Of a stretch of 64,000 bases of DNA, positions 1-64,000 are shown piece by piece. Origin of the DNA: Microvirga sp. (lineage in GTDB: Bacteria > Pseudomonadota > Alphaproteobacteria > Rhizobiales > Beijerinckiaceae); assembly GCA_031181145.1 (NCBI GenBank), contig JAPSLB010000014.1, positions 1-64,000 on the forward strand, read 5' to 3'. Within the stretch, counting starts at the first letter, position 1. Each line of letters opens with the position of its first letter. The notes beneath the pieces were generated by a model. That model searched no databases. It was not told the origin of the DNA and saw nothing but the letters and a program-made list of their open reading frames with translations. The translations under genes and the position numbers were made by a program.

Positions 1-47
1 CGGAAGAACGGACGACGGCCACCGCCGCCACCAGCACCAAATGCCAT
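1..47 (-). CDS. rpsR: 30S ribosomal protein S18, N-terminal fragment
   Basis: Only the first 15 codons plus two bases are inside the window; the gene continues off the left edge. The visible start reads MAFGAGGGGGRRPFF, a glycine-rich tract followed by an Arg/Phe-rich stretch, as at the N-terminus of alphaproteobacterial S18. It begins 2 bases after the rpsF stop codon on the same strand, the usual rpsF-rpsR arrangement. S18 pairs with S6 in the platform of the small ribosomal subunit. The call rests on this short fragment plus context. Confidence 0.85.
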   Translation of the reverse strand, partial: MAFGAGGGGGRRPFF

Positions 48-49
48 GA

Positions 50-448
50 TTAAGCCTCCTCGCCTTCGCCGCCTTCAAAGCCGCCGTCGCGCTCACGGCG
101 CTCGCGGTCCTTGCGCTCGTCACGGTCGCGCTTCTGCATCATCACGGACGGCTCGGTCTCGAGCTCGTCGACCTTGATGGTCATGAAGCGCAGGATGTCC
201 TCGTTGATACGCATTTGACGTTCCATCTCGGCAACCGCGTTGGCGGGAGCGTTGAGGTTGAACATCGTGAAGTGCGCCTTGCGGTTCTTCTTGATGCGGT
301 AGGCGAGGGATTTCAATCCCCACATCTCTGTCTTATCGATGCTGCCGCCGTTCTGCTCGATGACGCCCTTATACTGGTCGACCATTGCTTCGACCTGCTG
401 GGGCGTCACGTCCTGGCGAGCCAGGAAGATATGCTCATAGAGAGGCAT
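50..448 (-). CDS. rpsF: 30S ribosomal protein S6
   Basis: This 132-residue protein matches the S6 family: it opens [15 protein letters not shown], then has the central [18 protein letters not shown] segment and the [15 protein letters not shown] helix. The C-terminal tail (about residues 108-132) is a highly charged Arg/Asp/Glu stretch ending in glycine and glutamate, as in other alphaproteobacterial S6 proteins. S6 binds 16S rRNA together with S18, whose gene follows 2 bases downstream. A promoter-like element lies about 215 bases upstream (664-692), giving a long leader with a hairpin close to the gene. Confidence 0.97.
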
Positions 449-478
449 AGTGGGCCTTTCTCAGGGTTGAGGTTCAGG

Positions 479-509
479 CCTGAGCACCGCTTTCGGGGAA
501 GTGTTCAGG
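479..509 (-). promoter_or_regulatory. hairpin in the rpsF leader, possible S6:S18 site
   Basis: On the minus strand the leader can fold with CCTGA/TCAGG outer pairs (505-509 with 479-483), an A-C mismatch, and CAC/GTG inner pairs (501-503 with 485-487), closing a loop that contains CCCCG. It ends 31 bases before the rpsF start. Leaders of rpsF operons in many bacteria carry a hairpin with an unpaired CCG that binds the S6:S18 complex for feedback control; this one resembles that design, but the match was made by eye. Confidence 0.4.
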
Positions 510-663
510 CCGGTTTCGCGCGTCCGATCGGCGCCAAGCCCTTCGAGCCTGCAAGGCCCGAGCGGTTGTCGAAGGCGGAGACACGGGACGACGGAGCCGA
601 AACCCCTATGCGGCAAGCCGCACCGTCCGTTCAGCCCCCGGCCGGAGCGAACGCGAAGCGGGG

Positions 664-692
664 GCTATAGTCGAAAAAATTGCAAAATGCAA
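664..692 (-). promoter_or_regulatory. sigma70-type promoter for rpsF-rpsR
   Basis: Read on the minus strand, TTGCAT (687-692) is followed by a 17-base spacer and TATAGC (664-669), a fair match to -35/-10 elements. The region is A/T-rich against a GC-rich background. Transcription would start near 657, leaving a leader of roughly 210 bases before rpsF. Confidence 0.5.
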
Positions 693-717
693 ATGCGTTT
701 GCCTGTACTCGGCCTGC

Positions 718-801
718 CATGCCGGTCTTGCTCCCGGGATCCACGTCTTTGATGCGTCGCTGTCCCTAGACGTGGAAGGCGGAGGGAGCCCGGCCATGAC
801 C
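718..801. repeat. dispersed palindromic repeat, copy 1
   Basis: The stretch contains an imperfect GCCGG/CCCGG hairpin followed by ATCCACGTCTTTGA (739-752), which is shared exactly with 54770-54783. A second, inverted part (AGACGTGG, then GCCCGGCCATGACC) pairs back on the first half, so the whole element is roughly palindromic. It lies between divergent genes, as such elements usually do. Confidence 0.55.
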
Positions 802-884
802 TAAACGCCTCTTTACCGTTGACAGCCTCCCTGTGCCGCGAGCAGGGCTATGGTCAATGCACTAGTCTGGGCTAAAACACCCTT

Positions 885-1643
885 ATGAAAGCTCCTCCTC
901 TCCGCCTTGGCGTCAACATCGATCATGTCGCAACCGTCCGGAATGCCCGCGGGGGCATCCATCCGGACCCGGTTCGGGCCGCGCATCTAGCCGTCCTGGC
1001 GGGCGCCGATGGCATTACCGCCCACCTTCGCGAGGATAGACGGCACATTCGCGACCAGGATATGGAGCGCCTGAAGGGCGAGCTTTTCGTGCCCCTCAAT
1101 TTCGAGATGGCGGCGACGCCGGAGATGATCGAGATCGCCATGCGCATCCATCCCCATGCCTGCTGCCTCGTGCCGGAGAAGCGGGAGGAGCGTACGACGG
1201 AGGGGGGGCTCGACATCATCGGCGGCGCTTCCCATCTGCGTCCGATGATTCAGGAACTGAAAGATCAAGGCATCCGTGTCTCGCTCTTCGTCGAGCCGGA
1301 GATCCAGGTCATGGAAGCCGCTCGCGAGCTGGGCGCACCTGTCGTCGAACTTCATACCGGCACCTATTGTGAAGCCGTTGCCGAGGGGGACGAGGCCAGG
1401 GTTTCCCATGAGCTGGAGCGTCTGCGTCGGGCGGCCGCCCACGGGGCCGGCATCGGGCTGGAAATTCATGCAGGCCACGGCCTGGCTCTCGATTCGGTTC
1501 GTCCGGTCGCGGCCATCCCGCAGATCGCGGAGCTGAATATCGGCCATTCCCTCATCGGGGAGGCGATCTTCACGGGCCTCGACGAGGCGGTTCGCGCCAT
1601 GCGAGCCGCCATGGATGAGGGCAGGGCACAGGTGGCTGCATGA
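885..1643 (+). CDS. pdxJ: pyridoxine 5'-phosphate synthase
   Basis: PdxJ condenses 1-deoxyxylulose 5-phosphate with 3-amino-1-hydroxyacetone 1-phosphate to give pyridoxine 5'-phosphate, the last ring-forming step of the DXP-dependent vitamin B6 route. The 252-residue length fits the TIM-barrel family. Visible family motifs are [17 protein letters not shown] at the N-terminus, the phosphate/acid region around NFEMAAT, and LEIHAGHGL with a catalytic histidine near residue 200. The start at 885 has no obvious ribosome-binding site, but the homology begins a few codons in. It overlaps acpS by 4 bases (ATGA), so the two are translationally coupled. Confidence 0.97.
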
Positions 1644-2071
1644 TTCTCGGGATCGGATCGGACCTCTGCGACATTCGCCGGATCGAGCGCTCGATCGAAC
1701 GCTTCGGGGACCGCTTCACCCACCGAATCTACACGGAAGGCGAACGGGCCCGCAGCGACCGCCGCGCGGCCCGCGCACCATCCTACGCCAGACGCTTCGC
1801 CGCGAAGGAGGCCTGCGCCAAGGCGCTCGGAACGGGCCTCAGCCAGGGCGTCTTCTGGCGGGATATGGAGGTGGTCAATCTCCCCGGCGGCCGCCCGACA
1901 CTGCGTCTTACCGGCGGAGCCCTGGAGCGGCTCAGGGCCATGACCCCCCAGGGATACGAGCCTGTCGTCCACGTCTCGCTGACGGACGATCCGCCGCTCG
2001 CACAGGCCTTCGTGGTGATCGAGGCCATTCCCATCGGAGAGATGGGCGCGTTGCGGCATCCCCCGCCATAG
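1640..2071 (+). CDS. acpS: holo-[acyl-carrier-protein] synthase
   Basis: AcpS moves the 4'-phosphopantetheine arm from coenzyme A to a serine of acyl carrier protein, activating it for fatty acid synthesis. The 143-residue protein starts [16 protein letters not shown], carrying the metal-binding Asp motif, and has [14 protein letters not shown] with the second metal ligand Glu. The length is typical of alphaproteobacterial trimeric AcpS. The start codon overlaps the pdxJ stop, and lepB follows after a 168-base spacer that carries a perfect inverted repeat. Confidence 0.96.
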
Positions 2072-2133
2072 GTTAGAGCATGACCGCGAGCTGGCATCCA
2101 TGTCGGTTCGGAAGCCCCAAGGTTTAAATTCCT

Positions 2134-2177
2134 CGAGAGCGGTTTGCACTTGCAAGCCGAAGTGCAAACCGCTCTCG
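2134..2177. repeat. perfect 18-base inverted repeat between acpS and lepB
   Basis: The arm at 2134-2151 (CGAGAGCGGTTTGCACTT) is exactly complementary to 2160-2177, with an 8-base loop. There is no T-run after either arm, so it is not a classical terminator. It may be a processing or mRNA-stability hairpin between acpS and lepB, or a copy of a palindromic repeat. A longer reading frame for lepB would start inside this hairpin, which is why I do not use that start. Confidence 0.75.
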
Positions 2178-2239
2178 ACTCCGCGACATACAAAGGGCGG
2201 CTTCAGGCCGTCACATTCCTCAAGGATGGGTCGATTCAA

Positions 2240-3019
2240 GTGAGCGACAACGTCAAGCAAAGCATGGGTAGCACCGTGAAGAAAAAGGAAGAAGAAGGCC
2301 TCTGGGAAACGATCAAGGTCATCATTCAGGCCCTTCTGATCGCAGTGGTGGTCCGCACGGTCCTGTTCCAGCCCTTCAACATTCCCTCGGGCTCCCTCAT
2401 TCCGACCCTGCTGATCGGCGATTATCTGTTCGTCTCGAAATACGCATACGGCTACTCAAAGCACTCGATGCCCTTCAGCCCGCCCCTGTTCTCGGGGCGC
2501 ATCTTCGGTTCCGAGCCGAAGCGTGGCGACATCGCGGTGTTCAAGCTGCCCAAGGACAACTCCACGGACTACATCAAGCGGGTCGTCGGGCTGCCGGGCG
2601 ACAGGATCCAGGTGATCAGCGGCGTGCTGCACATCAACGGTCAGCCGGTTCTGCGCGAGCGCGTCGAAGATTATCAGACGGTGGACGAGTACGGCCGTTC
2701 CACGGCCGTTCCTCGCTACAAGGAAACCTTCCCTGACGGGAGCAGTCATTTCATCATCGAGCTGAAGGGCGATCGGGCCTACTGGGACAACACGGAAGTC
2801 TATACGGTCAAGCCCGGCCATTACTTCATGATGGGCGACAATCGGGACAACTCTACGGACTCCCGCGACGAGGCGAATGTCGGGCAGGTTCCGGCCGAAA
2901 ACCTCGTGGGACGGGCCGAGATCGTCTTCTTCTCCATCGACGAGGGGGCGTCCCTGTGGCGCTTCTGGGAGTGGCCGCAGCGTATTCGCTGGAATCGTCT
3001 GTTCGAGCGGATCCATTAA
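2240..3019 (+). CDS. lepB: signal peptidase I
   Basis: LepB cleaves signal peptides from exported proteins at the outer face of the inner membrane. From the GTG at 2240 it has 259 residues: a charged N-terminus, one membrane span (VIIQALLIAVVVRTVLF, about residues 31-47), then the catalytic-serine box PSGSLIPTL (Ser52), the catalytic-lysine box DYIKRVVGLPGD and the GDNRDNSTDSR box. The usual Met after the nucleophilic Ser is Leu here. An ATG at 2264 is an alternative start; upstream in-frame codons fall in the inverted repeat and are rejected. An AAGGA lies 13 bases before the GTG. rnc follows after 3 bases. Confidence 0.93.
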   Translation: MSDNVKQSMGSTVKKKEEEGLWETIKVIIQALLIAVVVRTVLFQPFNIPSGSLIPTLLIGDYLFVSKYAYGYSKHSMPFSPPLFSGRIFGSEPKRGDIAVFKLPKDNSTDYIKRVVGLPGDRIQVISGVLHINGQPVLRERVEDYQTVDEYGRSTAVPRYKETFPDGSSHFIIELKGDRAYWDNTEVYTVKPGHYFMMGDNRDNSTDSRDEANVGQVPAENLVGRAEIVFFSIDEGASLWRFWEWPQRIRWNRLFERIH

Positions 3020-3022
3020 GCC

Positions 3023-3733
3023 GTGGCCCGTCGCAAACCCAACTATGACGAACTGCTGAAGAAGCTGGGATATCAGTTTCGGAAGCCCGAACTTCTCGAC
3101 GAGGCCCTCACCCATGTGAGCGCCCCCAAAGCTGGTGGGCAAAGCTATCAGCGGCTCGAGTTCCTCGGAGACCGGGTGCTCGGCCTCGCGATCGCCGAAA
3201 CACTCTACAAGTCATTCCCGAACGCGCCTGAAGGCGAACTTTCGCGGCGCCTTGCCGAACTGGTACGCCGCGAAAGCTGCGCCGAAATCGCAATCGCCTG
3301 GGATATCGGCCCCTACCTCAAGCTCGGCGCCGGGGAGGCGCATTCGGGCGAGCGGCGCAATCCGACCATCCTGGCGGACGTGTGCGAAGCGATCATCGGA
3401 GCCGTGTTCCTCGACGGCGGCTATGAAGAGGCTAAAGGCCTCGTGGAGCGCGGCTTCAAGTCCTTGCTGGACGCGCCCCGCCGTCCGCTCCGCGATCCCA
3501 AGAGCGCGTTGCAGGAATGGGCGCAAGGGCGCGGCTTGCCGCCGCCGATCTATACCGTCGCCGAGCAGACAGGGCCCGATCACGCGCCCAAATTCCGGGT
3601 GATGGTGAAGGTGACGGGTGCTGAAACCGAGTTCGGGCAGGGTACATCGAAGCGCATCGCGGAACAGGCGGCGGCGCGGCGTCTTCTCCTCCGGGAAGGC
3701 GTCTGGACGGAGGAAGAGCATGGAACAACCTGA
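3023..3733 (+). CDS. rnc: ribonuclease III
   Basis: RNase III cuts double-stranded RNA during rRNA processing and mRNA turnover. The 236-residue protein has the family signature RLEFLGDRVLGL near residues 47-58 and the second acidic cluster in LADVCEAIIGAVFLDGG (about 115-130), which carry the metal-binding catalytic residues. A double-stranded-RNA-binding domain follows (about 160-230), starting at DPKSALQEWAQ. The start codon is GTG, 3 bases after the lepB stop. The last 14 bases overlap era, a common rnc-era arrangement. Confidence 0.97.
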   Translation: MARRKPNYDELLKKLGYQFRKPELLDEALTHVSAPKAGGQSYQRLEFLGDRVLGLAIAETLYKSFPNAPEGELSRRLAELVRRESCAEIAIAWDIGPYLKLGAGEAHSGERRNPTILADVCEAIIGAVFLDGGYEEAKGLVERGFKSLLDAPRRPLRDPKSALQEWAQGRGLPPPIYTVAEQTGPDHAPKFRVMVKVTGAETEFGQGTSKRIAEQAAARRLLLREGVWTEEEHGTT

Positions 3734-4634
3734 GCCGACCAATACCAAGGCGGGTTTCGTCGCGCTCATCGGCGCTCCCAATGCCGGCAAGTCGACGCTC
3801 CTCAATGCGCTCGTGGGGTCGAAAGTCTCCATCGTCTCGCGTAAGGTGCAGACGACACGCGCCCTGGTGCGCGGCATTGCCGTGGAGGGCGATACCCAGA
3901 TCGTGTTCGTGGACACTCCCGGCATCTTCAAGCCCAAGCGCCGCCTCGACCGCGCCATGGTCACATCGGCCTGGGGCGGAGCAGGGGACGCGGATGTCGT
4001 CGCACTCCTGCTCGATGTGCGCAGGGGCATCGATGAGGAGGCGGAAGTCATCCTCGGCAAGCTGCCCGAGCTGAAGCAGCCGAAGGTGCTGATCCTCAAC
4101 AAGATCGACCTGATCGAGCGCTCGAAGCTCCTGGAGCTGGCAGCGAAGCTCAACGAGAAGGTACCCTTCGCGCATACCTTCATGATCTCGGCGCTCAACG
4201 GCGACGGGATCAACACTCTCAAGAGCCAGCTTGCCGCAATGATGCCCGCAGGGCCGTGGCTCTATCCGGAGGATCAGATCTCCGACGCGCCTCTGCGTAT
4301 GCTCGCTGCCGAGATCACCCGCGAGAAGATCTACGAGCGTCTGCACGAGGAGCTGCCGTATCAGTCCACGGTCGAGACGGATCAGTGGCAGCAGCGCCCG
4401 GATGGGTCCGTCCGCATTGAGCAAACCGTTTTCGTCGAGCGCGACAGCCAGCGTAAGATCGTCCTCGGCAAGGGCGGTCAGACCATCAAGGCCATCGGCC
4501 AGGCGGCGCGCAAGGAAATCGCCGAGATCGCGGAAGCCCCCGTGCACCTCTTCATCTTCGTGAAAGTACGCGAGAACTGGAGCGACGATCCCGAGCGGTA
4601 TCGTGAGATGGGACTGGAGTTCCCGAAGGGGTGA
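3720..4634 (+). CDS. era: GTPase Era
   Basis: Era is an essential GTPase that binds the 3' end of 16S rRNA and helps 30S maturation. The 304-residue protein has G1 GAPNAGKST, G3 DTPGI and G4 NKID in its N-terminal GTPase domain, and a C-terminal KH RNA-binding domain with IVLGKGGQTIK around residues 245-255. The ATG at 3720 is chosen because GTPase homology starts ten residues later; in-frame upstream codons only encode rnc sequence in another frame. It ends 22 bases from the convergent chemoreceptor gene. Confidence 0.97.
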   Translation: MEQPEPTNTKAGFVALIGAPNAGKSTLLNALVGSKVSIVSRKVQTTRALVRGIAVEGDTQIVFVDTPGIFKPKRRLDRAMVTSAWGGAGDADVVALLLDVRRGIDEEAEVILGKLPELKQPKVLILNKIDLIERSKLLELAAKLNEKVPFAHTFMISALNGDGINTLKSQLAAMMPAGPWLYPEDQISDAPLRMLAAEITREKIYERLHEELPYQSTVETDQWQQRPDGSVRIEQTVFVERDSQRKIVLGKGGQTIKAIGQAARKEIAEIAEAPVHLFIFVKVRENWSDDPERYREMGLEFPKG

Positions 4635-4656
4635 GAATGGGCCGATCGGGCTGGTT

Positions 4657-6408
4657 TCAAGCCCGGTAGGCTATCCTCAGTCCGCCCCAGTGCCGCCCGA
4701 GGATGCGGATCGGGGCATCTACCTCCTGCATCATCACGATCTTTCCGCCGCCCATGTCACGGGCATAGGCCTGCACGATGAACGGACGCGTGGAGCGGGC
4801 GGCCGTGATGCCTGCGCGGTCGTCGAAGATCCGCTTGTTCCGGCAATTGGCGGCGTTCCAGATCGGATCGTCGGCGCGCTGGGGCTGCGAATAGATCCGG
4901 TTGTGAACCGGGATATAGCCGTTGCGATCGATGGGAAGGCAAAAAGCCATCGTCGGATCGGACGCTAAAACATTCTCGAGGACGGGCGACAGGATCCTTT
5001 CGAAGACGGAAAGGTAGGCGGTGCCGTACTGCGCAGGATTCGTGCCTGGAAGGAGCCGGTAATCCGTATCGAAGATCGCATCGCGCGAGACGCTTCTATC
5101 CGACACCGCCTGCTCGATCAGCTTCTCCACCTCGCGGGCTGTTTCCTGGGCCAGCAGGATGCGGGGCTTATAGCCGGCCTCGACCCGGGCGATGAAGTCC
5201 TCAATCCGATTGCGCGCCTCGGTATCCGGACGGTCGAAGGCGCAATGGAGTCCCATGGAACTCGAGGCGACGATGCGAACCTTGACGCATCCGATCTCAC
5301 GCGTCTCGATCTCCGCGTGCTGGCCGGGCGCCATGCGGATCGCTTCCGGGGAGGCCAAAAGCACGCCGCCGGTACTGATGTCGATTAGACGTGAGGCGAC
5401 GGTGTTCAGGCCCGCGCGTATCGTGGCGGGACGTTCGACCGGGAAGCGATCCGAGTGCCGCCTGTCGCCGAGTTCGCTCTGCCGAATGACGATGACGAAA
5501 CGCTGCCCCAGGGCTTTGGCCAGACCATCCGCCGCCCTTGTCGCCTGGTCGGCCTGGTTTGCACGCTGACTTGCATTGAGGGAGATCGTGTCCACGTCAC
5601 CCGCGCGGTCGCTGACCCTGCTCACGCTGCTCGATGTGACGGTTGCAAGGCGCGAGACCTCATCGATGGCCGCATTCTGCTCTCCGACAGCATTGCGCAC
5701 AGTATCGAATACGGGGCGGACGTCCTGAACCATGCCGACGACCGAGGCCACGGCATCCGTGGAAGCCTCCGCCGTTTCGCGCAGGCGGTCGATGCGCTGC
5801 CGGATGCCGTCGGCGGCTCTGGCTGTCTCCGTGGAAAGGGTCTTGACTTCGTTGGCGACGACGGCGAAGCCGCGTCCGGCTTCGCCGGCGCGAGCCGCCT
5901 CGATGGTGGCATTCAATGCGAGAAGGTTGGTCTGCCTCGCGACGGCAGAGATCGTATCGACGATGCCGACGATTTCGGCCGTTGCCGCAGAGAGCTGTGT
6001 GATCAGGCTGCCGGCCTTCTGCGCCGCCTGAACGGCGCTGTCGATCCGTTCCCCGGCATGTTCCATGGCCCGACCGATTTCGGATGCCGTCGCAGTCAGT
6101 TCCTGCGCCGATGAGGCCAACGAGAGTGTCTCACGGGACGCCGAGTGGCCGGAGGCGGCAAGCTCCTCCGCGTGAACGCGGATTTCAGCCAAATCCTTCT
6201 CCACCGCCGCCACATCGTCGGCCGCGACGGCAATGGCCCGAGTGACGCCCTGAATTGCCTTGAGGACATCCGCCTCAAGCGCGTTCACGACTTCCATATC
6301 CCGGTTCCTGTCATGTGCCGGAGGGGAGGCCGTGGATTCTGTCAGCACGGAGGGATCAGCTTCTGAGGATGGGTCTTGAGGCGTTTGGCGTCGCAGGAGG
6401 CCGAGCAT
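4657..6408 (-). CDS. soluble methyl-accepting chemotaxis protein with PilZ domain and C-terminal sensor region
   Basis: This is a 583-residue cytoplasmic chemoreceptor: I see no membrane span and no signal peptide. After a polar N-terminus and coiled coil comes the signalling hairpin, whose tip (about residues 160-192) carries [18 protein letters not shown], the site that contacts CheA and CheW. Residues about 313-410 form a PilZ domain with both c-di-GMP motifs intact, RHSDR (R317 and R321) and DISTGG (D343, S345, G348). The last 170 residues end in [11 protein letters not shown] and look like a C-terminal ligand- or cofactor-sensing region. The arrangement (signalling domain first, sensors after) is inverted relative to classical receptors. 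No che genes lie in the window. Ligand unknown. Confidence 0.85.
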
Positions 6409-6480
6409 TGTTCAGCTCTTATGGTTGGTGATTCCCTGACGCGATTCTGAAAGGCCAGGCCTGCGCGAAGCTGGTGTCAT

Positions 6481-6522
6481 GGAAAAGAAATCGCCCGGCA
6501 ACTCATGTCCATTGCCGGGCGA
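6481..6522 (-). terminator. intrinsic terminator after the OmpA-family gene
   Basis: A perfect 11-base-pair stem (TCGCCCGGCAA at 6491-6501 with 6512-6522) closes a 10-base loop. On the minus strand it is followed by TTTCTTTT. It lies 28 bases past the stop codon of the OmpA-family gene. Confidence 0.85.
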
Positions 6523-6549
6523 TCGGTCCTGCTCAGATCCAGTGGGGCG

Positions 6550-8352
6550 TTACTGCTGGTTCTGTCCCTGCAGCAGCGGAGTGATGCGGCGCAGGGTGAC
6601 GCGGCGGTTTTCCGCTTCGGGACCCTGCGTGTTCACCTTGAGGTACTGCTCGCCATAGCCCTGTGTGGTCAGGTTTTCCGCCGGGATCTGGAACCGTTGC
6701 GTCAGGATCGTCGCTACCGTTTCCGCGCGGCGGTCCGAGAGGGTCAGATTGTCCTCGTCCGAGCCGACCGCATCGGTGTGGCCCTCCACCAGGAAGATCT
6801 CGTTCGGATTGCGCGAGATGGCCTCCTGCAAGCCGTCCGCGATCCCCCGGAGGGTATCGATCTGATGCGGGGGCAGTTCCCAGGAACCGAACTCGAAGTT
6901 GATGGTGTCCAGGTCCACGCGGCGCATGCGCTCGCGCAGCGGTTGGCTGCGGCGGACCTCATCGAGAGTATAGGCACGCTCGATGCGCTCGACCGGCGGG
7001 GCGGTGAAGGCTTCCAAGATCTGAGGCGGGGAGGCGCGTTCCGTCTCGACGATGTATTCCTCGCGCGGAATGCGGACCACCGGTGGCGGGAGTCTCAGGA
7101 CCTCTTCCTCCACATAGCCGTAGCCGGGACGTATGCCGATACCGCTGCGGCGGTTTTCGATGAGAACGACCTCCCGGCCTGCGGGCTCGCGCCGGATACG
7201 GCGGATCAGATTGCCCTGTTCGTCACGCACGGAAATGATCTCGGAGCCGTCGGGGCGACGAAAGATCGTCACTTCCTCGCCCTGGCCGCGGCGCTCCACG
7301 CGCACGTCATCCGGTCCGTAGATGCGGCGGAAGCGTTCCGCTTCATCATGCCGAATGATGACGCTGTTGCCTTCGCGGATGATCGTGCGGTTGCCGGGCT
7401 CCTCGATGATGACCCGGCCGCCCTCCCTGCGCTCGCGGCGCTCGCGGCGCAGATCGTCGATGCGGACCCGCGACGGATCGAGGGGGCGAGCTTCGCGGGG
7501 AGCTGCCTGTTGCGGCGTAGCGGAGGGCTGCTGCGGCGCAGCGGATGCCGGCGGCGGCTCGCTCGGTTGAGTGCGCGGGGCGGGCGCTGTCTGCGTCTGA
7601 GTGTCGGGAGCGGAGCGCGTGGTCGGCGCAGGGGCCGTCTGCGCGGGCGCTGGCGCGGTGCGCTGCTGGGACGGCTCGGTCTGCGTCCGGTCCCGATCCT
7701 GCTCCCGCCGCGGCCTGTCGGTGGGGGTCGGAGTGAACGGGGCGGTTCTGGGCTGATCCGGAGCTGTGGAGGGACGCGCCGGCGTATCCGAGGAGGGCCG
7801 CACCGGAGCGTCCGGGGCTTGCTGCCTGGGGCGATCTCCCTGGCGCTGATCACGCTCTCGGGCAGTGGGGCGAGCGGGTGTGTCGTCCTGGGTGCGCGTC
7901 CGCTCCGTGGGAGCTTGGTTCTGCCGGGCAGGTGCCGACCGCTCGGACGGTTGGCGCTGTTCCTGGGTCCGCTGCTCCTGGGTGCGCGGCTCCTGCGTCC
8001 TCTGCTCCTGGCGCTGGCGCGCCGGGGCATCGCTCTCGGGGCTGGCCGCGCGCGGTCTGCGAGGCTGGTCGGAACCGTCGGTGTCGTCTCCGCCAATCCG
8101 CTGGGGACGCTGCCGGCCGCCGTCTTCGTCCGCTCCAGGGCGGCCCTGGCGACGTTGCTGCCCCGGCGATGCGCCCTGGTCGTTCTGGCCCCCAACTCTC
8201 GGTCGGGTCCTCGGGGGCTGCTGAGGCTCTTCAGCGGTGTCGGCCTGCGCCACGACCATGGCGGGAGCCTGCGGCTGGAGGGCAGAGGCCTTCGCCGACA
8301 GCATCAGCAGCGGAATGGCAGTGCTCGCAAGGAGCAGGTTGGAAAATTTCAT
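6550..8352 (-). CDS. OmpA-family outer-membrane protein with long Pro/Gln/Arg-rich region
   Basis: The 600-residue product starts with a clear Sec signal peptide (MKFSNLLLASTAIPLLMLSAKASA). Roughly residues 40-290 are low-complexity sequence very rich in Pro, Gln, Arg, Thr and Ala. A middle region (about 290-470) is dense in Arg/Glu with repeated RRxR patterns. The C-terminus (about 475-595) is an OmpA-like peptidoglycan-binding domain with LVEGHTDAVG and LSDRRAETV. It is probably exported and bound to peptidoglycan or the outer membrane. The family function is envelope anchoring; the role of the disordered region is unknown. It has its own terminator, and about 200 bases separate it from divergent recO. 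Confidence 0.88.
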   Translation of the reverse strand: MKFSNLLLASTAIPLLMLSAKASALQPQAPAMVVAQADTAEEPQQPPRTRPRVGGQNDQGASPGQQRRQGRPGADEDGGRQRPQRIGGDDTDGSDQPRRPRAASPESDAPARQRQEQRTQEPRTQEQRTQEQRQPSERSAPARQNQAPTERTRTQDDTPARPTARERDQRQGDRPRQQAPDAPVRPSSDTPARPSTAPDQPRTAPFTPTPTDRPRREQDRDRTQTEPSQQRTAPAPAQTAPAPTTRSAPDTQTQTAPAPRTQPSEPPPASAAPQQPSATPQQAAPREARPLDPSRVRIDDLRRERRERREGGRVIIEEPGNRTIIREGNSVIIRHDEAERFRRIYGPDDVRVERRGQGEEVTIFRRPDGSEIISVRDEQGNLIRRIRREPAGREVVLIENRRSGIGIRPGYGYVEEEVLRLPPPVVRIPREEYIVETERASPPQILEAFTAPPVERIERAYTLDEVRRSQPLRERMRRVDLDTINFEFGSWELPPHQIDTLRGIADGLQEAISRNPNEIFLVEGHTDAVGSDEDNLTLSDRRAETVATILTQRFQIPAENLTTQGYGEQYLKVNTQGPEAENRRVTLRRITPLLQGQNQQ

Positions 8353-8549
8353 GATCCTCAGTCACATCTGGAGAATTCGATCAACGAGAATGCTAAGCTA
8401 CCCTTTTTGTTCCAAGTTGGGCTGCGTGAAGCTTCTGAAAAATATCTTAACGTTTTGGCTCGATGCTCTTGGAAAATATGGCAAAAAGCCCATCCGATGC
8501 TTACATCGGGGCTTCAGCCGCAAGGGCTTAAGGAAAGCACCCGCACCCG
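8353..8549. other. divergent intergenic region between OmpA-family gene and recO
   Basis: This 197-base spacer should hold the promoters of both divergent genes. It is noticeably more A/T-rich than its surroundings (for example 8430-8490), but I cannot place -35/-10 pairs with confidence. Confidence 0.5.
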
Positions 8550-9281
8550 ATGCAATGGACCGATGAAGGCGTCGTTCTCGGCGTTCGCAAACATGGCGAG
8601 ACGAGCGTTATCCTCGAGATGATGACGCGCGAGCACGGCCGCCATTCGGGGCTCGTCCACGGCGGGCGCTCCAAGACTCTCCAGCCCGTGCTCCAGCCGG
8701 GAAATACAGTCCAGGTGAACTGGCGGGCACGGCTGGACGAGCATCTGGGAACGTTCCAGGTGGAAGGCCTCAAGCTGCGGGCTTCGCGCCTCATGGCTTC
8801 GCCCCTGGCGCTCTACGGCCTCTCCGCCTTGGCGCACCTCCTGCGCTATGTTCCCGAACGCGACCCGCATTTCGCCCTTTACGAGACCTTGACGGTTCTG
8901 GTGGATCATCTGGACGATCCAGACCTCGCACCCGCGCTGTTCGTGCGGTTCGAACTCGCGATGCTTGCGGAACTTGGCTTCGGGCTCGACCTGGACTCCT
9001 GCGCGGCCACCGGAAGCGAGAGGGACCTCGTCTATGTCTCGCCCAGGAGTGGGCGGGCCGTCAGTGCGGCGGCCGGAGAGCCATACAAGGACCGGCTCTT
9101 GAAGCTTCCCGGCTTCCTGATCGGCCAGACGAAGGCCAACCGGCCGAGCGAGAGCGAGATCAAGGACGGATTTGCACTGACGGACTTCTTCCTTCATCAG
9201 AACGTCTTCGCGCCTCAGGGGCAGCGGGCACCGGAGGAGCGCGCGCGTTTCGTCGCACTCGCGACAGCTGGGGACGAATGA
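8550..9281 (+). CDS. recO: DNA repair protein RecO
   Basis: RecO helps load RecA onto SSB-coated single-stranded DNA in the RecFOR pathway. The 243-residue protein starts MQWTDEGVVLGVRKHGE, the N-terminal OB-fold, followed by EHGRHSGLVHGGRSK. The C-terminal half keeps the family stretch DSCAATG, then DLVYVSPRSGRAVS, though with only one cysteine of the zinc site seen in other RecO proteins, as is usual in alphaproteobacteria. Era and RecO genes are neighbours in many relatives; here two minus-strand genes separate them. Confidence 0.95.
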   Translation: MQWTDEGVVLGVRKHGETSVILEMMTREHGRHSGLVHGGRSKTLQPVLQPGNTVQVNWRARLDEHLGTFQVEGLKLRASRLMASPLALYGLSALAHLLRYVPERDPHFALYETLTVLVDHLDDPDLAPALFVRFELAMLAELGFGLDLDSCAATGSERDLVYVSPRSGRAVSAAAGEPYKDRLLKLPGFLIGQTKANRPSESEIKDGFALTDFFLHQNVFAPQGQRAPEERARFVALATAGDE

Positions 9282-9348
9282 TGTTTGTTTCTGTTATGTT
9301 CTCATTCCTGGTGATAAAGAAGCGATTCGCAGTTGAGGAATTCGAGTA

Positions 9349-11595
9349 ATGGGTAAGCCGGTCAATCCACCCGCTGGCGGCGAGATTGAGAACATCAATC
9401 TCAAAGACGCCTTGGAAGAGCGCTATCTGGCCTATGCGCTCTCCACCATCATGCACCGTGCGCTGCCGGATGCGCGGGACGGGTTGAAGCCCGTCCACCG
9501 TCGCATCCTGCACGCCATGCGGCTCCTGAAGCTCGATCCCAAATCCGCGCCGAAGAAATGCGCCCGCATCGTCGGCGACGTGATGGGTCAGTACCACCCG
9601 CACGGGGATCAATCGATCTACGATGCGCTGGTCCGCATGGCGCAGGACTTCGCTCAGCGCTACCCGCTCGCGGACGGGCAGGGCAATTTCGGCAATATCG
9701 ATGGCGATGGCGCCGCCGCCATGCGTTACACAGAGGCCAAGCTGACGGAAGTCGCGCGGCTTCTGCTGGAAGGGATCGACGAGGATTCGGTCGATTTCCG
9801 GGAGACCTACGATCAGGCCAACGAAGAGCCGGTGGTGCTGCCCGCCGCCTTCCCGAACCTGCTCGCCAACGGCTCGCAGGGTATCGCTGTCGGCATGGCC
9901 ACCTCCATCCCGCCGCATAACGCAGCCGAGCTGTGCGATGCGGCTCTGCATCTCATTTCAAAACCCAACGCCTCGACCGAACAGCTGATGCAGTTCGTGC
10001 AGGGGCCGGATCTGCCGACGGGCGGCATCATCGTCGATACGCCTGCATCCATGGTCGAGACCTACAGCACCGGCCGCGGCTCATTCCGCGTGCGCGCCCG
10101 CTGGCACAAAGAGGAACTTGGACGCGGCAATTGGCAGATCGTCGTCACCGAGATTCCCTATGCGGTGCCGAAGTCCCGCCTGATCGAGAAAATCGCGGAG
10201 CTCCTGCAGGACAAGAAGCTGCCGCTGCTGGCCGATGTCCGCGACGAGTCGGCGGAGGACATCCGCGTGGTGCTCGAGCCGCGCGCGAAGACGGTCGATC
10301 CGATCATCCTCATGGAGTCGCTGTTCAAGCTGACCGAGCTTGAAAGCCGTATTCCCATGAACGTGAACGTTCTCGCCGGCGGCAAGGTGCCGAAGGTCTT
10401 GAGCCTTAGCGAGTGCCTGCGCGAGTGGCTCGACCATCGCCGCGAGGTGCTGATCCGCCGCTCGACCTTCCGGCTGGCCGCTATCGACCGGCGCCTGGAG
10501 ATCCTGGGCGGCCTGCTCATTGTTTATCTAGACCTGGACCGGGTGATCAAAATCATTCGCGAGGAGGATGAGCCGAAGGCCGAGCTGATGCGGGTCTTCA
10601 AACTCACCGAGGTTCAGGCGAACGCCATCCTGGACACGCGCCTGCGCTCGCTTCGCAAGCTCGAGGAGATGGAGCTCAAGCGCGAGCAGAAGAGCCTGCA
10701 GGACGAGAAGGCCAAGATCGAGGAACTGCTCGGTTCCGAGAAGGTGCAGTGGAAGACGGTTGCCGCCGAGATCAAGGATGTCCGCAAGACCTTCGGCCCC
10801 GACACCGCGCTCGGCAAGCGCCGCACCACCTTCGGTCAGGCGCCGGACACCTCCGACATCGACTTCGCGGAGGCCATGATCGAGCGCGAGCCGATCACGG
10901 TCATCGTCTCCGAGAAGGGCTGGGTCCGTGCCATGAAGGGGCATCAGGAGGATCTCTCCTCGCTTCAGTTCAGGGGCGACGACAAACTCAAGACGGCCTT
11001 CTTCGCGGAAACCACGTCCAAGATCATCGTGGTGGCGGACAACGGGCGCTTCTTCACGCTCGACGCGTCGAAGCTCCCCGGAGGGCGCGGCTTCGGCGAC
11101 CCGATCCGCCTCATGGTAGATCTCGAAGAGGGAGCGGATTTCATTTCCGCCTTCCCGTACAAGGCGGGCTCGAAGATTCTCGTGGTGGGATCGGACGGGC
11201 GAGGCTTCATCGTGCCTGCCGACGACGTTACGGCGAATACGCGCAAGGGAAAGCAGATCCTCAACCTCGATGCGCCGGCTAAGATGGTGGTCTGTACCGA
11301 TGCAAAGGGTGATCATGTCGCGATCATCGGCGAGAACCGCAAGCTCCTGATCTTCCCCGTGAGGCAGGTGCCCGAGATGACACGCGGCAAGGGGGTGCGT
11401 CTCCAGCGCTACAAGGACGGTGGCGTTTCCGATGCCAAGGTCTTTACGCTGAAGGAAGGCCTCACCTGGAAGGATACGTCGGGGCGTACCTGGACGGTGG
11501 CGAAGGAAGACCTGCGCGACTGGCTGGGCGATCGCACCGAAGCCGGCCGCCTGCCGCCGAAGGGCTTCCCGAAATCGAACAAGTTCGGCGATTGA
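9349..11595 (+). CDS. parC: DNA topoisomerase IV subunit A
   Basis: ParC is the breakage-reunion subunit of topoisomerase IV, which unlinks daughter chromosomes. The 748-residue protein has the GyrA/ParC start [20 protein letters not shown] and [11 protein letters not shown], with the catalytic tyrosine in [11 protein letters not shown] (Tyr127). The coiled-coil exit-gate region follows (about 420-480), then a C-terminal beta-pinwheel shorter than that of GyrA, which marks it as ParC. No parE lies in the window. A terminator follows 24 bases after the stop. Confidence 0.96.
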
Positions 11596-11619
11596 TAGCT
11601 TCCCGCACAGAATAAACGA

Positions 11620-11655
11620 AAGCTCCTGGAAAAATTTCTCCAGGAGCTTTTCTCC
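11620..11655. terminator. bidirectional terminator between parC and wrbA
   Basis: AAGCTCCTGGA (11620-11630) pairs perfectly with 11639-11649 around an 8-base loop, and is followed by TTTCTCC on the plus strand. On the minus strand the trailing bases are TTCGTTT. It sits between two convergent stop codons. Confidence 0.75.
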
Positions 11656-12335
11656 TATGGCTGACCGGCAGTTCCGCCGGTGGTCTCCGTCGGATTCTGC
11701 ATGTCGGCAGGTACGGGGCCGCGCTCTCCCGCGCCGCGCTCCAGTCTGGCGGCAATTTCCGCCACGTGCCGTCCCTGGAATCGGGCGCCCCCCAGCTCGT
11801 TCTCGCTCGGCTGGCGCGAGCCGTCACTGCCTGCGAGCGTCGTCGCGCCATAGGGCGTGCCGCCGGATATTTCGTCCATCTTCGTCTGGCCGGGATAGGA
11901 ATAGGGCAAGCCGACGATGATCATGCCATGATGGAGCAGCGTCGTGTGAAAGGAGGTGATCGTCGTCTCCTGACCGCCGTGCTGCGTCGCGGTTGAGGCG
12001 AATACACTGCCCACCTTGCCGACCAACGCGCCCTTCACCCAAAGGCCGCCGGTCTGGTCCAGGAAGTTGCGCATCTGAGCCGCCATGTTTCCGTAGCGGG
12101 TCGGGGTCCCGAAGATGATGGCGTCGTAATCCGCGAGTTCGTTCGGGCTCGCGATGGGCGCAGCCTGATCGATCCTCATTCCGGACTTGCGCGCAATCTC
12201 CTCCGGCACGAGTTCGGGAACACGCTTGATGGTCACCCCTGTGCCGGGCACCGAACGTGCGCCTTCCGCAATGGCCTGGGCCATCGTCTCGACATGCCCG
12301 TAAGATGAGTAATAGAGAACGAGAACTTTCGCCAT
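11655..12335 (-). CDS. wrbA: NAD(P)H:quinone oxidoreductase of the WrbA type
   Basis: WrbA is an FMN-dependent flavodoxin-like enzyme that reduces quinones by two electrons and is linked to oxidative stress protection. The 226-residue product opens [18 protein letters not shown] (phosphate loop for FMN) and has [24 protein letters not shown]. The ATG at 12335 is chosen because AAGGAG lies 7 bases upstream and homology starts at once; codons upstream are unrelated. WrbA proteins are usually near 200 residues, so the last about 27 residues (charged, then [12 protein letters not shown]) are an extra tail. Confidence 0.93.
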
Positions 12336-12424
12336 TGCGTACTCCTTCGGTTTCGGGGGTACGCAACGAACGAGCTGTCGGAGGCCGTTGTTCCGGCTCA
12401 AGGGGTGGGAGCCGACGGATTCGG

Positions 12425-13171
12425 TTATCCTACCCGCGCCCAGCCATGGGCGCCGAGGCGCTCCTGAGGTGTGAAACGGGCCTTGTAGCCCATCTTCTTC
12501 GAGCCCTCGACCCAGTAGCCGAGATAGAGGTACGGCAACCCCATCGCCTTCGCGCGGCGAATGTGATCGAGGATCATGAAGGTGCCGAGGCTCCGGTCCT
12601 GATGCTCCGGATCGTAGAAGGAATAGACCATCGACAGGCCGTCGCTCATCACGTCCGTGAGAGCGACGGCAATGAGATTGCCCTCACCCCTCCCGGTGAT
12701 GCCGCTGTCGATCCCGCGCCGGCGGTATTCGATCAGCAGCGTGTCCACGTGGCTGTCTTCGACCATCATGGAGTAGTCGAGCACCGTCATGTCCGCCATT
12801 CCGCCATCGGCGTGGCGCGCATCGACGTAGCGGCGGAACAGGGAGTACTGCTCCGAACTCGGCCGGTTGGGGATCTCATTGCCGATCAGGTCGGCATTGG
12901 TCTTGAGAACGCGTTTCAGGTTCCCGGACGGCTCGAATTCATCGGCAAGGACGCGCACGGACACGCAGGCGCGGCAGGTATCGCAGGCGGGCCTGTAGGC
13001 GATCGTCTGCGAGCGTCGGAAGCCGCCCTGCGTGAGAATCTCGTTCAGCTCCCTGCCGCGACGGCCGACGATATGCGTGAAAACCTTCCGTTCCTCCTTG
13101 CCCGGCAGGTAGGGGCAGGCAGAGGGGGAGGTGAGATAGAACTGCGGTGTGTCGCGGGAGTGACTCGTCAA
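12425..13171 (-). CDS. bpt: aspartate/glutamate leucyltransferase
   Basis: Bpt attaches leucine from leucyl-tRNA to proteins with N-terminal Asp or Glu, marking them for degradation through the N-end rule. The 248-residue protein belongs to the ATE family: the N-terminal half has CPYLPG and the cysteine cluster [12 protein letters not shown] (about residues 61-72), and the C-terminal half is an acyltransferase fold with [20 protein letters not shown]. Bacterial members of this type use leucine rather than arginine. It is the last gene of the minus-strand set beginning at hemB. Confidence 0.93.
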
Positions 13172-13274
13172 GCCGGGAAGCCTTGTGGAGAAACCTTGAG
13201 CGCTGAATCAACGCTTTAAGGATAACATTGGTGCCCGCGCCGTCCAGGAAAAGAGCGGGTGAGTCGCAGACTTG

Positions 13275-13760
13275 TTATTCACTCCGGATGATCAGCATGC
13301 CCGTGAGCAGGTCGCGGATGAAGCGGCCGTCGTTGCGGATGAAGCCCACGAGAACGTCGCACGCCCAGAGCAGGAAAGTCGAGATGGCGACGTAGAAGAA
13401 GAGCGCATGGACGGCGGCCGCGAGCATCGAGACCCGCCGGCCGGTCGACGGGTCGACCACGCGAAGTCCCATGGTGCGCATACCGACGGTTGCCTGGTTG
13501 GGACCCCCGATGGTGACTGCGTTGTAGACGATGAAGATCAGAGCGGTGAGGGGCAGGGCGAAGAACAGGCCCCAGCCGAGCCCAAGGGTGATGAGCCCCA
13601 GGAAGAAGATTCCGATGGAGATCAGCACCACCCAGAGCGCGATCACGAGCAGGTCGATGAGATAGGCCCAGAACCGGCGGGCGATGACGCCGTCGGTCAG
13701 ACGGCTGTCCACCTGAAACGCGTTGTAATCAATGGTCGGCGGGTAGGGCCGGTTGACCAT
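13275..13760 (-). CDS. RDD family membrane protein
   Basis: A 161-residue inner-membrane protein with the RDD domain: the Arg of GVIARRFWAYLIDLLVIALW heads the first span, followed by two further hydrophobic stretches (about 50-95 and 115-145). The function of the family is poorly known; some members are proposed to act in transport or sodium homeostasis. It lies between the threonine ammonia-lyase (10 bases upstream) and bpt (about 100 bases downstream). RDD genes commonly sit between hemB and bpt in rhizobia. Confidence 0.88.
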   Translation of the reverse strand: MVNRPYPPTIDYNAFQVDSRLTDGVIARRFWAYLIDLLVIALWVVLISIGIFFLGLITLGLGWGLFFALPLTALIFIVYNAVTIGGPNQATVGMRTMGLRVVDPSTGRRVSMLAAAVHALFFYVAISTFLLWACDVLVGFIRNDGRFIRDLLTGMLIIRSE

Positions 13761-13770
13761 GTCTTCATCC

Positions 13771-15012
13771 TCAAAAGGCGGACTCGGATAAGCCGCGGGA
13801 GTCGATCCGCTGCGGCGCGAGACCCTCCGCCTTCAGGGCCTCGAATACCTCCAATGTATGTTGTCTGTCGCGAGTTTCGATAGTGATGTCGATAGAAACG
13901 CCTTTGGCCGGCACGTCGAGGAAGAGCCGCCCGTGGGAAACCTCGAGGATGTTGGCTCCGAGATTCCCGAGAAGGCTGGCCACACGGCCCAGGAGGCCAG
14001 GCCTGTCATGGGAGGTGATACGGAAGGAGGTGATCCGATCGTCACGCTCCAGCTCACGGACCATCACCGAGGCGAGGATGCGCGCGTCGATGTTGCCGCC
14101 GCAGAGCACCAAGCCGACCTGCCTACCCTCGAAACGCTCGGGCTCGGCCATCATGGCGGCAAGGCCCGCGGCACCCGCGCCCTCGGCCATGGTCCGCTGC
14201 AGGGTCGCATAGGCATTGACCGCCCGTTCGATCAGCGGCTCCTCGACGAGGATGATGTCCGGGACAAGATCCCGCACCACGGGCAGGGGCAACTGCCCCA
14301 CTGTCTTCACCGCGATGCCCTCGGCCAGGGTTGGGCCGCCGATGGGCCGGTCCTCGCCCCTGATCGCATTGGTGAAGGACGGGTAGAGGGCCGCTTCCAC
14401 GCCGATAATCTCGATGGAAGGTTTCAGGGCTTTCGCCGCGATGGCGATCCCTGAGATCAGGCCGCCGCCTCCGATGGGCACGACGATCTGGTCGAGATCG
14501 GGGGCATCAGCCAGCATTTCCATAGCAATCGTGCCCTGGCCAGCCATGACCCTCGGATCGTCGTACGGATGGACGAAGACAAGGCTCTCGCTCTCGGCGA
14601 TTTCGCGCGCCTTGGTGGCGGATTCGTAGAGGGTCTCTCCGTACAGAACCACGCGAGCGCCATAGGAGCGGGTGTTCTCCGCCTTCACCAAAGGCGCGCT
14701 CTCCGGCATGACGATGACGGCCGGGATGCCGAGACGGCGAGCGTGATAGGCGACGGCTTGCGCGTGGTTGCCCGCCGACATGGCGATCACCCCGCGCCGG
14801 CGCTCCTCCGGCGTCAGGCTCTCGAGCTTGTTCACCGCACCCCGTTCCTTGAAGGAGCCGGTGGGCTGCATGTTTTCGTGCTTCACGCAGACGCTCGCCC
14901 GGGTGATCTGGGAGAGGCGCGGCGCGGGCACGAGGGGCGTGCGGAGAACCTGGCCTTGAATAGTGCGGGCTGCGCGCTCCACGTCCTGAAGGGTAATGGC
15001 GTAATCGGCCAA
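13771..15012 (-). CDS. threonine ammonia-lyase with C-terminal ACT domain
   Basis: The enzyme removes ammonia from threonine to give 2-oxobutyrate, using pyridoxal phosphate. The 413-residue protein has the PLP lysine in PTGSFKERGAVNKL (about residue 54), the glycine-rich phosphate loop VPIGGGGLISGIA, and a C-terminal ACT domain (about 325-400, FRITSHDRPGLLGRV). It is shorter than biosynthetic IlvA, which has two ACT-like regions, and resembles the catabolic or single-ACT type, so I give no symbol. It lies in a minus-strand run between the LivH-like permease and the RDD gene. Confidence 0.9.
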   Translation of the reverse strand: MADYAITLQDVERAARTIQGQVLRTPLVPAPRLSQITRASVCVKHENMQPTGSFKERGAVNKLESLTPEERRRGVIAMSAGNHAQAVAYHARRLGIPAVIVMPESAPLVKAENTRSYGARVVLYGETLYESATKAREIAESESLVFVHPYDDPRVMAGQGTIAMEMLADAPDLDQIVVPIGGGGLISGIAIAAKALKPSIEIIGVEAALYPSFTNAIRGEDRPIGGPTLAEGIAVKTVGQLPLPVVRDLVPDIILVEEPLIERAVNAYATLQRTMAEGAGAAGLAAMMAEPERFEGRQVGLVLCGGNIDARILASVMVRELERDDRITSFRITSHDRPGLLGRVASLLGNLGANILEVSHGRLFLDVPAKGVSIDITIETRDRQHTLEVFEALKAEGLAPQRIDSRGLSESAF

Positions 15013-15045
15013 GGTTTCCTCCGATGTTTATTCTTACATAGTTCC

Positions 15046-16401
15046 CTAGACGGGTCTTGGCGTCGCCTCCTGAAGGCCCAGCAATCCGCCTGGGCGGAAA
15101 ATCAGGAAGACGACGAGCGCCGCATAAAGCGCCATATCCCGTCCTTCGATGGGTAGATAAGCCGACCAGACGGTTTCGAACAATCCAATAATGAAACCTC
15201 CTAACAGGGCTCCCGGTACCGAGCCGATGCCGCCGATGATCGCCCCAATCAGCGCCTTGAGGCCATACTGGAAGCCGCCGGCGAAACCCAGGCCTCCATA
15301 CTGCACGACGATGAGCATGCCCGAGAGCCCTGCCATGCCGCCCGCGAGCGCCAGTGTCTGGGTCAGGAGGCGAGGGCCGTTGACACCCATCATTGCGGCG
15401 GCGCGCGCATCGTCCGCGACAGCCCTCCACGACCGTCCGAAACCTGTCGCCTTCATCAGCCACAAAAGCCCAAGGGCAGCCGTCAGCCCGAGGCCCGCCG
15501 TGACGAGGCTGACCGGAGTGAGACTGACCAGGAAATCCTCCGATCGGGCCAACGGCCACGCGTCGGACCAGATCGGAGGAAGCCAGATCGTTACGGGGCT
15601 CTGCACGAGACGCAGGTACTCCATGAGGGCGAGCGACAGGCCAACCGTGGCGATGAGGCTCGGCTGGGAGCTGGAGGCATTGATGCGGCTGATGGTGAAG
15701 TGCCCGCCAACGGCGCTATGCATCGCGCCCGCAAATACCGCCCCGGCAAGACCTGCCGCGATACCGAGGAGGGGTGAATTGAAACCCAAACCCAGGACAA
15801 TGGCGGCTCCCGTGACAGTCGCCGCCGACCCCACCGCCGCCAGCTCCCCGAAAGCCAGATTGACACGGCCGCTCAGGCCGAAAACGAGCGCAAAGGCGAC
15901 GGAGAGAAGGGCATAGATCGCTGTGCGTGGAAGGCTTACCAGTACCTGCTGCAGCCAATAGGCGAGGGCGGCAGGAAGCTCGACCACACTTGCGTGTGGC
16001 GGACTGCCCGGGTCGGAGGCTATGCCCTCGGGCGTATCAAGATAGTAGTGCTTGAGCAGGTAGAGGCTCGCGCCCGAGATCGGCCCTTCCTCGGTGGCAA
16101 GTCCGGTCAGCTCAGCTTTTCTTGAGGAAAGGCCCTCGGCCGCGAAGGTGCAGATGGCATAGCGGTCGAGCGGAGGACGGTCCGGATACTCGACCGAATA
16201 GAGAACGGTCAGGCTGCGAGCGGCGGGACCAGCCTGGATCCGTTGGACAGTGATGGTCGCGCCCCCATTGAGCGCCGGAAGGGTGGATCGGCACACGCGC
16301 GCCTGATCCGCGTCGACGGTCAGACCGCATGCCGCAAGAAGGAACAGGCCCGCAAGACCGGCGATCAGACGCCACGCCTTGAGGTAGCCTGCCCCTCTCA
16401 T
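15046..16401 (-). CDS. LivH-type ABC permease with lipoprotein-like N-terminal domain
   Basis: Residues about 150-451 are a branched-chain amino acid ABC permease of the LivH type, with many membrane spans and the cytoplasmic loop GVNGPRLLTQTLALAGGMAGLSG. Before it lies an extra part of about 145 residues: a signal-like start (AGLAGLFLLAACG) with a lipobox LAAC (Cys25), then a soluble region with two further cysteines. No LivM, LivF, LivG or substrate-binding gene is adjacent, so partners must be encoded elsewhere. The N-terminal domain would be periplasmic. Substrate unknown. It is followed by the threonine ammonia-lyase after 33 bases and preceded by hemB. Confidence 0.85.
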   Translation of the reverse strand: MRGAGYLKAWRLIAGLAGLFLLAACGLTVDADQARVCRSTLPALNGGATITVQRIQAGPAARSLTVLYSVEYPDRPPLDRYAICTFAAEGLSSRKAELTGLATEEGPISGASLYLLKHYYLDTPEGIASDPGSPPHASVVELPAALAYWLQQVLVSLPRTAIYALLSVAFALVFGLSGRVNLAFGELAAVGSAATVTGAAIVLGLGFNSPLLGIAAGLAGAVFAGAMHSAVGGHFTISRINASSSQPSLIATVGLSLALMEYLRLVQSPVTIWLPPIWSDAWPLARSEDFLVSLTPVSLVTAGLGLTAALGLLWLMKATGFGRSWRAVADDARAAAMMGVNGPRLLTQTLALAGGMAGLSGMLIVVQYGGLGFAGGFQYGLKALIGAIIGGIGSVPGALLGGFIIGLFETVWSAYLPIEGRDMALYAALVVFLIFRPGGLLGLQEATPRPV

Positions 16402-16417
16402 CTGCGACCTTGCGCCG

Positions 16418-17515
<1,098 letters not shown>

Positions 17516-17592
17516 TTAAATCACTCTAAAAAAGGATTCGGCGTCGCATCCGCCACATTGCGGCGGAGAAAGTCGCACAAGGCTGTCATGCA

Positions 17593-17620
17593 TTGACGGT
17601 AACCTTAGGCCCTGTTTAAT
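17593..17620 (+). promoter_or_regulatory. sigma70-type promoter for the enoyl-CoA hydratase-family gene
   Basis: TTGACG (17593-17598), a 16-base spacer and TTTAAT (17615-17620) give a good -35/-10 pair 36 bases before the start codon at 17656. The leader carries GAAGGGAAG as a ribosome-binding site. Confidence 0.55.
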
Positions 17621-17655
17621 CGCGGACAGGCTTTTGAGGCGAAGGGAAGCGATCC

Positions 17656-18708
17656 ATGGACGAGAGCGCGGAAGTCATTTGCGAGAAGCAGGGGACAGCC
17701 GGTGTCATCACCCTCAACCGCCCGCGCGCGCTCAATGCCCTGACCCTTGCCATGGTGCGCCAGATGCGGCGGGCTCTCGATGCCTGGGCCAAGGATCCGC
17801 AGGTCACCCGCGTCATCGTTGAGGGTTCAGGCGAGAAGGCTTTCTGCGCCGGGGGCGACATCCGGCGCCTGACGGAGCTCCTGAGAGCGGGTGAGCGTGA
17901 CGAGGCGCTCGCCTTCTGGCGGGAGGAATATCAGCTCAACATCCTCATCAAGCGCTATCCCAAACCGTACATCTCCCTCATCGACGGCATCGTCATGGGG
18001 GGCGGCGTCGGCGTTTCCCTGCATGGCTCCCACCGGGTTGCCGGCGAGCGCTACCTCTTCGCAATGCCGGAAGTCGGCATCGGCTTCTTCCCCGATGTAG
18101 GTGCGACTTATGCCCTGCCGCGCCTCCCCGGGCAGACAGGCATGTATCTCGCACTGACAGGGGAGCGGGTGAAGCAGGCGGATGCGCTGGCGCTGGGCCT
18201 TGCCACCCACGCCGTCGCGAGCACGGGCATGGAGTCTCTCCGCCTGGCTCTGATTGAAGGCGCGCCGCTCGAGGAGGCGCTGGCGCAGGCATCGGTCCAT
18301 CCGAAACCGGCCCCCCTGGACGCCGAGCGCTCCGTCATCGATTCCTGTTTTGGCGCCGAAAGCGTGTCCGCCGTGCTCCAGCGTCTCGACGAGGCTGCCG
18401 ACAAAGGGTCTGAATTCGCTGCGAAGACCGCCGCCAGCATGCGGACGAAATCTCCGACGAGCATGAGCATCGCCTTCGAGCAGGTGCGCCGGGGAGCGTC
18501 CCTCGACATCGAGGAGGCCATGAGAACCGAGTTCCGCATCGTCTCGCGGATCGGCGAAGGCAAGGACTTCTTCGAAGGGGTACGCGCGGTTCTGATCGAC
18601 AAGGACAATCAGCCTCGTTGGGAGCCGGCCTCCCTCGATGCCGTAACGCAAGAGGCGATCGACCGCTATTTCGCCGGCCTTGGGCCCTATGAACTGGAGA
18701 CCACCTGA
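17656..18708 (+). CDS. 3-hydroxyisobutyryl-CoA hydrolase (enoyl-CoA hydratase/isomerase family)
   Basis: The 350-residue protein belongs to the crotonase fold and matches the 3-hydroxyisobutyryl-CoA hydrolase branch of valine breakdown. It has the oxyanion-hole segments KAFCAGGDIRRL and VMGGGVGVSLHGSHR, and AMPEVGIGFFPDVGATY, where Glu and Asp correspond to the catalytic acids of that branch. The C-terminal helical part (about 230-345) is typical of the hydrolase rather than of simple hydratases (about 260 residues). Its stop codon overlaps the start of the next gene by one base. Substrate is inferred from family. Confidence 0.88.
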   Translation: MDESAEVICEKQGTAGVITLNRPRALNALTLAMVRQMRRALDAWAKDPQVTRVIVEGSGEKAFCAGGDIRRLTELLRAGERDEALAFWREEYQLNILIKRYPKPYISLIDGIVMGGGVGVSLHGSHRVAGERYLFAMPEVGIGFFPDVGATYALPRLPGQTGMYLALTGERVKQADALALGLATHAVASTGMESLRLALIEGAPLEEALAQASVHPKPAPLDAERSVIDSCFGAESVSAVLQRLDEAADKGSEFAAKTAASMRTKSPTSMSIAFEQVRRGASLDIEEAMRTEFRIVSRIGEGKDFFEGVRAVLIDKDNQPRWEPASLDAVTQEAIDRYFAGLGPYELETT

Positions 18709-19166
18709 TGCCCCGTAACGGCAATCACGGTGCGCCGCACGATGCTGCCATGGATTATCTCTCCGATCGCATCGAGGAGCGCCCGCCCGCTTCCAGTTCC
18801 ATGCGCTGGGGCTTTGTCCTCACCTGGTTCATGCGGGTGCTTGCCATCGTCTGGATCATGAAGGGACTCAGTTCCTGGTCCGTGATCCTGGGAATCTGGA
18901 CGCCCATCGGACAATTCGAAGCGCGCTCAACAGGTTATCAGGCGACGATCATCTACTTCGCGCTGATTGACCTCATTGCCGCCGTGGGACTCTGGATGGC
19001 CAGTACTTGGGGCGGTATCATGTGGCTGCTGGCGGTCATGAGCCACCTGATTCTGGCGGCCTTCTTTCCCAGCATCCTGTCCAGCGGTCTCATGACCTTC
19101 GTGTTCTTCCTGACCCTCGTGGCGGTCTATGTGGCCGTTTCCTGGCTCGCGGCGCAGGAAGAGTAA
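18708..19166 (+). CDS. small integral membrane protein, DUF6163-like
   Basis: A 152-residue protein with about four membrane spans (around residues 35-60, 77-97, 99-121 and 127-147) and no recognised catalytic motif. Its length and the WFMRVLAIVWIMKGLSSW opening resemble the DUF6163 family found in rhizobia; I cannot confirm this without a search. It starts in the stop codon of the hydrolase gene (ATGA-type overlap), so the two are co-translated. Function unknown. Confidence 0.75.
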   Translation: MPRNGNHGAPHDAAMDYLSDRIEERPPASSSMRWGFVLTWFMRVLAIVWIMKGLSSWSVILGIWTPIGQFEARSTGYQATIIYFALIDLIAAVGLWMASTWGGIMWLLAVMSHLILAAFFPSILSSGLMTFVFFLTLVAVYVAVSWLAAQEE

Positions 19167-19500
19167 GGCAATTCTGCCTGGAGCTTTATGAGGCTCGCCA
19201 GAGGCGGTCTTTGCCGCCTTCGTTTGCCGGGCGCAAAGGCCCATAGGGAGCAGCGGTGCCCCTCACCGGGAAGTGTATCCTGAAGAACACAGTTCACAGT
19301 AACATTGCGGGATCGTCCCGTATCGAGGACCGAAGTCGGTGCCGAGGGCAGATCTGCCATAAAACGGCCCCGATGTTCTTCGTTTTCGATACTGTTCCTT
19401 AATCCAATCCCGGCAGTTTCGGCCGGGAGCGGGAGTGCCCGGGCGCTTGTCCTGACATGTCCCGTTGCCGAGCCACCCTAACCGAGAAGAGCCTGCGCTC
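19167..19500. other. 334-base intergenic region before the L,D-transpeptidase
   Basis: No gene is supported. Near the left end AGGCGG (19202-19207) pairs with CCGCCT (19214-19219) and is followed by TCGTTT, a possible weak terminator for the preceding pair of genes. The right part (about 19270-19410) is less GC-rich and probably contains the promoter of the transpeptidase gene, but I cannot assign elements. Confidence 0.5.
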
Positions 19501-20757
19501 ATGTTGTCTCGCCGTGCCCTCCTGACAGGATCGCTAGCCCTCGTCCTGACGCCTGCCACCGTCGCTATGGCCCAGAGCCAGGCCGAGTGGTCGCAGAATT
19601 ACGAGGCTGTGTCCCGCACTCGTGTGCAGCGGACTTCGACTCCGATGCTTTCCCAGGAATCCCTGGCCGCCACGGAGCATATGATCGAGTACTACCGCAA
19701 CATCGCGGCCCGCGGCGGATGGCAGCCGGTCCAGGGTGTGCAGGGTCTGCGGGTCGGCTCCAAGAGCCCCGCGGTTGTCGCGCTGCGCCACCGCCTGATC
19801 ATCACCGGCGATCTCGATCCTGCGGCGGGCGAATCGCCGATCTACGACTCTTACGTGGAGGCCGGTGTGCGCCGCTTCCAGGCCCGCCACGGCATCAGCT
19901 CCACGGGCACCATGACGGCCGCGACCGTGGCCGCGATGAACGTGCCGGTCGATATCCGCATCCGCCAGCTCGAGATCAACTTAGGCCGCCTGCGCAGCCT
20001 CGTGGCGGGCGGCCTGCCGAACAAATACGTGGTCGCCAACATCCCCGCCGCCCTGGTCGAGACTGTTGAAGGCGGCATGGTCCACACCCGTCATGCCGCC
20101 GGCGTCGGCAAGATCGACCGTCAGTCGCCGCTCCTGAACTCCAAGGTCGTGGAGGTCAACTTCAACCCCTACTGGACCGTGCCCGCTTCGATCATCAAGA
20201 AGGACCTGATCCCGAAGATGCAGAAGGAGCCGAACTATCTGACGGACAACAAGATCCGCATCTTCAGCGGCAACCAGGAGATCCTGCCCTCCCAGGTGAA
20301 CTGGTTCTCGGACGAGGCGACCCGCTACCGTTTCCGTCAGGATCCGGGCGGCGAGCTCAACTCCATGGGCTTCGTGCGCATCAACATCCCGAACCAGCAC
20401 GGCGTGTACATGCACGACACGCCCTCGAAGGGCATCTTTGGCGACGACTTCCGTTTCGTCTCCTCGGGCTGCATCCGCGTGCAGAACGTGCGCGACTACA
20501 TCGAATGGCTCCTGAAGGACACCCCCGGCTGGACCCGGGAGCAGATTGATGCGACCTTCAAATCCGGCGAGAGGATCGACGCGCGCCTTGCGCAGCCGGT
20601 TCCGATTCACTGGATCTACATGACCGCCTGGGCGACCCCGGACGGGCTCGTGCAGTTCCGGGATGACATCTACAACAAGGACGGTCTGGGCAGCGCAATC
20701 CCGGTGGCCAGCCGCACCCCGACCGAACCGGACGAGGAAATGTTCCTCCAGAACTGA
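19501..20757 (+). CDS. murein L,D-transpeptidase (YkuD family) with peptidoglycan-binding domain
   Basis: These enzymes make or change 3-3 crosslinks in peptidoglycan, or attach proteins to it. The 418-residue product starts with a twin-arginine-like, Sec-type signal (LSRRALLTGSLALVLTPATVAMA, cleaved near residue 24). Residues about 85-145 form a PG_binding_1 domain (AGVRRFQARHGISSTGTMT), and about 170-345 a YkuD domain with MHDTPSKGIFG and the catalytic cysteine in SSGCIRVQN (Cys324). The large size matches the YcbB-type group. The ATG at 19501 begins the signal peptide; an in-frame upstream codon adds unrelated residues. A strong terminator follows. Confidence 0.93.
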   Translation: MLSRRALLTGSLALVLTPATVAMAQSQAEWSQNYEAVSRTRVQRTSTPMLSQESLAATEHMIEYYRNIAARGGWQPVQGVQGLRVGSKSPAVVALRHRLIITGDLDPAAGESPIYDSYVEAGVRRFQARHGISSTGTMTAATVAAMNVPVDIRIRQLEINLGRLRSLVAGGLPNKYVVANIPAALVETVEGGMVHTRHAAGVGKIDRQSPLLNSKVVEVNFNPYWTVPASIIKKDLIPKMQKEPNYLTDNKIRIFSGNQEILPSQVNWFSDEATRYRFRQDPGGELNSMGFVRINIPNQHGVYMHDTPSKGIFGDDFRFVSSGCIRVQNVRDYIEWLLKDTPGWTREQIDATFKSGERIDARLAQPVPIHWIYMTAWATPDGLVQFRDDIYNKDGLGSAIPVASRTPTEPDEEMFLQN

Positions 20758-20777
20758 GGCCGCAGGCCTGAAAGGCA

Positions 20778-20813
20778 CAACAGCCCGCCCTTCGAGGCGG
20801 GCTGTTGCTTTTC
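20778..20813 (+). terminator. intrinsic terminator after the L,D-transpeptidase
   Basis: CAACAGCCCGCC (20778-20789) pairs perfectly with 20796-20807 (12 base pairs) around a 6-base loop, followed by CTTTTC. It lies 20 bases after the stop codon. Confidence 0.9.
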
Positions 20814-21076
20814 AAACGATGGATCAACGAGGTGCAAGTCGCTGACCCAAAACGAGAATCCTCTTCTGCGGCTCATCCGATGCCCCGTTTTGGGGCGCTT
20901 CGTTGGAGCGGAGCCGGAGGAGAGCGTCAGCGGCCCGGAGGGCCGCGCCGGTGAAAACCGGAGCCGCTTTTCCGTACGATGCGCTAGGCGGGTTGGCGCG
21001 CTCGGGCTGCCCATGATAAAGGCCTGAGCCATCGGGAAATGAGCACCTTTCAGGCGGGGCTCACAGCAAGGCGAGA
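20814..21076. other. intergenic region upstream of glyA
   Basis: Together with the terminator this makes a spacer of over 300 bases with no gene. It contains several short self-complementary stretches (CGGCCC/GGGCCG near 20931-20945, GCCGG/CCGG near 20948-20962) and, just before glyA, AAAGGCCTGA (21018-21027) opposite CCTTTCAGG (21046-21054). I see no match to glycine, SAM-II or tetrahydrofolate riboswitch consensus sequences that I know. Confidence 0.5.
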
Positions 21077-22387
21077 ATGATCATGAGCGCGAGCGAAGCA
21101 GCAAGAAGTCACCTGTCCAACAGCTTTTTCTCGGCCAGCCTCGCCGATAGCGATCCCGAGATCGCCCGTGCCATCGGGCTCGAACTCGGCCGCCAGCGTG
21201 ACGAGATCGAGCTGATCGCCTCCGAGAACATCGTGTCCCGCGCCGTCCTGGAGGCGCAAGGGTCGGTGATGACCAACAAGTACGCGGAAGGCTATCCGGG
21301 CCGCCGCTACTATGGCGGCTGCCAGTTCGTGGACATGGCCGAGGAACTCGCCATCGAGCGCGCCAAGCGCCTCTTCGACTGCAGGTTCGCCAACGTCCAG
21401 CCCAATTCCGGCTCCCAGGCCAACCAGGCCGTCTTCATGGCGCTCATGAAGCCCGGCGACACCTTCATGGGCCTCGACCTCGCCTGTGGCGGCCACCTGA
21501 CCCACGGCTCGCCGGTGAACATGTCCGGCAAGTGGTTCAACGTGGTGAGCTACAAGGTTCGCGAGAGCGACCAGATCATCGACATGGACGAGGTGGCGGA
21601 ACTCGCCCGTACCCACAAGCCCAAGGTCATCGTGGCCGGCGGCTCGGCCTATTCCCGCTTCTGGGACTTCGCCCGCTTCCGTGAGATCGCGGACGAGGTC
21701 GGGGCCTTCTTCATGGTCGATATCGCGCATTTCGCGGGCCTCGTGGCCGGCGGCGCGCATCCCTCGCCCTTCCCCTACGCCCACGTGGTCACCACCACCA
21801 CCCACAAGACCCTGCGGGGACCGCGCGGCGGCATGATCCTCACCAACGAAGAGGATCTGGCGAAGAAGATCAACTCCGCCATCTTCCCCGGCCTCCAGGG
21901 CGGCCCGCTCATGCACGTGATCGCCGCCAAGGCGGTGGCCTTCGGCGAGGCCCTGCGCCCCGAGTTCAAGCTCTATGCCCGCTCCGTCGTCGAGAACGCC
22001 AAGGTGCTCGCCGACACCATGCTGGCGGGCGGTTATGCCATTGTGGCCGGAGGCACGGACAACCACCTGATGCTCGTGGACCTGCGCCCGAAGAAGCTCA
22101 CCGGCAAGGCGGCCGAGGCTGCTCTGGGCCGGGCGCACATCACCTGCAACAAGAACGGCGTGCCCTTCGACCCCGAGAAGCCGATGGTGACCTCGGGGAT
22201 CCGTCTCGGCACCCCCGCCGCCACGTCGCGCGGCTTCGGCGCGGCCGAGTTCCGGAAGGTCGGCGAGCTGATCGTCGAGACGCTCGATGGCCTCGCCCGG
22301 CACGGTGAGGAAGGCAATGCCTCGGTCGAGGAATCGGTGAAGGCCCGTGTCCACGAGCTGACCCGTCGCTTCCCGATCTACGCTTGA
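21077..22387 (+). CDS. glyA: serine hydroxymethyltransferase
   Basis: GlyA interconverts serine and glycine and loads one-carbon units onto tetrahydrofolate. The 436-residue protein has the PLP lysine in [16 protein letters not shown] (Lys244 from the first ATG), the substrate-loop [15 protein letters not shown] and [11 protein letters not shown] near the N-terminus. An ATG at 21083 ([11 protein letters not shown]) is an equally good start; GGCGAG just upstream can serve either. The next gene, nrdR, starts 13 bases after the stop, so glyA probably leads the nrdR-rib-nusB-thiL transcript. Confidence 0.97.
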
Positions 22388-22400
22388 ACCGGATCGAAAG

Positions 22401-22898
22401 ATGCGCTGTCCCTATTGCGGGAGTCTCGACACTCAGGTGAAGGATTCCCGTCCAACGGACGATTCCTCCTCCATTCGCCGGCGCCGAATCTGCCCGGATT
22501 GCGGTGGCCGCTTCACGACCTTCGAGCGCGTGCAGCTGCGCGAGCTCACCGTGGTGAAGCGCTCCGGCCGCCGCGTTCCGTTCGACCGCGACAAGCTCCA
22601 GCAATCGGTGGAGGTCGCCTTGCGTAAGCGCTCGGTGGATCCCGAGCGTGTGGAGCGCATGATCAACGGCATCGTGCGCCAGCTCGAAAGCATGGGCGAC
22701 GGCGAGGTGCCGAGCGAGACCGTGGGTGAGCTCGTGATGGAAGGCCTCAAGGCCCTCGATGACGTGGCCTATGTCAGATTCGCGTCTGTCTACAAGAACT
22801 TCCGTGAAGCCAAGGACTTCGAAGAAATTCTTGGTAAATTGGCGGAAGAGCCGGAGGATGGTCCACGCCTCAAGAAAAAGCCCGCGCAGTCCGAGTGA
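22401..22898 (+). CDS. nrdR: transcriptional repressor NrdR
   Basis: NrdR represses ribonucleotide reductase genes when bound to dATP and ATP. The 165-residue protein has a four-cysteine zinc ribbon ([15 protein letters not shown], then [14 protein letters not shown], residues 3-40) followed by an ATP-cone domain (about 46-136) with [16 protein letters not shown]. Length is typical. The stop codon overlaps the ribD start. NrdR and riboflavin genes are neighbours in many proteobacteria. Confidence 0.97.
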
Positions 22899-24034
22899 TG
22901 AGTTCCACCGGCGCACAGGAGCAGGGCTCTGAAGGAAACCGGCGGGACGAGCGCCTGATGCGCCTCGCCATCGCGCTCGGCGAGCGCAATCTCGGCCTGA
23001 CCTGGCCCAACCCCTCCGTGGGCTCGGTCGTCGTGGACGAGAGTGGCGATGCGCCCGTCATTATCGCCCAAGGGGCGACCCAGCCGGGCGGCCGGCCGCA
23101 TGCGGAGCGCGTGGCACTCGCTGCAGCCGGTGAGCGGGCCAAAGGCGCGACCCTCTATGTTTCCCTGGAGCCGTGCTCCCATCACGGCAGGACGCCGCCC
23201 TGCGCGGATGCGGTGGTGGATGCTGGCATCGCCCGCGTGGTTTCGGCCATCGGGGACCCGGATTCCCGGGTCGCCGGGCTCGGCCATGCCCGCCTGAGGG
23301 CCGCCGGTATAGAGGTGGTGACAGGCTGCCTGGAGCCTCTGGCCCGCCGCGCTCATCGCGGACACATCACCCGCGTCACGAAGGGGCGGCCCGCCGTCAC
23401 GGTGAAGCTCGCCCGCACGACCGAAGGCCTGGCGGGATCGCGCCAGGGGCCCCGCCTGATGATCACGGGCGATATCGCCAACGGGAAAGTGCACCTCATG
23501 CGAGCCCATGCGGACGCCGTCATGGTCGGCGTGGGGACCGTTCTGGCGGACGATCCGCTGCTCAACGTGCGCCTGCCCGGCCTCGAAAGCCGCTCGCCCA
23601 TCCGCATCGTGCTCGACTCGCACCTGCGGACTCCCGTGACGGCTCGCATCGTCGCGGGAGCCCGCAAGATTCCGACATGGGTCGTCACCACGGTCGGCGC
23701 ATCCCTCGAGGCGGAGCGGGCACTGGCCGCACAGGGAGTGGAGGTGCTGCGGGTCTCGGACGAAGGAGAGCAGGTGTCGCTTCCGGAGGCACTGGCCCTG
23801 CTCGGCACGCGCGGCCTCACCCGCGTGTTCTGCGAGGGCGGTCCGGGGCTGGCGGATGCGCTGGCCCAGGCCGATCTCATCGACGAGCTGATCCTCATCA
23901 CCGGGCGCTCCGCACGCGGCCAGGGCGACGTGCCGGCCCTCGGGCTCGCGCTCCAGGATCGCATGGACGCCCTCGATCTTTGTGCCGACGAGCAGGTCGG
24001 CTCCGATCTTTTCATGTTTTGGGAGAAGCCCTGA
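22898..24034 (+). CDS. ribD: bifunctional riboflavin deaminase/reductase
   Basis: RibD carries out two steps of riboflavin synthesis: deamination of the pyrimidine 5-position intermediate and reduction of its ribose side chain. The 378-residue protein has the N-terminal cytidine-deaminase-like zinc site GRPHAERVAL and PCSHHGRTPPCADAVV (about residues 66-110), and a C-terminal NADPH-dependent reductase domain (about 165-375) with ARTTEGLAG and FCEGGPGLADAL. The ATG at 22898 overlaps the nrdR stop; a GTG one codon earlier is possible. The stop overlaps ribE by one base. Confidence 0.96.
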   Translation: MSSTGAQEQGSEGNRRDERLMRLAIALGERNLGLTWPNPSVGSVVVDESGDAPVIIAQGATQPGGRPHAERVALAAAGERAKGATLYVSLEPCSHHGRTPPCADAVVDAGIARVVSAIGDPDSRVAGLGHARLRAAGIEVVTGCLEPLARRAHRGHITRVTKGRPAVTVKLARTTEGLAGSRQGPRLMITGDIANGKVHLMRAHADAVMVGVGTVLADDPLLNVRLPGLESRSPIRIVLDSHLRTPVTARIVAGARKIPTWVVTTVGASLEAERALAAQGVEVLRVSDEGEQVSLPEALALLGTRGLTRVFCEGGPGLADALAQADLIDELILITGRSARGQGDVPALGLALQDRMDALDLCADEQVGSDLFMFWEKP

Positions 24035-24669
24035 TGTTTACGGGTATCGTCACCGATGTCGGCGAGGTCGTGTCCGCGGAAGGGGCGCAGGGCACCCTGA
24101 AACGCCTGCGCATTCACGCCTCCTACGATCCCGCGACCATAGCGCTCGGCGCCTCCATTGCCTGCGGCGGGCCGTGCCTGACCGTAGTGAGGGTCGGGCC
24201 TCGCGAGGGGGGCTGTTGGTTCGATGTGGATGCGGCGGCGGAAACGCTGGAACGCACGACGGTCGGCGAATGGAAGGCTGGGACGAGGATCAACCTGGAG
24301 CGTTCCCTCAAGATCGGCGACGAGCTCGGTGGCCACATCGTCACAGGTCACGTGGACGGGCTTGCCACCATCGTGGCTCGGGAGGCGATCACCGCCGGGG
24401 ATGATCCCTGGGGGCCCACGGCGCGTTTCATCATCCGGGCTCCGTCCGCGCTCGCGCCTTTCATCGCGGAGAAAGGCTCGGTCTGCCTGGACGGCACCTC
24501 GCTGACCGTGAATTCGGTAGATGGCGATCTCTTCTCGGTGCTCATCATCCCCCATACGCTCGCGGTGACCACCTGGGGCGAGCGTAAGGAAGGCGACAGG
24601 CTCAACCTGGAAGTCGATCTCATGGCCCGGTACGCCGCGCGGCTTGCGGACGCCCGCCGGGCGGGGTAG
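24034..24669 (+). CDS. ribE: riboflavin synthase, alpha subunit
   Basis: Riboflavin synthase dismutates two 6,7-dimethyl-8-ribityllumazine molecules into riboflavin and the pyrimidinedione. The 211-residue protein begins [12 protein letters not shown] and has two similar lumazine-binding halves, with [11 protein letters not shown] in the first and [15 protein letters not shown] in the second, and [11 protein letters not shown] in between. It is translated from an ATG overlapping the ribD stop; a longer reading frame extending left across ribD is only a shadow in another frame. Confidence 0.96.
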
Positions 24670-24732
24670 GGGAACGTCCATCTCATTCGTGTTTCACCCC
24701 ATATCAATCGACGCTGTCCGCTCGGCGCCGAA

Positions 24733-24752
24733 CCTCTCCGGCAAGGGAGAGG
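24733..24752 (+). promoter_or_regulatory. hairpin over the ribH translation start region
   Basis: CCTCTCC (24733-24739) is exactly complementary to GGAGAGG (24746-24752), which includes the purine-rich sequence just before the ATG at 24753. The hairpin could limit ribosome access to that ATG, while leaving the AAGGA before the second ATG (24768) free. It also resembles CTCTCC-GGGAGAG palindromes that are scattered in intergenic DNA of many bacteria. Confidence 0.5.
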
Positions 24753-25256
24753 ATGAAGGACTGTCCCATGGTCTCGCATTCCGCAAAGCCGCAAAGCTCC
24801 CGCCCGCCGGTTCCCGGCGCCCGCATTCTGATCGTCGAGGCGCGGTTCTATGACGATATCGCCGACGAGCTCCTGCGCGGGGCTCGGGAGGCGGTCGAGA
24901 CGGCCCAGGCCGCCATGGACGTGCTGACGCTCGATGGCGCGCTCGAGATCCCGGCGACCGTCGCGATTGCGCTCGACGCCGCCGAGAAGGCGGGAAAGCC
25001 CTACGACGCCGTCGTGGCCCTGGGCTGCGTGATCCGCGGCGAGACGGGCCACTACGATATCGTGGCGGGCGAGAGCGCCCGCGCGCTCATGGACCTGTCC
25101 GTTGCACGCAAGATCCCGCTCGCCAACGGCATCCTGACCGTAGAGAATGAAAAGCAGGCTTGGACCCGGGCGAGCGTGAATGAATTGAATAAGGGCGCGG
25201 GTGCGGTGGAAGCGGCGCTCGCCGTTCTGCGCATCAAGAAGAAGCTGGAGGCCTGA
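24753..25256 (+). CDS. ribH: 6,7-dimethyl-8-ribityllumazine synthase
   Basis: RibH condenses the pyrimidine intermediate with 3,4-dihydroxybutanone phosphate to make lumazine, the substrate of RibE. The protein (167 residues from the first ATG) has [39 protein letters not shown] with the phosphate and catalytic histidine region, and [17 protein letters not shown] second ATG at 24768 (MVSHSAKP) has AAGGA spaced 7 bases upstream and is probably the better start. nusB begins 2 bases after the stop, so the two are coupled. Confidence 0.96.
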
Positions 25257-25258
25257 TC

Positions 25259-25741
25259 ATGACGAAGCCTGCAGAGCGCTCGGCCGCTCGCCTCGCTGCC
25301 GTCCAGGCCCTCTACCAGATGGACCTCTCCGGCAAGACCGTCGTGGACGCGCTTGCCGAGTTCGAGGCCTTCTGGATCGGCCGCGAGGTCGAAGGCATCG
25401 AGTTCAAGCCCTCCGATATCGAGTTCTTCCGCAACGTCATATCCGGGGTGGTGCAGAACCAGCGCGACATTGACGTGAGGATCGACAAGGCGCTGTCCGA
25501 AGGCTGGCCCCTGCGCCGCGTTGAGGCCGTTCTGCGCGCCATCCTGCGTGCCGGTGGTTATGAGCTTATGTTCCGCAAGGACGTCCCCGCCCGCGTGGTG
25601 ATCACCGAATATGTGGACGTGGCCCACGGCTTCTACGGCGAGGACGAGCCCGGCCTCGTGAACGCGGTTCTCGACAGGCTCGCCCGCGAGGTCCGCCCCG
25701 GCGAACTCGAGAAGAAGGCGGCCGGGCAGGGAAAGCGCTAA
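25259..25741 (+). CDS. nusB: transcription antitermination factor NusB
   Basis: NusB binds boxA RNA with S10 and promotes complete transcription of rRNA operons. The 160-residue all-helical protein has the N-terminal RSAARLAAVQALYQMDLSG, VEAVLRAILRAGGYEL and the closing EYVDVAHGFYGEDEPGLVNAVLDRL, all family marks. Its position after ribH and before thiL is widely conserved in proteobacteria. Confidence 0.97.
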   Translation: MTKPAERSAARLAAVQALYQMDLSGKTVVDALAEFEAFWIGREVEGIEFKPSDIEFFRNVISGVVQNQRDIDVRIDKALSEGWPLRRVEAVLRAILRAGGYELMFRKDVPARVVITEYVDVAHGFYGEDEPGLVNAVLDRLAREVRPGELEKKAAGQGKR

Positions 25742-25769
25742 GGTCTCGAATGACTCGGTTCGTCGCGCC

Positions 25770-26759
25770 ATGACCTCCCGGGAGCGCCCTAGCGAAGATG
25801 GGCTCATCGCCCGCTTCTTCGCGCCTCTCGCGGGCGAGGGCGCCTTCGGCCTGAAGGACGATGCCGCCTGCCTGTCTCCGAGGCCCGGGCACGATCTCGT
25901 GCTCACGACGGATGCCCTGGTCGAGTCGGTCCATTTTCTCCCTGAGGATTCGCCAGCATCCATCGCCCGCAAGGCCCTGGGGGTGAACGTCTCGGATCTC
26001 GCCGCCAAAGGGGCGGATCCGACTGGTTTTCTTCTCAGCCTCGCCCTTCCCGAATCCTGGACCGAGGCATGGCTCGCCGGTTTTGCCGCCGGTCTCGGGG
26101 AGGCTTCTCGCGAGTTCTCTTGCCCGCTTCTCGGCGGCGATACCGTTAAGGCCAAGGGGGCTCTCAGCCTCTCAGTGACCGCCGTCGGCGAGGTGCCGGC
26201 CGGAAAAATGGTCCACCGCATGAATGCCCGGATGGGAGATATCATCTGCGTGACCGGAACCATCGGAGACGCCGCTTTAGGCCTGAGGCTCCGGACAGCA
26301 CCTTCGTGGGCCGAGAACCTGTCGGCCGACGAGAAGGCCCATCTCGCCGACCGTTATCTCCACCCGCGGCCGCGTTACCGCCTCGCACGCGCTGTCAGGG
26401 AACATGCCCATGCCGCCATGGACGTGTCCGACGGGCTCGCGGGCGATCTTACCAAGATGATGCGGGTCAGCGGCGTGTCGGCGCTCGTCGAGGGGGAGAG
26501 GGTGCCCTTCTCGACCGCGGTGAGCAAGGCCGTCGCGGTCGATCCCAACCTGTTCGACCTCGCCGTGACCGGCGGAGACGACTATGAGATTCTCTGCACG
26601 GTGCCGGATAAGAATCTGGACAGCTTCATGAAAGAGGCCGATAGCGTGGGCATAATGGTGTCCGCCATAGGCCGAGTCGTTGCGGGGCATGAACTCCCGG
26701 TCTTTCGGATCGACGGTACTGAAAGACGCTACGATGCAGGATCCTTCTCCCACTTCTGA
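25770..26759 (+). CDS. thiL: thiamine-monophosphate kinase
   Basis: ThiL phosphorylates thiamine monophosphate to the active cofactor thiamine diphosphate with ATP. The 329-residue protein belongs to the PurM/HypE superfamily: it has GLKDDAACLSPRPG (metal-binding aspartates), TDALVESVHFLPED, VNVSDLAAKGADP and LLGGDTVKAKG in the N-terminal half, and AAMDVSDGLAGDL in the C-terminal half. The 3' end overlaps the following transporter gene by 26 bases. Confidence 0.96.
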   Translation: MTSRERPSEDGLIARFFAPLAGEGAFGLKDDAACLSPRPGHDLVLTTDALVESVHFLPEDSPASIARKALGVNVSDLAAKGADPTGFLLSLALPESWTEAWLAGFAAGLGEASREFSCPLLGGDTVKAKGALSLSVTAVGEVPAGKMVHRMNARMGDIICVTGTIGDAALGLRLRTAPSWAENLSADEKAHLADRYLHPRPRYRLARAVREHAHAAMDVSDGLAGDLTKMMRVSGVSALVEGERVPFSTAVSKAVAVDPNLFDLAVTGGDDYEILCTVPDKNLDSFMKEADSVGIMVSAIGRVVAGHELPVFRIDGTERRYDAGSFSHF

Positions 26760-27939
26760 CGCCCTTGCCAAGCGCAACGCCGTCGTTCTCGCCGTAGCGG
26801 CAGCCCTCGGCGGCTCGAGTCCCGCCATCGTGGTGTCCCTCGGCGGCCTCGTGGGCCAGAACCTCGCCGAGAACAAGGAACTCGCCACGCTTCCCGTGAG
26901 CCTGCTCAATCTCGGCCTTGCCCTCGGGACCATTCCCGCCGCCATGCTCATGCGGCGGGCGGGGCGGCGCATCGGCTATATCGTCGGCGCGGGCATCGGC
27001 CTCGTCGGCGGCTGCCTCGCGGCCTTCGGCATCGCCTCCTACAGCTTCGTGCTGTTTTGCCTGGGCACGCTGATCATCGGCATGTACGGTTCGTTCAACC
27101 AGAGCTATCGCTTCGCCGCGACCGATGCCGCCTCCGAGGCCTTCAAGCCGCGCGCCATTTCCTGGGTCATGATCGGCGGCATCGCGGCCGGTTTCATCGG
27201 TCCTCAGACGGTCATATGGCTGCAGGATGCGGCGCCAGCCGCTCCGTTCTCGGGGGCCTTCCTGGGTCAGGCGGCGCTCGCTTTCATGTCCATGGCGGTG
27301 GTCTCGTTCCTCAGGCCTGTGCCCGCCGCCGCAGCACCGAAGGCGGGCGGCAGACCCTTGGGAGAGATCGTGAGGCAGCCGCGGTTCGTCGTCGCGGTAG
27401 TGACGGGCCTCGTCTCCTATGCCCTCATGAGCTTCGTCATGACCGCTGCGCCCGTCGCCATGGTAGGCTGCGGGCACACCGTAGGAGATGCCGCGTCAGG
27501 GATTCGCTGGCATATCCTCGCCATGTTCGGTCCCAGCTTCTTCACGGGGCGCCTCATCGCCCGTTTCGGCAAGGAGGCGGTGACGGCGGCCGGATTGTGC
27601 CTGATCGCAGCTTCCGCCCTCATCGGCCTGTCCGGCATCGACATCGCCCATTTCTGGGCAACGCTCATTTTCCTGGGAGTCGGCTGGAATTTCGGCTTCA
27701 TCGGCGCGACCGCCATGGTGACCGATTGCTACCGCCCGGAGGAGCGCACGAAGGTTCAGGCCGCCAACGATTTCCTGGTCTTCGGCTCGGTCGCCGTCGC
27801 CTCGTTCTCCTCCGGAACGCTCCTGAATGCGGGCGGATGGGAGACTGTGAACTGGATGGTCTTCCCGCCCGTCGCCGTCGCACTACTTCTTCTAGCTTGG
27901 CAGCAGAGGGCAGGGGCGACGATACCCGCTAAAGTCTAA
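26734..27939 (+). CDS. major facilitator superfamily transporter
   Basis: A 401-residue protein with about twelve hydrophobic segments in two halves and the loop motif MLMRRAGRRIGYIVGAG between spans 2 and 3, as in MFS drug or metabolite exporters. The second half has FFTGRLIARFGKEAVTAAG at the matching position. The ATG at 26734 lies inside thiL; an in-frame upstream codon at 26680 would add 18 residues unlike a transporter N-terminus. MFS genes of this type follow thiL in several relatives. Substrate cannot be told from sequence. Confidence 0.88.
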   Translation: MQDPSPTSDALAKRNAVVLAVAAALGGSSPAIVVSLGGLVGQNLAENKELATLPVSLLNLGLALGTIPAAMLMRRAGRRIGYIVGAGIGLVGGCLAAFGIASYSFVLFCLGTLIIGMYGSFNQSYRFAATDAASEAFKPRAISWVMIGGIAAGFIGPQTVIWLQDAAPAAPFSGAFLGQAALAFMSMAVVSFLRPVPAAAAPKAGGRPLGEIVRQPRFVVAVVTGLVSYALMSFVMTAAPVAMVGCGHTVGDAASGIRWHILAMFGPSFFTGRLIARFGKEAVTAAGLCLIAASALIGLSGIDIAHFWATLIFLGVGWNFGFIGATAMVTDCYRPEERTKVQAANDFLVFGSVAVASFSSGTLLNAGGWETVNWMVFPPVAVALLLLAWQQRAGATIPAKV

Positions 27940-28089
27940 AGGGGCTTCCTGTGGGTTGGGCGGGAAGTATCGTTGCGAACTGCCTAGTTTTTTGCCACCA
28001 AATATGAAGTTCGCTGGGGGTGGAGGCCGTTCAAGGCCAAAGTTCAGGCCTTGAAGAGCGGCTTTCTGCTTTCCCATAACAAGGATGGC

Positions 28090-30216
28090 ATGATGGCACT
28101 CACCCTTATTATTCTGGGCGGGCTTCTCTCGATTGCGTATGGCTTATGGGCCATCAGCGACGTGATGAAGCGCGACGCCGGTTCTCAGCGCATGCAGGAA
28201 ATCGCAGGCGCGATCGCCGAGGGCGCAAAAGCCTATCTCCGCAGGCAATATACGACGATCTCGATCGTGGGCGTGGTGCTGTTCGCCATCATCGCCTACC
28301 TCCTCGGAATCCGGGTCGCCATCGGCTTCGCTATCGGGGCAATCCTGTCCGGGGCTGCAGGATTCATCGGCATGAACGTCTCCGTTCGGGCCAATGTGCG
28401 CACCGCGCAGGCCGCCACGCAGTCCCTCGGCGGCGGCCTTGACGTCGCCTTCAAGGCAGGCGCCGTCACGGGCATGCTGGTGGCCGGCCTCGCGCTTCTG
28501 GGCGTGGCGCTCTACTACGGCTATCTCACCCGCATCGCCGGGCTGAACCCGGCAGACCGCATTGTCATCGACAGCCTCGTGGCCCTCGGCTTCGGCGCCT
28601 CGCTGATCTCGATCTTCGCCCGCCTGGGCGGGGGCATCTTCACCAAGGGAGCCGACGTCGGCGGGGACCTCGTGGGCAAGGTGGAAGCCGGCATCCCCGA
28701 GGACGACCCGCGCAACCCCGCCACCATTGCCGACAATGTCGGCGACAATGTCGGCGACTGCGCCGGCATGGCGGCCGACCTGTTCGAGACCTATGCGGTG
28801 ACCGTGGTCGCCACAATGGTGCTCGCGGCGATCTTCTTCGCGGGGCAGGCCACCCTCGACACGATGCTCATGTACCCCCTCGCCATCGGCGCGGCCTGCA
28901 TCGTCACCTCGATCATCGGCACGTTCTTCGTGAAGCTAGGCCAGAACGAGTCCATCATGGGGGCGCTGTACAAGGGTCTCATCGCGACGGGCATTCTCTC
29001 CGCCGTAGCGATCGGTCTGGTCACTTGGCAGATGATCGGCTTCGGCCCCATCGAGGGTACCGACTACACGGGGCAGAGTCTGTTCTGGTGCGCGATCATC
29101 GGTTTCGCGGTGACGGCCCTTATCGTGGTGATCACCGAATATTATACCGGTGTCGGGTTCCGTCCCGTGCGCTCCATCGCCCAGTCCTCCGTGACGGGGC
29201 ATGGCACGAACGTGATCCAGGGTCTCGCGGTATCGCTGGAATCGACCGCGCTGCCGACCATCGTGATCATCGCGGGCATCATCCTGGCGTTCACCTTCGC
29301 AGGCCTCTTCGGCATCGCGATCGCAGTGACGGCCATGCTGGCGCTCGCGGGCATGATCGTGGCGCTCGATGCCTTCGGTCCGGTAACGGACAATGCGGGC
29401 GGCATCGCCGAAATGGCGGGCCTCCCGAAAGAGGTGCGCAAGTCTACGGACGCGCTCGACGCCGTGGGCAACACCACCAAGGCGGTGACGAAGGGTTATG
29501 CGATCGGCTCCGCGGGCCTGGGCGCTCTCGTGCTCTTCGCAGCCTATACGTCGGACCTCGCCTACTTTACGCAGAACGCGGCGCAGTACCCCTACTTCCA
29601 GGGTGTGGCTCCCGACTTCTCGCTCACCAACCCCTATGTGGTGGTGGGCCTGCTGTTCGGCGGTCTCATCCCGTTCCTGTTCGGTGGCATCGCCATGACG
29701 GCAGTGGGCCGCGCCGCGGGCTCCGTGGTGGAGGAGGTACGCCGCCAGTTCCGCGAGAAGCCGGGCATCATGGCGGGCACGGACCGGCCTGATTACGGCC
29801 GCGCGGTGGACATGCTCACCCGCGCGGCGATCAAGGAAATGATCGTGCCGTCCCTTCTGCCGGTGCTGGCGCCGATCTTGACCTTTTTCGTGATTTACTG
29901 GGTGGCCGGTAAGTCTCAAGCCTTCTCGGCCGTGGGGGCGATGCTGCTCGGCGTCATCGTGACGGGTCTCTTCGTGGCGATCTCGATGACCTCCGGCGGC
30001 GGCGCCTGGGACAACGCGAAGAAATCCTTCGAGGATGGCTTCACCGACGCCTCCGGCACGACGCATCATAAGGGGTCCGAGGCGCACAAGGCCTCCGTGA
30101 CGGGCGATACCGTCGGCGATCCCTACAAGGACACGGCGGGCCCTGCCGTGAACCCGGCAATCAAGATCACCAACATCATCGCATTGATGCTGCTGGCGGT
30201 CCTGGCCCATTCATAG
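28090..30216 (+). CDS. hppA: K+-independent membrane H+-translocating pyrophosphatase
   Basis: HppA hydrolyses pyrophosphate and pumps protons across the membrane. The 708-residue protein has about 16 membrane spans and the substrate loop [23 protein letters not shown] region with [19 protein letters not shown], where acidic pairs bind magnesium pyrophosphate. In [18 protein letters not shown], Lys464 and Thr467 occupy the positions that distinguish K+-independent enzymes from K+-dependent ones (Ala and Gly). An ATG at 28093 is a near-equal alternative start; an in-frame upstream start would add residues unlike the family. Two terminator hairpins follow. Confidence 0.97.
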
Positions 30217-30238
30217 CCGAAACCGAAAGAGCCTTCGG

Positions 30239-30265
30239 ACCCGCGGCTCAGGCCGCGGGTTTCTC
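30239..30265 (+). terminator. intrinsic terminator after hppA
   Basis: ACCCGCGGC (30239-30247) pairs with 30252-30260 around a 4-base loop and runs into TTTCTC. It lies 22 bases past the hppA stop. Confidence 0.75.
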
Positions 30266-30282
30266 GTTGGCTCGCGCAAAAG

Positions 30283-30311
30283 AAAAGGCCGGGACGAGAG
30301 CCCGGCCTTTT
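30283..30311. terminator. bidirectional terminator between hppA and bamE
   Basis: AAAAGGCCGGG (30283-30293) is exactly complementary to 30301-30311 around a 7-base loop. The A-run on one side and T-run on the other let it act in both directions, here mainly for bamE on the minus strand. Confidence 0.85.
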
Positions 30312-30334
30312 CGCTAGGGAGGCGGAAACTTGGC

Positions 30335-30790
30335 TTAGCTGCCGAACGGGTTGAGGTTGTTCGTGCCCTTGAGGAGCTGTCCAAGGAAGCTCGTCTCCTC
30401 GCCGCCGCTCGGGGTGGTGCGGCTGATGAAGTCGAACACCTTTCCATCCTGGATGCCGTAGAGCCCGATGCGTTCGACGCGCAGGTTCTTGTCGAAATAA
30501 ACGGCGGTGACTCGCTGATCCACCACCTGCTCGCCCAGGAACTGGAACGTGCGGCGGGACCTCTGGCTGATGTAATACCAGTTCCTGTTGCCGACCGTGG
30601 AGACGGTTGATGGGGTGCCGAGGATCTGGAGTACCTGCTCGGCGCTCATGCCCTTCTTCACCTGGTTTACGGCGTTCTCGTCCAGCTGGTACCCGCGGGC
30701 GAATTCCTCGCCCATGGTGCAGGCGGCAACGGAGGTGGCCAGGAAAGTCGCAGTAGCCAAGCGTACCAAAAGGGTATGATATCGACGCAT
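30335..30790 (-). CDS. bamE: outer membrane assembly factor BamE (SmpA/OmlA)
   Basis: BamE is a lipoprotein part of the BAM complex that inserts beta-barrel proteins into the outer membrane. The 151-residue precursor has a signal peptide with lipobox VAAC (Cys24), and the SmpA/OmlA domain with VKKGMSAEQVLQILGTPS, then YYISQRSRRTFQF and VTAVYFDKNLRVERIG. The ATG at 30790 starts the signal peptide; upstream in-frame codons lie in the divergent promoter region. It is transcribed divergently from the CBP3-like gene. Confidence 0.94.
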   Translation of the reverse strand: MRRYHTLLVRLATATFLATSVAACTMGEEFARGYQLDENAVNQVKKGMSAEQVLQILGTPSTVSTVGNRNWYYISQRSRRTFQFLGEQVVDQRVTAVYFDKNLRVERIGLYGIQDGKVFDFISRTTPSGGEETSFLGQLLKGTNNLNPFGS

Positions 30791-30893
30791 CGTACGGTTC
30801 TTCCAGGAATGCGGCGCGGATGAGCTTGCGCCTGTGGATCGTGATGGCGTAACCCGAGGTTTCGATTTTGACAAGCTTGGAAGGGCAAAGGCT

Positions 30894-31439
30894 GTGATAT
30901 TCAGTCTCTTCCGCAGGAATCCCCGGCGTCTGGCTATCGCGGCTCTCTATGCGAGAATCGCCAATGCCTCCCGCAGGCCGGGGCTCTACGCGGCACTCGG
31001 CATCCCGGACAGCCTCGAGGGACGCTTCGAATCCCTGTCTCTTCACATGATCCTCTCCTTGAGGGCATTGCGGGAGCTTCCGCCTCCCGCCGACGACGTC
31101 GCCAAGGACCTGACGGACGCGTTCTTCCGGGACATGGACGCTTCACTGCGGGAAATGGGAGTCGGCGACACGGTCGTGCCCAAGCGGATGAAGAAGGTCG
31201 CCGCGGCCTTCTATGGGCGGGCCCAGGCTTACGACCCGGCCTTCGCTTCCGCGGACGAGATCGGGCTCGCGGACGCCCTGGGCCGGAATGCGCTGGGGAG
31301 CGATGCACCCGCCACTATGCTCGCGCGTTATGCCCTGGCAGCAGACAAGAGCCTTAAAGGCGTCACGCTGGACATGTTACTCGAATCCGGGCCCGCTTTC
31401 CCGGCGCCCGAGGCCTTCACCAAGGAGGGAAGCCGATGA
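30894..31439 (+). CDS. ubiquinol-cytochrome c chaperone family protein (CBP3-like)
   Basis: The family (UPF0174, related to mitochondrial CBP3) assists assembly of cytochrome b in the bc1 complex. The 181-residue protein has LYARIANASRRPGLYAALGIPDSLEGRFE, then LSLHMILSLRAL, FFRDMDASLREMGVGD and MKKVAAAFYGRAQAY, all typical of it. The start is taken at GTG 30894, directly before IFSLFRRNP, with GGAAGGG upstream; no ATG is available nearby. The stop overlaps the yceD start by 4 bases. Confidence 0.9.
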   Translation: MIFSLFRRNPRRLAIAALYARIANASRRPGLYAALGIPDSLEGRFESLSLHMILSLRALRELPPPADDVAKDLTDAFFRDMDASLREMGVGDTVVPKRMKKVAAAFYGRAQAYDPAFASADEIGLADALGRNALGSDAPATMLARYALAADKSLKGVTLDMLLESGPAFPAPEAFTKEGSR

Positions 31440-31951
31440 CCCCTGAAACCGTAGGTCCCTTGTCGCGCCTCGTGGACGTCATGAACATTCCGCCGCGCGG
31501 GCAGGAGGCCCATGTGGTGGCGAGTGCGGAGGAACGTGACGCTCTGGCTAAGGATTTCGGGCTTCCCGGCATCCGGGCCCTCTCGGGCGACTTCAAGCTC
31601 ACCAATACCGCCAAGGGCATCCATGTGGCGGGCACGGTGAAGGCTTCCATCACGCAGGTCTGCGTCGTGACCCTCGATTCGTTCGATTCCGATATCGAGG
31701 AGGAGGTCGAGGTGGATTTCGCGGAACCCTCCGGGATGCCGGCCGAGCCGCCGACGGACATCAACGAGTACGAGCCACCGGATGAGATCGTTAACGGCCA
31801 GATCGATCTCGGAGCGCTCACCGCCGAGTTTCTGGCCCTGGGTCTCGACCCGTACCCACGTAAGCCGGGCGTGGATTTCAGCTACCGCGACCCTGGGGAC
31901 GACAAGGATTCGCCATTCGCTGCCCTTGGCAAGCTCAAGACGGACAAATAA
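31436..31951 (+). CDS. YceD family protein (DUF177)
   Basis: A 171-residue acidic protein of the DUF177/YceD family, often encoded next to rpmF and plsX and linked in some bacteria to 23S rRNA accumulation. Family marks include ITQVCVVTLDSFDSDIEEEVEVDFAEP and the C-terminal DPYPRKPGVDFSY. Here rpmF is absent and plsX follows after about 137 bases. It starts in the stop codon of the CBP3-like gene. Confidence 0.88.
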   Translation: MTPETVGPLSRLVDVMNIPPRGQEAHVVASAEERDALAKDFGLPGIRALSGDFKLTNTAKGIHVAGTVKASITQVCVVTLDSFDSDIEEEVEVDFAEPSGMPAEPPTDINEYEPPDEIVNGQIDLGALTAEFLALGLDPYPRKPGVDFSYRDPGDDKDSPFAALGKLKTDK

Positions 31952-32088
31952 GGCTTTCGGAGTAAGCGCCCGCGGGAGCCGTTCCGGCTCTCGCGCAATG
32001 CCACAAAGCTACAGAATTTCGGTTGCGATGCCATCGCAAACCGGTATTTTCCGCCTCCTGTCCAAGCCGGAAGAAAGAACAAGCGGTT

Positions 32089-33123
32089 ATGTCGAAGCCA
32101 GTGCGTATTTCGCTCGATGCGATGGGGGGGGACCATGGCCCGTCGATCGTCATCCCTGGTGCGGCCCTGGCCCTCGAGCGGCATCCCGATATCCGTTTTC
32201 TCATATTCGGCAACGAAGCGGTGATCGCGCCTCTCCTGGATGCTCATCCCAAGCTGAAGGCGGCAAGCGAGCTGCGCCACACCGAAATCTCCATCGCGAT
32301 GGACGAAAAGCCGAGCCAGGCGATCCGCATGGGCCGCGGCAAGTCGTCCATGTGGAAGGCCGTCCAATCGGTTCGGGACGGTGAGGCGGATGCCGCAGTG
32401 TCTGCCGGCAATACCGGCGCTCTCATGGCTACCGCCAAGATCTGCCTGAAGACCATGTCCCATATCGAGCGCCCGGCGATTGCGGCCATGTGGCCGACCA
32501 TGCGGGGCGAGAGCATCGTCCTCGACGTGGGGGCGACCATCGGCGCGGATGCCGGACATCTGGTGGACATGGCCATCATGGGTGCCGCGATGGCACGCAT
32601 CGTGTTCGACCTGGAGCGCCCGACCGTGGGCCTGCTCAACGTGGGCACCGAGGAAATCAAGGGTATCGAGGCCGTCAAGGAGGCCGGACGTATTCTCAAG
32701 GAGTTGGACGCTCCTTATCTGGAATACCGCGGCTTCGTGGAGGGCGATGATATCGGCAAGGGGACTGTGGACGTCGTCGTGACGGAGGGTTTTACGGGCA
32801 ACATCGCCCTAAAGACCGCCGAAGGGACGGCCAAGCAGATCGGTCAGTACCTGCGTTCCGCCATGAGCCGTACGCTGATGGCCAAGATCGGATACCTGTT
32901 CGCGAAACAGGCCTTTAACGCTCTCAAGGACAAGATGGACCCGCGCAAGGTCAACGGTGGTCTCTTCCTGGGCCTCGAAGGCGTGGTTGTGAAGAGCCAC
33001 GGCGGCACGGACGATCTCGGTTTCGCCAGTGCCATCGATGTGGCCTACGATATGGCGCATTTTGAATTGATGAAGACAATCCGGGGCATGCTGGAGCATG
33101 ATCCGGTCGGGCACGAGGCCTGA
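32089..33123 (+). CDS. plsX: phosphate acyltransferase PlsX
   Basis: PlsX converts acyl-ACP and phosphate to acyl phosphate, the acyl donor for the first step of phospholipid synthesis. The 344-residue protein starts [22 protein letters not shown] and has [24 protein letters not shown] and [14 protein letters not shown]. The ATG at 32089 matches the start of homology; upstream in-frame codons do not. fabH follows at once, and the pair is widely conserved. Confidence 0.97.
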
Positions 33124-33136
33124 GGAAAGTATTACC

Positions 33137-34114
33137 TTGAAACGCATCCGTTCCGTTGTGCGCGGCGTCGGCTCCTACCTGCCGAAGCGCAAGCTTACCA
33201 ATCAGGATCTCGAAAAGATCGTCGACACCACCCACGACTGGATCGTGCAGCGCACGGGCATCGAGCAGCGGCACATTGCCGACGACAGCGAGACCACGTC
33301 CGTTCTCGGTATCAAGGCCGCCGAGGCGGCGCTCGCCGATGCGGGGCTCACGGCACAGGACATCGACCTTATCGTCTGCGCCACCTCGACGCCGGATCAT
33401 ACCTTCCCGTCCACTGCGACGATGATTCAGAACGGCCTTGGGATCACCCACGGGGCTGCCTTCGACCTGCAGGCGGTCTGCACCGGGTTCGTCTACGCGG
33501 TCGCCACCGCTGACAAGTTTCTCCAGTCGGGGTCGCACAAGCGTGCCCTGGTGATCGGCGCCGAGACCTTCTCGCGTATTCTGGACTGGACCGACCGTAC
33601 GACCTGCGTGCTGTTCGGCGACGGGGCGGGAGCCCTGGTGCTCGAGGCCCAGGAAGGCGAGGGGACGTCGGCCGACCGCGGCGTTCTGACATCTCAGTTG
33701 CGCTCGGATGGTCGCTACAGGGAAAAGCTCTACGTGGACGGGGGACCGGGCTCGACCAAGACAACCGGCGTTCTGAAGATGGAGGGCAGGGAGGTCTTCA
33801 AGTTCGCCGTCGGGATGGTCGCCGACGTGGTGCAGGACGCCTTCACAGCCACGGGCACGACCTCGGAGGAGCTGAAATGGTTCGTGCCGCATCAGGCCAA
33901 CAAGCGCATCATCACATCCAGCGCCGATAAGCTCGGCATTGCGCCTGAGAAGGTGGTGATCACCGTCGACAGGCACGGCAACACCTCGGCCGCATCCATC
34001 CCGCTCGCCCTCGACGTCGCCCGCAAGGACGGGCGTATCAAGGACGGGGACCTCGTCATGATCGAGGCGATCGGTGGCGGCTTTACCTGGGGCAGCGCGC
34101 TCATCCGTTGGTAG
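33137..34114 (+). CDS. fabH: beta-ketoacyl-ACP synthase III
   Basis: FabH starts fatty acid synthesis by condensing acetyl-CoA with malonyl-ACP. The 325-residue protein has the catalytic triad: Cys115 in DLQAVCTGF, His in [10 protein letters not shown] and Asn in [11 protein letters not shown] take the TTG at 33137 as start because it gives [16 protein letters not shown], the usual N-terminus, with GAGGAAAG upstream; an ATG at 33098 inside plsX would add 13 extra residues. It is co-transcribed with plsX, 13 bases apart. Confidence 0.95.
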
Positions 34115-34242
34115 GAATATAGACCGTGCGACCTATGTTGGAGGCCCTTGACCGCAAGTCTAAGGTTGACCATAGGGAGCCATCTGCATAGCGTCTTAAC
34201 TGATTGAAAGACCAAAGAACTCATTCGGGGTTGGGGAGCTCA

Positions 34243-34554
34243 ATGGCTGGCAAAACTGTGACGAGAGCGGATCTGAGCGAGGCCGTCTACCAGAAGGTAG
34301 GCCTTTCACGGACCGAATCGGCCGAACTGGTCGAGCGGGTCCTGGCGGAGATCTGCGACAGCCTCGCCGCCGGCGAGACCGTCAAGCTTTCGTCCTTCGG
34401 CTCTTTCGTCGTTCGCAGCAAAGGCGAACGCATCGGCCGCAACCCCAAGACGGGCGTCGAGGTCCCGATCGATCCGCGCCGGGTTATGGTTTTCAAACCG
34501 TCCAATGTCCTGAAGGCTTACATCAACGGCGAAACCGTCGAGCGTGAGGACTGA
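34243..34554 (+). CDS. ihfA: integration host factor subunit alpha
   Basis: IhfA with IhfB bends DNA in recombination, replication and transcription. The 103-residue protein has the HU/IHF fold: [19 protein letters not shown] at the start, [20 protein letters not shown] in the middle, and [23 protein letters not shown] with the DNA-intercalating proline arm. The ATG at 34243 is preceded by GGGG purines. Two TTGACC sequences upstream (34148 and 34166) could be -35 elements, but no clear -10 fits. A MerR-type gene follows, the usual alphaproteobacterial pairing. Confidence 0.96.
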
Positions 34555-34562
34555 CCCTCAAC

Positions 34563-35069
34563 ATGGCTGGCGGCGGCCTGGACAAGAGCCCTGACGCGTT
34601 CCGCACCATCAGCGAGGTGGCCGAGGACCTCGATCTGCCGCAGCATGTTCTGCGCTTCTGGGAGACCCGCTTCACTCAGATCAAGCCGCTGAAGCGCGGC
34701 GGCGGGCGTCGCTATTATCGTCCCGACGACGTGGATCTCCTCAGGGGCATCCGCCATTTCCTCTATGGGGAAGGTTATACGATCAGGGGCGTGCAGCGAA
34801 TCCTCAAGGAGGAAGGAGTCCGCTTCGTGCAGGCCGTCGGCCGTGGCGAGGAGAGCGTGGCGTCTCCCGAGCAGGAGTCGGTCGAGAGCGTCGCGGAGGA
34901 GGATGGGGAATTCCTGGTTCCGGAAGACTCGCAGCCTGTGATCGTTCCCTCCGAATCCCTCCTGTCCGATGATGCACTGCGCAAGCTGAAGTCTGCCCTG
35001 GACGAATTGATCGAATGCGACCGGGTCCTGCGGACCTTGAAGGCCGGCGAGCAGCCGGTCGGCGAATAA
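34563..35069 (+). CDS. MerR family transcriptional regulator
   Basis: A 168-residue DNA-binding protein with an N-terminal winged helix of the MerR type (about residues 13-80): [22 protein letters not shown], then [15 protein letters not shown] and [11 protein letters not shown]. The rest is acidic (Glu/Ser-rich, about 90-140) with a short coiled helix at the end. Genes of this type next to ihfA are widespread in alphaproteobacteria; target genes and inducer are unknown. It starts 8 bases after ihfA. Confidence 0.92.
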
Positions 35070-35074
35070 AACGA

Positions 35075-35425
35075 ATGTTCCGGCCAGCATGTTTCTCCCT
35101 CAAAAGGCTGCTCGGCGGGGCAATCTTTCTGATCCTTTCGGCTGCAGCAGCGGGAACTTATGCTTGGGCTGTGTACCGAGAGGCGGTGCTGGAGAGCGTG
35201 GAAAACGGGATGACCCCTGCTGAGGTTGAGAGCATCCTTGGCCCGCCTATCGAGGAGGACCGGATTGCGAGGGGATTTCCGTCGGATTGCGCCATGTGTC
35301 CTCAGGCCGACCGAGAGATTGTTTATAAAGGCAATCAGTCTCTGTGGCTCGGCCGTCTCGAAGACAGACTTTTTGTTTGCTACAGGCAGAACCAAGTTTG
35401 CGACAAGTATCATGTCGGATTGTAG
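35075..35425 (+). CDS. hypothetical membrane-anchored protein with SmpA/BamE-like motif
   Basis: I do not recognise this 116-residue protein. It has one N-terminal hydrophobic span (about residues 11-32, LLGGAIFLILSAAAAGTYAW) and then a soluble part with ESVENGMTPAEVESILGPP, a helix-turn pattern like that of the SmpA/BamE fold, and four cysteines. The ATG at 35075 is 5 bases after the merR stop, so it may be translated from the same message. It is less GC-rich toward its 3' end than its neighbours. It could be a periplasmic small protein; function unknown. Confidence 0.6.
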   Translation: MFRPACFSLKRLLGGAIFLILSAAAAGTYAWAVYREAVLESVENGMTPAEVESILGPPIEEDRIARGFPSDCAMCPQADREIVYKGNQSLWLGRLEDRLFVCYRQNQVCDKYHVGL

Positions 35426-35502
35426 AGCTGCCCGCATCGAGAGGCCTTGACAGGGAACAGGGCGCCCCTTAAAGCACCCACACCGCTTCGGCGGTCCGAT
35501 GC

Positions 35503-35579
35503 GCGGGCGTAGCTCAGTCGGTTAGAGTGCCGGCCTGTCACGCCGGAGGTCGCGGGTTCGAGCCCCGTCGCCCGCGCCA
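35503..35579 (+). tRNA. tRNA-Asp (GTC)
   Basis: A complete cloverleaf is visible: acceptor stem GCGGGCG/CGCCCGC, D arm with AGCTCAGTCGGTTAGAG, anticodon stem CCGGC/GCCGG with loop CTGTCAC (anticodon GTC at 35537-35539), the T arm with GGTTCGAGCC, and encoded CCA at 35577-35579. It is the only tRNA gene I find in the window. Confidence 0.97.
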
Positions 35580-35620
35580 CTTCCTCCTACGGCAATACGC
35601 TACCTTGGCGCGTATCGGCT

Positions 35621-35650
35621 CCATGCACCTTGTGCATGGTTGCGCTTTTC
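35621..35650 (+). terminator. possible terminator after tRNA-Asp
   Basis: CCATGCAC (35621-35628) and GTGCATGG (35632-35639) form a perfect 8-base-pair stem with a 3-base loop, followed by TTGCGCTTTT. It lies about 40 bases after the tRNA. Confidence 0.5.
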
Positions 35651-35730
35651 CATCTCTGCGCATTTCTTCCCTGAGTTTCGGGTCTTCTGCCGCCTTGGGG
35701 GCGGCACGGGTTCCAGAATTAGGCCGAGGA

Positions 35731-36155
35731 ATGATCACGAAACATTTCACCCGCTTTTCGAAATAGGTGGCCCGGCCTCCGGACGCGCGATTGCCTTCAT
35801 TGTCAGCCTGATCCTCATTCCCCTTTGTGTCTTGAGGGGGGCGCTCTTCGGATTTTCCGATACGTGGCAGTTGGTGGTGAAAACAGGCACCGCCCTCGCG
35901 ATCTTCCTGATGATGTTCCTGATTCAAGGCACTCAGAGCCGTGACGGGGCGGCGATCCAGGCCAAGCTTGACGAATTGATCCGGGCCGGCGCTGCCCAGA
36001 GCCTGTTCATCGGCATCGAACACCTCACTCGGGAGGAGCTGGATGAGATTCGAGCCAAATGTGAGGCCAAAGCGAAGGCGGAAAACGCCCCAAATCGGGC
36101 AGAGGCGGATGCAAACCGCAAAGCTGCCCATGCGGCAGAGCAGGCAACCTCTTAG
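35731..36155 (+). pseudogene. broken low-affinity iron permease gene
   Basis: Read as one gene, this matches the small low-affinity iron permease family (PF04120 type, about 130-150 residues). The start MITKHFTRFSK (35731-35763) is followed by an in-frame TAG at 35764, where related proteins have a Trp-like position. The coding sense then continues in a different frame: SGRAIAFIVSLILIP, GFSDTWQLVVKTG and FLIQGTQSRDGAAIQ-KLDELIRAG, with two membrane spans and an acidic, Ala-rich tail ending at 36155. A nonsense change plus a one-base loss near 35767-35780 would explain this. A TTG-initiated reading of the second frame would have an unrelated N-terminus. Family assignment is from memory of the motifs. 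Confidence 0.65.
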
Positions 36156-36331
36156 TTTGGAATGGTTCTTTTTACGGCACCCCAAACACTTGTCAGGGCA
36201 GGGGAACTCGGCTAAGCCTCCGGCCACAAACCGCCGTTTGTCGCAGGACCTTCCTTCGGGCCTTTCTGTGGCTTAAATGCGTGGCATGTTGCCGGCCTTT
36301 TCGGCCGCGCTCCGTTTCTTCTGGGTGTCGT

Positions 36332-36697
36332 ATGACGAATCTCCTCGCCGACTACCTGCCTCTCGTGATCTTCATCGGCGTGTCGCTCCTGATCGGGGTG
36401 GCGCTGCTCGTGGCGCCGTTCATTGTGGCCTACAGCAAGCCGGATACGGAGAAGCTGTCCGCTTACGAGTGCGGGTTCAATGCCTTCGATGACGCACGCA
36501 TGAAGTTCGACGTGCGATTCTACCTGGTCGCCATTCTTTTCATCATCTTCGACCTTGAGGTCGCCTTCCTGTTTCCCTGGGCCATCGTGTTCGGGGACCT
36601 GGGGTGGTTCGGGTTTCTCTCGATGATGCTCTTTCTCGGCGTTCTGACAGTCGGCTTCGTCTATGAGTGGAAGAAAGGGGCCCTGGAATGGGATTGA
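36332..36697 (+). CDS. nuoA: NADH-quinone oxidoreductase subunit A
   Basis: NuoA is a small three-span membrane subunit of complex I at the quinone-site junction. The 121-residue protein has the conserved loop [34 protein letters not shown] between spans 1 and 2, seen here as [13 protein letters not shown] and [12 protein letters not shown]. The ATG at 36332 starts at [10 protein letters not shown]; upstream in-frame codons lack family similarity. It opens the nuo operon and overlaps nuoB by 10 bases. Confidence 0.97.
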
Positions 36698-37272
36698 TCT
36701 CCGATAACCAATCCACCCTGGTGGCTCCCGCCCCGCGCGGCATCATCGACCCGAATACCGGTAAGCCGGTGGGGTCGACCGACCCGTATTTCGTCTCCAT
36801 CAACGACGAGCTGGCCGACAAGGGCTTCCTCGTGGCCTCCTCCGAGGAGCTGATCAAGTGGGCGCGCACCGGCTCGCTCATGTGGATGACCTTCGGCCTG
36901 GCCTGCTGCGCCGTCGAGATGATGCAGATGTCCATGCCGCGCTACGACGCCGAGCGCTTCGGCTTTGCGCCGCGCGCCTCACCACGCCAGTCGGACGTGA
37001 TGATCGTCGCGGGCACGCTCACGAACAAGATGGCCCCCGCTTTCCGTAAGGTCTACGACCAGATGCCGGAGCCGCGTTACGTCATCTCGATGGGCTCCTG
37101 CGCCAATGGCGGCGGTTATTACCATTATTCCTATTCGGTGGTCCGTGGCTGTGATCGAATCGTGCCGGTCGACATCTACGTGCCTGGATGCCCCCCGACT
37201 GCGGAGGCGCTCCTTTATGGCGTTCTGCTTCTCCAGAAGAAGATCCGCCGCACCGGCACCATCGAGCGCTGA
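36688..37272 (+). CDS. nuoB: NADH-quinone oxidoreductase subunit B
   Basis: NuoB holds the terminal iron-sulfur cluster N2 that passes electrons to quinone. The 194-residue protein has the cluster cysteines in [22 protein letters not shown] and [14 protein letters not shown]. The ATG at 36688 lies inside nuoA. About 30 residues precede the conserved core, as in other alphaproteobacteria. Confidence 0.98.
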
Positions 37273-37287
37273 GCAAAGGTCATTGTC

Positions 37288-37890
37288 ATGAGTGCTGAGC
37301 TCCAAGCCCTGAGCGACCACATTGCCTCGTCCCTGGGCGAGGCGATCGAGGATCGCGCCATCGCTTACGGCGAGCTGACGATCGTCTCCCGACTCGATGA
37401 GATCAAACGGGTGGTGACGTTTCTGCGGGACGATCCGCAATGCCGCTTCGTCTGCTTCATCGACATCTGCGGCGCGGATTATCCGGCCCGGGAGAGGCGT
37501 TTCGACGTAGTCTATCACTTCCTGGCACCGCATCATAACCGACGCATCCGCGTGAAGGTGGAAACGGACGAGGTAACCCCGGTTCCGTCGATCATCGACC
37601 TGTTCCCGGCGGCGAACTGGTATGAGCGGGAAACCTACGATCTCTACGGCGTCCTGTTCTCGGGACATCCGGATCTGCGCCGCCTGCTGACGGATTACGG
37701 CTTCGAGGGGCATCCGCTCCGCAAGGACTTCCCGCTCACCGGCTACGTCGAGGTTCGCTACGACGACGGTCAGGGCCGGGTGGTGTACGAGCCGGTGAAG
37801 CTCAGCCAGGAGTTCCGCAACTTCGACTTCCTCTCTCCCTGGGAAGGCACCGATTACGTGCTGCCCGGCGACGAGAAGGCCAAGGCTTAA
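37288..37890 (+). CDS. nuoC: NADH-quinone oxidoreductase subunit C
   Basis: NuoC is a peripheral-arm subunit (30-kDa type) that braces NuoD and NuoB. The 200-residue protein has [20 protein letters not shown], then [38 protein letters not shown], here recognised as [12 protein letters not shown] and [12 protein letters not shown]. Separate nuoC and nuoD genes fit alphaproteobacteria, in contrast to the fused form in E. coli. Confidence 0.98.
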
Positions 37891-37908
37891 AGGCGGGAAG
37901 GGCGACCC

Positions 37909-39099
37909 ATGGGCGAGCATAATATCCGCAATTTCACGATCAACTTCGGTCCCCAGCACCCCGCGGCGCACGGTGTGCTCCGGCTGGTGCTGGAGCTCGA
38001 CGGCGAGGTCGTCGAGCGTGTCGATCCGCATATCGGCCTCCTCCACCGCGGCACCGAGAAGCTGATCGAGTACAAGACCTACGTTCAGGCCAATCCCTAT
38101 TTCGACCGGCTCGACTACGTCGCGCCCATGAACCAGGAGCATGCCTATTGCTTGGCCATCGAGAAGCTCCTCGGCATCGAGGTGCCGCGTAGGGCCCAGC
38201 TGATCCGCGTTCTCTTCGCCGAAATCGGGCGTCTGCTCTCGCATCTTCTTAACGTGACCACGCAGGCCATGGACGTCGGCGCCCTCACGCCCCCCCTCTG
38301 GGGCTTCGAGGAGCGCGAGAAGCTCATGATCTTCTATGAGCGAGTTTCCGGTTCGCGCCTGCACGCCAATTACTTCCGGCCGGGCGGCGTGAACATGGAC
38401 ATTCAGCCCGAGCTGATCGACGACATCGAGGCATTCTGCGATCCGTTCCTGAAGGTTCTGGACGACCTCGACACGCTCGTCATGGGCAGCCGCATCTTCA
38501 AGCAGCGCAACGTGGACATCGGCACGATCACGCTGGACGACTGCTGGAAGTGGGGCTTCTCCGGACCGCTCGTGCGCAGCTGCGGCGTGGCCTGGGACCT
38601 GCGCAAGTCGCAGCCCTACGAGTGCTACGAGGAGATGGAGTTCGACATCCCCGTCGGTCTCAATGGCGACAACTACGACCGTCAGGTCATCCGTATGGAA
38701 GAAATGCGCCAGAGCGTGCGCATCATGCGCCAGTGCCTGAACAAGCTTCGGGCTCCGGACGGGCAGGGGCCCGTAATGACGAACGACGGCAAGATCGCAC
38801 CGCCCTCGCGCAAGGACATGAAGCGCTCCATGGAGGCGCTGATCCACCACTTCAAGCTCTTTACGGAAGGCTTCCACGTCCCCGCGGGCGAGGTGTATGC
38901 CGCCGTGGAAGCCCCGAAGGGCGAGTTCGGCGTGTATCTGGTGTCCGACGGCACCAACAAGGCCTACCGTTGCCATATCCGCGCCCCGGGCTTCGCGCAT
39001 TTGCAGGGCATGGATTTCATGTGCCGCGGCCACATGCTGGCCGACGTCGCAGGCGTTCTCGGGTCGCTCGACATCGTGTTCGGTGAAGTCGACCGGTAA
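37909..39099 (+). CDS. nuoD: NADH-quinone oxidoreductase subunit D
   Basis: NuoD (49-kDa type) forms most of the quinone-binding cavity. The 396-residue protein starts [19 protein letters not shown] and has [28 protein letters not shown] and, near the end, DIVFGEVDR, all conserved in the family. The Shine-Dalgarno AAAGGCGGGAAGG precedes the ATG. Confidence 0.98.
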
Positions 39100-39171
39100 G
39101 AATTAGTCCAGGCTCGATCGCGGGCCTGGCGTCACGCTTCGAAGGGCGTGATGAAAAAGTTCAAGTCGTGA

Positions 39172-39194
39172 ATGGCCGGGTCCTGCCCGGCCAT
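39172..39194. repeat. palindromic repeat between nuoD and nuoE
   Basis: ATGGCCGGG (39172-39180) and CCCGGCCAT (39186-39194) form a perfect 9-base-pair stem. It has the same design as the hairpin at 54749-54771 (ATGGTCGGG/CCCGACCAT), so it is probably another copy of the dispersed element. It widens the nuoD-nuoE gap to 116 bases inside an otherwise tight operon. Confidence 0.55.
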
Positions 39195-39215
39195 GACGAT
39201 GAGGAGAAGAGTCAA

Positions 39216-40280
39216 ATGGCCGTTCGTAAGCTCGCGCCTGAAGAATTGCAGCCCGAGAGCTTCGTGTTCTCGCCCGAGACGGAAGCTTTTGCCCAGCAGC
39301 AGATCGCCAAGTATCCGCCCGGCCGTCAGGCCTCGGCGGTGATCGCGTTGCTGGGAAAGGCGCAGGAGCAGGCTGGCGGCTGGCTGCCCCGCAAGGCTAT
39401 CGAGGCCGTGGCCGCGCGGCTCGACATGCCGGTCATCCGGGTGATGGAGGTCGCGACCTTCTACACGATGTTCAACCTGGAGCCGGTTGGAAAGTATTTC
39501 ATTCAGTTCTGCGGCACCACCCCCTGCGTGCTGCGGGGCGCGGGCGACATCAAGAAGGTGCTTGAGAGGCGCATCGGCGACCAGAACCACGTCACGGCCG
39601 ACGGTACCTTCTCCTGGCTGGAGGTCGAGTGTCTCGGCGCGTGCTCGAACGCCCCGATGGTGCAGATCAACGACGATTACTACGAAGATCTGACGCCTGA
39701 GAACTTCGAGAAGCTTCTCGACGATCTTGCGGCCGGTCGCCCGGTGAGGAAGGGTTCTCAGATCGGGCGCAACCGCTCCGAGCCGTTCGAGGCCGTCAAG
39801 ACCCTCCAGGATCCGTCGCTTTACGACGGCTCCCAGATCGGCGCTTGGCGCAAACGCTTCGAGGAGCAGGCCGAGCCTGCCGAAACCGGCGAGGCCGAGG
39901 CGGCAATCACCAGTGTCCCGCAGGAGGCCCGGGCGGCGAAGCCGGGAGCCGGGCGCGCCATCGAGAGCGAGGCCGCCGATACGCCGGCAGAGCGCGCCAA
40001 GAAGGGCGAAACACCCATCAGCCCGACCGACCAGAAGGAGGCCGCCGATCCATCGCGGGCCACGAAGGGCAACTCGCACACGGAGGAGGGCGCCCGGCCC
40101 GCTCCGCAAAGCGGTAAGTCCTATGTGTCAACGCCGTCGAAGCCGGAGGAGGGATCCCCCGTTCCGGCGAGCCCGACGACACCCGTTGCCGGGACCCCGC
40201 CATCACAGGCCGAGACGCGCCGCGACGGCAGCGATAGCAAGCCGGACGTGGTCGTCGACAAAGACAACAAGACGTCTTGA
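39216..40280 (+). CDS. nuoE: NADH-quinone oxidoreductase subunit E with long C-terminal tail
   Basis: NuoE (24-kDa type) carries a [2Fe-2S] cluster next to the NADH site. Residues about 1-170 are the thioredoxin-like domain with cluster cysteines in CGTTPCVLRGA and ECLGACSNAPM. After about residue 200 the protein continues to 354 with a low-complexity tail rich in Ala, Pro, Glu, Lys and Thr. Ordinary NuoE is around 160-170 residues; extended forms occur in rhizobia. The ATG at 39216 (MAVRKLAPEEL) follows GAGGAGAAG. The tail is probably disordered; its role is unknown. Confidence 0.95.
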   Translation: MAVRKLAPEELQPESFVFSPETEAFAQQQIAKYPPGRQASAVIALLGKAQEQAGGWLPRKAIEAVAARLDMPVIRVMEVATFYTMFNLEPVGKYFIQFCGTTPCVLRGAGDIKKVLERRIGDQNHVTADGTFSWLEVECLGACSNAPMVQINDDYYEDLTPENFEKLLDDLAAGRPVRKGSQIGRNRSEPFEAVKTLQDPSLYDGSQIGAWRKRFEEQAEPAETGEAEAAITSVPQEARAAKPGAGRAIESEAADTPAERAKKGETPISPTDQKEAADPSRATKGNSHTEEGARPAPQSGKSYVSTPSKPEEGSPVPASPTTPVAGTPPSQAETRRDGSDSKPDVVVDKDNKTS

Positions 40281-40296
40281 GGGGGAGTGAATCGAG

Positions 40297-41598
40297 ATGC
40301 TTCACGATAGAGATCGCATTTTCACCAACCTCTACGGCTTTCATTCGCCGGACCTTCAGGCCGCGAAGATGCGCGGTGCCTGGGACGGGACCAAGTTCCT
40401 CCTCGAGAAGGGCCGCGACTGGATCGTCGACGAGATGAAGGCGTCCGGCCTGCGTGGCCGAGGCGGTGCAGGCTTCCCCACGGGCCTGAAATGGTCCTTC
40501 ATGCCTAAGAAGTCGGACGGCCGCCCGCACTACCTCGTCGTCAACGCCGACGAGTCGGAACCGGGCACCTGTAAGGACCGCGAGATCATGCGGAACGATC
40601 CGCATCTCCTCGTCGAGGGCTGCCTCATCGCCTCCTTCGCCATGGGTGCGCATGCGGCCTACATCTACATCCGCGGCGAGTACGTCGCCGAGCGCTACGC
40701 GCTTCAACGCGCGGTCGACGAGGCCTACGAGGCAGGTCTCATCGGCAAGGACAACATCCACGGCTATCCCTTCGACCTTTATGTCCACCACGGCGCAGGT
40801 GCTTACATCTGCGGCGAGGAGACGGCGCTCATCGAGAGCATGGAAGGCAAGAAGGGCATGCCGCGCCTGAAGCCCCCGTTCCCGGCGAACATGGGTCTTT
40901 ACGGCTGCCCGACCACGGTGAACAACGTGGAGTCGATCGCCGTCGCCGGCACGATCCTGCGCCGCGGCGCCTCCTGGTTCTCCAGCATCGGCCGCCCGAA
41001 CAACGTGGGCACCAAGCTGTTCTGCGTGTCGGGTCATGTGAACAAGCCCTGCAATGTGGAAGAGGCCATGGGCCTGACCTTCCGCGAACTGATCGACACT
41101 CATTGCGGCGGCATCCGCGGCGGCTGGGAAAACCTGCTCGCCGTGATTCCGGGCGGCTCTTCCGTTCCGCTCGTTCCCGCCGAGCAGATCATCGATGCGC
41201 CGATGGACTTCGATACCCTGCGCGGACTGCGCTCCGGTCTCGGCACCGCCGCCGTTATCGTCATGGACAAGTCCACCGACATCGTGCGCGCCATCGCCCG
41301 CATCTCGTATTTCTACAAGCACGAGAGCTGCGGCCAGTGTACCCCGTGCCGTGAGGGCACCGGCTGGATGTGGCGCGTCCTCAACCGCATGGCCGAGGGC
41401 CGCGCCCAGAAGCGCGAGATCGACATGCTGCTCGAAGTTTCGACCCAGATCGAAGGTCACACCATCTGCGCGCTCGGCGACGCTGCGGCTTGGCCGGTTC
41501 AGGGTCTGATCCGTCACTTCCGTCATGAGATCGAGAAGCGGATCGACGACTACGCGGCGAACCCGCATTCAGAATCCGTCATGATCGCGGCGGAGTGA
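40297..41598 (+). CDS. nuoF: NADH-quinone oxidoreductase subunit F
   Basis: NuoF (51-kDa type) binds NADH and FMN and a [4Fe-4S] cluster, where electrons enter complex I. The 433-residue protein has the glycine-rich nucleotide site [30 protein letters not shown], and the cluster motif [12 protein letters not shown] with a further Cys near [13 protein letters not shown]. Length is typical. Confidence 0.98.
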
Positions 41599-41606
41599 GA
41601 TTGAAG

Positions 41607-43685
41607 ATGGCTAAAATCATCGTTGATGGCGTCGAGGTCGACGTCCCCGCCGAATACACGCTGCTCCAGGCCGCCGAGGCCGCGGGCGCCGAGATTCCGC
41701 GTTTCTGCTACCACGAACGGCTCTCGATCGCCGGAAACTGCCGCATGTGCCTCGTCGAGGTGAAGGGCGCGCCGAAGCCGGTCGCCTCCTGCGCCTGGGG
41801 CGTGCGCGACTGCCGCCCGGGCCCGAACGGGGAGCCGCCGGAAATCTCGACCAAGTCGCCGACCGTGAAGAAGGCGCGCGAGGGTGTGATGGAGTTCCTC
41901 CTGATCAACCACCCGCTCGATTGCCCGATCTGCGACCAGGGCGGCCAGTGCGATCTGCAGGACCAGGCCATGGCCTACGGCGTCGACACCAGCCGCTTTC
42001 ACGAGAACAAGCGCGCGGTCGCCGACAAATATCTCGGCCCACTCGTGCGCACCTCCATGAACCGCTGCATTCATTGCACCCGCTGCGTGCGCTTCACCGC
42101 CGAGGTGGCGGGCGTCCCGGATATGGGGGCGCTGTGGCGCGGCGAGGACATGGAGATCACGAGCTATCTGGAAAAGGCCCTCGGTTCCGAATTGCAGGCG
42201 AACATCGCGGATCTATGCCCGGTCGGCGCTCTCACCCACAAGCCCGAGTCCTTCCATTACCGTCCGTGGGAACTCACCAAGACCGATTCCGTCGATGTGA
42301 TGGACGCTGTCGGCTCCTCCATCCGCGTGGATTCCCGGGGGCGCGAGGTCATGCGCATTCTGCCGCGCGTGAACGAGGCGGTGAACGAGGAGTGGATCTC
42401 CGACAAGACCCGCCAGATCGTCGACGGCCTGCGCCTGCAGCGCCTCGACCGCCCGTTCGTGCGGGAAAACGGTCGCCTGCGCCCGGCTTCCTGGCAAGAG
42501 GCTTTCGCGGCCATCGCCGCAAAGGTGAAGGGGACCTCGCCTGAGAAGATCGGCGCCATCGTCGGCGATCTTGCCGCCGTGGAGGAGATGTTCGCCCTGA
42601 AGCTGCTCATGGAGAGCCTCGGTGTCGCGAACGTCGATGCCCGCCAGGACGGTACGGTTCTGTCTCCCGCCTACGGCCGCGGCTCCTATCTCTTCAATGC
42701 CACCATCCCCGGTATCGAGGATGCCGACGCGATCCTGATCGTGGGTTCCAACCCGCGCTACGAGGCATCGCTCGTCAACGTGCGCATCCGGAAGCGTTGG
42801 CGAGCGGGTCCGCCGCCGATCGCGCTGATCGGTGAGAACGCGGATCTGACCTATCCCTACGAGTATCTCGGCGCGGGTCCCGATACCCTGGCCGAGCTTG
42901 CCTCCGGCCGCCACAGCTTCATCGAGAAGCTGCGCGGGGCCGAGCGTCCGCTGATCATCGTGGGGCAGGGCGCTCTTGCCCGGCCGGATGGTCTTGCCGT
43001 GCTCTCCGCCGTCGCGAGGCTCGCCCAGGACGTGGGCGCGGTAAAGGATGGTTGGAGCGGTCTCTCGGTCCTGCACACGGCGGCGTCCCGGGTCGGCGCG
43101 CTGGATCTCGGCCTCGTGCCGGGTGAGGGCGGCCTGACCGCTCAGCAGATGGCGCAAGGCGGCGTGGACGTGCTGTTCAACCTTGGAGCCGACGAGATCG
43201 ACATCGCCCCAGGTGCCTTCGTGATCTATCAGGGCACTCATGGCGACCGAGGCGCTCACCGCGCCGACGTGATCCTCCCGGCGGCCACCTACACGGAAAA
43301 GTCAGGCACCTACGTGAACACCGAGGGCCGGGTCCAGATGGCCAATCGCGCAGCCTTCGCGCCGGGCGAGGCCCGTGAGGACTGGGCGATCCTGCGCGCG
43401 CTGTCCGACGTGCTGGGACGTCGGCTGCCGTTCGACTCGCTCAATGCCCTGCGCGCGAAGCTCTATGCGACTTACCCGCACTTCGCCGCCATCGAGACGG
43501 TCCAGCCCGCCGACGGGGTGGCCGCCGCCCAGGCGCTCGCCGGCATCGGCGGCGCTTTTGCCCGCGAAGCCCTCGCGAGCCCGGTGAAGGACTTTTACCT
43601 GACGAACCCGATCGCCCGCGCCTCCGGCGTCATGGCCGAGTGCTCTGCGCTCGCCCGTGAGCTGAAGCTCGAAGCGGCCGAGTAA
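41607..43685 (+). CDS. nuoG: NADH-quinone oxidoreductase subunit G
   Basis: NuoG (75-kDa type) carries several iron-sulfur clusters of the peripheral arm. The 692-residue protein has the N-terminal [2Fe-2S] ligands ([19 protein letters not shown]), the cluster set [14 protein letters not shown] and [11 protein letters not shown], then a molybdopterin-oxidoreductase-like body (about 220-690) that holds no molybdenum. The ATG at 41607 ([11 protein letters not shown]) is chosen; 4 residues upstream are also open. Spacing to nuoF is 8 bases. Confidence 0.98.
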
Positions 43686-43699
43686 GAGAGGAGCGGATC

Positions 43700-44725
43700 A
43701 TGGAACTCGGAGATATCCTCCTCGCTGTCGCGATCATGCTGGGCAAGAGCCTGCTCCTGCTCGTCGCGCTTCTCGTCTTCATCGCCTATGCGCTCTATGC
43801 CGACCGCAAGGTCTGGGCCGCCGTTCAGCTGCGGCGCGGTCCCAACGTGGTCGGCCCCTGGGGCCTGCTCCAGTCCTTCGCGGACCTTCTGAAGTTCGTT
43901 CTGAAGGAACCGGTCATCCCGGCTCCGGCCAACAAGGGCATGTTCCTTCTGGCCCCGCTGGTGATGTGCACCCTCTCGCTCGCGGCCTGGGCGGTCATTC
44001 CGCTGAACGCGGGCTGGGTTATCGCCGATATCAATGTCGGCATTCTCTATATCTTCGCGATCTCGTCGCTCGGCGTTTACGGCGTCATCATGGGCGGCTG
44101 GGCCTCGAACTCGAAGTACCCGTTCCTCGGCGCTCTCCGTTCGGCGGCGCAGATGGTGTCCTATGAGGTCTCCATCGGCTTCGTCATCGTGACCGTGCTC
44201 ATGTGTGCCGGAACCCTGAACCTGTCGGGAATCGTGGAATCGCAGAATACGAGCCTCGGCATTCTCGGCTGGTACTGGCTGCCGCTGTTCCCGATGTTCG
44301 TGGTGTTCTTCATCTCGGCCATGGCCGAGACGAACCGCCCGCCCTTCGACCTGCCGGAAGCCGAATCGGAGCTCGTGGCCGGCTACATGGTGGAATATTC
44401 GTCCACTCCGTACCTGCTGTTCATGCTCGGCGAATACGTGGCCATCATGACCATGTGCGCGCTCGGAACGATCATGTTCCTCGGCGGCTGGCTGTCCCCG
44501 ATCCCATTCGCACCCTTCACCTGGGTTCCGGGCGTGATCTGGTTCGTGCTGAAGGCGAGCTTCCTCTTCATTCTCATCGCCATGGTGAAGGCTCTCGTGC
44601 CGCGGTATCGATACGATCAGCTCATGCGGCTGGGCTGGAAGGTATTCCTTCCGCTCTCGCTGGCGATGGTCGTCATCGTGGCGGGCGTGCTGATGGCGAC
44701 CGGCAACGCGCCGGGCATGCGCTAA
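43700..44725 (+). CDS. nuoH: NADH-quinone oxidoreductase subunit H
   Basis: NuoH (ND1 type) is an eight-span membrane subunit that forms the entrance to the quinone chamber. The 341-residue protein has [42 protein letters not shown] and [21 protein letters not shown], all hallmark loops. AGAGAGGAG precedes the ATG. Confidence 0.98.
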
Positions 44726-44735
44726 GGAGATCGAC

Positions 44736-45224
44736 ATGAAAATCGGTCAATTCTTCAACGCCCTTCTGCTCAAGGAATTCGTGGCAGGCTTCATCCTGAC
44801 GACGAAATACTTCTTCAAGCCGAAGGCCACGCTCAACTATCCCTTCGAAATGGGCCACCGGGGACCGCGTTTCCGGGGAGAGCACGCGCTGCGCCGCTAC
44901 CCCAATGGGGAGGAGCGCTGCATCGCCTGCAAGCTCTGCGAGGCGATCTGTCCGGCCCAGGCGATCACCATTGAGGCCGGACCGCGCCGCAACGACGGCA
45001 CCCGCCGCACGACCCGCTACGACATCGACATGGTGAAGTGCATCTATTGCGGCATGTGCCAGGAGGCGTGCCCGGTGGACGCGATCGTGGAGGGCCCGAA
45101 CTTCGAGTTCTCCGTGGAGACCCGCGAGGAGCTCCTCTACGACAAGGCCAAGCTGCTCGAGAATGGTGAGCGCTGGGAGCGCGAAATCGCGAAGAACATC
45201 GCCAAGACCGCGCCCTACCGCTAA
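44736..45224 (+). CDS. nuoI: NADH-quinone oxidoreductase subunit I
   Basis: NuoI (TYKY type) carries two [4Fe-4S] clusters that pass electrons toward N2. The 162-residue protein has the two ligand sets [16 protein letters not shown] and [16 protein letters not shown]. An unusually long 240-base gap follows before nuoJ. Confidence 0.98.
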
Positions 45225-45464
45225 GCAGGGCGTCTTGCGGCGAGGCGAATTCCCGGCTTGCCGCAGACGACGAGGCTGAGAGACCGGGGCTGATTCCACA
45301 AAGTGGGCCAGCTCCAAGCCTCTTTCCCGACAAAGGGGAGGGGCATGCACCTCCGGCGGGTTGTTCCCTCCGGATTCGGAATTTATAGACAGGCCATCGG
45401 ATTCCCATCGGGATCACATGGCCACGTCGGAAGGGGCCGCTCTCGGGGCGGCTTGTGTTTGAGC
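45225..45464. other. 240-base gap inside the nuo operon
   Basis: Every other nuo junction is tight except nuoD-nuoE. This gap contains no supported gene. It has GTCT-TGCGGC (45232-45241) opposite GCCGCA-GAC (45260-45268), and near its end GGCCAT (45392-45397) opposite ATGGCC (45418-45423), so the messenger can fold between nuoI and nuoJ. An open reading frame runs through most of it into nuoJ but shows no protein similarity. Confidence 0.6.
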
Positions 45465-46079
45465 ATGACGGTTACCGCCGCCTTCTTCTATCTTTTCGCG
45501 ACGATTACGATCGCTTCCGGTTTCATGGTGATCGCCTCGCGCAATCCCGTGCAGTCGGTGCTTTTCCTCATCCTGGCCTTCGTCAACGCAGCGGGCCTGT
45601 TCCTGATGATGGGAGCCGAGTTCCTCGCGATGATCCTCGTCATTGTCTACGTGGGTGCGGTCGCGGTGCTCTTCCTCTTCGTCGTCATGATGCTCGACGT
45701 GGATTTCGCGGCGCTTCGCCAGGGCTTCCTGCAATATCTGCCCTTCGGCGCGCTGATCGGGATCGTACTCCTGATCGAGCTCATCTTCGTCGTGAGCGCC
45801 TATGTGGTCGATCCCGGCCTCATGCGGGCACCGGCGGTGCCGATTCCGGCCCCGGACGTGATGACCAACACGGAAGCCCTCGGGCAGGTGCTCTACACCC
45901 GCTATTTCTACTTCTTCCAGACAGCCGGCCTGATCCTGCTGGTGGCCATGATCGGTGCCATCGTGCTCACGCTGCGGGAGCGTGTGGGCGTGCGCCGCCA
46001 GAACATCTCGATGCAGAACGCCCGCACTCAGGAAACCGCCGTTCAGGTTCGGAAGGTTCCCTTCCGCCAGGGCATCTAA
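45465..46079 (+). CDS. nuoJ: NADH-quinone oxidoreductase subunit J
   Basis: NuoJ (ND6 type) is a membrane subunit next to the first antiporter-like channel. The 204-residue protein has five hydrophobic spans and the conserved [16 protein letters not shown] and [21 protein letters not shown] stretches. The ATG at 45465 ([11 protein letters not shown]) begins family similarity. The ribosome-binding site is weak. Confidence 0.97.
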
Positions 46080-46090
46080 GGAGACACGCG

Positions 46091-46399
46091 ATGGTTATCG
46101 GACTGGGCCATTATCTCACGGTCGCCGCCGTGCTCTTCACGCTCGGCGTGTTCGGCATCTTCATCAACCGGAAGAACGTCATTGTCATCCTGATGTCCAT
46201 CGAGCTGATCCTGCTCTCGGTGAACATCAACCTCGTGGCCTTTTCGACCCACCTGAACGACATCGTCGGCCAAGTCTTCGCCCTGCTGATCCTCACGGTC
46301 GCAGCGGCCGAGGCGGCCATCGGCCTGGCCATTCTGGTGGTATTTTTCCGCAACCGCGGCTCCATCGCGGTTGAAGACGTGAACATGATGAGGGGCTGA
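46091..46399 (+). CDS. nuoK: NADH-quinone oxidoreductase subunit K
   Basis: NuoK (ND4L type) is a three-span subunit with buried glutamates in the proton path. The 102-residue protein has [21 protein letters not shown] and [11 protein letters not shown], and [17 protein letters not shown]. The key Glu of [11 protein letters not shown] is present. It lies 11 bases after nuoJ, with AAGGAGAC before the start. A longer frame reaching left through nuoJ is a shadow. Confidence 0.98.
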
Positions 46400-46422
46400 G
46401 CCCTAACGGCTAAGTAAGCGCA

Positions 46423-48456
46423 ATGTACCACGCAATCGTCTTCCTGCCGCTCGTCGGCTTCCTCATCGCAGGCCTCTTCGGCCGCGTCATCGGCGCCAGG
46501 CCAGCTGAGATCATCACCACGGCGCTGCTCGCCGTGTCGGCGGTCCTCTCCTGGGTGTCCTTCATCCAAGTGGGCTTTGGCGAAGAGCCGATGATCCGGG
46601 TCCAGGTGGCCCAGTGGATGTCGGTCGGCGACCTCCGGGTCGATTGGGCGTTCCGCATCGACACGCTCACCGCCATGATGCTGGTGGTGGTCAATACCGT
46701 GTCGGCGCTCGTGCACCTCTACTCCATCGGCTACATGCACGAGGATCCGCACCGTCCGCGCTTCTTCGCCTATCTGTCGCTCTTCACCTTTGCCATGCTC
46801 ATGCTGGTGACGGCCGACAACCTGGTGCAGATGTTCTTCGGCTGGGAAGGCGTGGGCTTGGCGAGCTACCTGCTCATCGGCTTCTGGTACAAGAAGGATT
46901 CCGCCAACGCCGCGGCCATGAAGGCCTTCATCGTCAACCGCGTCGGCGATTTCGGCTTCCTTCTCGGGATCTTCACGATCTTCGTTCTGTTCAACGGCGT
47001 CACCTTCGACGCGATCTTCCCGCGCGTGGCGGAATTCGCCGATGCCCGTTTCCACTTCCTCGGTATCGAGTGGCACGCCCTGACGATCGCCTGCCTGCTG
47101 CTCTTCATGGGCGCAATGGGTAAGTCGGCTCAGTTCCTGCTGCACACTTGGCTGCCGGACGCGATGGAAGGCCCGACCCCGGTCTCCGCCCTCATCCATG
47201 CCGCCACCATGGTGACCGCGGGCGTGTTCATGGTCGCGCGCTTGTCGCCGGTCTTCGAATACGCTCCTGCGGCTCTTACGGTCGTCACCGTCATCGGCGG
47301 CATCACGGCCTTCTTTGCCGCGACGGTCGGCCTGGTGCAGAACGACATCAAGCGTGTGATCGCGTATTCGACCTGCTCGCAGCTCGGCTACATGTTCGTC
47401 GCGCTGGGCGTCGGGGCCTACAGCGCCGGTGTCTTCCACCTGTTCACACATGCCTTCTTCAAGGCGCTCCTGTTCCTGGGCGCAGGCTCGGTCATCCACG
47501 CCATGCACCACGAGCAGGACATGCGGAACATGGGTGCGCTGCGCCGCTACATCCCGATTACCACGGCCATGATGGCCATCGGCACGCTCGCGCTCACCGG
47601 ATTCCCGTTCACGGCAGGCTACTACTCCAAGGACGCGATCATTGAGGCGGCCTACGCCTCCCATACCTCCGCAGGCTCCTTCGCCTTCCTGGCGACGGTA
47701 ATCGCTGCCCTCATGACCTCGTTCTACTCCTGGCGTCTGTTCTTCCTCACCTTCGAGGGCAACGCGCGCTGGTCGAACGCCGACCACCATGCCCATGGCC
47801 ATCACGAGGGCGTGGAGCATGACGACCGCAGCCACGACGTGGAGCCCGCCACCCATGCGGATCACGAGCACGGCCACCATGGAGCCCATACCCCCCATGA
47901 GAGCCCGCTGGTGATGGTGCTGCCGCTCATCGTGCTGGCTATCGGCGCTGTCGTTGCCGGCATCGTGTTCCACGACGCCTTCCTCGGTCACGGCTATCAG
48001 GAGTTCTGGAAGGGGGCGCTGTTCACCCGTCCGGAGAACACCATCCTCGAGGACCTGCACCATGTCCCGGGCTGGGTGCCGTTCCTGCCGACGGTGATGA
48101 TGATCCTCGGCTTCCTGCTGGCTGTGTACATGTACATCGTGGACGCCAAGAAGCCCGCGCAGCTCGCGGCGGATCACCCGATCCTGTACCGCTTCCTGCT
48201 CAACAAGTGGTACTTCGACGAGCTGTACGACGTCATCTTCGTGCGTCCCGCCATGGCCATCGGCCGCTTCTTCTGGCGCACGGGCGACCAGCGGATCATC
48301 GACGGGCTCGGGCCTGACGGCATTTCCGCCCGCGTGCTCGACGTGACCCGCGGCGTGGTGCGGGTGCAGACCGGCTACGTCTACCACTACGCCTTCGCAA
48401 TGCTGATCGGCGTTGCGGCTCTCGTGACCTTTTATCTCTTCAGGGGAGCCCACTAA
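46423..48456 (+). CDS. nuoL: NADH-quinone oxidoreductase subunit L
   Basis: NuoL (ND5 type) is the distal antiporter-like proton channel with a long lateral helix at its C-terminus. The 677-residue protein has [19 protein letters not shown] and the channel motif [27 protein letters not shown], seen as [13 protein letters not shown]. Between the last channel helices and the lateral helix it has a histidine-rich loop (about residues 455-495) with 14 His in about 42 residues. The stop overlaps the nuoM start by one base. Confidence 0.98.
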
Positions 48457-49967
48457 TGTTCGGCTTCGGCATCCTCTCCGGCCTTCTCATCCTGCCGCTC
48501 ATCGGCGCAGCCTTCATCCTGACGCTTCGCGGCGACAGTGAGGCGGCCCGGTCCAATGCGCGCTGGGCGGCCCTCGCTACGACGATCGCGACCTTCGTGC
48601 TCTCGCTGGTGGCCTGGAACCGTTTCGACACGGCAACCGCTTCGTTCCAGCTGGTGGAAAGCCACGCCTGGCTGACGGACACGATCCGCTTCAAGCTCGG
48701 CGTGGACGGCTTCTCGATCCCGCTCGTCCTGCTCACCACGTTCCTGATGCCGTTCTGCATCCTGGCTTCGTGGGACTCCATCGGACAGCGGGTGAAGGAG
48801 TATTACGTCGCTTTCCTGGTCCTCGAGACGACGATGATCGGCGTGTTCTGTGCGCTCGATCTCGTGCTCTTCTACCTTTTCTTCGAGGCGGGCCTCATTC
48901 CGATGTTCCTCATCATCGGCATCTGGGGCGGCAAGCGGCGCATCTATGCCAGCTTCAAGTTCTTCCTCTACACGCTGCTCGGCTCGGTGCTGATGCTGCT
49001 CGCCATCATGGCCATGTATTGGCAGGCAGGCACCACCGACATCCCGACTCTGCTGGCGTTCAAGTTCCCGTACAACCTCCAGATCTGGCTCTGGCTCGCC
49101 TTCTTCGCCTCCTTCGCGGTGAAGATGCCGATGTGGCCGGTCCATACCTGGTTGCCTGACGCGCACGTGGAAGCGCCGACGGCCGGCTCCGTGATCCTGG
49201 CAGGCGTGCTCCTGAAGATGGGCGGCTACGGCTTCATCCGCGTCTCGTTGCCGATGTTCCCGGATGCGTCCGTCTATTTCGCGCCGCTCGTCTTTGCCCT
49301 TTCAATCATCGCGATCATCTACACCTCGCTGGTCGCGCTGATGCAGGAGGACATCAAGAAGCTCATCGCCTATTCCTCGGTGGCACATATGGGCTTCGTG
49401 ACCATGGGCCTGTTCAGCATGAACGAGCAGGGCATCCAGGGCGCCATGTTCACCATGATCTCCCACGGGCTGGTTTCCGGTGCGCTGTTCCTCTGCGTCG
49501 GCGTGATCTACGACCGGATGCACACCCGCGAGATCAAGGCCTATGGCGGCCTCGTGAACCGGATGCCCATGTACGCGGTGGTCTTCCTGATCCTTACGAT
49601 GGCCAACGTGGCGCTTCCGGGCACCTCGGGCTTCATCGGAGAATTCCTGACCCTCATGGGCGCATTCCGCTCCAACACCTGGGTGGCTTTCTTCGCCACC
49701 ACGGGCGTGATCCTCTCCGCGGCCTACGCGCTGTGGCTCTATCGTCGGGTGGTCTACGGGGAAATCGACAAGCCCGCGCTTCAGACCATCACGGATCTGA
49801 ACCGCCGCGAGATCATCACGTTCGCGCCGCTCGTCCTGCTGATCATTTACTACGGCGTGCAGCCCGGTCCGATCCTCGATACCTTCGCGGTGCCGACGGA
49901 TGCGCTCATGCAGAGCGTCCAGGCCGCGCTCTCCACCGTGAAAACGGCTGCTGTTGCCGCACACTGA
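48456..49967 (+). CDS. nuoM: NADH-quinone oxidoreductase subunit M
   Basis: NuoM (ND4 type) is the second antiporter-like proton channel. The 503-residue protein has [43 protein letters not shown] (read as [17 protein letters not shown]) and [17 protein letters not shown], the standard motifs with lysine and histidine proton carriers. It begins at the last base of nuoL and nuoN follows after 4 bases. Confidence 0.98.
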
Positions 49968-49971
49968 GGTC

Positions 49972-51414
49972 ATGATGAACCCCGTCCTCGCCATTCCCGC
50001 TTTCGGTCCCGTTCTGCCGGAGATCATCCTCGCAGCGGGCGCTCTTGTCCTGGTTCTCGTCGGCGCGATCCGCGGCGAGCGCTCCGGAGAGGGTATGAAC
50101 ATCATCGCCCTTGCGCTTCTGGCCGCCGCATTCGTGGCGGTGCTGATGCTCCCGGACGAGCGCGTCGAGACCATGTATGGCTCCTTCGTGATCGACGGTT
50201 TCGCCAAGTTCATGAAGGTGCTCACGCTGGTGGCTTCCGCAGGCGGCGTGATCCTTTCGATGGACTACATGCGCCGCGAAGGCATCAGCCGCTTCGAGTA
50301 TCCGATCCTGATCGTGCTCTCGACGCTCGGTATGATGATGGTGATCTCGGCCAACGACCTGATCGCCCTCTATCTCGGCCTGGAGCTGCTCAGCCTCTCG
50401 TCCTACGTCATTGCCGCCTTCGACCGCGACAATGTCCGCTCCACGGAGGCTGGCCTGAAGTATTTTGTTCTGGGCTCCCTGTCCTCGGGCATGCTGCTCT
50501 ATGGCGCGTCGCTGGTTTACGGGTTCACCGGAAGCGTGTCCTTCCCGGCCATCGCTGGAATCCTGCAGGGGCAGGTGGGCATCGGCGCCATCGTCGGTGT
50601 CGTGTTCGTCGCCGCAGGCATCGCGTTCAAGATTTCCGCCGTGCCGTTCCATATGTGGACGCCGGACGTCTACGAGGGATCGCCGACTCCGGTGGCGGCG
50701 TTCTTTGCCGCCGCTCCCAAGATGGCCGGCATGGCTATGGCGACCCGCGTCTTCATCGACGCCTTCCCGGGCATCGTGGACCAGTGGCAGCAGATCATCG
50801 TCTTCATCTCGATCGCCTCGATGACGCTGGGCTCGTTTGCCGCTATCGGCCAGCGCAACATCAAACGCCTGATGGCCTATTCCTCCATCGGCAATGTCGG
50901 CTATGCGCTGATCGGCCTCGCCGCCGGAACCGTGGAGGGCATCCAGGGTGTGGCAGTCTACATGGCCATCTATCTCGCCATGACGCTCGGCGCCTTCGCG
51001 GTCATTCTCGGCCTGCGTCGCGGAAACGTGATGTTCGAGAACGTCGAGGATCTGTCCGGCCTCGCCCGCACGCATCCGGTTATGGCTTTCTGTCTGGCGA
51101 TGATGATGTTCTCTCTTGCTGGCATCCCGCCGCTCGCCGGCTTCTTTGCCAAGTTCGCGGTGTTCAACGCGGCGATCAACGCCAATCTGGTGGCCCTCGC
51201 CATCATCGGCGTCGTAACCAGCGTGATCGGCGCATACTATTACCTTCGCATCGTGAAGGTGATGTACTTCGATGAGCCGGGGGCAGCCTACGATTCCATG
51301 CCTGCAGGCGTTAAGCTGGTGCTCGGCCTGTCCAGCGTGTTCGTGGTGCTCTTCGGTATCGTCCCGGCTCCGTTGGTCGCGGCTGCGGGAGCCGCTGCTC
51401 GCTCCCTGTTCTGA
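49972..51414 (+). CDS. nuoN: NADH-quinone oxidoreductase subunit N
   Basis: NuoN (ND2 type) is the third antiporter-like proton channel. The 480-residue protein has LYLGLELLSLSSYVIAAF, AVPFHMWTPDVYEGSPTPV and NIKRLMAYSSIGNVGYAL. An ATG one codon later (49975) is equally possible. The stop codon overlaps birA by one base, so birA is translated from the nuo message. Confidence 0.97.
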   Translation: MMNPVLAIPAFGPVLPEIILAAGALVLVLVGAIRGERSGEGMNIIALALLAAAFVAVLMLPDERVETMYGSFVIDGFAKFMKVLTLVASAGGVILSMDYMRREGISRFEYPILIVLSTLGMMMVISANDLIALYLGLELLSLSSYVIAAFDRDNVRSTEAGLKYFVLGSLSSGMLLYGASLVYGFTGSVSFPAIAGILQGQVGIGAIVGVVFVAAGIAFKISAVPFHMWTPDVYEGSPTPVAAFFAAAPKMAGMAMATRVFIDAFPGIVDQWQQIIVFISIASMTLGSFAAIGQRNIKRLMAYSSIGNVGYALIGLAAGTVEGIQGVAVYMAIYLAMTLGAFAVILGLRRGNVMFENVEDLSGLARTHPVMAFCLAMMMFSLAGIPPLAGFFAKFAVFNAAINANLVALAIIGVVTSVIGAYYYLRIVKVMYFDEPGAAYDSMPAGVKLVLGLSSVFVVLFGIVPAPLVAAAGAAARSLF

Positions 51415-52220
51415 TGGTGAAGCTGTCGCCCGAAGCCGAGGCCGCCGGTTATCGGCTCGTCTCCATCGAGGCGACGGACTCGACCAATGACGATGCGCTC
51501 CAGGCCGCGCGCTCCGGCGATCCGGGGCCGCTCTGGATCGTGGCGGCAGAACAGCGCGCGGGCAGGGGGCGGCATGGCCGGCAATGGGCGTCGCCTCAAG
51601 GCAATCTCTACGCCAGCCTCCTGCTGACGGATCCCTGCGAGGCGCAGCACGCCCCGCAGCTCGGCTTCGTCGCCGGCCTCGCCCTGCATGAGGCCATCGA
51701 GGCCGTGACGGGTGTCGGCGCACCGCGCCTGTCCCTCAAATGGCCGAACGATCTTCTGCTCGACGGTGGGAAGGTTTCCGGTCTGCTCCTCGAAGGACAC
51801 AGGTTCGATGGCAACGGCCCGCTGGCGATCGTGATCGGCTTCGGCGTGAACGTGGCCTTCGCGCCCACAGGCACGCCCTACCCGGCCTCGGCCCTTCAAG
51901 CCGTCAGGCCGGGGTTGACACGCGAGGCGATTTTCCGGGCTCTTTCCGCCGCCTTCGCGCAAACCTTCTCCGCGTGGCGCAACGCAGCACGCATGAACGC
52001 TGCCGATCCCTTCGGGCCGATTCGTCGGCTGTGGCTGGAACGCGCGGCGGGGATTGGGCAGGAGGTGACCCTTCGCCTTCCTTCCGGCGAGAGGCGAGGT
52101 CTTTTCGAAGGGCTCGACCGATCCGGCCGCCTTCAGCTGAAAACCGTCTCAGGGACGGAACTCATCGACGCCGGCGATCTTTATTTTCCTCGTTTGCTGC
52201 ACGATATAGCCAAGCCTTAG
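51414..52220 (+). CDS. birA: biotin--[acetyl-CoA-carboxylase] ligase
   Basis: BirA attaches biotin to the carrier domain of acetyl-CoA carboxylase and other biotin enzymes. The 268-residue protein has DSTNDDALQAARSGDPG, the biotin loop AAEQRAGRGRHGRQW and SLKWPNDLLLDGGKVSG. It lacks the N-terminal DNA-binding domain of E. coli BirA, so it is a ligase without repressor function. Following the nuo operon is the usual place in rhizobia. Confidence 0.95.
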   Translation: MVKLSPEAEAAGYRLVSIEATDSTNDDALQAARSGDPGPLWIVAAEQRAGRGRHGRQWASPQGNLYASLLLTDPCEAQHAPQLGFVAGLALHEAIEAVTGVGAPRLSLKWPNDLLLDGGKVSGLLLEGHRFDGNGPLAIVIGFGVNVAFAPTGTPYPASALQAVRPGLTREAIFRALSAAFAQTFSAWRNAARMNAADPFGPIRRLWLERAAGIGQEVTLRLPSGERRGLFEGLDRSGRLQLKTVSGTELIDAGDLYFPRLLHDIAKP

Positions 52221-52248
52221 CGCTGGCATGACAAGGTCTTGATCAAGT

Positions 52249-53922
52249 ATGGCATCCCCCCAGGACGAATTGGTGTTTCTGCCCCTCGGTGGGCTCGGCG
52301 AAATCGGCATGAATGCCGCCCTTTACGGCTTCGGGCCGGAGACGGACCGGCAATGGATCCTTGTCGATTGCGGCATGGGCTTCGGCGGCGAGGAGCAACT
52401 GCCGGGGATCGATCTCGTCTATCCGGATCTGCGTTTCATCGAAGAGGAGAGGCACAACCTGCTCGGCATCTTCATCACCCACGCGCACGAGGATCATATC
52501 GGCGCGCTCGTGGAGATGTGGCCGCGCCTGCGTGCCCCGGTCTATGCCACCAAGTTCGCCATCGGCCTGCTGGAAACCCGCCGCCTGTCCGAGGCGGACG
52601 CGCCGAAGATCGAACTCAACGAGATCGCGCCCGGGCAGCGTCTGAAACTCGGCAGCTTCGATGTTGAGTATGTGCCGGTGGCCCACTCGATCCCGGAGTC
52701 GAACGCGCTCGCGATCCGAACGCCGCACGGGCTCGTGGTTCACACGGGCGACTGGAAGCTCGATTCGACACCGTATCTCGGTAGCCTCACGTCTGAAGAG
52801 ACGTTCCGTAAGCTGGGGGAGGAGGGAGTTCTCGCGCTCGTCTGCGACTCCACCAATGTGGTGCGAGAGGGCGAAAGTCCGAGCGAGGCGGATGTAGCCA
52901 GGAACCTGGCTGCTCTCATCAAGGATGCGCCGCATCGTGTCGCCATCACCACCTTCGCTTCCAATGTGGCGCGCATCCGTTCCGTAGCAGAAGCAGCGCG
53001 GGAGTGTGGACGCGAGGTGGTCGTGGTCGGCCGTGCGATGGACCGCGTTGTGGATGTCGCTAAGGAATGCGGTTATCTCGACGGCCTTCCCGAGTTTCGC
53101 TCGCTCGAGAACTTCGGCTACATCCCCCGCGACAAGGTGGTCGCCGTCCTCACTGGCTCGCAGGGCGAGCCGCGCGCGGCGCTGGCACGGATCGCCTCGG
53201 ACGAGCATCCGGACATCGCCTTGACGGCGGGCGACCGCGTCATCTTCTCGTCCCGCGCCATTCCCGGGAATGAGAAGGGAGTTGGCGCCATCATCAACAA
53301 CCTGATCGAGCAGGGCATCGAGGTCATCACCGACCGAACGGAGCTGGTTCACGTCTCGGGGCATCCGCGGCGGGGCGAGCTCGCGAAGATGTATGAGTGG
53401 ACGAAACCACGCATCGCCATTCCGGCCCATGGCGAGCCGCTGCATCTGGCCGAGCACGCCAAGTTCGCGCGCCAGCAGGGCGTCCCGGAAGTGGTGCGCG
53501 CCAAGAACGGCTCCCTCGTGCGCCTCGCGCCCGGCAAAGCCGAGATTATCGACACCGTCCCGGCAGGACGAATCTACAAGGACGGCAATATCGTTATCCC
53601 GGCAGGCGAGCGCGCCATTCCGGAGCGCCGCAAGCTCGCCTTCTCGGGAATCGTGACCGTTGCCATCGCCATCGACGACCGTGGCGAGATCGTCGGCGAT
53701 CCGGTGGTGGATGCGATGGGCCTGCCTGAGAGGAACCGGCAGGGCCGCGACCTGACCGATATCATCGCCGATACGGTGGCCGATCTGCTCGACAGCTTGC
53801 CCAAGGCCAAGCGGCGTGACCCCGAGGCCGTGGAGAATGCCGTTCACCGGGCCGTGCGCGCCGCCGTGAACCAGGAATGGGGCAAGAAGCCTGCCTGTCA
53901 TGTTCTCGTAATCGAGGTATAA
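52249..53922 (+). CDS. rnj: ribonuclease J
   Basis: RNase J is a metallo-beta-lactamase-fold nuclease with 5'-exonuclease and endonuclease activity in RNA maturation and decay. The 557-residue protein has the zinc motif FITHAHEDHIGAL (HxHxDH), HSIPESNALAI, HTGDWKLDSTP and, farther on, VHVSGHPRRGEL in the beta-CASP region. The C-terminal domain (about 450-557) is typical. Alphaproteobacteria use RNase J for 5' ends of rRNA. Confidence 0.97.
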   Translation: MASPQDELVFLPLGGLGEIGMNAALYGFGPETDRQWILVDCGMGFGGEEQLPGIDLVYPDLRFIEEERHNLLGIFITHAHEDHIGALVEMWPRLRAPVYATKFAIGLLETRRLSEADAPKIELNEIAPGQRLKLGSFDVEYVPVAHSIPESNALAIRTPHGLVVHTGDWKLDSTPYLGSLTSEETFRKLGEEGVLALVCDSTNVVREGESPSEADVARNLAALIKDAPHRVAITTFASNVARIRSVAEAARECGREVVVVGRAMDRVVDVAKECGYLDGLPEFRSLENFGYIPRDKVVAVLTGSQGEPRAALARIASDEHPDIALTAGDRVIFSSRAIPGNEKGVGAIINNLIEQGIEVITDRTELVHVSGHPRRGELAKMYEWTKPRIAIPAHGEPLHLAEHAKFARQQGVPEVVRAKNGSLVRLAPGKAEIIDTVPAGRIYKDGNIVIPAGERAIPERRKLAFSGIVTVAIAIDDRGEIVGDPVVDAMGLPERNRQGRDLTDIIADTVADLLDSLPKAKRRDPEAVENAVHRAVRAAVNQEWGKKPACHVLVIEV

Positions 53923-53954
53923 GACGGCCTCGTTCCGTCTTCGAGGGGAGCACA

Positions 53955-54359
53955 ATGCTCGGTCGCTTGAACCATGTCGCCATTGCCGTTCGGGATCTCG
54001 CGGCGGCCTCGGAACTCTATCGAGGGACGCTCGGCGCCCAAGTGTCGGAGCCCGTGGCCCTGGAGGAGCACGGCGTGACGGTGGTGTTCGTCATCCTGCC
54101 GAACACTAAGATCGAGCTTCTGGAGCCCCTTGGCGGAGATTCCCCCATTGCAAAGTTCCTGGAACGGAATCCCGACGGCGGCATCCATCATGTCTGCTAC
54201 GAGGTGGAGGATATTCTGGCCGCGAGGGATCGGCTTGTGAATTCCGGGGCCCGGGTGCTGGGCTCGAGCGAACCGAAGATCGGAGCCCATGGGAAGCCGG
54301 TGCTTTTTCTGCACCCCAAGGATTTCAACGGGACCCTTATCGAGCTTGAGCAAGTCTGA
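53955..54359 (+). CDS. mce: methylmalonyl-CoA epimerase
   Basis: This enzyme interconverts the (R) and (S) forms of methylmalonyl-CoA in propionate and odd-chain breakdown. The 134-residue glyoxalase-fold protein has LNHVAIAVRDL, IHHVCYEVEDI and LHPKDFNGTLIELEQ, giving the metal-binding His/Glu set. The ATG at 53955 follows GAGGGGAG; upstream in-frame codons lie in rnj. It is likely co-transcribed with rnj. Confidence 0.95.
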   Translation: MLGRLNHVAIAVRDLAAASELYRGTLGAQVSEPVALEEHGVTVVFVILPNTKIELLEPLGGDSPIAKFLERNPDGGIHHVCYEVEDILAARDRLVNSGARVLGSSEPKIGAHGKPVLFLHPKDFNGTLIELEQV

Positions 54360-54369
54360 GGATAAGCTG

Positions 54370-54705
54370 TTGATAAATCTGATAAAAGCTCTTTCAGTCT
54401 CGCTGTGGTCCACCCTGGCCGTGGTGGCCGTCATTTCTGCGGCCGGCATTGCGATTGCCGTCAATGGTTTCGATCTGAGGGTGAGCGGAGGTTTGGCCCT
54501 TTACTTCGTTATCTGGTGGACCCTTCTCTTTGCGATCCTTCCGTTCGGCGTCCGCAGCCAGGCGGAAAGCGGAGAGGTCGTGGCGGGCAGCGAGCCAGGA
54601 GCTCCGACTGTCCACGGACTCCAGGAGAAGGCGATCTGGACGAGCCTGGTGTCTTCCGTCGTTCTGGTCCTCGTGGCGGCCATATTCCCGCTGGCGGGTC
54701 TTTGA
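54370..54705 (+). CDS. DUF1467 family small membrane protein
   Basis: The C-terminal part contains the DUF1467 signature ALYFVIWWTLLFAILPFGVRSQAE, seen as YFVIWWTLLFAILPFGVRSQ, followed by VVAGSEPGAPT and a last membrane span. From TTG 54370 (GAGGATAA upstream) the protein has 111 residues and gains an extra N-terminal span (residues 6-30). A GTG at 54481 would give a 74-residue form that is closer to the common core. Genes of this family often follow mce in rhizobia. Function unknown; start uncertain. Confidence 0.8.
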   Translation: MINLIKALSVSLWSTLAVVAVISAAGIAIAVNGFDLRVSGGLALYFVIWWTLLFAILPFGVRSQAESGEVVAGSEPGAPTVHGLQEKAIWTSLVSSVVLVLVAAIFPLAGL

Positions 54706-54740
54706 GGACCTGAAACAGGCTTGGCCTTCCCTTTTCTCCT

Positions 54741-54790
54741 CCATCCTCATGGTCGGGCTTGTCCCGACCATCCACGTCTTTGAGCCGTCG
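54741..54790. repeat. dispersed palindromic repeat, copy 2
   Basis: ATGGTCGGG (54749-54757) and CCCGACCAT (54763-54771) form a 9-base-pair stem with a 5-base loop, followed by ATCCACGTCTTTGA (54770-54783), identical to 739-752, and GCCGTCG. The same design is seen without the ATCCACG tail at 39172-39194. Confidence 0.7.
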
Positions 54791-54852
54791 CGCCGGAAAA
54801 GGGGGATATCAGGCAAAGACCGGGCGACGAGGAGGAGAGCTGGAAACCTAGA

Positions 54853-54885
54853 GAACAAAAGAAAAAGCAAGGCTTTCGCCTTGCT
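54853..54885 (-). terminator. intrinsic terminator on the minus strand
   Basis: On the minus strand AGCAAGGC, a GAAA tetraloop and GCCTTGCT are followed by TTTTCTTTTG. The plus strand has no T-run after the stem, so the terminator points leftward and implies a minus-strand transcript arriving from the right. Confidence 0.8.
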
Positions 54886-55080
54886 GAAATGCCTTATGGC
54901 GTTGTTTTGATCCCTGGCTTTTTGGCACCATCGCCTCACTCGGCGCTTGGGGATCGCGTTCCTCCCGAAACTCGGACCGCAGCCTCTGCCTGTTTGTAAG
55001 GTCTGAGACGTTAGCAATGGTTTTATAGTTGGCTTCCCTACCGGTGTCACTATTTTTGGGCAGGGTCTGATGCATTTTAT
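54853..55080 (-). ncRNA. candidate small RNA upstream of proS
   Basis: No protein gene to the right on the minus strand would need the terminator at 54853-54885. The only open frame (54848-55075, 75 codons from ATG) runs straight through the terminator stem and stops after it, so it is unlikely to be what the transcript encodes. The region is less GC-rich than its neighbours. I do not recognise tmRNA, 6S, SRP or RNase P RNA here. The 5' end is undefined; the right border given is a guess. Confidence 0.4.
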
Positions 55081-55229
55081 GGCAATTATTGTATTGATCT
55101 TTGGTCTAATCCATTGCGTCGCAGGCCTCAGGGCGGGAAGGCAGCTTGTCTTTTCCGCCTTCCCTGTGTTGTGTGCTGAAAACGAGTCGTGACTCACTGT
55201 TCCATTCCTATCGAGACTGAAGGCGTCCT

Positions 55230-56558
55230 ATGCGTTTGAGCCGCTATTTCCTTCCCATTCTCCGCGAGACGCCGAAAGAGGCGGAGATCGTCTCCCATCG
55301 CCTCATGCTGCGCGCCGGTATGATCCGCCAGGAGGCGGCGGGCATCTATGCCTGGCTGCCGCTGGGCCTGAAGGTGCTCAACAAGGTCAACGCCATCGTC
55401 CGCGAAGAGCAGAATCGCTCCGGCGCCATCGAACTTCTGATGCCGACGATCCAGTCGGCCGATCTCTGGCGGGAATCGGGCCGCTACGATGCCTATGGCA
55501 AGGAGATGCTGCGCATCCAGGACCGGCACGAGCGCGAGATGCTCTTCGGCCCGACCAACGAGGAGATGATCACCGAGATCTTCCGGGGCTATGTGCGCTC
55601 CTATAAGGACCTGCCCCTGAACCTCTACCATATTCAGTGGAAGTTCCGTGACGAGGTGCGCCCGCGCTTCGGGGTCATGCGCTCCCGCGAGTTCCTGATG
55701 AAGGATGCGTATTCCTTTGATCTGGACCAGGCCGGTGCGGTTCACTCCTACAACAAGATGTTCGTGGCCTATCTGCGAACCTTCGCCCGCATGGGCCTGA
55801 AGGCAATTCCGATGCGCGCCGATACGGGCCCCATCGGCGGGAATCTCAGTCACGAGTTCATCATTCTCGCTTCCACCGGCGAGAGCGAGGTGTTCTGCCA
55901 CGCGGATTACCTCGACTACGAGATCCCGCCGGCGGACACGGATTTCGATGACATCTCCGGCCTGCAGGGCACCGTCGACAAGTGGACGGCGCTTTATGCC
56001 GCCACTTCGGAAATGCACGACACGGCAGCCTTCGATGCCGTCCCTGACGACAAGAGAATGTCCGCGCGAGGCATCGAGGTCGGCCACATTTTCTATTTCG
56101 GCACCAAGTATTCCGAGCCCATGGGGGCGAAGGTCATGGGACCGGACGGGCAGGAGAGGCCGGTTCACATGGGCTCCTACGGGATCGGCCCCAGCCGGCT
56201 GATCGCCGCCATCATCGAGGCGAGCCATGACGAGAACGGCATCATCTGGCCCGAGGCCGTGGCTCCGTTCGACGTGGCGATCCTCAATCTGAAGGTGGGC
56301 GATTCCGGCACTGATGCGGCAAGCGAGCGGCTGTACCGCGAGCTCTCGGCCGCTGGCCGGGACGTGCTCTACGACGACCGCGACGAGCGCCCGGGCGGGA
56401 AATTCGCCACCGCGGATCTCGTCGGCGTGCCGTGGCAGGTGCTTATCGGGCCGAAGAGCCTCGCCGAGGGCAAGGTGGAGTTGAAGAACCGCGCCACCGG
56501 CGAGCGTGAGCTTTTGTCGGTCGATGATGTGGTCTCGCGGCTGACGGCGCATAAATAA
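55230..56558 (+). CDS. proS: prolyl-tRNA synthetase (short form)
   Basis: ProS charges tRNA-Pro. The 442-residue protein has class II motifs: [16 protein letters not shown], the motif 2 loop [26 protein letters not shown] (read as [20 protein letters not shown]) and motif 3 [16 protein letters not shown]. It lacks the insertion editing domain of E. coli ProS (about 570 residues), which is the usual alphaproteobacterial form. A C-terminal anticodon-binding domain closes it. Confidence 0.97.
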
Positions 56559-56563
56559 GCCAC

Positions 56564-57838
56564 ATGGCCAAAGAAGCACCGACCGGAACCAAGCCTTTCT
56601 CGCTCTTCGAGTGGATGCTCGCCGGGCGCTACCTGCGCACGCGGCGGCGGGAGGGGTTCGTGTCGGTCATCGCAGGGTTTTCGTTCCTGGGCATCATGCT
56701 GGGCGTCGCTACGCTCATCGTGGTGCTCTCGGTCATGAATGGCTTCCGCAAGGAACTGCTCGACAAGATCGTGGGCATCAACGGCCACATCTTCGTGGCG
56801 CCCATCGAGAGCCCGCTCACCGATTATCCCGAGGTCGCCGCGCGCATTGCCGCCGTGCCGGGCGTGAGGCGGGCGATCCCACTCGTGGAGGGCCAAGCCT
56901 TCGGCTCGTCGCAATACAACGGCAGCGGCGTTCTCGTGCGCGGCATCCGCTCGAACGACCTGCGCCAGATCGAGCATGTCGCGGGCAATATCCGTCAGGG
57001 ATCGCTGGACAATTTCGACGAAGGCGAGGGTGTTGCCATCGGCCGCCGCCTGGCCGAGGCCCTGTCGATCCAGGCGGGTGACACGCTGACCCTCATCACG
57101 CCCCGCGGGGCCGCGACGCCCTTCGGCACCGCGCCACGCGTGAAGGGTTATCCCGTCAAGGCGGTGTTCGAAATCGGCATGTCGGAGTTCGACTCCACCT
57201 TCGTCTTCATGCCGCTCACCGAGGCGCAGAACTATTTCAACCGCCAGGGCGACGTGCAGCTCATCGAGGTCTATCTCAATGATGCCGACAGGGTCGATCA
57301 GGCCCGTGCCGCCATCGAGGAGGCGGCCGGCCGGCCGATCCTGATGACCGACTGGCGGCAACGCAACCGCACCTTCTTCGGCGCATTGGAGGTGGAACGA
57401 AACGTGATGTTCCTCATCCTCACGCTGATCGTCCTGGTGGCGGCGCTCAACATCATCTCGGGCCTGATCATGCTGGTGAAGGACAAGTCCAGCGACATCG
57501 CGATCCTGCGCACCATGGGGGCTACGCGCGGCGCGGTGATGCGCATCTTCCTCATCACCGGCGCGTCCATCGGCATCGTCGGCACCCTCGCGGGCTTCGG
57601 GCTCGGGCTGCTGCTCGCTCTCAATGTCGAGCACATCCGCGATTTCATCTCCCGGCTCACGAATACCAATCTGTTCCCGGCAGAGCTCTATTTCCTCAGT
57701 CGCCTGCCGGCCGACGTGAATCCGACCGAGGTCGCGACAATCCTCATCATGGCGATGGTTCTGTCGCTGCTTGCGACCCTCTATCCCTCCTGGCGGGCTG
57801 CGAAGCTCGACCCCGTCGAAGCGCTGCGTTACGGTTGA
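56564..57838 (+). CDS. lolC: lipoprotein-releasing ABC transporter permease
   Basis: LolC/E proteins form with LolD the complex that extracts lipoproteins from the inner membrane for transfer to LolA. The 424-residue protein has an N-terminal span ([24 protein letters not shown]), a large periplasmic domain (about 50-275) and three C-terminal spans with [20 protein letters not shown] single permease gene with lolD suggests a homodimer-type system in place of separate LolC and LolE. It starts 5 bases after proS. Confidence 0.95.
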
Positions 57839-57840
57839 TC

Positions 57841-58536
57841 ATGGCGTCCGGACAAACCCAGCCCGCCCTCCACCTCTCTCAAGTCGAGCGCCGCTATCCC
57901 CAGGGGGACACCTTCCTGGAGGTGTTGCGCGGGGCGGAACTCGCGATCTGGCCGGGAGAGATCGTAGCCCTCATCGCGCCTTCCGGCACCGGCAAGTCCA
58001 CGCTGCTGCACGTTGCGGGCCTTCTGGAGAAGCCCGATGGCGGCGAGGTCTATGTGGGCGGCAAGCCGACCTCGCACATGAACGATAAGGATCGCACGCG
58101 CGTCCGTCGCGAGGAGCTGGGTTTTGTCTATCAGTTCCACCACCTGCTGCCGGAGCTGTCGGCTCTCGAGAACGTGGTGATCCCTCAGCTCATTCGCGGT
58201 CTGCCGAAAGCGGAGGCCGAGAACAGAGCCAACCAGCTCCTGACCTTCCTGGGTCTCGGCAAGCGCCTCAAGCACCGTCCGGGCGAACTCTCGGGCGGTG
58301 AGCAGCAGCGTGTGGCCATCGCCCGCGCAGTCGCCAACGCGCCGCGCCTGCTTCTCGCGGACGAGCCGACCGGGAATCTCGATCCGCATACCTCGGACCG
58401 CGTCTTCCAGACCCTGGTGGCCATCGTGCGCGCCTCGCGCCTCGCGGCACTGATCGCCACACACAATATGGATCTGGCCGCGCGCATGGACCGTCGCGTC
58501 ACCATCCGGGATGGGTTGATCGTCCAGCTGCCCTGA
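57841..58536 (+). CDS. lolD: lipoprotein-releasing ABC transporter ATPase
   Basis: LolD powers lipoprotein release. The 231-residue ATPase has Walker [10 protein letters not shown], signature [15 protein letters not shown], Walker [14 protein letters not shown] and the switch histidine in IATHNMDLA. The ATG at 57841 follows the lolC stop by 2 bases; a TTG at 57835 overlapping lolC is possible but less likely. Confidence 0.96.
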
Positions 58537-58855
58537 ACGCCGCCATGCGATCCCCGGGTCTTCAAGCACCGGGAAGGCAAACCCGACGAGGCGCCACCCA
58601 GTCGCTGCCCATCCCCTCCGCTTGCCTCCAGCCGGGTTGCCCCTTTTTCGTCATGCCCCGCCCGTCCACGCCTTATCCCCCTGTGGTTCAAAGCATGGAT
58701 GGCCGCCACAAGAGCAGCCATGTTTGGCGGTGAGCCTGGGGGTTGCAAGACTTCTTAATCCTCGATTCACCCTGTCTCCACAGCATCTCCCGCATTCACT
58801 TTACAGGGAACGTTCGGCGAACATAAATGAACACATCGAGAACAGGAGATCAGAC
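58537..58855. other. 319-base region between lolD and the small SOS gene
   Basis: The left part (about 58648-58735) resembles a decayed copy of the dispersed repeat (TCATGCCCCGCCCGTCCACGCC). The right part contains ATTCAC at 58765 and 58794 and then the LexA-controlled promoter at 58800-58828. No other gene is supported. Confidence 0.6.
58800..58828 (+). promoter_or_regulatory. SOS promoter with LexA box between -35 and -10
   Basis: TTTACA (58800-58805) is a one-mismatch -35, and CATAAAT (58822-58828) supplies the -10 at a spacing of 16-17 bases. The exact alphaproteobacterial LexA box GAAC-N7-GAAC lies at 58808-58822, filling the spacer so that bound LexA would exclude RNA polymerase. Transcription would begin near 58835, about 20 bases before the small gene. 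Confidence 0.75.
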
Positions 58856-58957
58856 ATGCTTCGCATCATCATCGAAACCGCCGCTGAAATCACCTCTCTC
58901 TTCGTGTTCGGATCGGCCGTGGCAATCTGGGCCCTGGTCCTCGCGCCGGTCGCCTGA
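58856..58957 (+). CDS. 33-residue single-span membrane peptide, probably SOS-induced
   Basis: The product is a short acidic/basic head (MLRIIIETAAE) and one hydrophobic span (about residues 11-31, ITSLFVFGSAVAIWALVLAP). AGGAG lies 7 bases before the ATG, the best ribosome-binding site in this part of the window. A LexA-box promoter stands just upstream. By size, membrane topology and SOS control it resembles SidA, the 29-residue division inhibitor of Caulobacter that acts on the late divisome; that is an inference, as I cannot compare sequences. It is followed by dnaE after 135 bases. It is too short for most gene callers. Confidence 0.7.
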   Translation: MLRIIIETAAEITSLFVFGSAVAIWALVLAPVA

Positions 58958-58965
58958 TACGCGCA

Positions 58966-59008
58966 ATTCACATCTGTCCCCCTTAATTCACAGACAGCGG
59001 GATTCACA
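58966..59008 (+). repeat. three ATTCACA direct repeats upstream of dnaE
   Basis: ATTCACA occurs at 58966-58972, 58986-58992 and 59002-59008, with the shorter ATTCAC also at 58765 and 58794. The spacing is 20 and 16 bases. They resemble neither the LexA box nor an exact DnaA box. They could be regulator half-sites in the dnaE promoter region. Confidence 0.4.
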
Positions 59009-59092
59009 GGAAGCTAGTCCTCACCTGGCCCGCTTAAGGGTTTCCTGCCAAGAATCGTGTCACTATGCGTGCCGTTCGTTGAGTAGAGTTTC

Positions 59093-62000
59093 ATGGCGCG
59101 CATTCTCCAGGATATCGGCTTCGTCCATCTGCACGTACACTCCTCGTATTCGCTGCTCGAGGGGGCACTCAAGGTCGCCCAGCTGGCGAAGCTGGCGAGC
59201 GCCGACAAGCAGCCGGCGCTGGCGCTCACGGACACCAACAATCTCTTCGGCGCGCTCGAATTCTCCGAAAAGATGGCCGGGTCCGGCATTCAGCCTATCG
59301 CGGGCGTTCAGCTTTCGGTCTGCTTCGAGGAGCCGGACCCGGTTGCCCGCGTGGTGCCGCAGCCCGCCAGTATCGTGCTGCTGGCGCAGACGGAGGAGGG
59401 CTACCGCAACCTCATGCGGCTCGTGAGTCACGCCTATTTCGGCGTGCCGCTCGGGGAATCCCCGCGCGTCGCCGCGCCCAGTCTCGCAAGCCACAGCGAG
59501 GGGCTCATCGCGCTGACCGGCGGATTTGCCGGACCGCTCGATTCCGCTTTGCGCAACGGCGGGCGGCAGGAACTCGCGCAGGCGCGTCTCGACATGCTGA
59601 AGAACGCTTTCGGGCATCAGCTCTATGTGGAGATCCAGCGTCACGGCCTCGACGAGGAACGGATGGTGGAGAGCGAGCTGATCGCGCTCGCCGACCGCAA
59701 CGGCCTGCCCATCGTGGCCGCCAACGAGCCGTTCTTCTCCTCGCCGAAGGACTACGAGGCGCATGATGCGCTCCTCGCCATCGCAGAGGGCCAGATCGTC
59801 TCCAACGACAATCGCCGCCGCCTGTCGCCCGAGCATTATTTCAAGACGCGTCAGCAGATGATGGAGCTGTTCGCCGATCTGCCGGATGCGCTCAACGCCA
59901 CCGTAGAAATCGCGATGCGCTGCTCGACGCGGGTGCGGACCCGCAAGCCCATCCTGCCGAATTTCGGCACGGGCGCCGATGCCGCAGCGCTCGATGAAGG
60001 GGAGGAACTGCAGCGGCAGGCCGAGGAAGGGCTTGCACGACGCCTGGCCGCGCATGGCCCCGCGCCTGGCCTTACGGAGCAGGATTATCACGATCGTCTC
60101 GCCTTCGAGATCGGCATCATCCGCAACATGAAGTTTCCCGGCTACTTCCTGATCGTGTCGGACTTCATCAAGTGGGCGAAGCAGCACGACATTCCGGTCG
60201 GTCCGGGCCGTGGCTCGGGCGCCGGTTCGCTCGTGGCCTACGCGCTCACGATCACCGACCTCGATCCGCTTCGCTTCAGCCTGCTCTTCGAGCGCTTCCT
60301 CAATCCGGAACGCGTCTCGATGCCGGACTTCGATATCGACTTCTGCGTGGAAGGCCGCGAGCGCGTGATCGAATACGTGCAGAATCGCTATGGCGAGGAG
60401 CAGGTCGCGCAGATCATCACCTTCGGTACTCTGCTTGCGCGCGGCGTCATGCGCGACGTCGGCCGCGTTCTCGAAATGCCTTATGGCCAGGTGGACAAGC
60501 TCACCAAGCTCGTGCCGCAGAACCCGGCTAATCCCGTGACCCTGGCCCAGGCCATCGACGGCGAGCCGAAGCTGCAGGCTGCCATCGAGGAAGAGCCCGT
60601 CGTCAAGCGCATGCTCGACATCGCGCAGAAGCTCGAAGGCCTGCATCGCCACGCATCGACGCACGCGGCAGGGGTCGTGATCGGTGACCGTCCTCTCCAG
60701 GAACTGGTGCCGCTCTACCGAGACCCGAAAACCGGAATGCGCGTGACCCAGTTCAACATGAAGTGGGTCGAGCAGGCGGGTCTCGTGAAGTTCGACTTCC
60801 TCGGTCTGAAGACGCTCACCGTCCTGCGTACGGCTGTCGATCTCATCAAACGCAGGAACATCCACATCGATCTGTCGGCATTGCCGCTCGATGATCGCAA
60901 GACCTACGAGATGCTCCGGCGCGGCGAGACGGTCGGCGTGTTCCAGGTGGAATCGGCGGGCATGCGAAAAGCGCTCGTGGAGATGGAGACCGACCGCTTC
61001 GAGGACATCATCGCCCTCGTGGCGCTCTACCGTCCTGGCCCGATGGCGAACATCCCGGTCTATTGCGCCCGCAAGCTCGGCAAGGACGAACACAACAAGA
61101 AGGACTGGTATCCGCACGACAAGCTGGAGCCGATCCTGCGCGAGACCTTCGGGATCATCGTCTACCAGGAGCAGGTGATGGAGGTCGCGAAGGTCCTCGC
61201 GGGCTACTCACTCGGGGACGCCGACCTTCTGCGCCGCGCCATGGGTAAGAAGATCAAGGCCGAGATGGACGCACAGCGCGAGCGCTTCGTGTCCGGCGCG
61301 GCCAAGGGCGGGCTCGAGAAGGCGAAAGCCAACGAGATCTTCGACCTGCTCGCCAAGTTCGCGGATTACGGCTTCAACAAGAGTCATGCCGCGGCTTATG
61401 CGCTCGTCGCGTTCCAGACAGCCTATCTCAAGGCGAATTTCCCGGTCGAGTTCCTGGCTGCGTCCATGACGCTCGATCTCGACAACACCGACAAGCTCTC
61501 GGAATTCCGGCGCGAGGCGCAGCGCCTCGGCTTCAAAGTGATTCCGCCATCCATCAATCGCTCGGGCGTGGTGTTCGACGTGGTCTACGACGAGGAGGGC
61601 AAGGGCTCCATCCTCTACGCGCTCGCGGCCGTGAAGGGCGTTGGCCGCCAGGCCATCGAGGCGGTGGTGGAGGCAAGGGGCGACGAGCCGTTCAAGGATC
61701 TCGCCGACTTCGCGCGCCGCATCAATCCGAAGGCGCTCAACAAGCGCACCCTCGAGAACCTCATCGCCGCGGGCGCCTTCGACGAGTTGGAGCCGGACCG
61801 GGCCAAGGCCTGCGCCTCCATTGACGCGATGATGAGTCTTGCCCAGCAATCCTACGAGGCTGCGAATGGCGGCATGATCGATATGTTCGGTGGCATGGCC
61901 TCGGCGGATGTGCAGCTCCGCATCCCGTCCTATGAGCCCTGGCCCGCTGCCGAGCGTCTGCAGCGGGAATACGACGCCGTCGGCTTCTTCCTCTCGGGCC

Positions 62001-62566
62001 ATCCGCTCGACGAATATGGCGATCTCCTGCAGAAGCTCCGGGTGCAGACCTGGGCGGATTTCTGCCGCTCGGTGAAGGCCGGCAACTCGGTCGGCAAGGT
62101 CGCCGCCACCGTCCTCGACCGGCAGGAGCGCCGCACCAAGACCGGCAACAAGATGGGGATCCTGACCCTCTCGGATCAGACCGGGCAGTTCGAGGCTATC
62201 ATCTTTTCCGAGGGGCTCGCGCGCCTGCGCGACGTGCTGGAGCCCGGCACGGCCGTCGTCCTGATGCTCCAGGCGGGCGTCGAGGGCGAGGAGGTGAGGG
62301 CGCGCATCGGTATGGCGGAGCCCCTTGAGGAGGCTATTGCCAAGCACCAGAAGGGCATGCGGATTTTCCTCCGCGACGAGCGCCCCATCTCCAGCGTCTA
62401 TGAGCGTCTGAGGGTGAAAGGCGAGGGCGAGGTCTCTCTGGTCCTGATCCTCGACGACGGCGACCGGGAAGTGGAAGTGAAGCTCCCTGGCAAGTACATG
62501 GCCACTCCCCAGATCGCAGGCGCTCTCCGTGCCGTGCCCGGGGTGGTGGATGTGCACATGAACTAA
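59093..62566 (+). CDS. dnaE: DNA polymerase III subunit alpha
   Basis: DnaE is the replicative DNA polymerase. The 1157-residue protein has the N-terminal PHP domain (FVHLHVHSSYSLLEGAL), the C-family polymerase core with GPGRGSGAGSLVAYAL and the catalytic aspartates of MPDFDIDF (about residues 404-411), the helix-hairpin-helix region, and a C-terminal OB-fold. Length and the PHP motif fit DnaE1, not the mutagenic DnaE2 (about 1050-1080 residues). A small SOS gene lies 135 bases upstream. Confidence 0.97.
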   Translation: MARILQDIGFVHLHVHSSYSLLEGALKVAQLAKLASADKQPALALTDTNNLFGALEFSEKMAGSGIQPIAGVQLSVCFEEPDPVARVVPQPASIVLLAQTEEGYRNLMRLVSHAYFGVPLGESPRVAAPSLASHSEGLIALTGGFAGPLDSALRNGGRQELAQARLDMLKNAFGHQLYVEIQRHGLDEERMVESELIALADRNGLPIVAANEPFFSSPKDYEAHDALLAIAEGQIVSNDNRRRLSPEHYFKTRQQMMELFADLPDALNATVEIAMRCSTRVRTRKPILPNFGTGADAAALDEGEELQRQAEEGLARRLAAHGPAPGLTEQDYHDRLAFEIGIIRNMKFPGYFLIVSDFIKWAKQHDIPVGPGRGSGAGSLVAYALTITDLDPLRFSLLFERFLNPERVSMPDFDIDFCVEGRERVIEYVQNRYGEEQVAQIITFGTLLARGVMRDVGRVLEMPYGQVDKLTKLVPQNPANPVTLAQAIDGEPKLQAAIEEEPVVKRMLDIAQKLEGLHRHASTHAAGVVIGDRPLQELVPLYRDPKTGMRVTQFNMKWVEQAGLVKFDFLGLKTLTVLRTAVDLIKRRNIHIDLSALPLDDRKTYEMLRRGETVGVFQVESAGMRKALVEMETDRFEDIIALVALYRPGPMANIPVYCARKLGKDEHNKKDWYPHDKLEPILRETFGIIVYQEQVMEVAKVLAGYSLGDADLLRRAMGKKIKAEMDAQRERFVSGAAKGGLEKAKANEIFDLLAKFADYGFNKSHAAAYALVAFQTAYLKANFPVEFLAASMTLDLDNTDKLSEFRREAQRLGFKVIPPSINRSGVVFDVVYDEEGKGSILYALAAVKGVGRQAIEAVVEARGDEPFKDLADFARRINPKALNKRTLENLIAAGAFDELEPDRAKACASIDAMMSLAQQSYEAANGGMIDMFGGMASADVQLRIPSYEPWPAAERLQREYDAVGFFLSGHPLDEYGDLLQKLRVQTWADFCRSVKAGNSVGKVAATVLDRQERRTKTGNKMGILTLSDQTGQFEAIIFSEGLARLRDVLEPGTAVVLMLQAGVEGEEVRARIGMAEPLEEAIAKHQKGMRIFLRDERPISSVYERLRVKGEGEVSLVLILDDGDREVEVKLPGKYMATPQIAGALRAVPGVVDVHMN

Positions 62567-62615
62567 TCGGGAATGGCCGGGTCGGAGGGCAGGTTCCGCG
62601 GAATGCCGCGGCCGA

Positions 62616-63425
62616 TCACCGTCCTGGCTCGGCGCTGCTTTCCCTCAGGAATCGGGCCAGTTCGCGAAGCACCTGCTCCGGCTGCTCACGATGAGGAACG
62701 TGTCCGCAGGCGGGCAGGATGACAGGTTCTGCCGGGCCGGGGGTGAGGCGGGCGATGCGCTCCGGATGACGCTCTGACCCATATTCATCCTGGTCGCCGT
62801 GAAGGGCGAGGGTCGGGCAGCGGACCCGTCTCAGGTCCTCATCGAGGCACCAGTGCTCGAAGGCAGGCGCAAGCCATGTCTCGATCCAGGCGTCGAGCAC
62901 CCACTTGGCCTTAGCCCCGTGGTACCGCTCCAGGCGCTCGATCTGGCCGGGTTCCTGGAAAGCGGTCTTGGCTGTCCGAATGCCGGCCAGGGTACGGTCC
63001 TCCACGAAGGCCTGCGCGGACTCCGTCACCAGGGCCACGGAGCTTGCGGGAAAACGCGCCGCGGTCGCCACGGCCATACCTCCGCCGACGCTGTGGCCGA
63101 ACGGGATGATCCTGTTCAAGCCCAGATGCTCGCGCAGATGAGGGATGCTGAATAGCGACTCGCCGCGGATGAAATCGGGGGGCAGGTGGCCGGGGTGAGG
63201 ATCCGATCTGCCGAAGCCCAGGCGGTCGTAGGCGACCACTGTTCTCCCGGTTGCCAATGCGAGTCTCTCCGGAAAGTCGCGCCAGAGATCGACGCAGCCC
63301 AGCGAGTCGTGGAAGAGAAGGAAGGGCGGTTCCGTTACGGATGGCGTATGCGACGGTATCCACACCTTGGCAAAGAGCCTCCCACCTTCGGTCGCAATCC
63401 AGTGGTCGCTCGATCTCAAGGTCAT
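62616..63425 (-). CDS. alpha/beta-fold hydrolase
   Basis: A 269-residue cytoplasmic protein with the alpha/beta hydrolase fold: FLLFHDSLGCVDLWRDFP, the nucleophile elbow GHSVGGG (Ser112), ALHGDQDEYG with the acid, and ACGHVPHREQPEQ with the catalytic histidine. It resembles small esterase or epoxide-hydrolase-like enzymes; the substrate is unknown. ATGs at 63434 and 63425 are both possible, with GAGGA closest to the former; in-frame codons farther upstream look non-coding. It converges on dnaE with 49 bases between. Confidence 0.88.
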   Translation of the reverse strand: MTLRSSDHWIATEGGRLFAKVWIPSHTPSVTEPPFLLFHDSLGCVDLWRDFPERLALATGRTVVAYDRLGFGRSDPHPGHLPPDFIRGESLFSIPHLREHLGLNRIIPFGHSVGGGMAVATAARFPASSVALVTESAQAFVEDRTLAGIRTAKTAFQEPGQIERLERYHGAKAKWVLDAWIETWLAPAFEHWCLDEDLRRVRCPTLALHGDQDEYGSERHPERIARLTPGPAEPVILPACGHVPHREQPEQVLRELARFLRESSAEPGR

Positions 63426-63718
63426 TCTTTGCATCGTCCTCTTCGCAACCTCGGCTCTAGAGGGACAGGATTTCACTCCTTATACCGGGTTGAGCCATCT
63501 CAGGTTCGCTATGCAGGCATGGAAGGGAGCAGGCAACAGAGAAGCAGGCGAAGCACCCATCTTTCTGAGACTCACAATAGCCGACGAAAAGTTCCCCACC
63601 TGCTTAGAAAATATTCCAGGGAAAGTACCGGAACTTTGTTGCGGGTAAGGCGTCATCGTGACGCCCGAGCCACCGTCCGGCAGGCTCTCATCAATCCCAG
63701 TTCTAAAAATGGTGAACC
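63426..63718. other. intergenic region right of the hydrolase
   Basis: This divergent spacer of about 290 bases should hold promoters for the hydrolase (minus) and the secreted protein (plus). It is less GC-rich around 63540-63640. I see no repeat, RNA gene or terminator that I can support. Confidence 0.4.
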
Positions 63719-64000
63719 ATGAAGCGTTCATGCACTCTCGCTTTGTCTGCAGCGGCTCTGCTCCTGGCCACTTCGCCTGCGTCCTATGCTCAGACGATCC
63801 GGTCAGGTCAGCAATGTCGGCCCGCGGTCGCCAATCCGCAAATGTACGGCAATTGTCATCTCCGAATCGTCAGGGGGGCGGAGGTCTGCCGTTGTGCCAT
63901 TCTTCCACAGGCTCTACGCCGCTCGGGCTTCGAGGACCGGGTCAATATTGCTACGGGATCGATCAGCTCGTCCCAAGTCCCTGGCGCCGGCGGCTTCCTC
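63719..64000 (+). CDS. secreted cysteine-containing protein, N-terminal fragment
   Basis: The gene runs off the right edge; 94 codons are visible without a stop. It starts with a clear signal peptide (CTLALSAAALLLATSPASYA, cleaved near residue 24) and continues with cysteines in GQQCRPAV, YGNCHLRI and VCRCAIL, suggesting disulfides in the periplasm. It is not in my memory as a known family. Start ATG 63719 is preceded by weak purines (AAATGGTGA). Too short in this window for both complete domain analysis and function. Confidence 0.7.
   Translation, partial: MKRSCTLALSAAALLLATSPASYAQTIRSGQQCRPAVANPQMYGNCHLRIVRGAEVCRCAILPQALRRSGFEDRVNIATGSISSSQVPGAGGFL

Follow-up and report, generated by a model that had tools for sequence, protein, structure and literature searches.

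The 64,000-nucleotide stretch of Microvirga sp. DNA analysed here (the window) carries, between lolD and dnaE, a 33-codon gene that probably encodes a SidA-like SOS division inhibitor, repressed by LexA and acting on FtsW. The product has 33 residues with one hydrophobic stretch in the hydropathy plot, and a single-span membrane peptide is predicted. The gene follows two LexA-type boxes in tandem, and frame, boxes and neighbourhood are kept in other Microvirga genomes. The features of the locus are:

57835..58536, plus strand: open reading frame of lolD, a lipoprotein-release ABC ATPase, upstream neighbour of the peptide gene
58800..58805, plus strand: TTTACA, -35-like hexamer, invariant in the aligned Microvirga upstream regions
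58808..58822, plus strand: LexA-type box 1, GAACGTTCGGCGAAC, exact GAACN7GAAC, inside the promoter spacer
58822..58828, plus strand: CATAAAT, -10-like element, partly conserved in Microvirga
58829..58843, plus strand: LexA-type box 2, GAACACATCGAGAAC, exact GAACN7GAAC, directly after the -10-like element
58844..58848, plus strand: Shine-Dalgarno AGGAG, 7 nt 5' of the ATG, its GGAG mostly kept in Microvirga
58856..58957, plus strand: peptide gene, 33 codons, ATG at 58856-58858 and TGA at 58955-58957, product MLRIIIETAAEITSLFVFGSAVAIWALVLAPVA
59093..62566, plus strand: open reading frame of dnaE (DNA polymerase III alpha), starting 135 nt 3' of the peptide gene

The peptide gene and its control region in Microvirga

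The upstream neighbour is presumably lolD, judged by its ABC motifs, and the downstream neighbour is taken to be dnaE from its PHP/DnaE sequence. LolD protein matches were obtained at 26 of 30 loci (L001-L030), and DnaE protein matches at all 30 of these loci and at 36 of the 37 loci L069-L105. The interval between the stop codon of the peptide gene and dnaE holds three ATTCACA(G) repeats (58966-58972, 58986-58993 and 59002-59009); the last of them lies in a stretch that is fairly well conserved across Microvirga and may be a dnaE control element.

An earlier note on this DNA had described TTTACA, a GAAC-N7-GAAC box, CATAAAT, AGGAG, a gap of 7 nt, the ATG and the 33-codon frame. All these elements are present, including the exact box at 58808-58822, but the note missed the second exact box at 58829-58843. 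The two boxes stand in tandem with a start-to-start distance of 21 nt, and TTTACA is spaced 16 nt from CATAAAT and 17 nt from ATAAAT. A scan with the sigma-70 consensus called no promoter at TTTACA/CATAAAT; hence, conservation is what speaks for a promoter here. Across the 37 Microvirga upstream regions that were aligned, that of the window among them, TTTACA and the two halves of box 1 are invariant, as is the second half of box 2, whose first half varies. Outside the window, 36 Microvirga loci are linked to dnaE; all of them have an exact box 1, and in 34 box 2 is exact as well. A single GAACN7GAAC is not rare, with three in the window where 1.51 are expected and 145 on both strands of the genome vs 100 for the reversed control pattern. 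The tandem double box occurs once in the window vs 0.01 expected, even with two mismatches allowed. As the tandem boxes are conserved across Microvirga, we judge the element to be real rather than a product of chance.

GAACN7GAAC is the other strand of GTTCN7GTTC, which is described as the SOS box of Caulobacter (PMC9578287). Boxes of this type precede further genes in the same genome. The lexA gene, on the contig of the window and outside the window, has one about 60 nt 5' of its frame. Each of two recA 5' ends is preceded by one, at about 60-90 nt from the first plausible start codon, and another lies 25 nt ahead of the start of a TIGR03916 DNA-repair radical SAM gene. The two recA 5' ends (L398, G000:C18; L399, G000:C40) differ from each other and are both truncated at the same point by a contig edge; two recA genes may be present in this genome. 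Another LexA-type box (L119, G000:C2:23870-23884) lies at the very start of a 322-residue frame that has no NCBIfam match and may be one more SOS gene.

Relatives of the peptide are encoded at 37 named loci, all of them in Microvirga, and DnaE adjoins the peptide at 36 of these. The frame was recovered in 35 of the 36 other genomes of the genus at E 1 or better; the one genome with no frame at this level (G025) is an assembly of 780 contigs that is 92% complete. The match in another genome (G006) is weak (E 5.6e-4), and its locus holds a divergent 33-residue version together with both boxes. Over 36 Microvirga sequences, the window's own frame not among them, there are 630 pairs; the 473 that have pS under 0.6 average a dN/dS of about 0.17, and the summed pN/pS is 0.24 over all 630. 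Judged by this dN/dS, the 33-codon frame is a protein gene under purifying selection in the genus. The earlier note had named absence of the frame or the box from relatives as evidence against its reading. Frame, box and dnaE linkage are instead kept through Microvirga, and the conserved small frame with the same box beside dnaE also recurs across Alphaproteobacteria, as set out below. A second copy of most of the peptide coding stretch is seen on the second scaffold of Microvirga lupini Lut6 (L037) and in L102 at 2501-2587; it has neither a box, nor the usual start region, nor a DnaE match, and is probably a displaced fragment.

Occurrence of box and peptide upstream of dnaE across the class

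A profile of the Microvirga peptides alone (A1) matched 57 of 397 genomes of the order at E 0.1 or better. Among the best 29 other A1 loci, an exact box precedes the match in 23 and DnaE adjoins in 24, and the rest are mostly chance matches. Over the class, a second profile (A2) gave matches in 13 of 385, which was too few, and the survey was therefore anchored on dnaE instead. The N-terminus of DnaE was located in 178 of the 192 class genomes, in 57 of 60 genomes of a Caulobacter-type family (f115, see below) and in 90 of 91 genomes of the order, and the upstream regions were read for 110 of the 178, 50 of the 57 and all 90, respectively. The 110 class genomes are not a random sample, as they consist of the 30 best DnaE scores and 80 from the next rows, some skipped; three of them belong to the family of the window and were counted with the order, leaving 107 from other orders. 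A locus was counted if it has a hydrophobic frame of 25-50 codons that closes 5' of dnaE and, 18-75 nt ahead of this frame, a box; these cut-offs were fixed after looking at examples.

By this measure, box, peptide and dnaE occur together in 44 of the order's 90 genomes, that of the window counted among them, in 16 of the 107 from other orders and in 26 of the 50 from f115. Eight scrambled half-sites, run under the same criterion, each gave 0/90 and 0/107, and 0 to 3 of 50 in f115. An exact box anywhere within 700 nt is present in 48/90, 22/107 and 31/50, respectively, and scrambled half-sites reach at most 2/90, 4/107 and 3/50 at this distance. In the other orders the exact-box counts exceed those of box plus peptide, and thus some boxes there stand without a peptide. 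The first six scrambled boxes gave 0/110 in the class; in f115, ACAG gave 3/50 and AACG 5/50, and the AACG control was dropped because this one-base shift of GAAC overlaps with true GAACG boxes. One genome of the order (G133, locus L332) has box and peptide, though it was scored as a miss in the order counts.

The survey was repeated with a Hyphomicrobiales profile of 42 box-selected peptides, none of them from Microvirga, from which one alternative frame of G080 had been removed by hand before building. At a threshold of 10 bits, picked after the decoy scores had been seen, profile members lie 5' of dnaE in 13 of 107 genomes from other orders, in 40 of 50 in f115 and in 51 of 90 of the order, the last figure being circular because those peptides trained the profile. 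An exact box precedes 83 of the 104 profile members and a box with at most one mismatch 102 of them; the control CAAG is exact at none of the 104 and has one mismatch at 21. The f115 frames had not been picked for the profile; among the 40 members there, the box is exact in 26 and has one mismatch in 14, and CAAG is found exactly at none of these 40 and with one mismatch at seven. In the surveyed members, an exact box begins 25-84 nt 5' of the start codon, and dnaE follows mostly after about 20-130 nt, with a full spread of about 19 to 590 nt. No profile member was found at the locus in 39 of 90 genomes of the order, among them G133, which does have one, and in 10 of 50 f115 genomes by the same criteria, at least two of which (G824 and G833) have a boxed, low-scoring peptide. 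In G131, an exact tandem double box lies on the strand opposite to dnaE (L352, 632-667, minus strand), and about 220 nt beyond it on the minus strand is a member-like frame, MVRDVAALGALTAFATMLAVVVGGA; the unit of box and peptide may be inverted in this genome.

Relationship of the peptide to SidA

We chose family f115 for its CtrA, which at 88% is nearer than any other in the class sample to a query sequence that we take to be CtrA of C. crescentus. In one genome of this family (G844), CtrA is 100% identical to the query, and in the other four genomes under the same genus handle it is identical at 98% in two and at 89-90% in two. Crescentin (PF19220) had been tried as a marker for Caulobacter and failed, since the only genome over the cut-off among the 192 class genomes is that of the window, and CtrA was used in its place. 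The PF19220 match in question, to a crescentin-type rod protein, lies outside the window (G000:C63:6535-7608) and is strong, with 329 bits at a cut-off of 100.

The peptide upstream of dnaE in G844 has 29 residues and scores 70.8 bits with the NCBIfam model NF033228 (div_inhib_SidA, cut-off 35), and the corresponding peptide in G831 scores 59.7 bits. Within an alignment of 41 peptides, 16 of them from f115 (A3), 17 match NF033228 at E up to 10, with G113 from the order (13.2 bits) and G824 from f115 (17.4 bits) under the cut-off. In C. crescentus, sidA is given as CCNA_02004 (PMC11034885), CCNA_02005 is described as a nucleoside hydrolase (PMC3667746), and dnaE is CC1926 in the older numbering (PMC1839093); no paper giving CCNA_02003 as dnaE was found in the open-access literature. 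The gene beyond sidA in G844 is a nucleoside hydrolase (PF01156), and in G854, under the same genus handle, no nucleoside hydrolase was seen by eye among the upstream frames. Based on the locus numbering and the nucleoside hydrolase neighbour in G844, SidA very likely occupies the locus upstream of dnaE in Caulobacter.

The Hyphomicrobiales profile, applied to 25 f115 peptides, gives a mean of 22.5 bits vs 3.7 bits for shuffles that keep the two parts of a peptide apart, and 23 of these 25 peptides as well as 12 of 15 from other orders score above the 95th percentile of their shuffles. The window peptide itself scores 18.8 bits with this profile, a value reached by none of 1000 shuffles. The decoy set comprised 286 hydrophobic frames, drawn in part from the reverse strand and in part from other loci in the genome of the window; a first decoy set had been dropped, as it contained true members without an exact box. 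Five of the 286 reach the score of the window peptide, all of them nested starts of the one member-like frame opposite dnaE in G131, and the remaining decoys score at or below 5.2 bits. Furthermore, when ten f115 sequences are compared by hhalign with thirteen from Hyphomicrobiales, three of the latter from Microvirga, the result is 94.8% and E 5.5e-8 over 26 columns. Read in the reverse direction, only 19 of the 42 Hyphomicrobiales peptides score with the f115 profile above the 95th percentile of shuffles. With that profile the window peptide scores 1.8 bits (reached by 350 of 1000 shuffles), with a profile of the other orders 6.6 bits (158 of 1000), and with NF033228 it gives no match at E up to 10 and stays below the 35 bits set as curated cut-off. 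A conserved core, made up of an acidic residue followed by A-phi, and the phenylalanine, spans the half that is shared with SidA, and the C-terminal half of the window peptide (FGSAVAIWALVLAPVA) differs from that of SidA.

The homology of the window peptide to SidA would be transitive, running via intermediates, and is backed by synteny and shared control. Because the window peptide scores nothing with NF033228 and the link passes only through intermediates, the label SidA-like appears appropriate, and not membership of NF033228. Still, the comparison with SidA drawn in the earlier note proves to be more than an analogy, since the Caulobacter-type peptide at the same locus is SidA by NF033228 and the profiles of the two groups align.

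Proposed function, alternatives and known systems

SidA is described as an inner-membrane protein of 29 residues with FtsW and FtsN as interaction partners, and it has been proposed to keep FtsW/I/N inactive (PMC4211646); for its contact face, TM7 has been suggested (PMC13396833). Cells without lexA are reported to filament because of sidA (PMC12700426). By analogy, the Microvirga peptide would block the synthesis of septal wall, with FtsW as its proposed target; binding of LexA to the boxes, induction and the orientation in the membrane are likewise proposed. The SOS-induced, SidA-like job proposed for this gene beforehand has gained a conserved frame, box and dnaE linkage and an alignment between the profiles of the two groups, whereas induction and division inhibition are what we infer.

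In undamaged cells, LexA would occupy the two tandem boxes that overlap the promoter and keep the gene off. With box 1 between the two promoter elements and box 2 right after the -10-like one, LexA on both boxes would block RNA polymerase. Upon DNA damage, RecA would trigger self-cleavage of LexA, and a short mRNA would be made with its ribosome site at once available. The 33-residue peptide would then enter the inner membrane by its one helix, with the charged N-terminus inside, and hold the septal-wall complex of FtsW, FtsI and FtsN inactive, and the cells would elongate until repair is done and LexA is back. The 104 profile members carry 1.43 positive and 1.22 negative charges per peptide in the first 12 positions and 0.23 and 0.41, respectively, after position 12, a cluster that would fit a helix with its N-terminus inside.

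The same distribution of charge bears on the idea of an SOS toxic peptide like TisB or DinQ, which would depolarise the inner membrane and bring about dormancy with no specific block of the divisome. TisB and DinQ are described as small inner-membrane peptides of E. coli that are SOS-induced, as expected here. However, charges confined mostly to the first 12 positions in the 104 members are unlike an amphipathic pore, and the locus is common to SidA, a division inhibitor. Moreover, TisB and DinQ are described as having processed mRNAs and an antisense RNA, whereas the ribosome site here directly follows box 2 and thus leaves little room for a long structured leader. We consider a peptide of this kind unlikely.

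It is quite unlikely that the peptide is SOS-controlled and related to SidA by descent but acts, in Hyphomicrobiales, on something else in the membrane, such as the machinery of polar growth or of elongation. The differing C-terminal halves of SidA and the window peptide would allow for this, and growth in Hyphomicrobiales is described as unipolar (PMC9022086), but the conserved core lies across the very half that SidA shares.

The proximity of dnaE raises another reading, that of a regulatory leader peptide: the boxes would make dnaE inducible by DNA damage, and how much dnaE is expressed would be adjusted by translation of the small frame. dnaE is the next gene, close by in most surveyed members, and the scan called no terminator-like site between the peptide gene and dnaE on the plus strand, so that both could be co-transcribed. 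The conservation of the amino-acid sequence in the genus (dN/dS as above) nevertheless argues against a leader peptide, as do the wide spread of distances to dnaE and the similarity in sequence of the surveyed members, which are all hydrophobic, although by selection. The Caulobacter gene, in addition, is described as acting as a protein (PMC4211646). A leader peptide is therefore very unlikely. Finally, a spurious frame beside a chance GAAC pair can practically be dismissed, for single boxes are common in this genome, but the conserved frame, boxes and synteny contradict chance.

A LexA-repressed, SidA-like division inhibitor thus remains the preferred reading of the window gene. On a wider scale, we lean towards regarding SidA as the best-known tip of an ancestral alphaproteobacterial checkpoint gene that is LexA-controlled and lies beside dnaE across much of the class; its kin might have been overlooked elsewhere because the peptides have about 30 residues and have diverged below ordinary detection. 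The sequences compared here suggest that this damage checkpoint goes far back in Alphaproteobacteria and is common there. The usual description of SOS division inhibitors is that they differ between lineages. If the ancestral reading is true, FtsW-directed peptide arrest of division would be the original SOS checkpoint of Alphaproteobacteria, and the persistence of the gene beside dnaE would hint that the supply of replication polymerase is coupled to the division brake. In the open-access literature, mostly without subscription papers, we found no report of SidA in Hyphomicrobiales, and one elsewhere is possible. A syntenic family from SidA to Microvirga would offer a ready candidate for the DNA-damage checkpoint of Hyphomicrobiales, nitrogen-fixing symbionts and others included, and its alignment of natural variants could be used for locating FtsW contact residues. 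For annotation, it would offer a locus rule, just 5' of dnaE and behind a GAAC box, for genes which similarity searches miss.

Among known systems, TisB and DinQ of E. coli resemble the window peptide in size and inner-membrane type and are themselves described as SOS-induced, but they are described as type I toxins with antisense RNAs, and DinQ as depolarising the membrane. To our knowledge, neither lies beside dnaE. YneA (Bacillus), SosA (Staphylococcus), ChiZ (Mycobacterium) and DivS (Corynebacterium) are longer and lie elsewhere in the genome. By their description as damage-induced membrane division inhibitors, these four are likened to the window peptide; YneA is reported to interact with FtsW, and ChiZ and SosA are predicted at low confidence to bind FtsW (PMC13396833). 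DidA of Caulobacter crescentus is likewise described as a small membrane protein that blocks FtsW/I/N after DNA damage, but differs in being SOS-independent and DriD-induced and in interacting with FtsN (PMC4211646).

The closest counterpart is SidA of Caulobacter crescentus (CCNA_02004). The window peptide is four residues longer, has no NF033228 score and differs in its C-terminal half, and its locus has two tandem boxes and, on the other side, lolD rather than the nucleoside hydrolase seen in G844. Both genes stand beside dnaE with a LexA-type box and encode peptides of about 30 residues with a single predicted span, and the profile comparison points to a core common to both groups.
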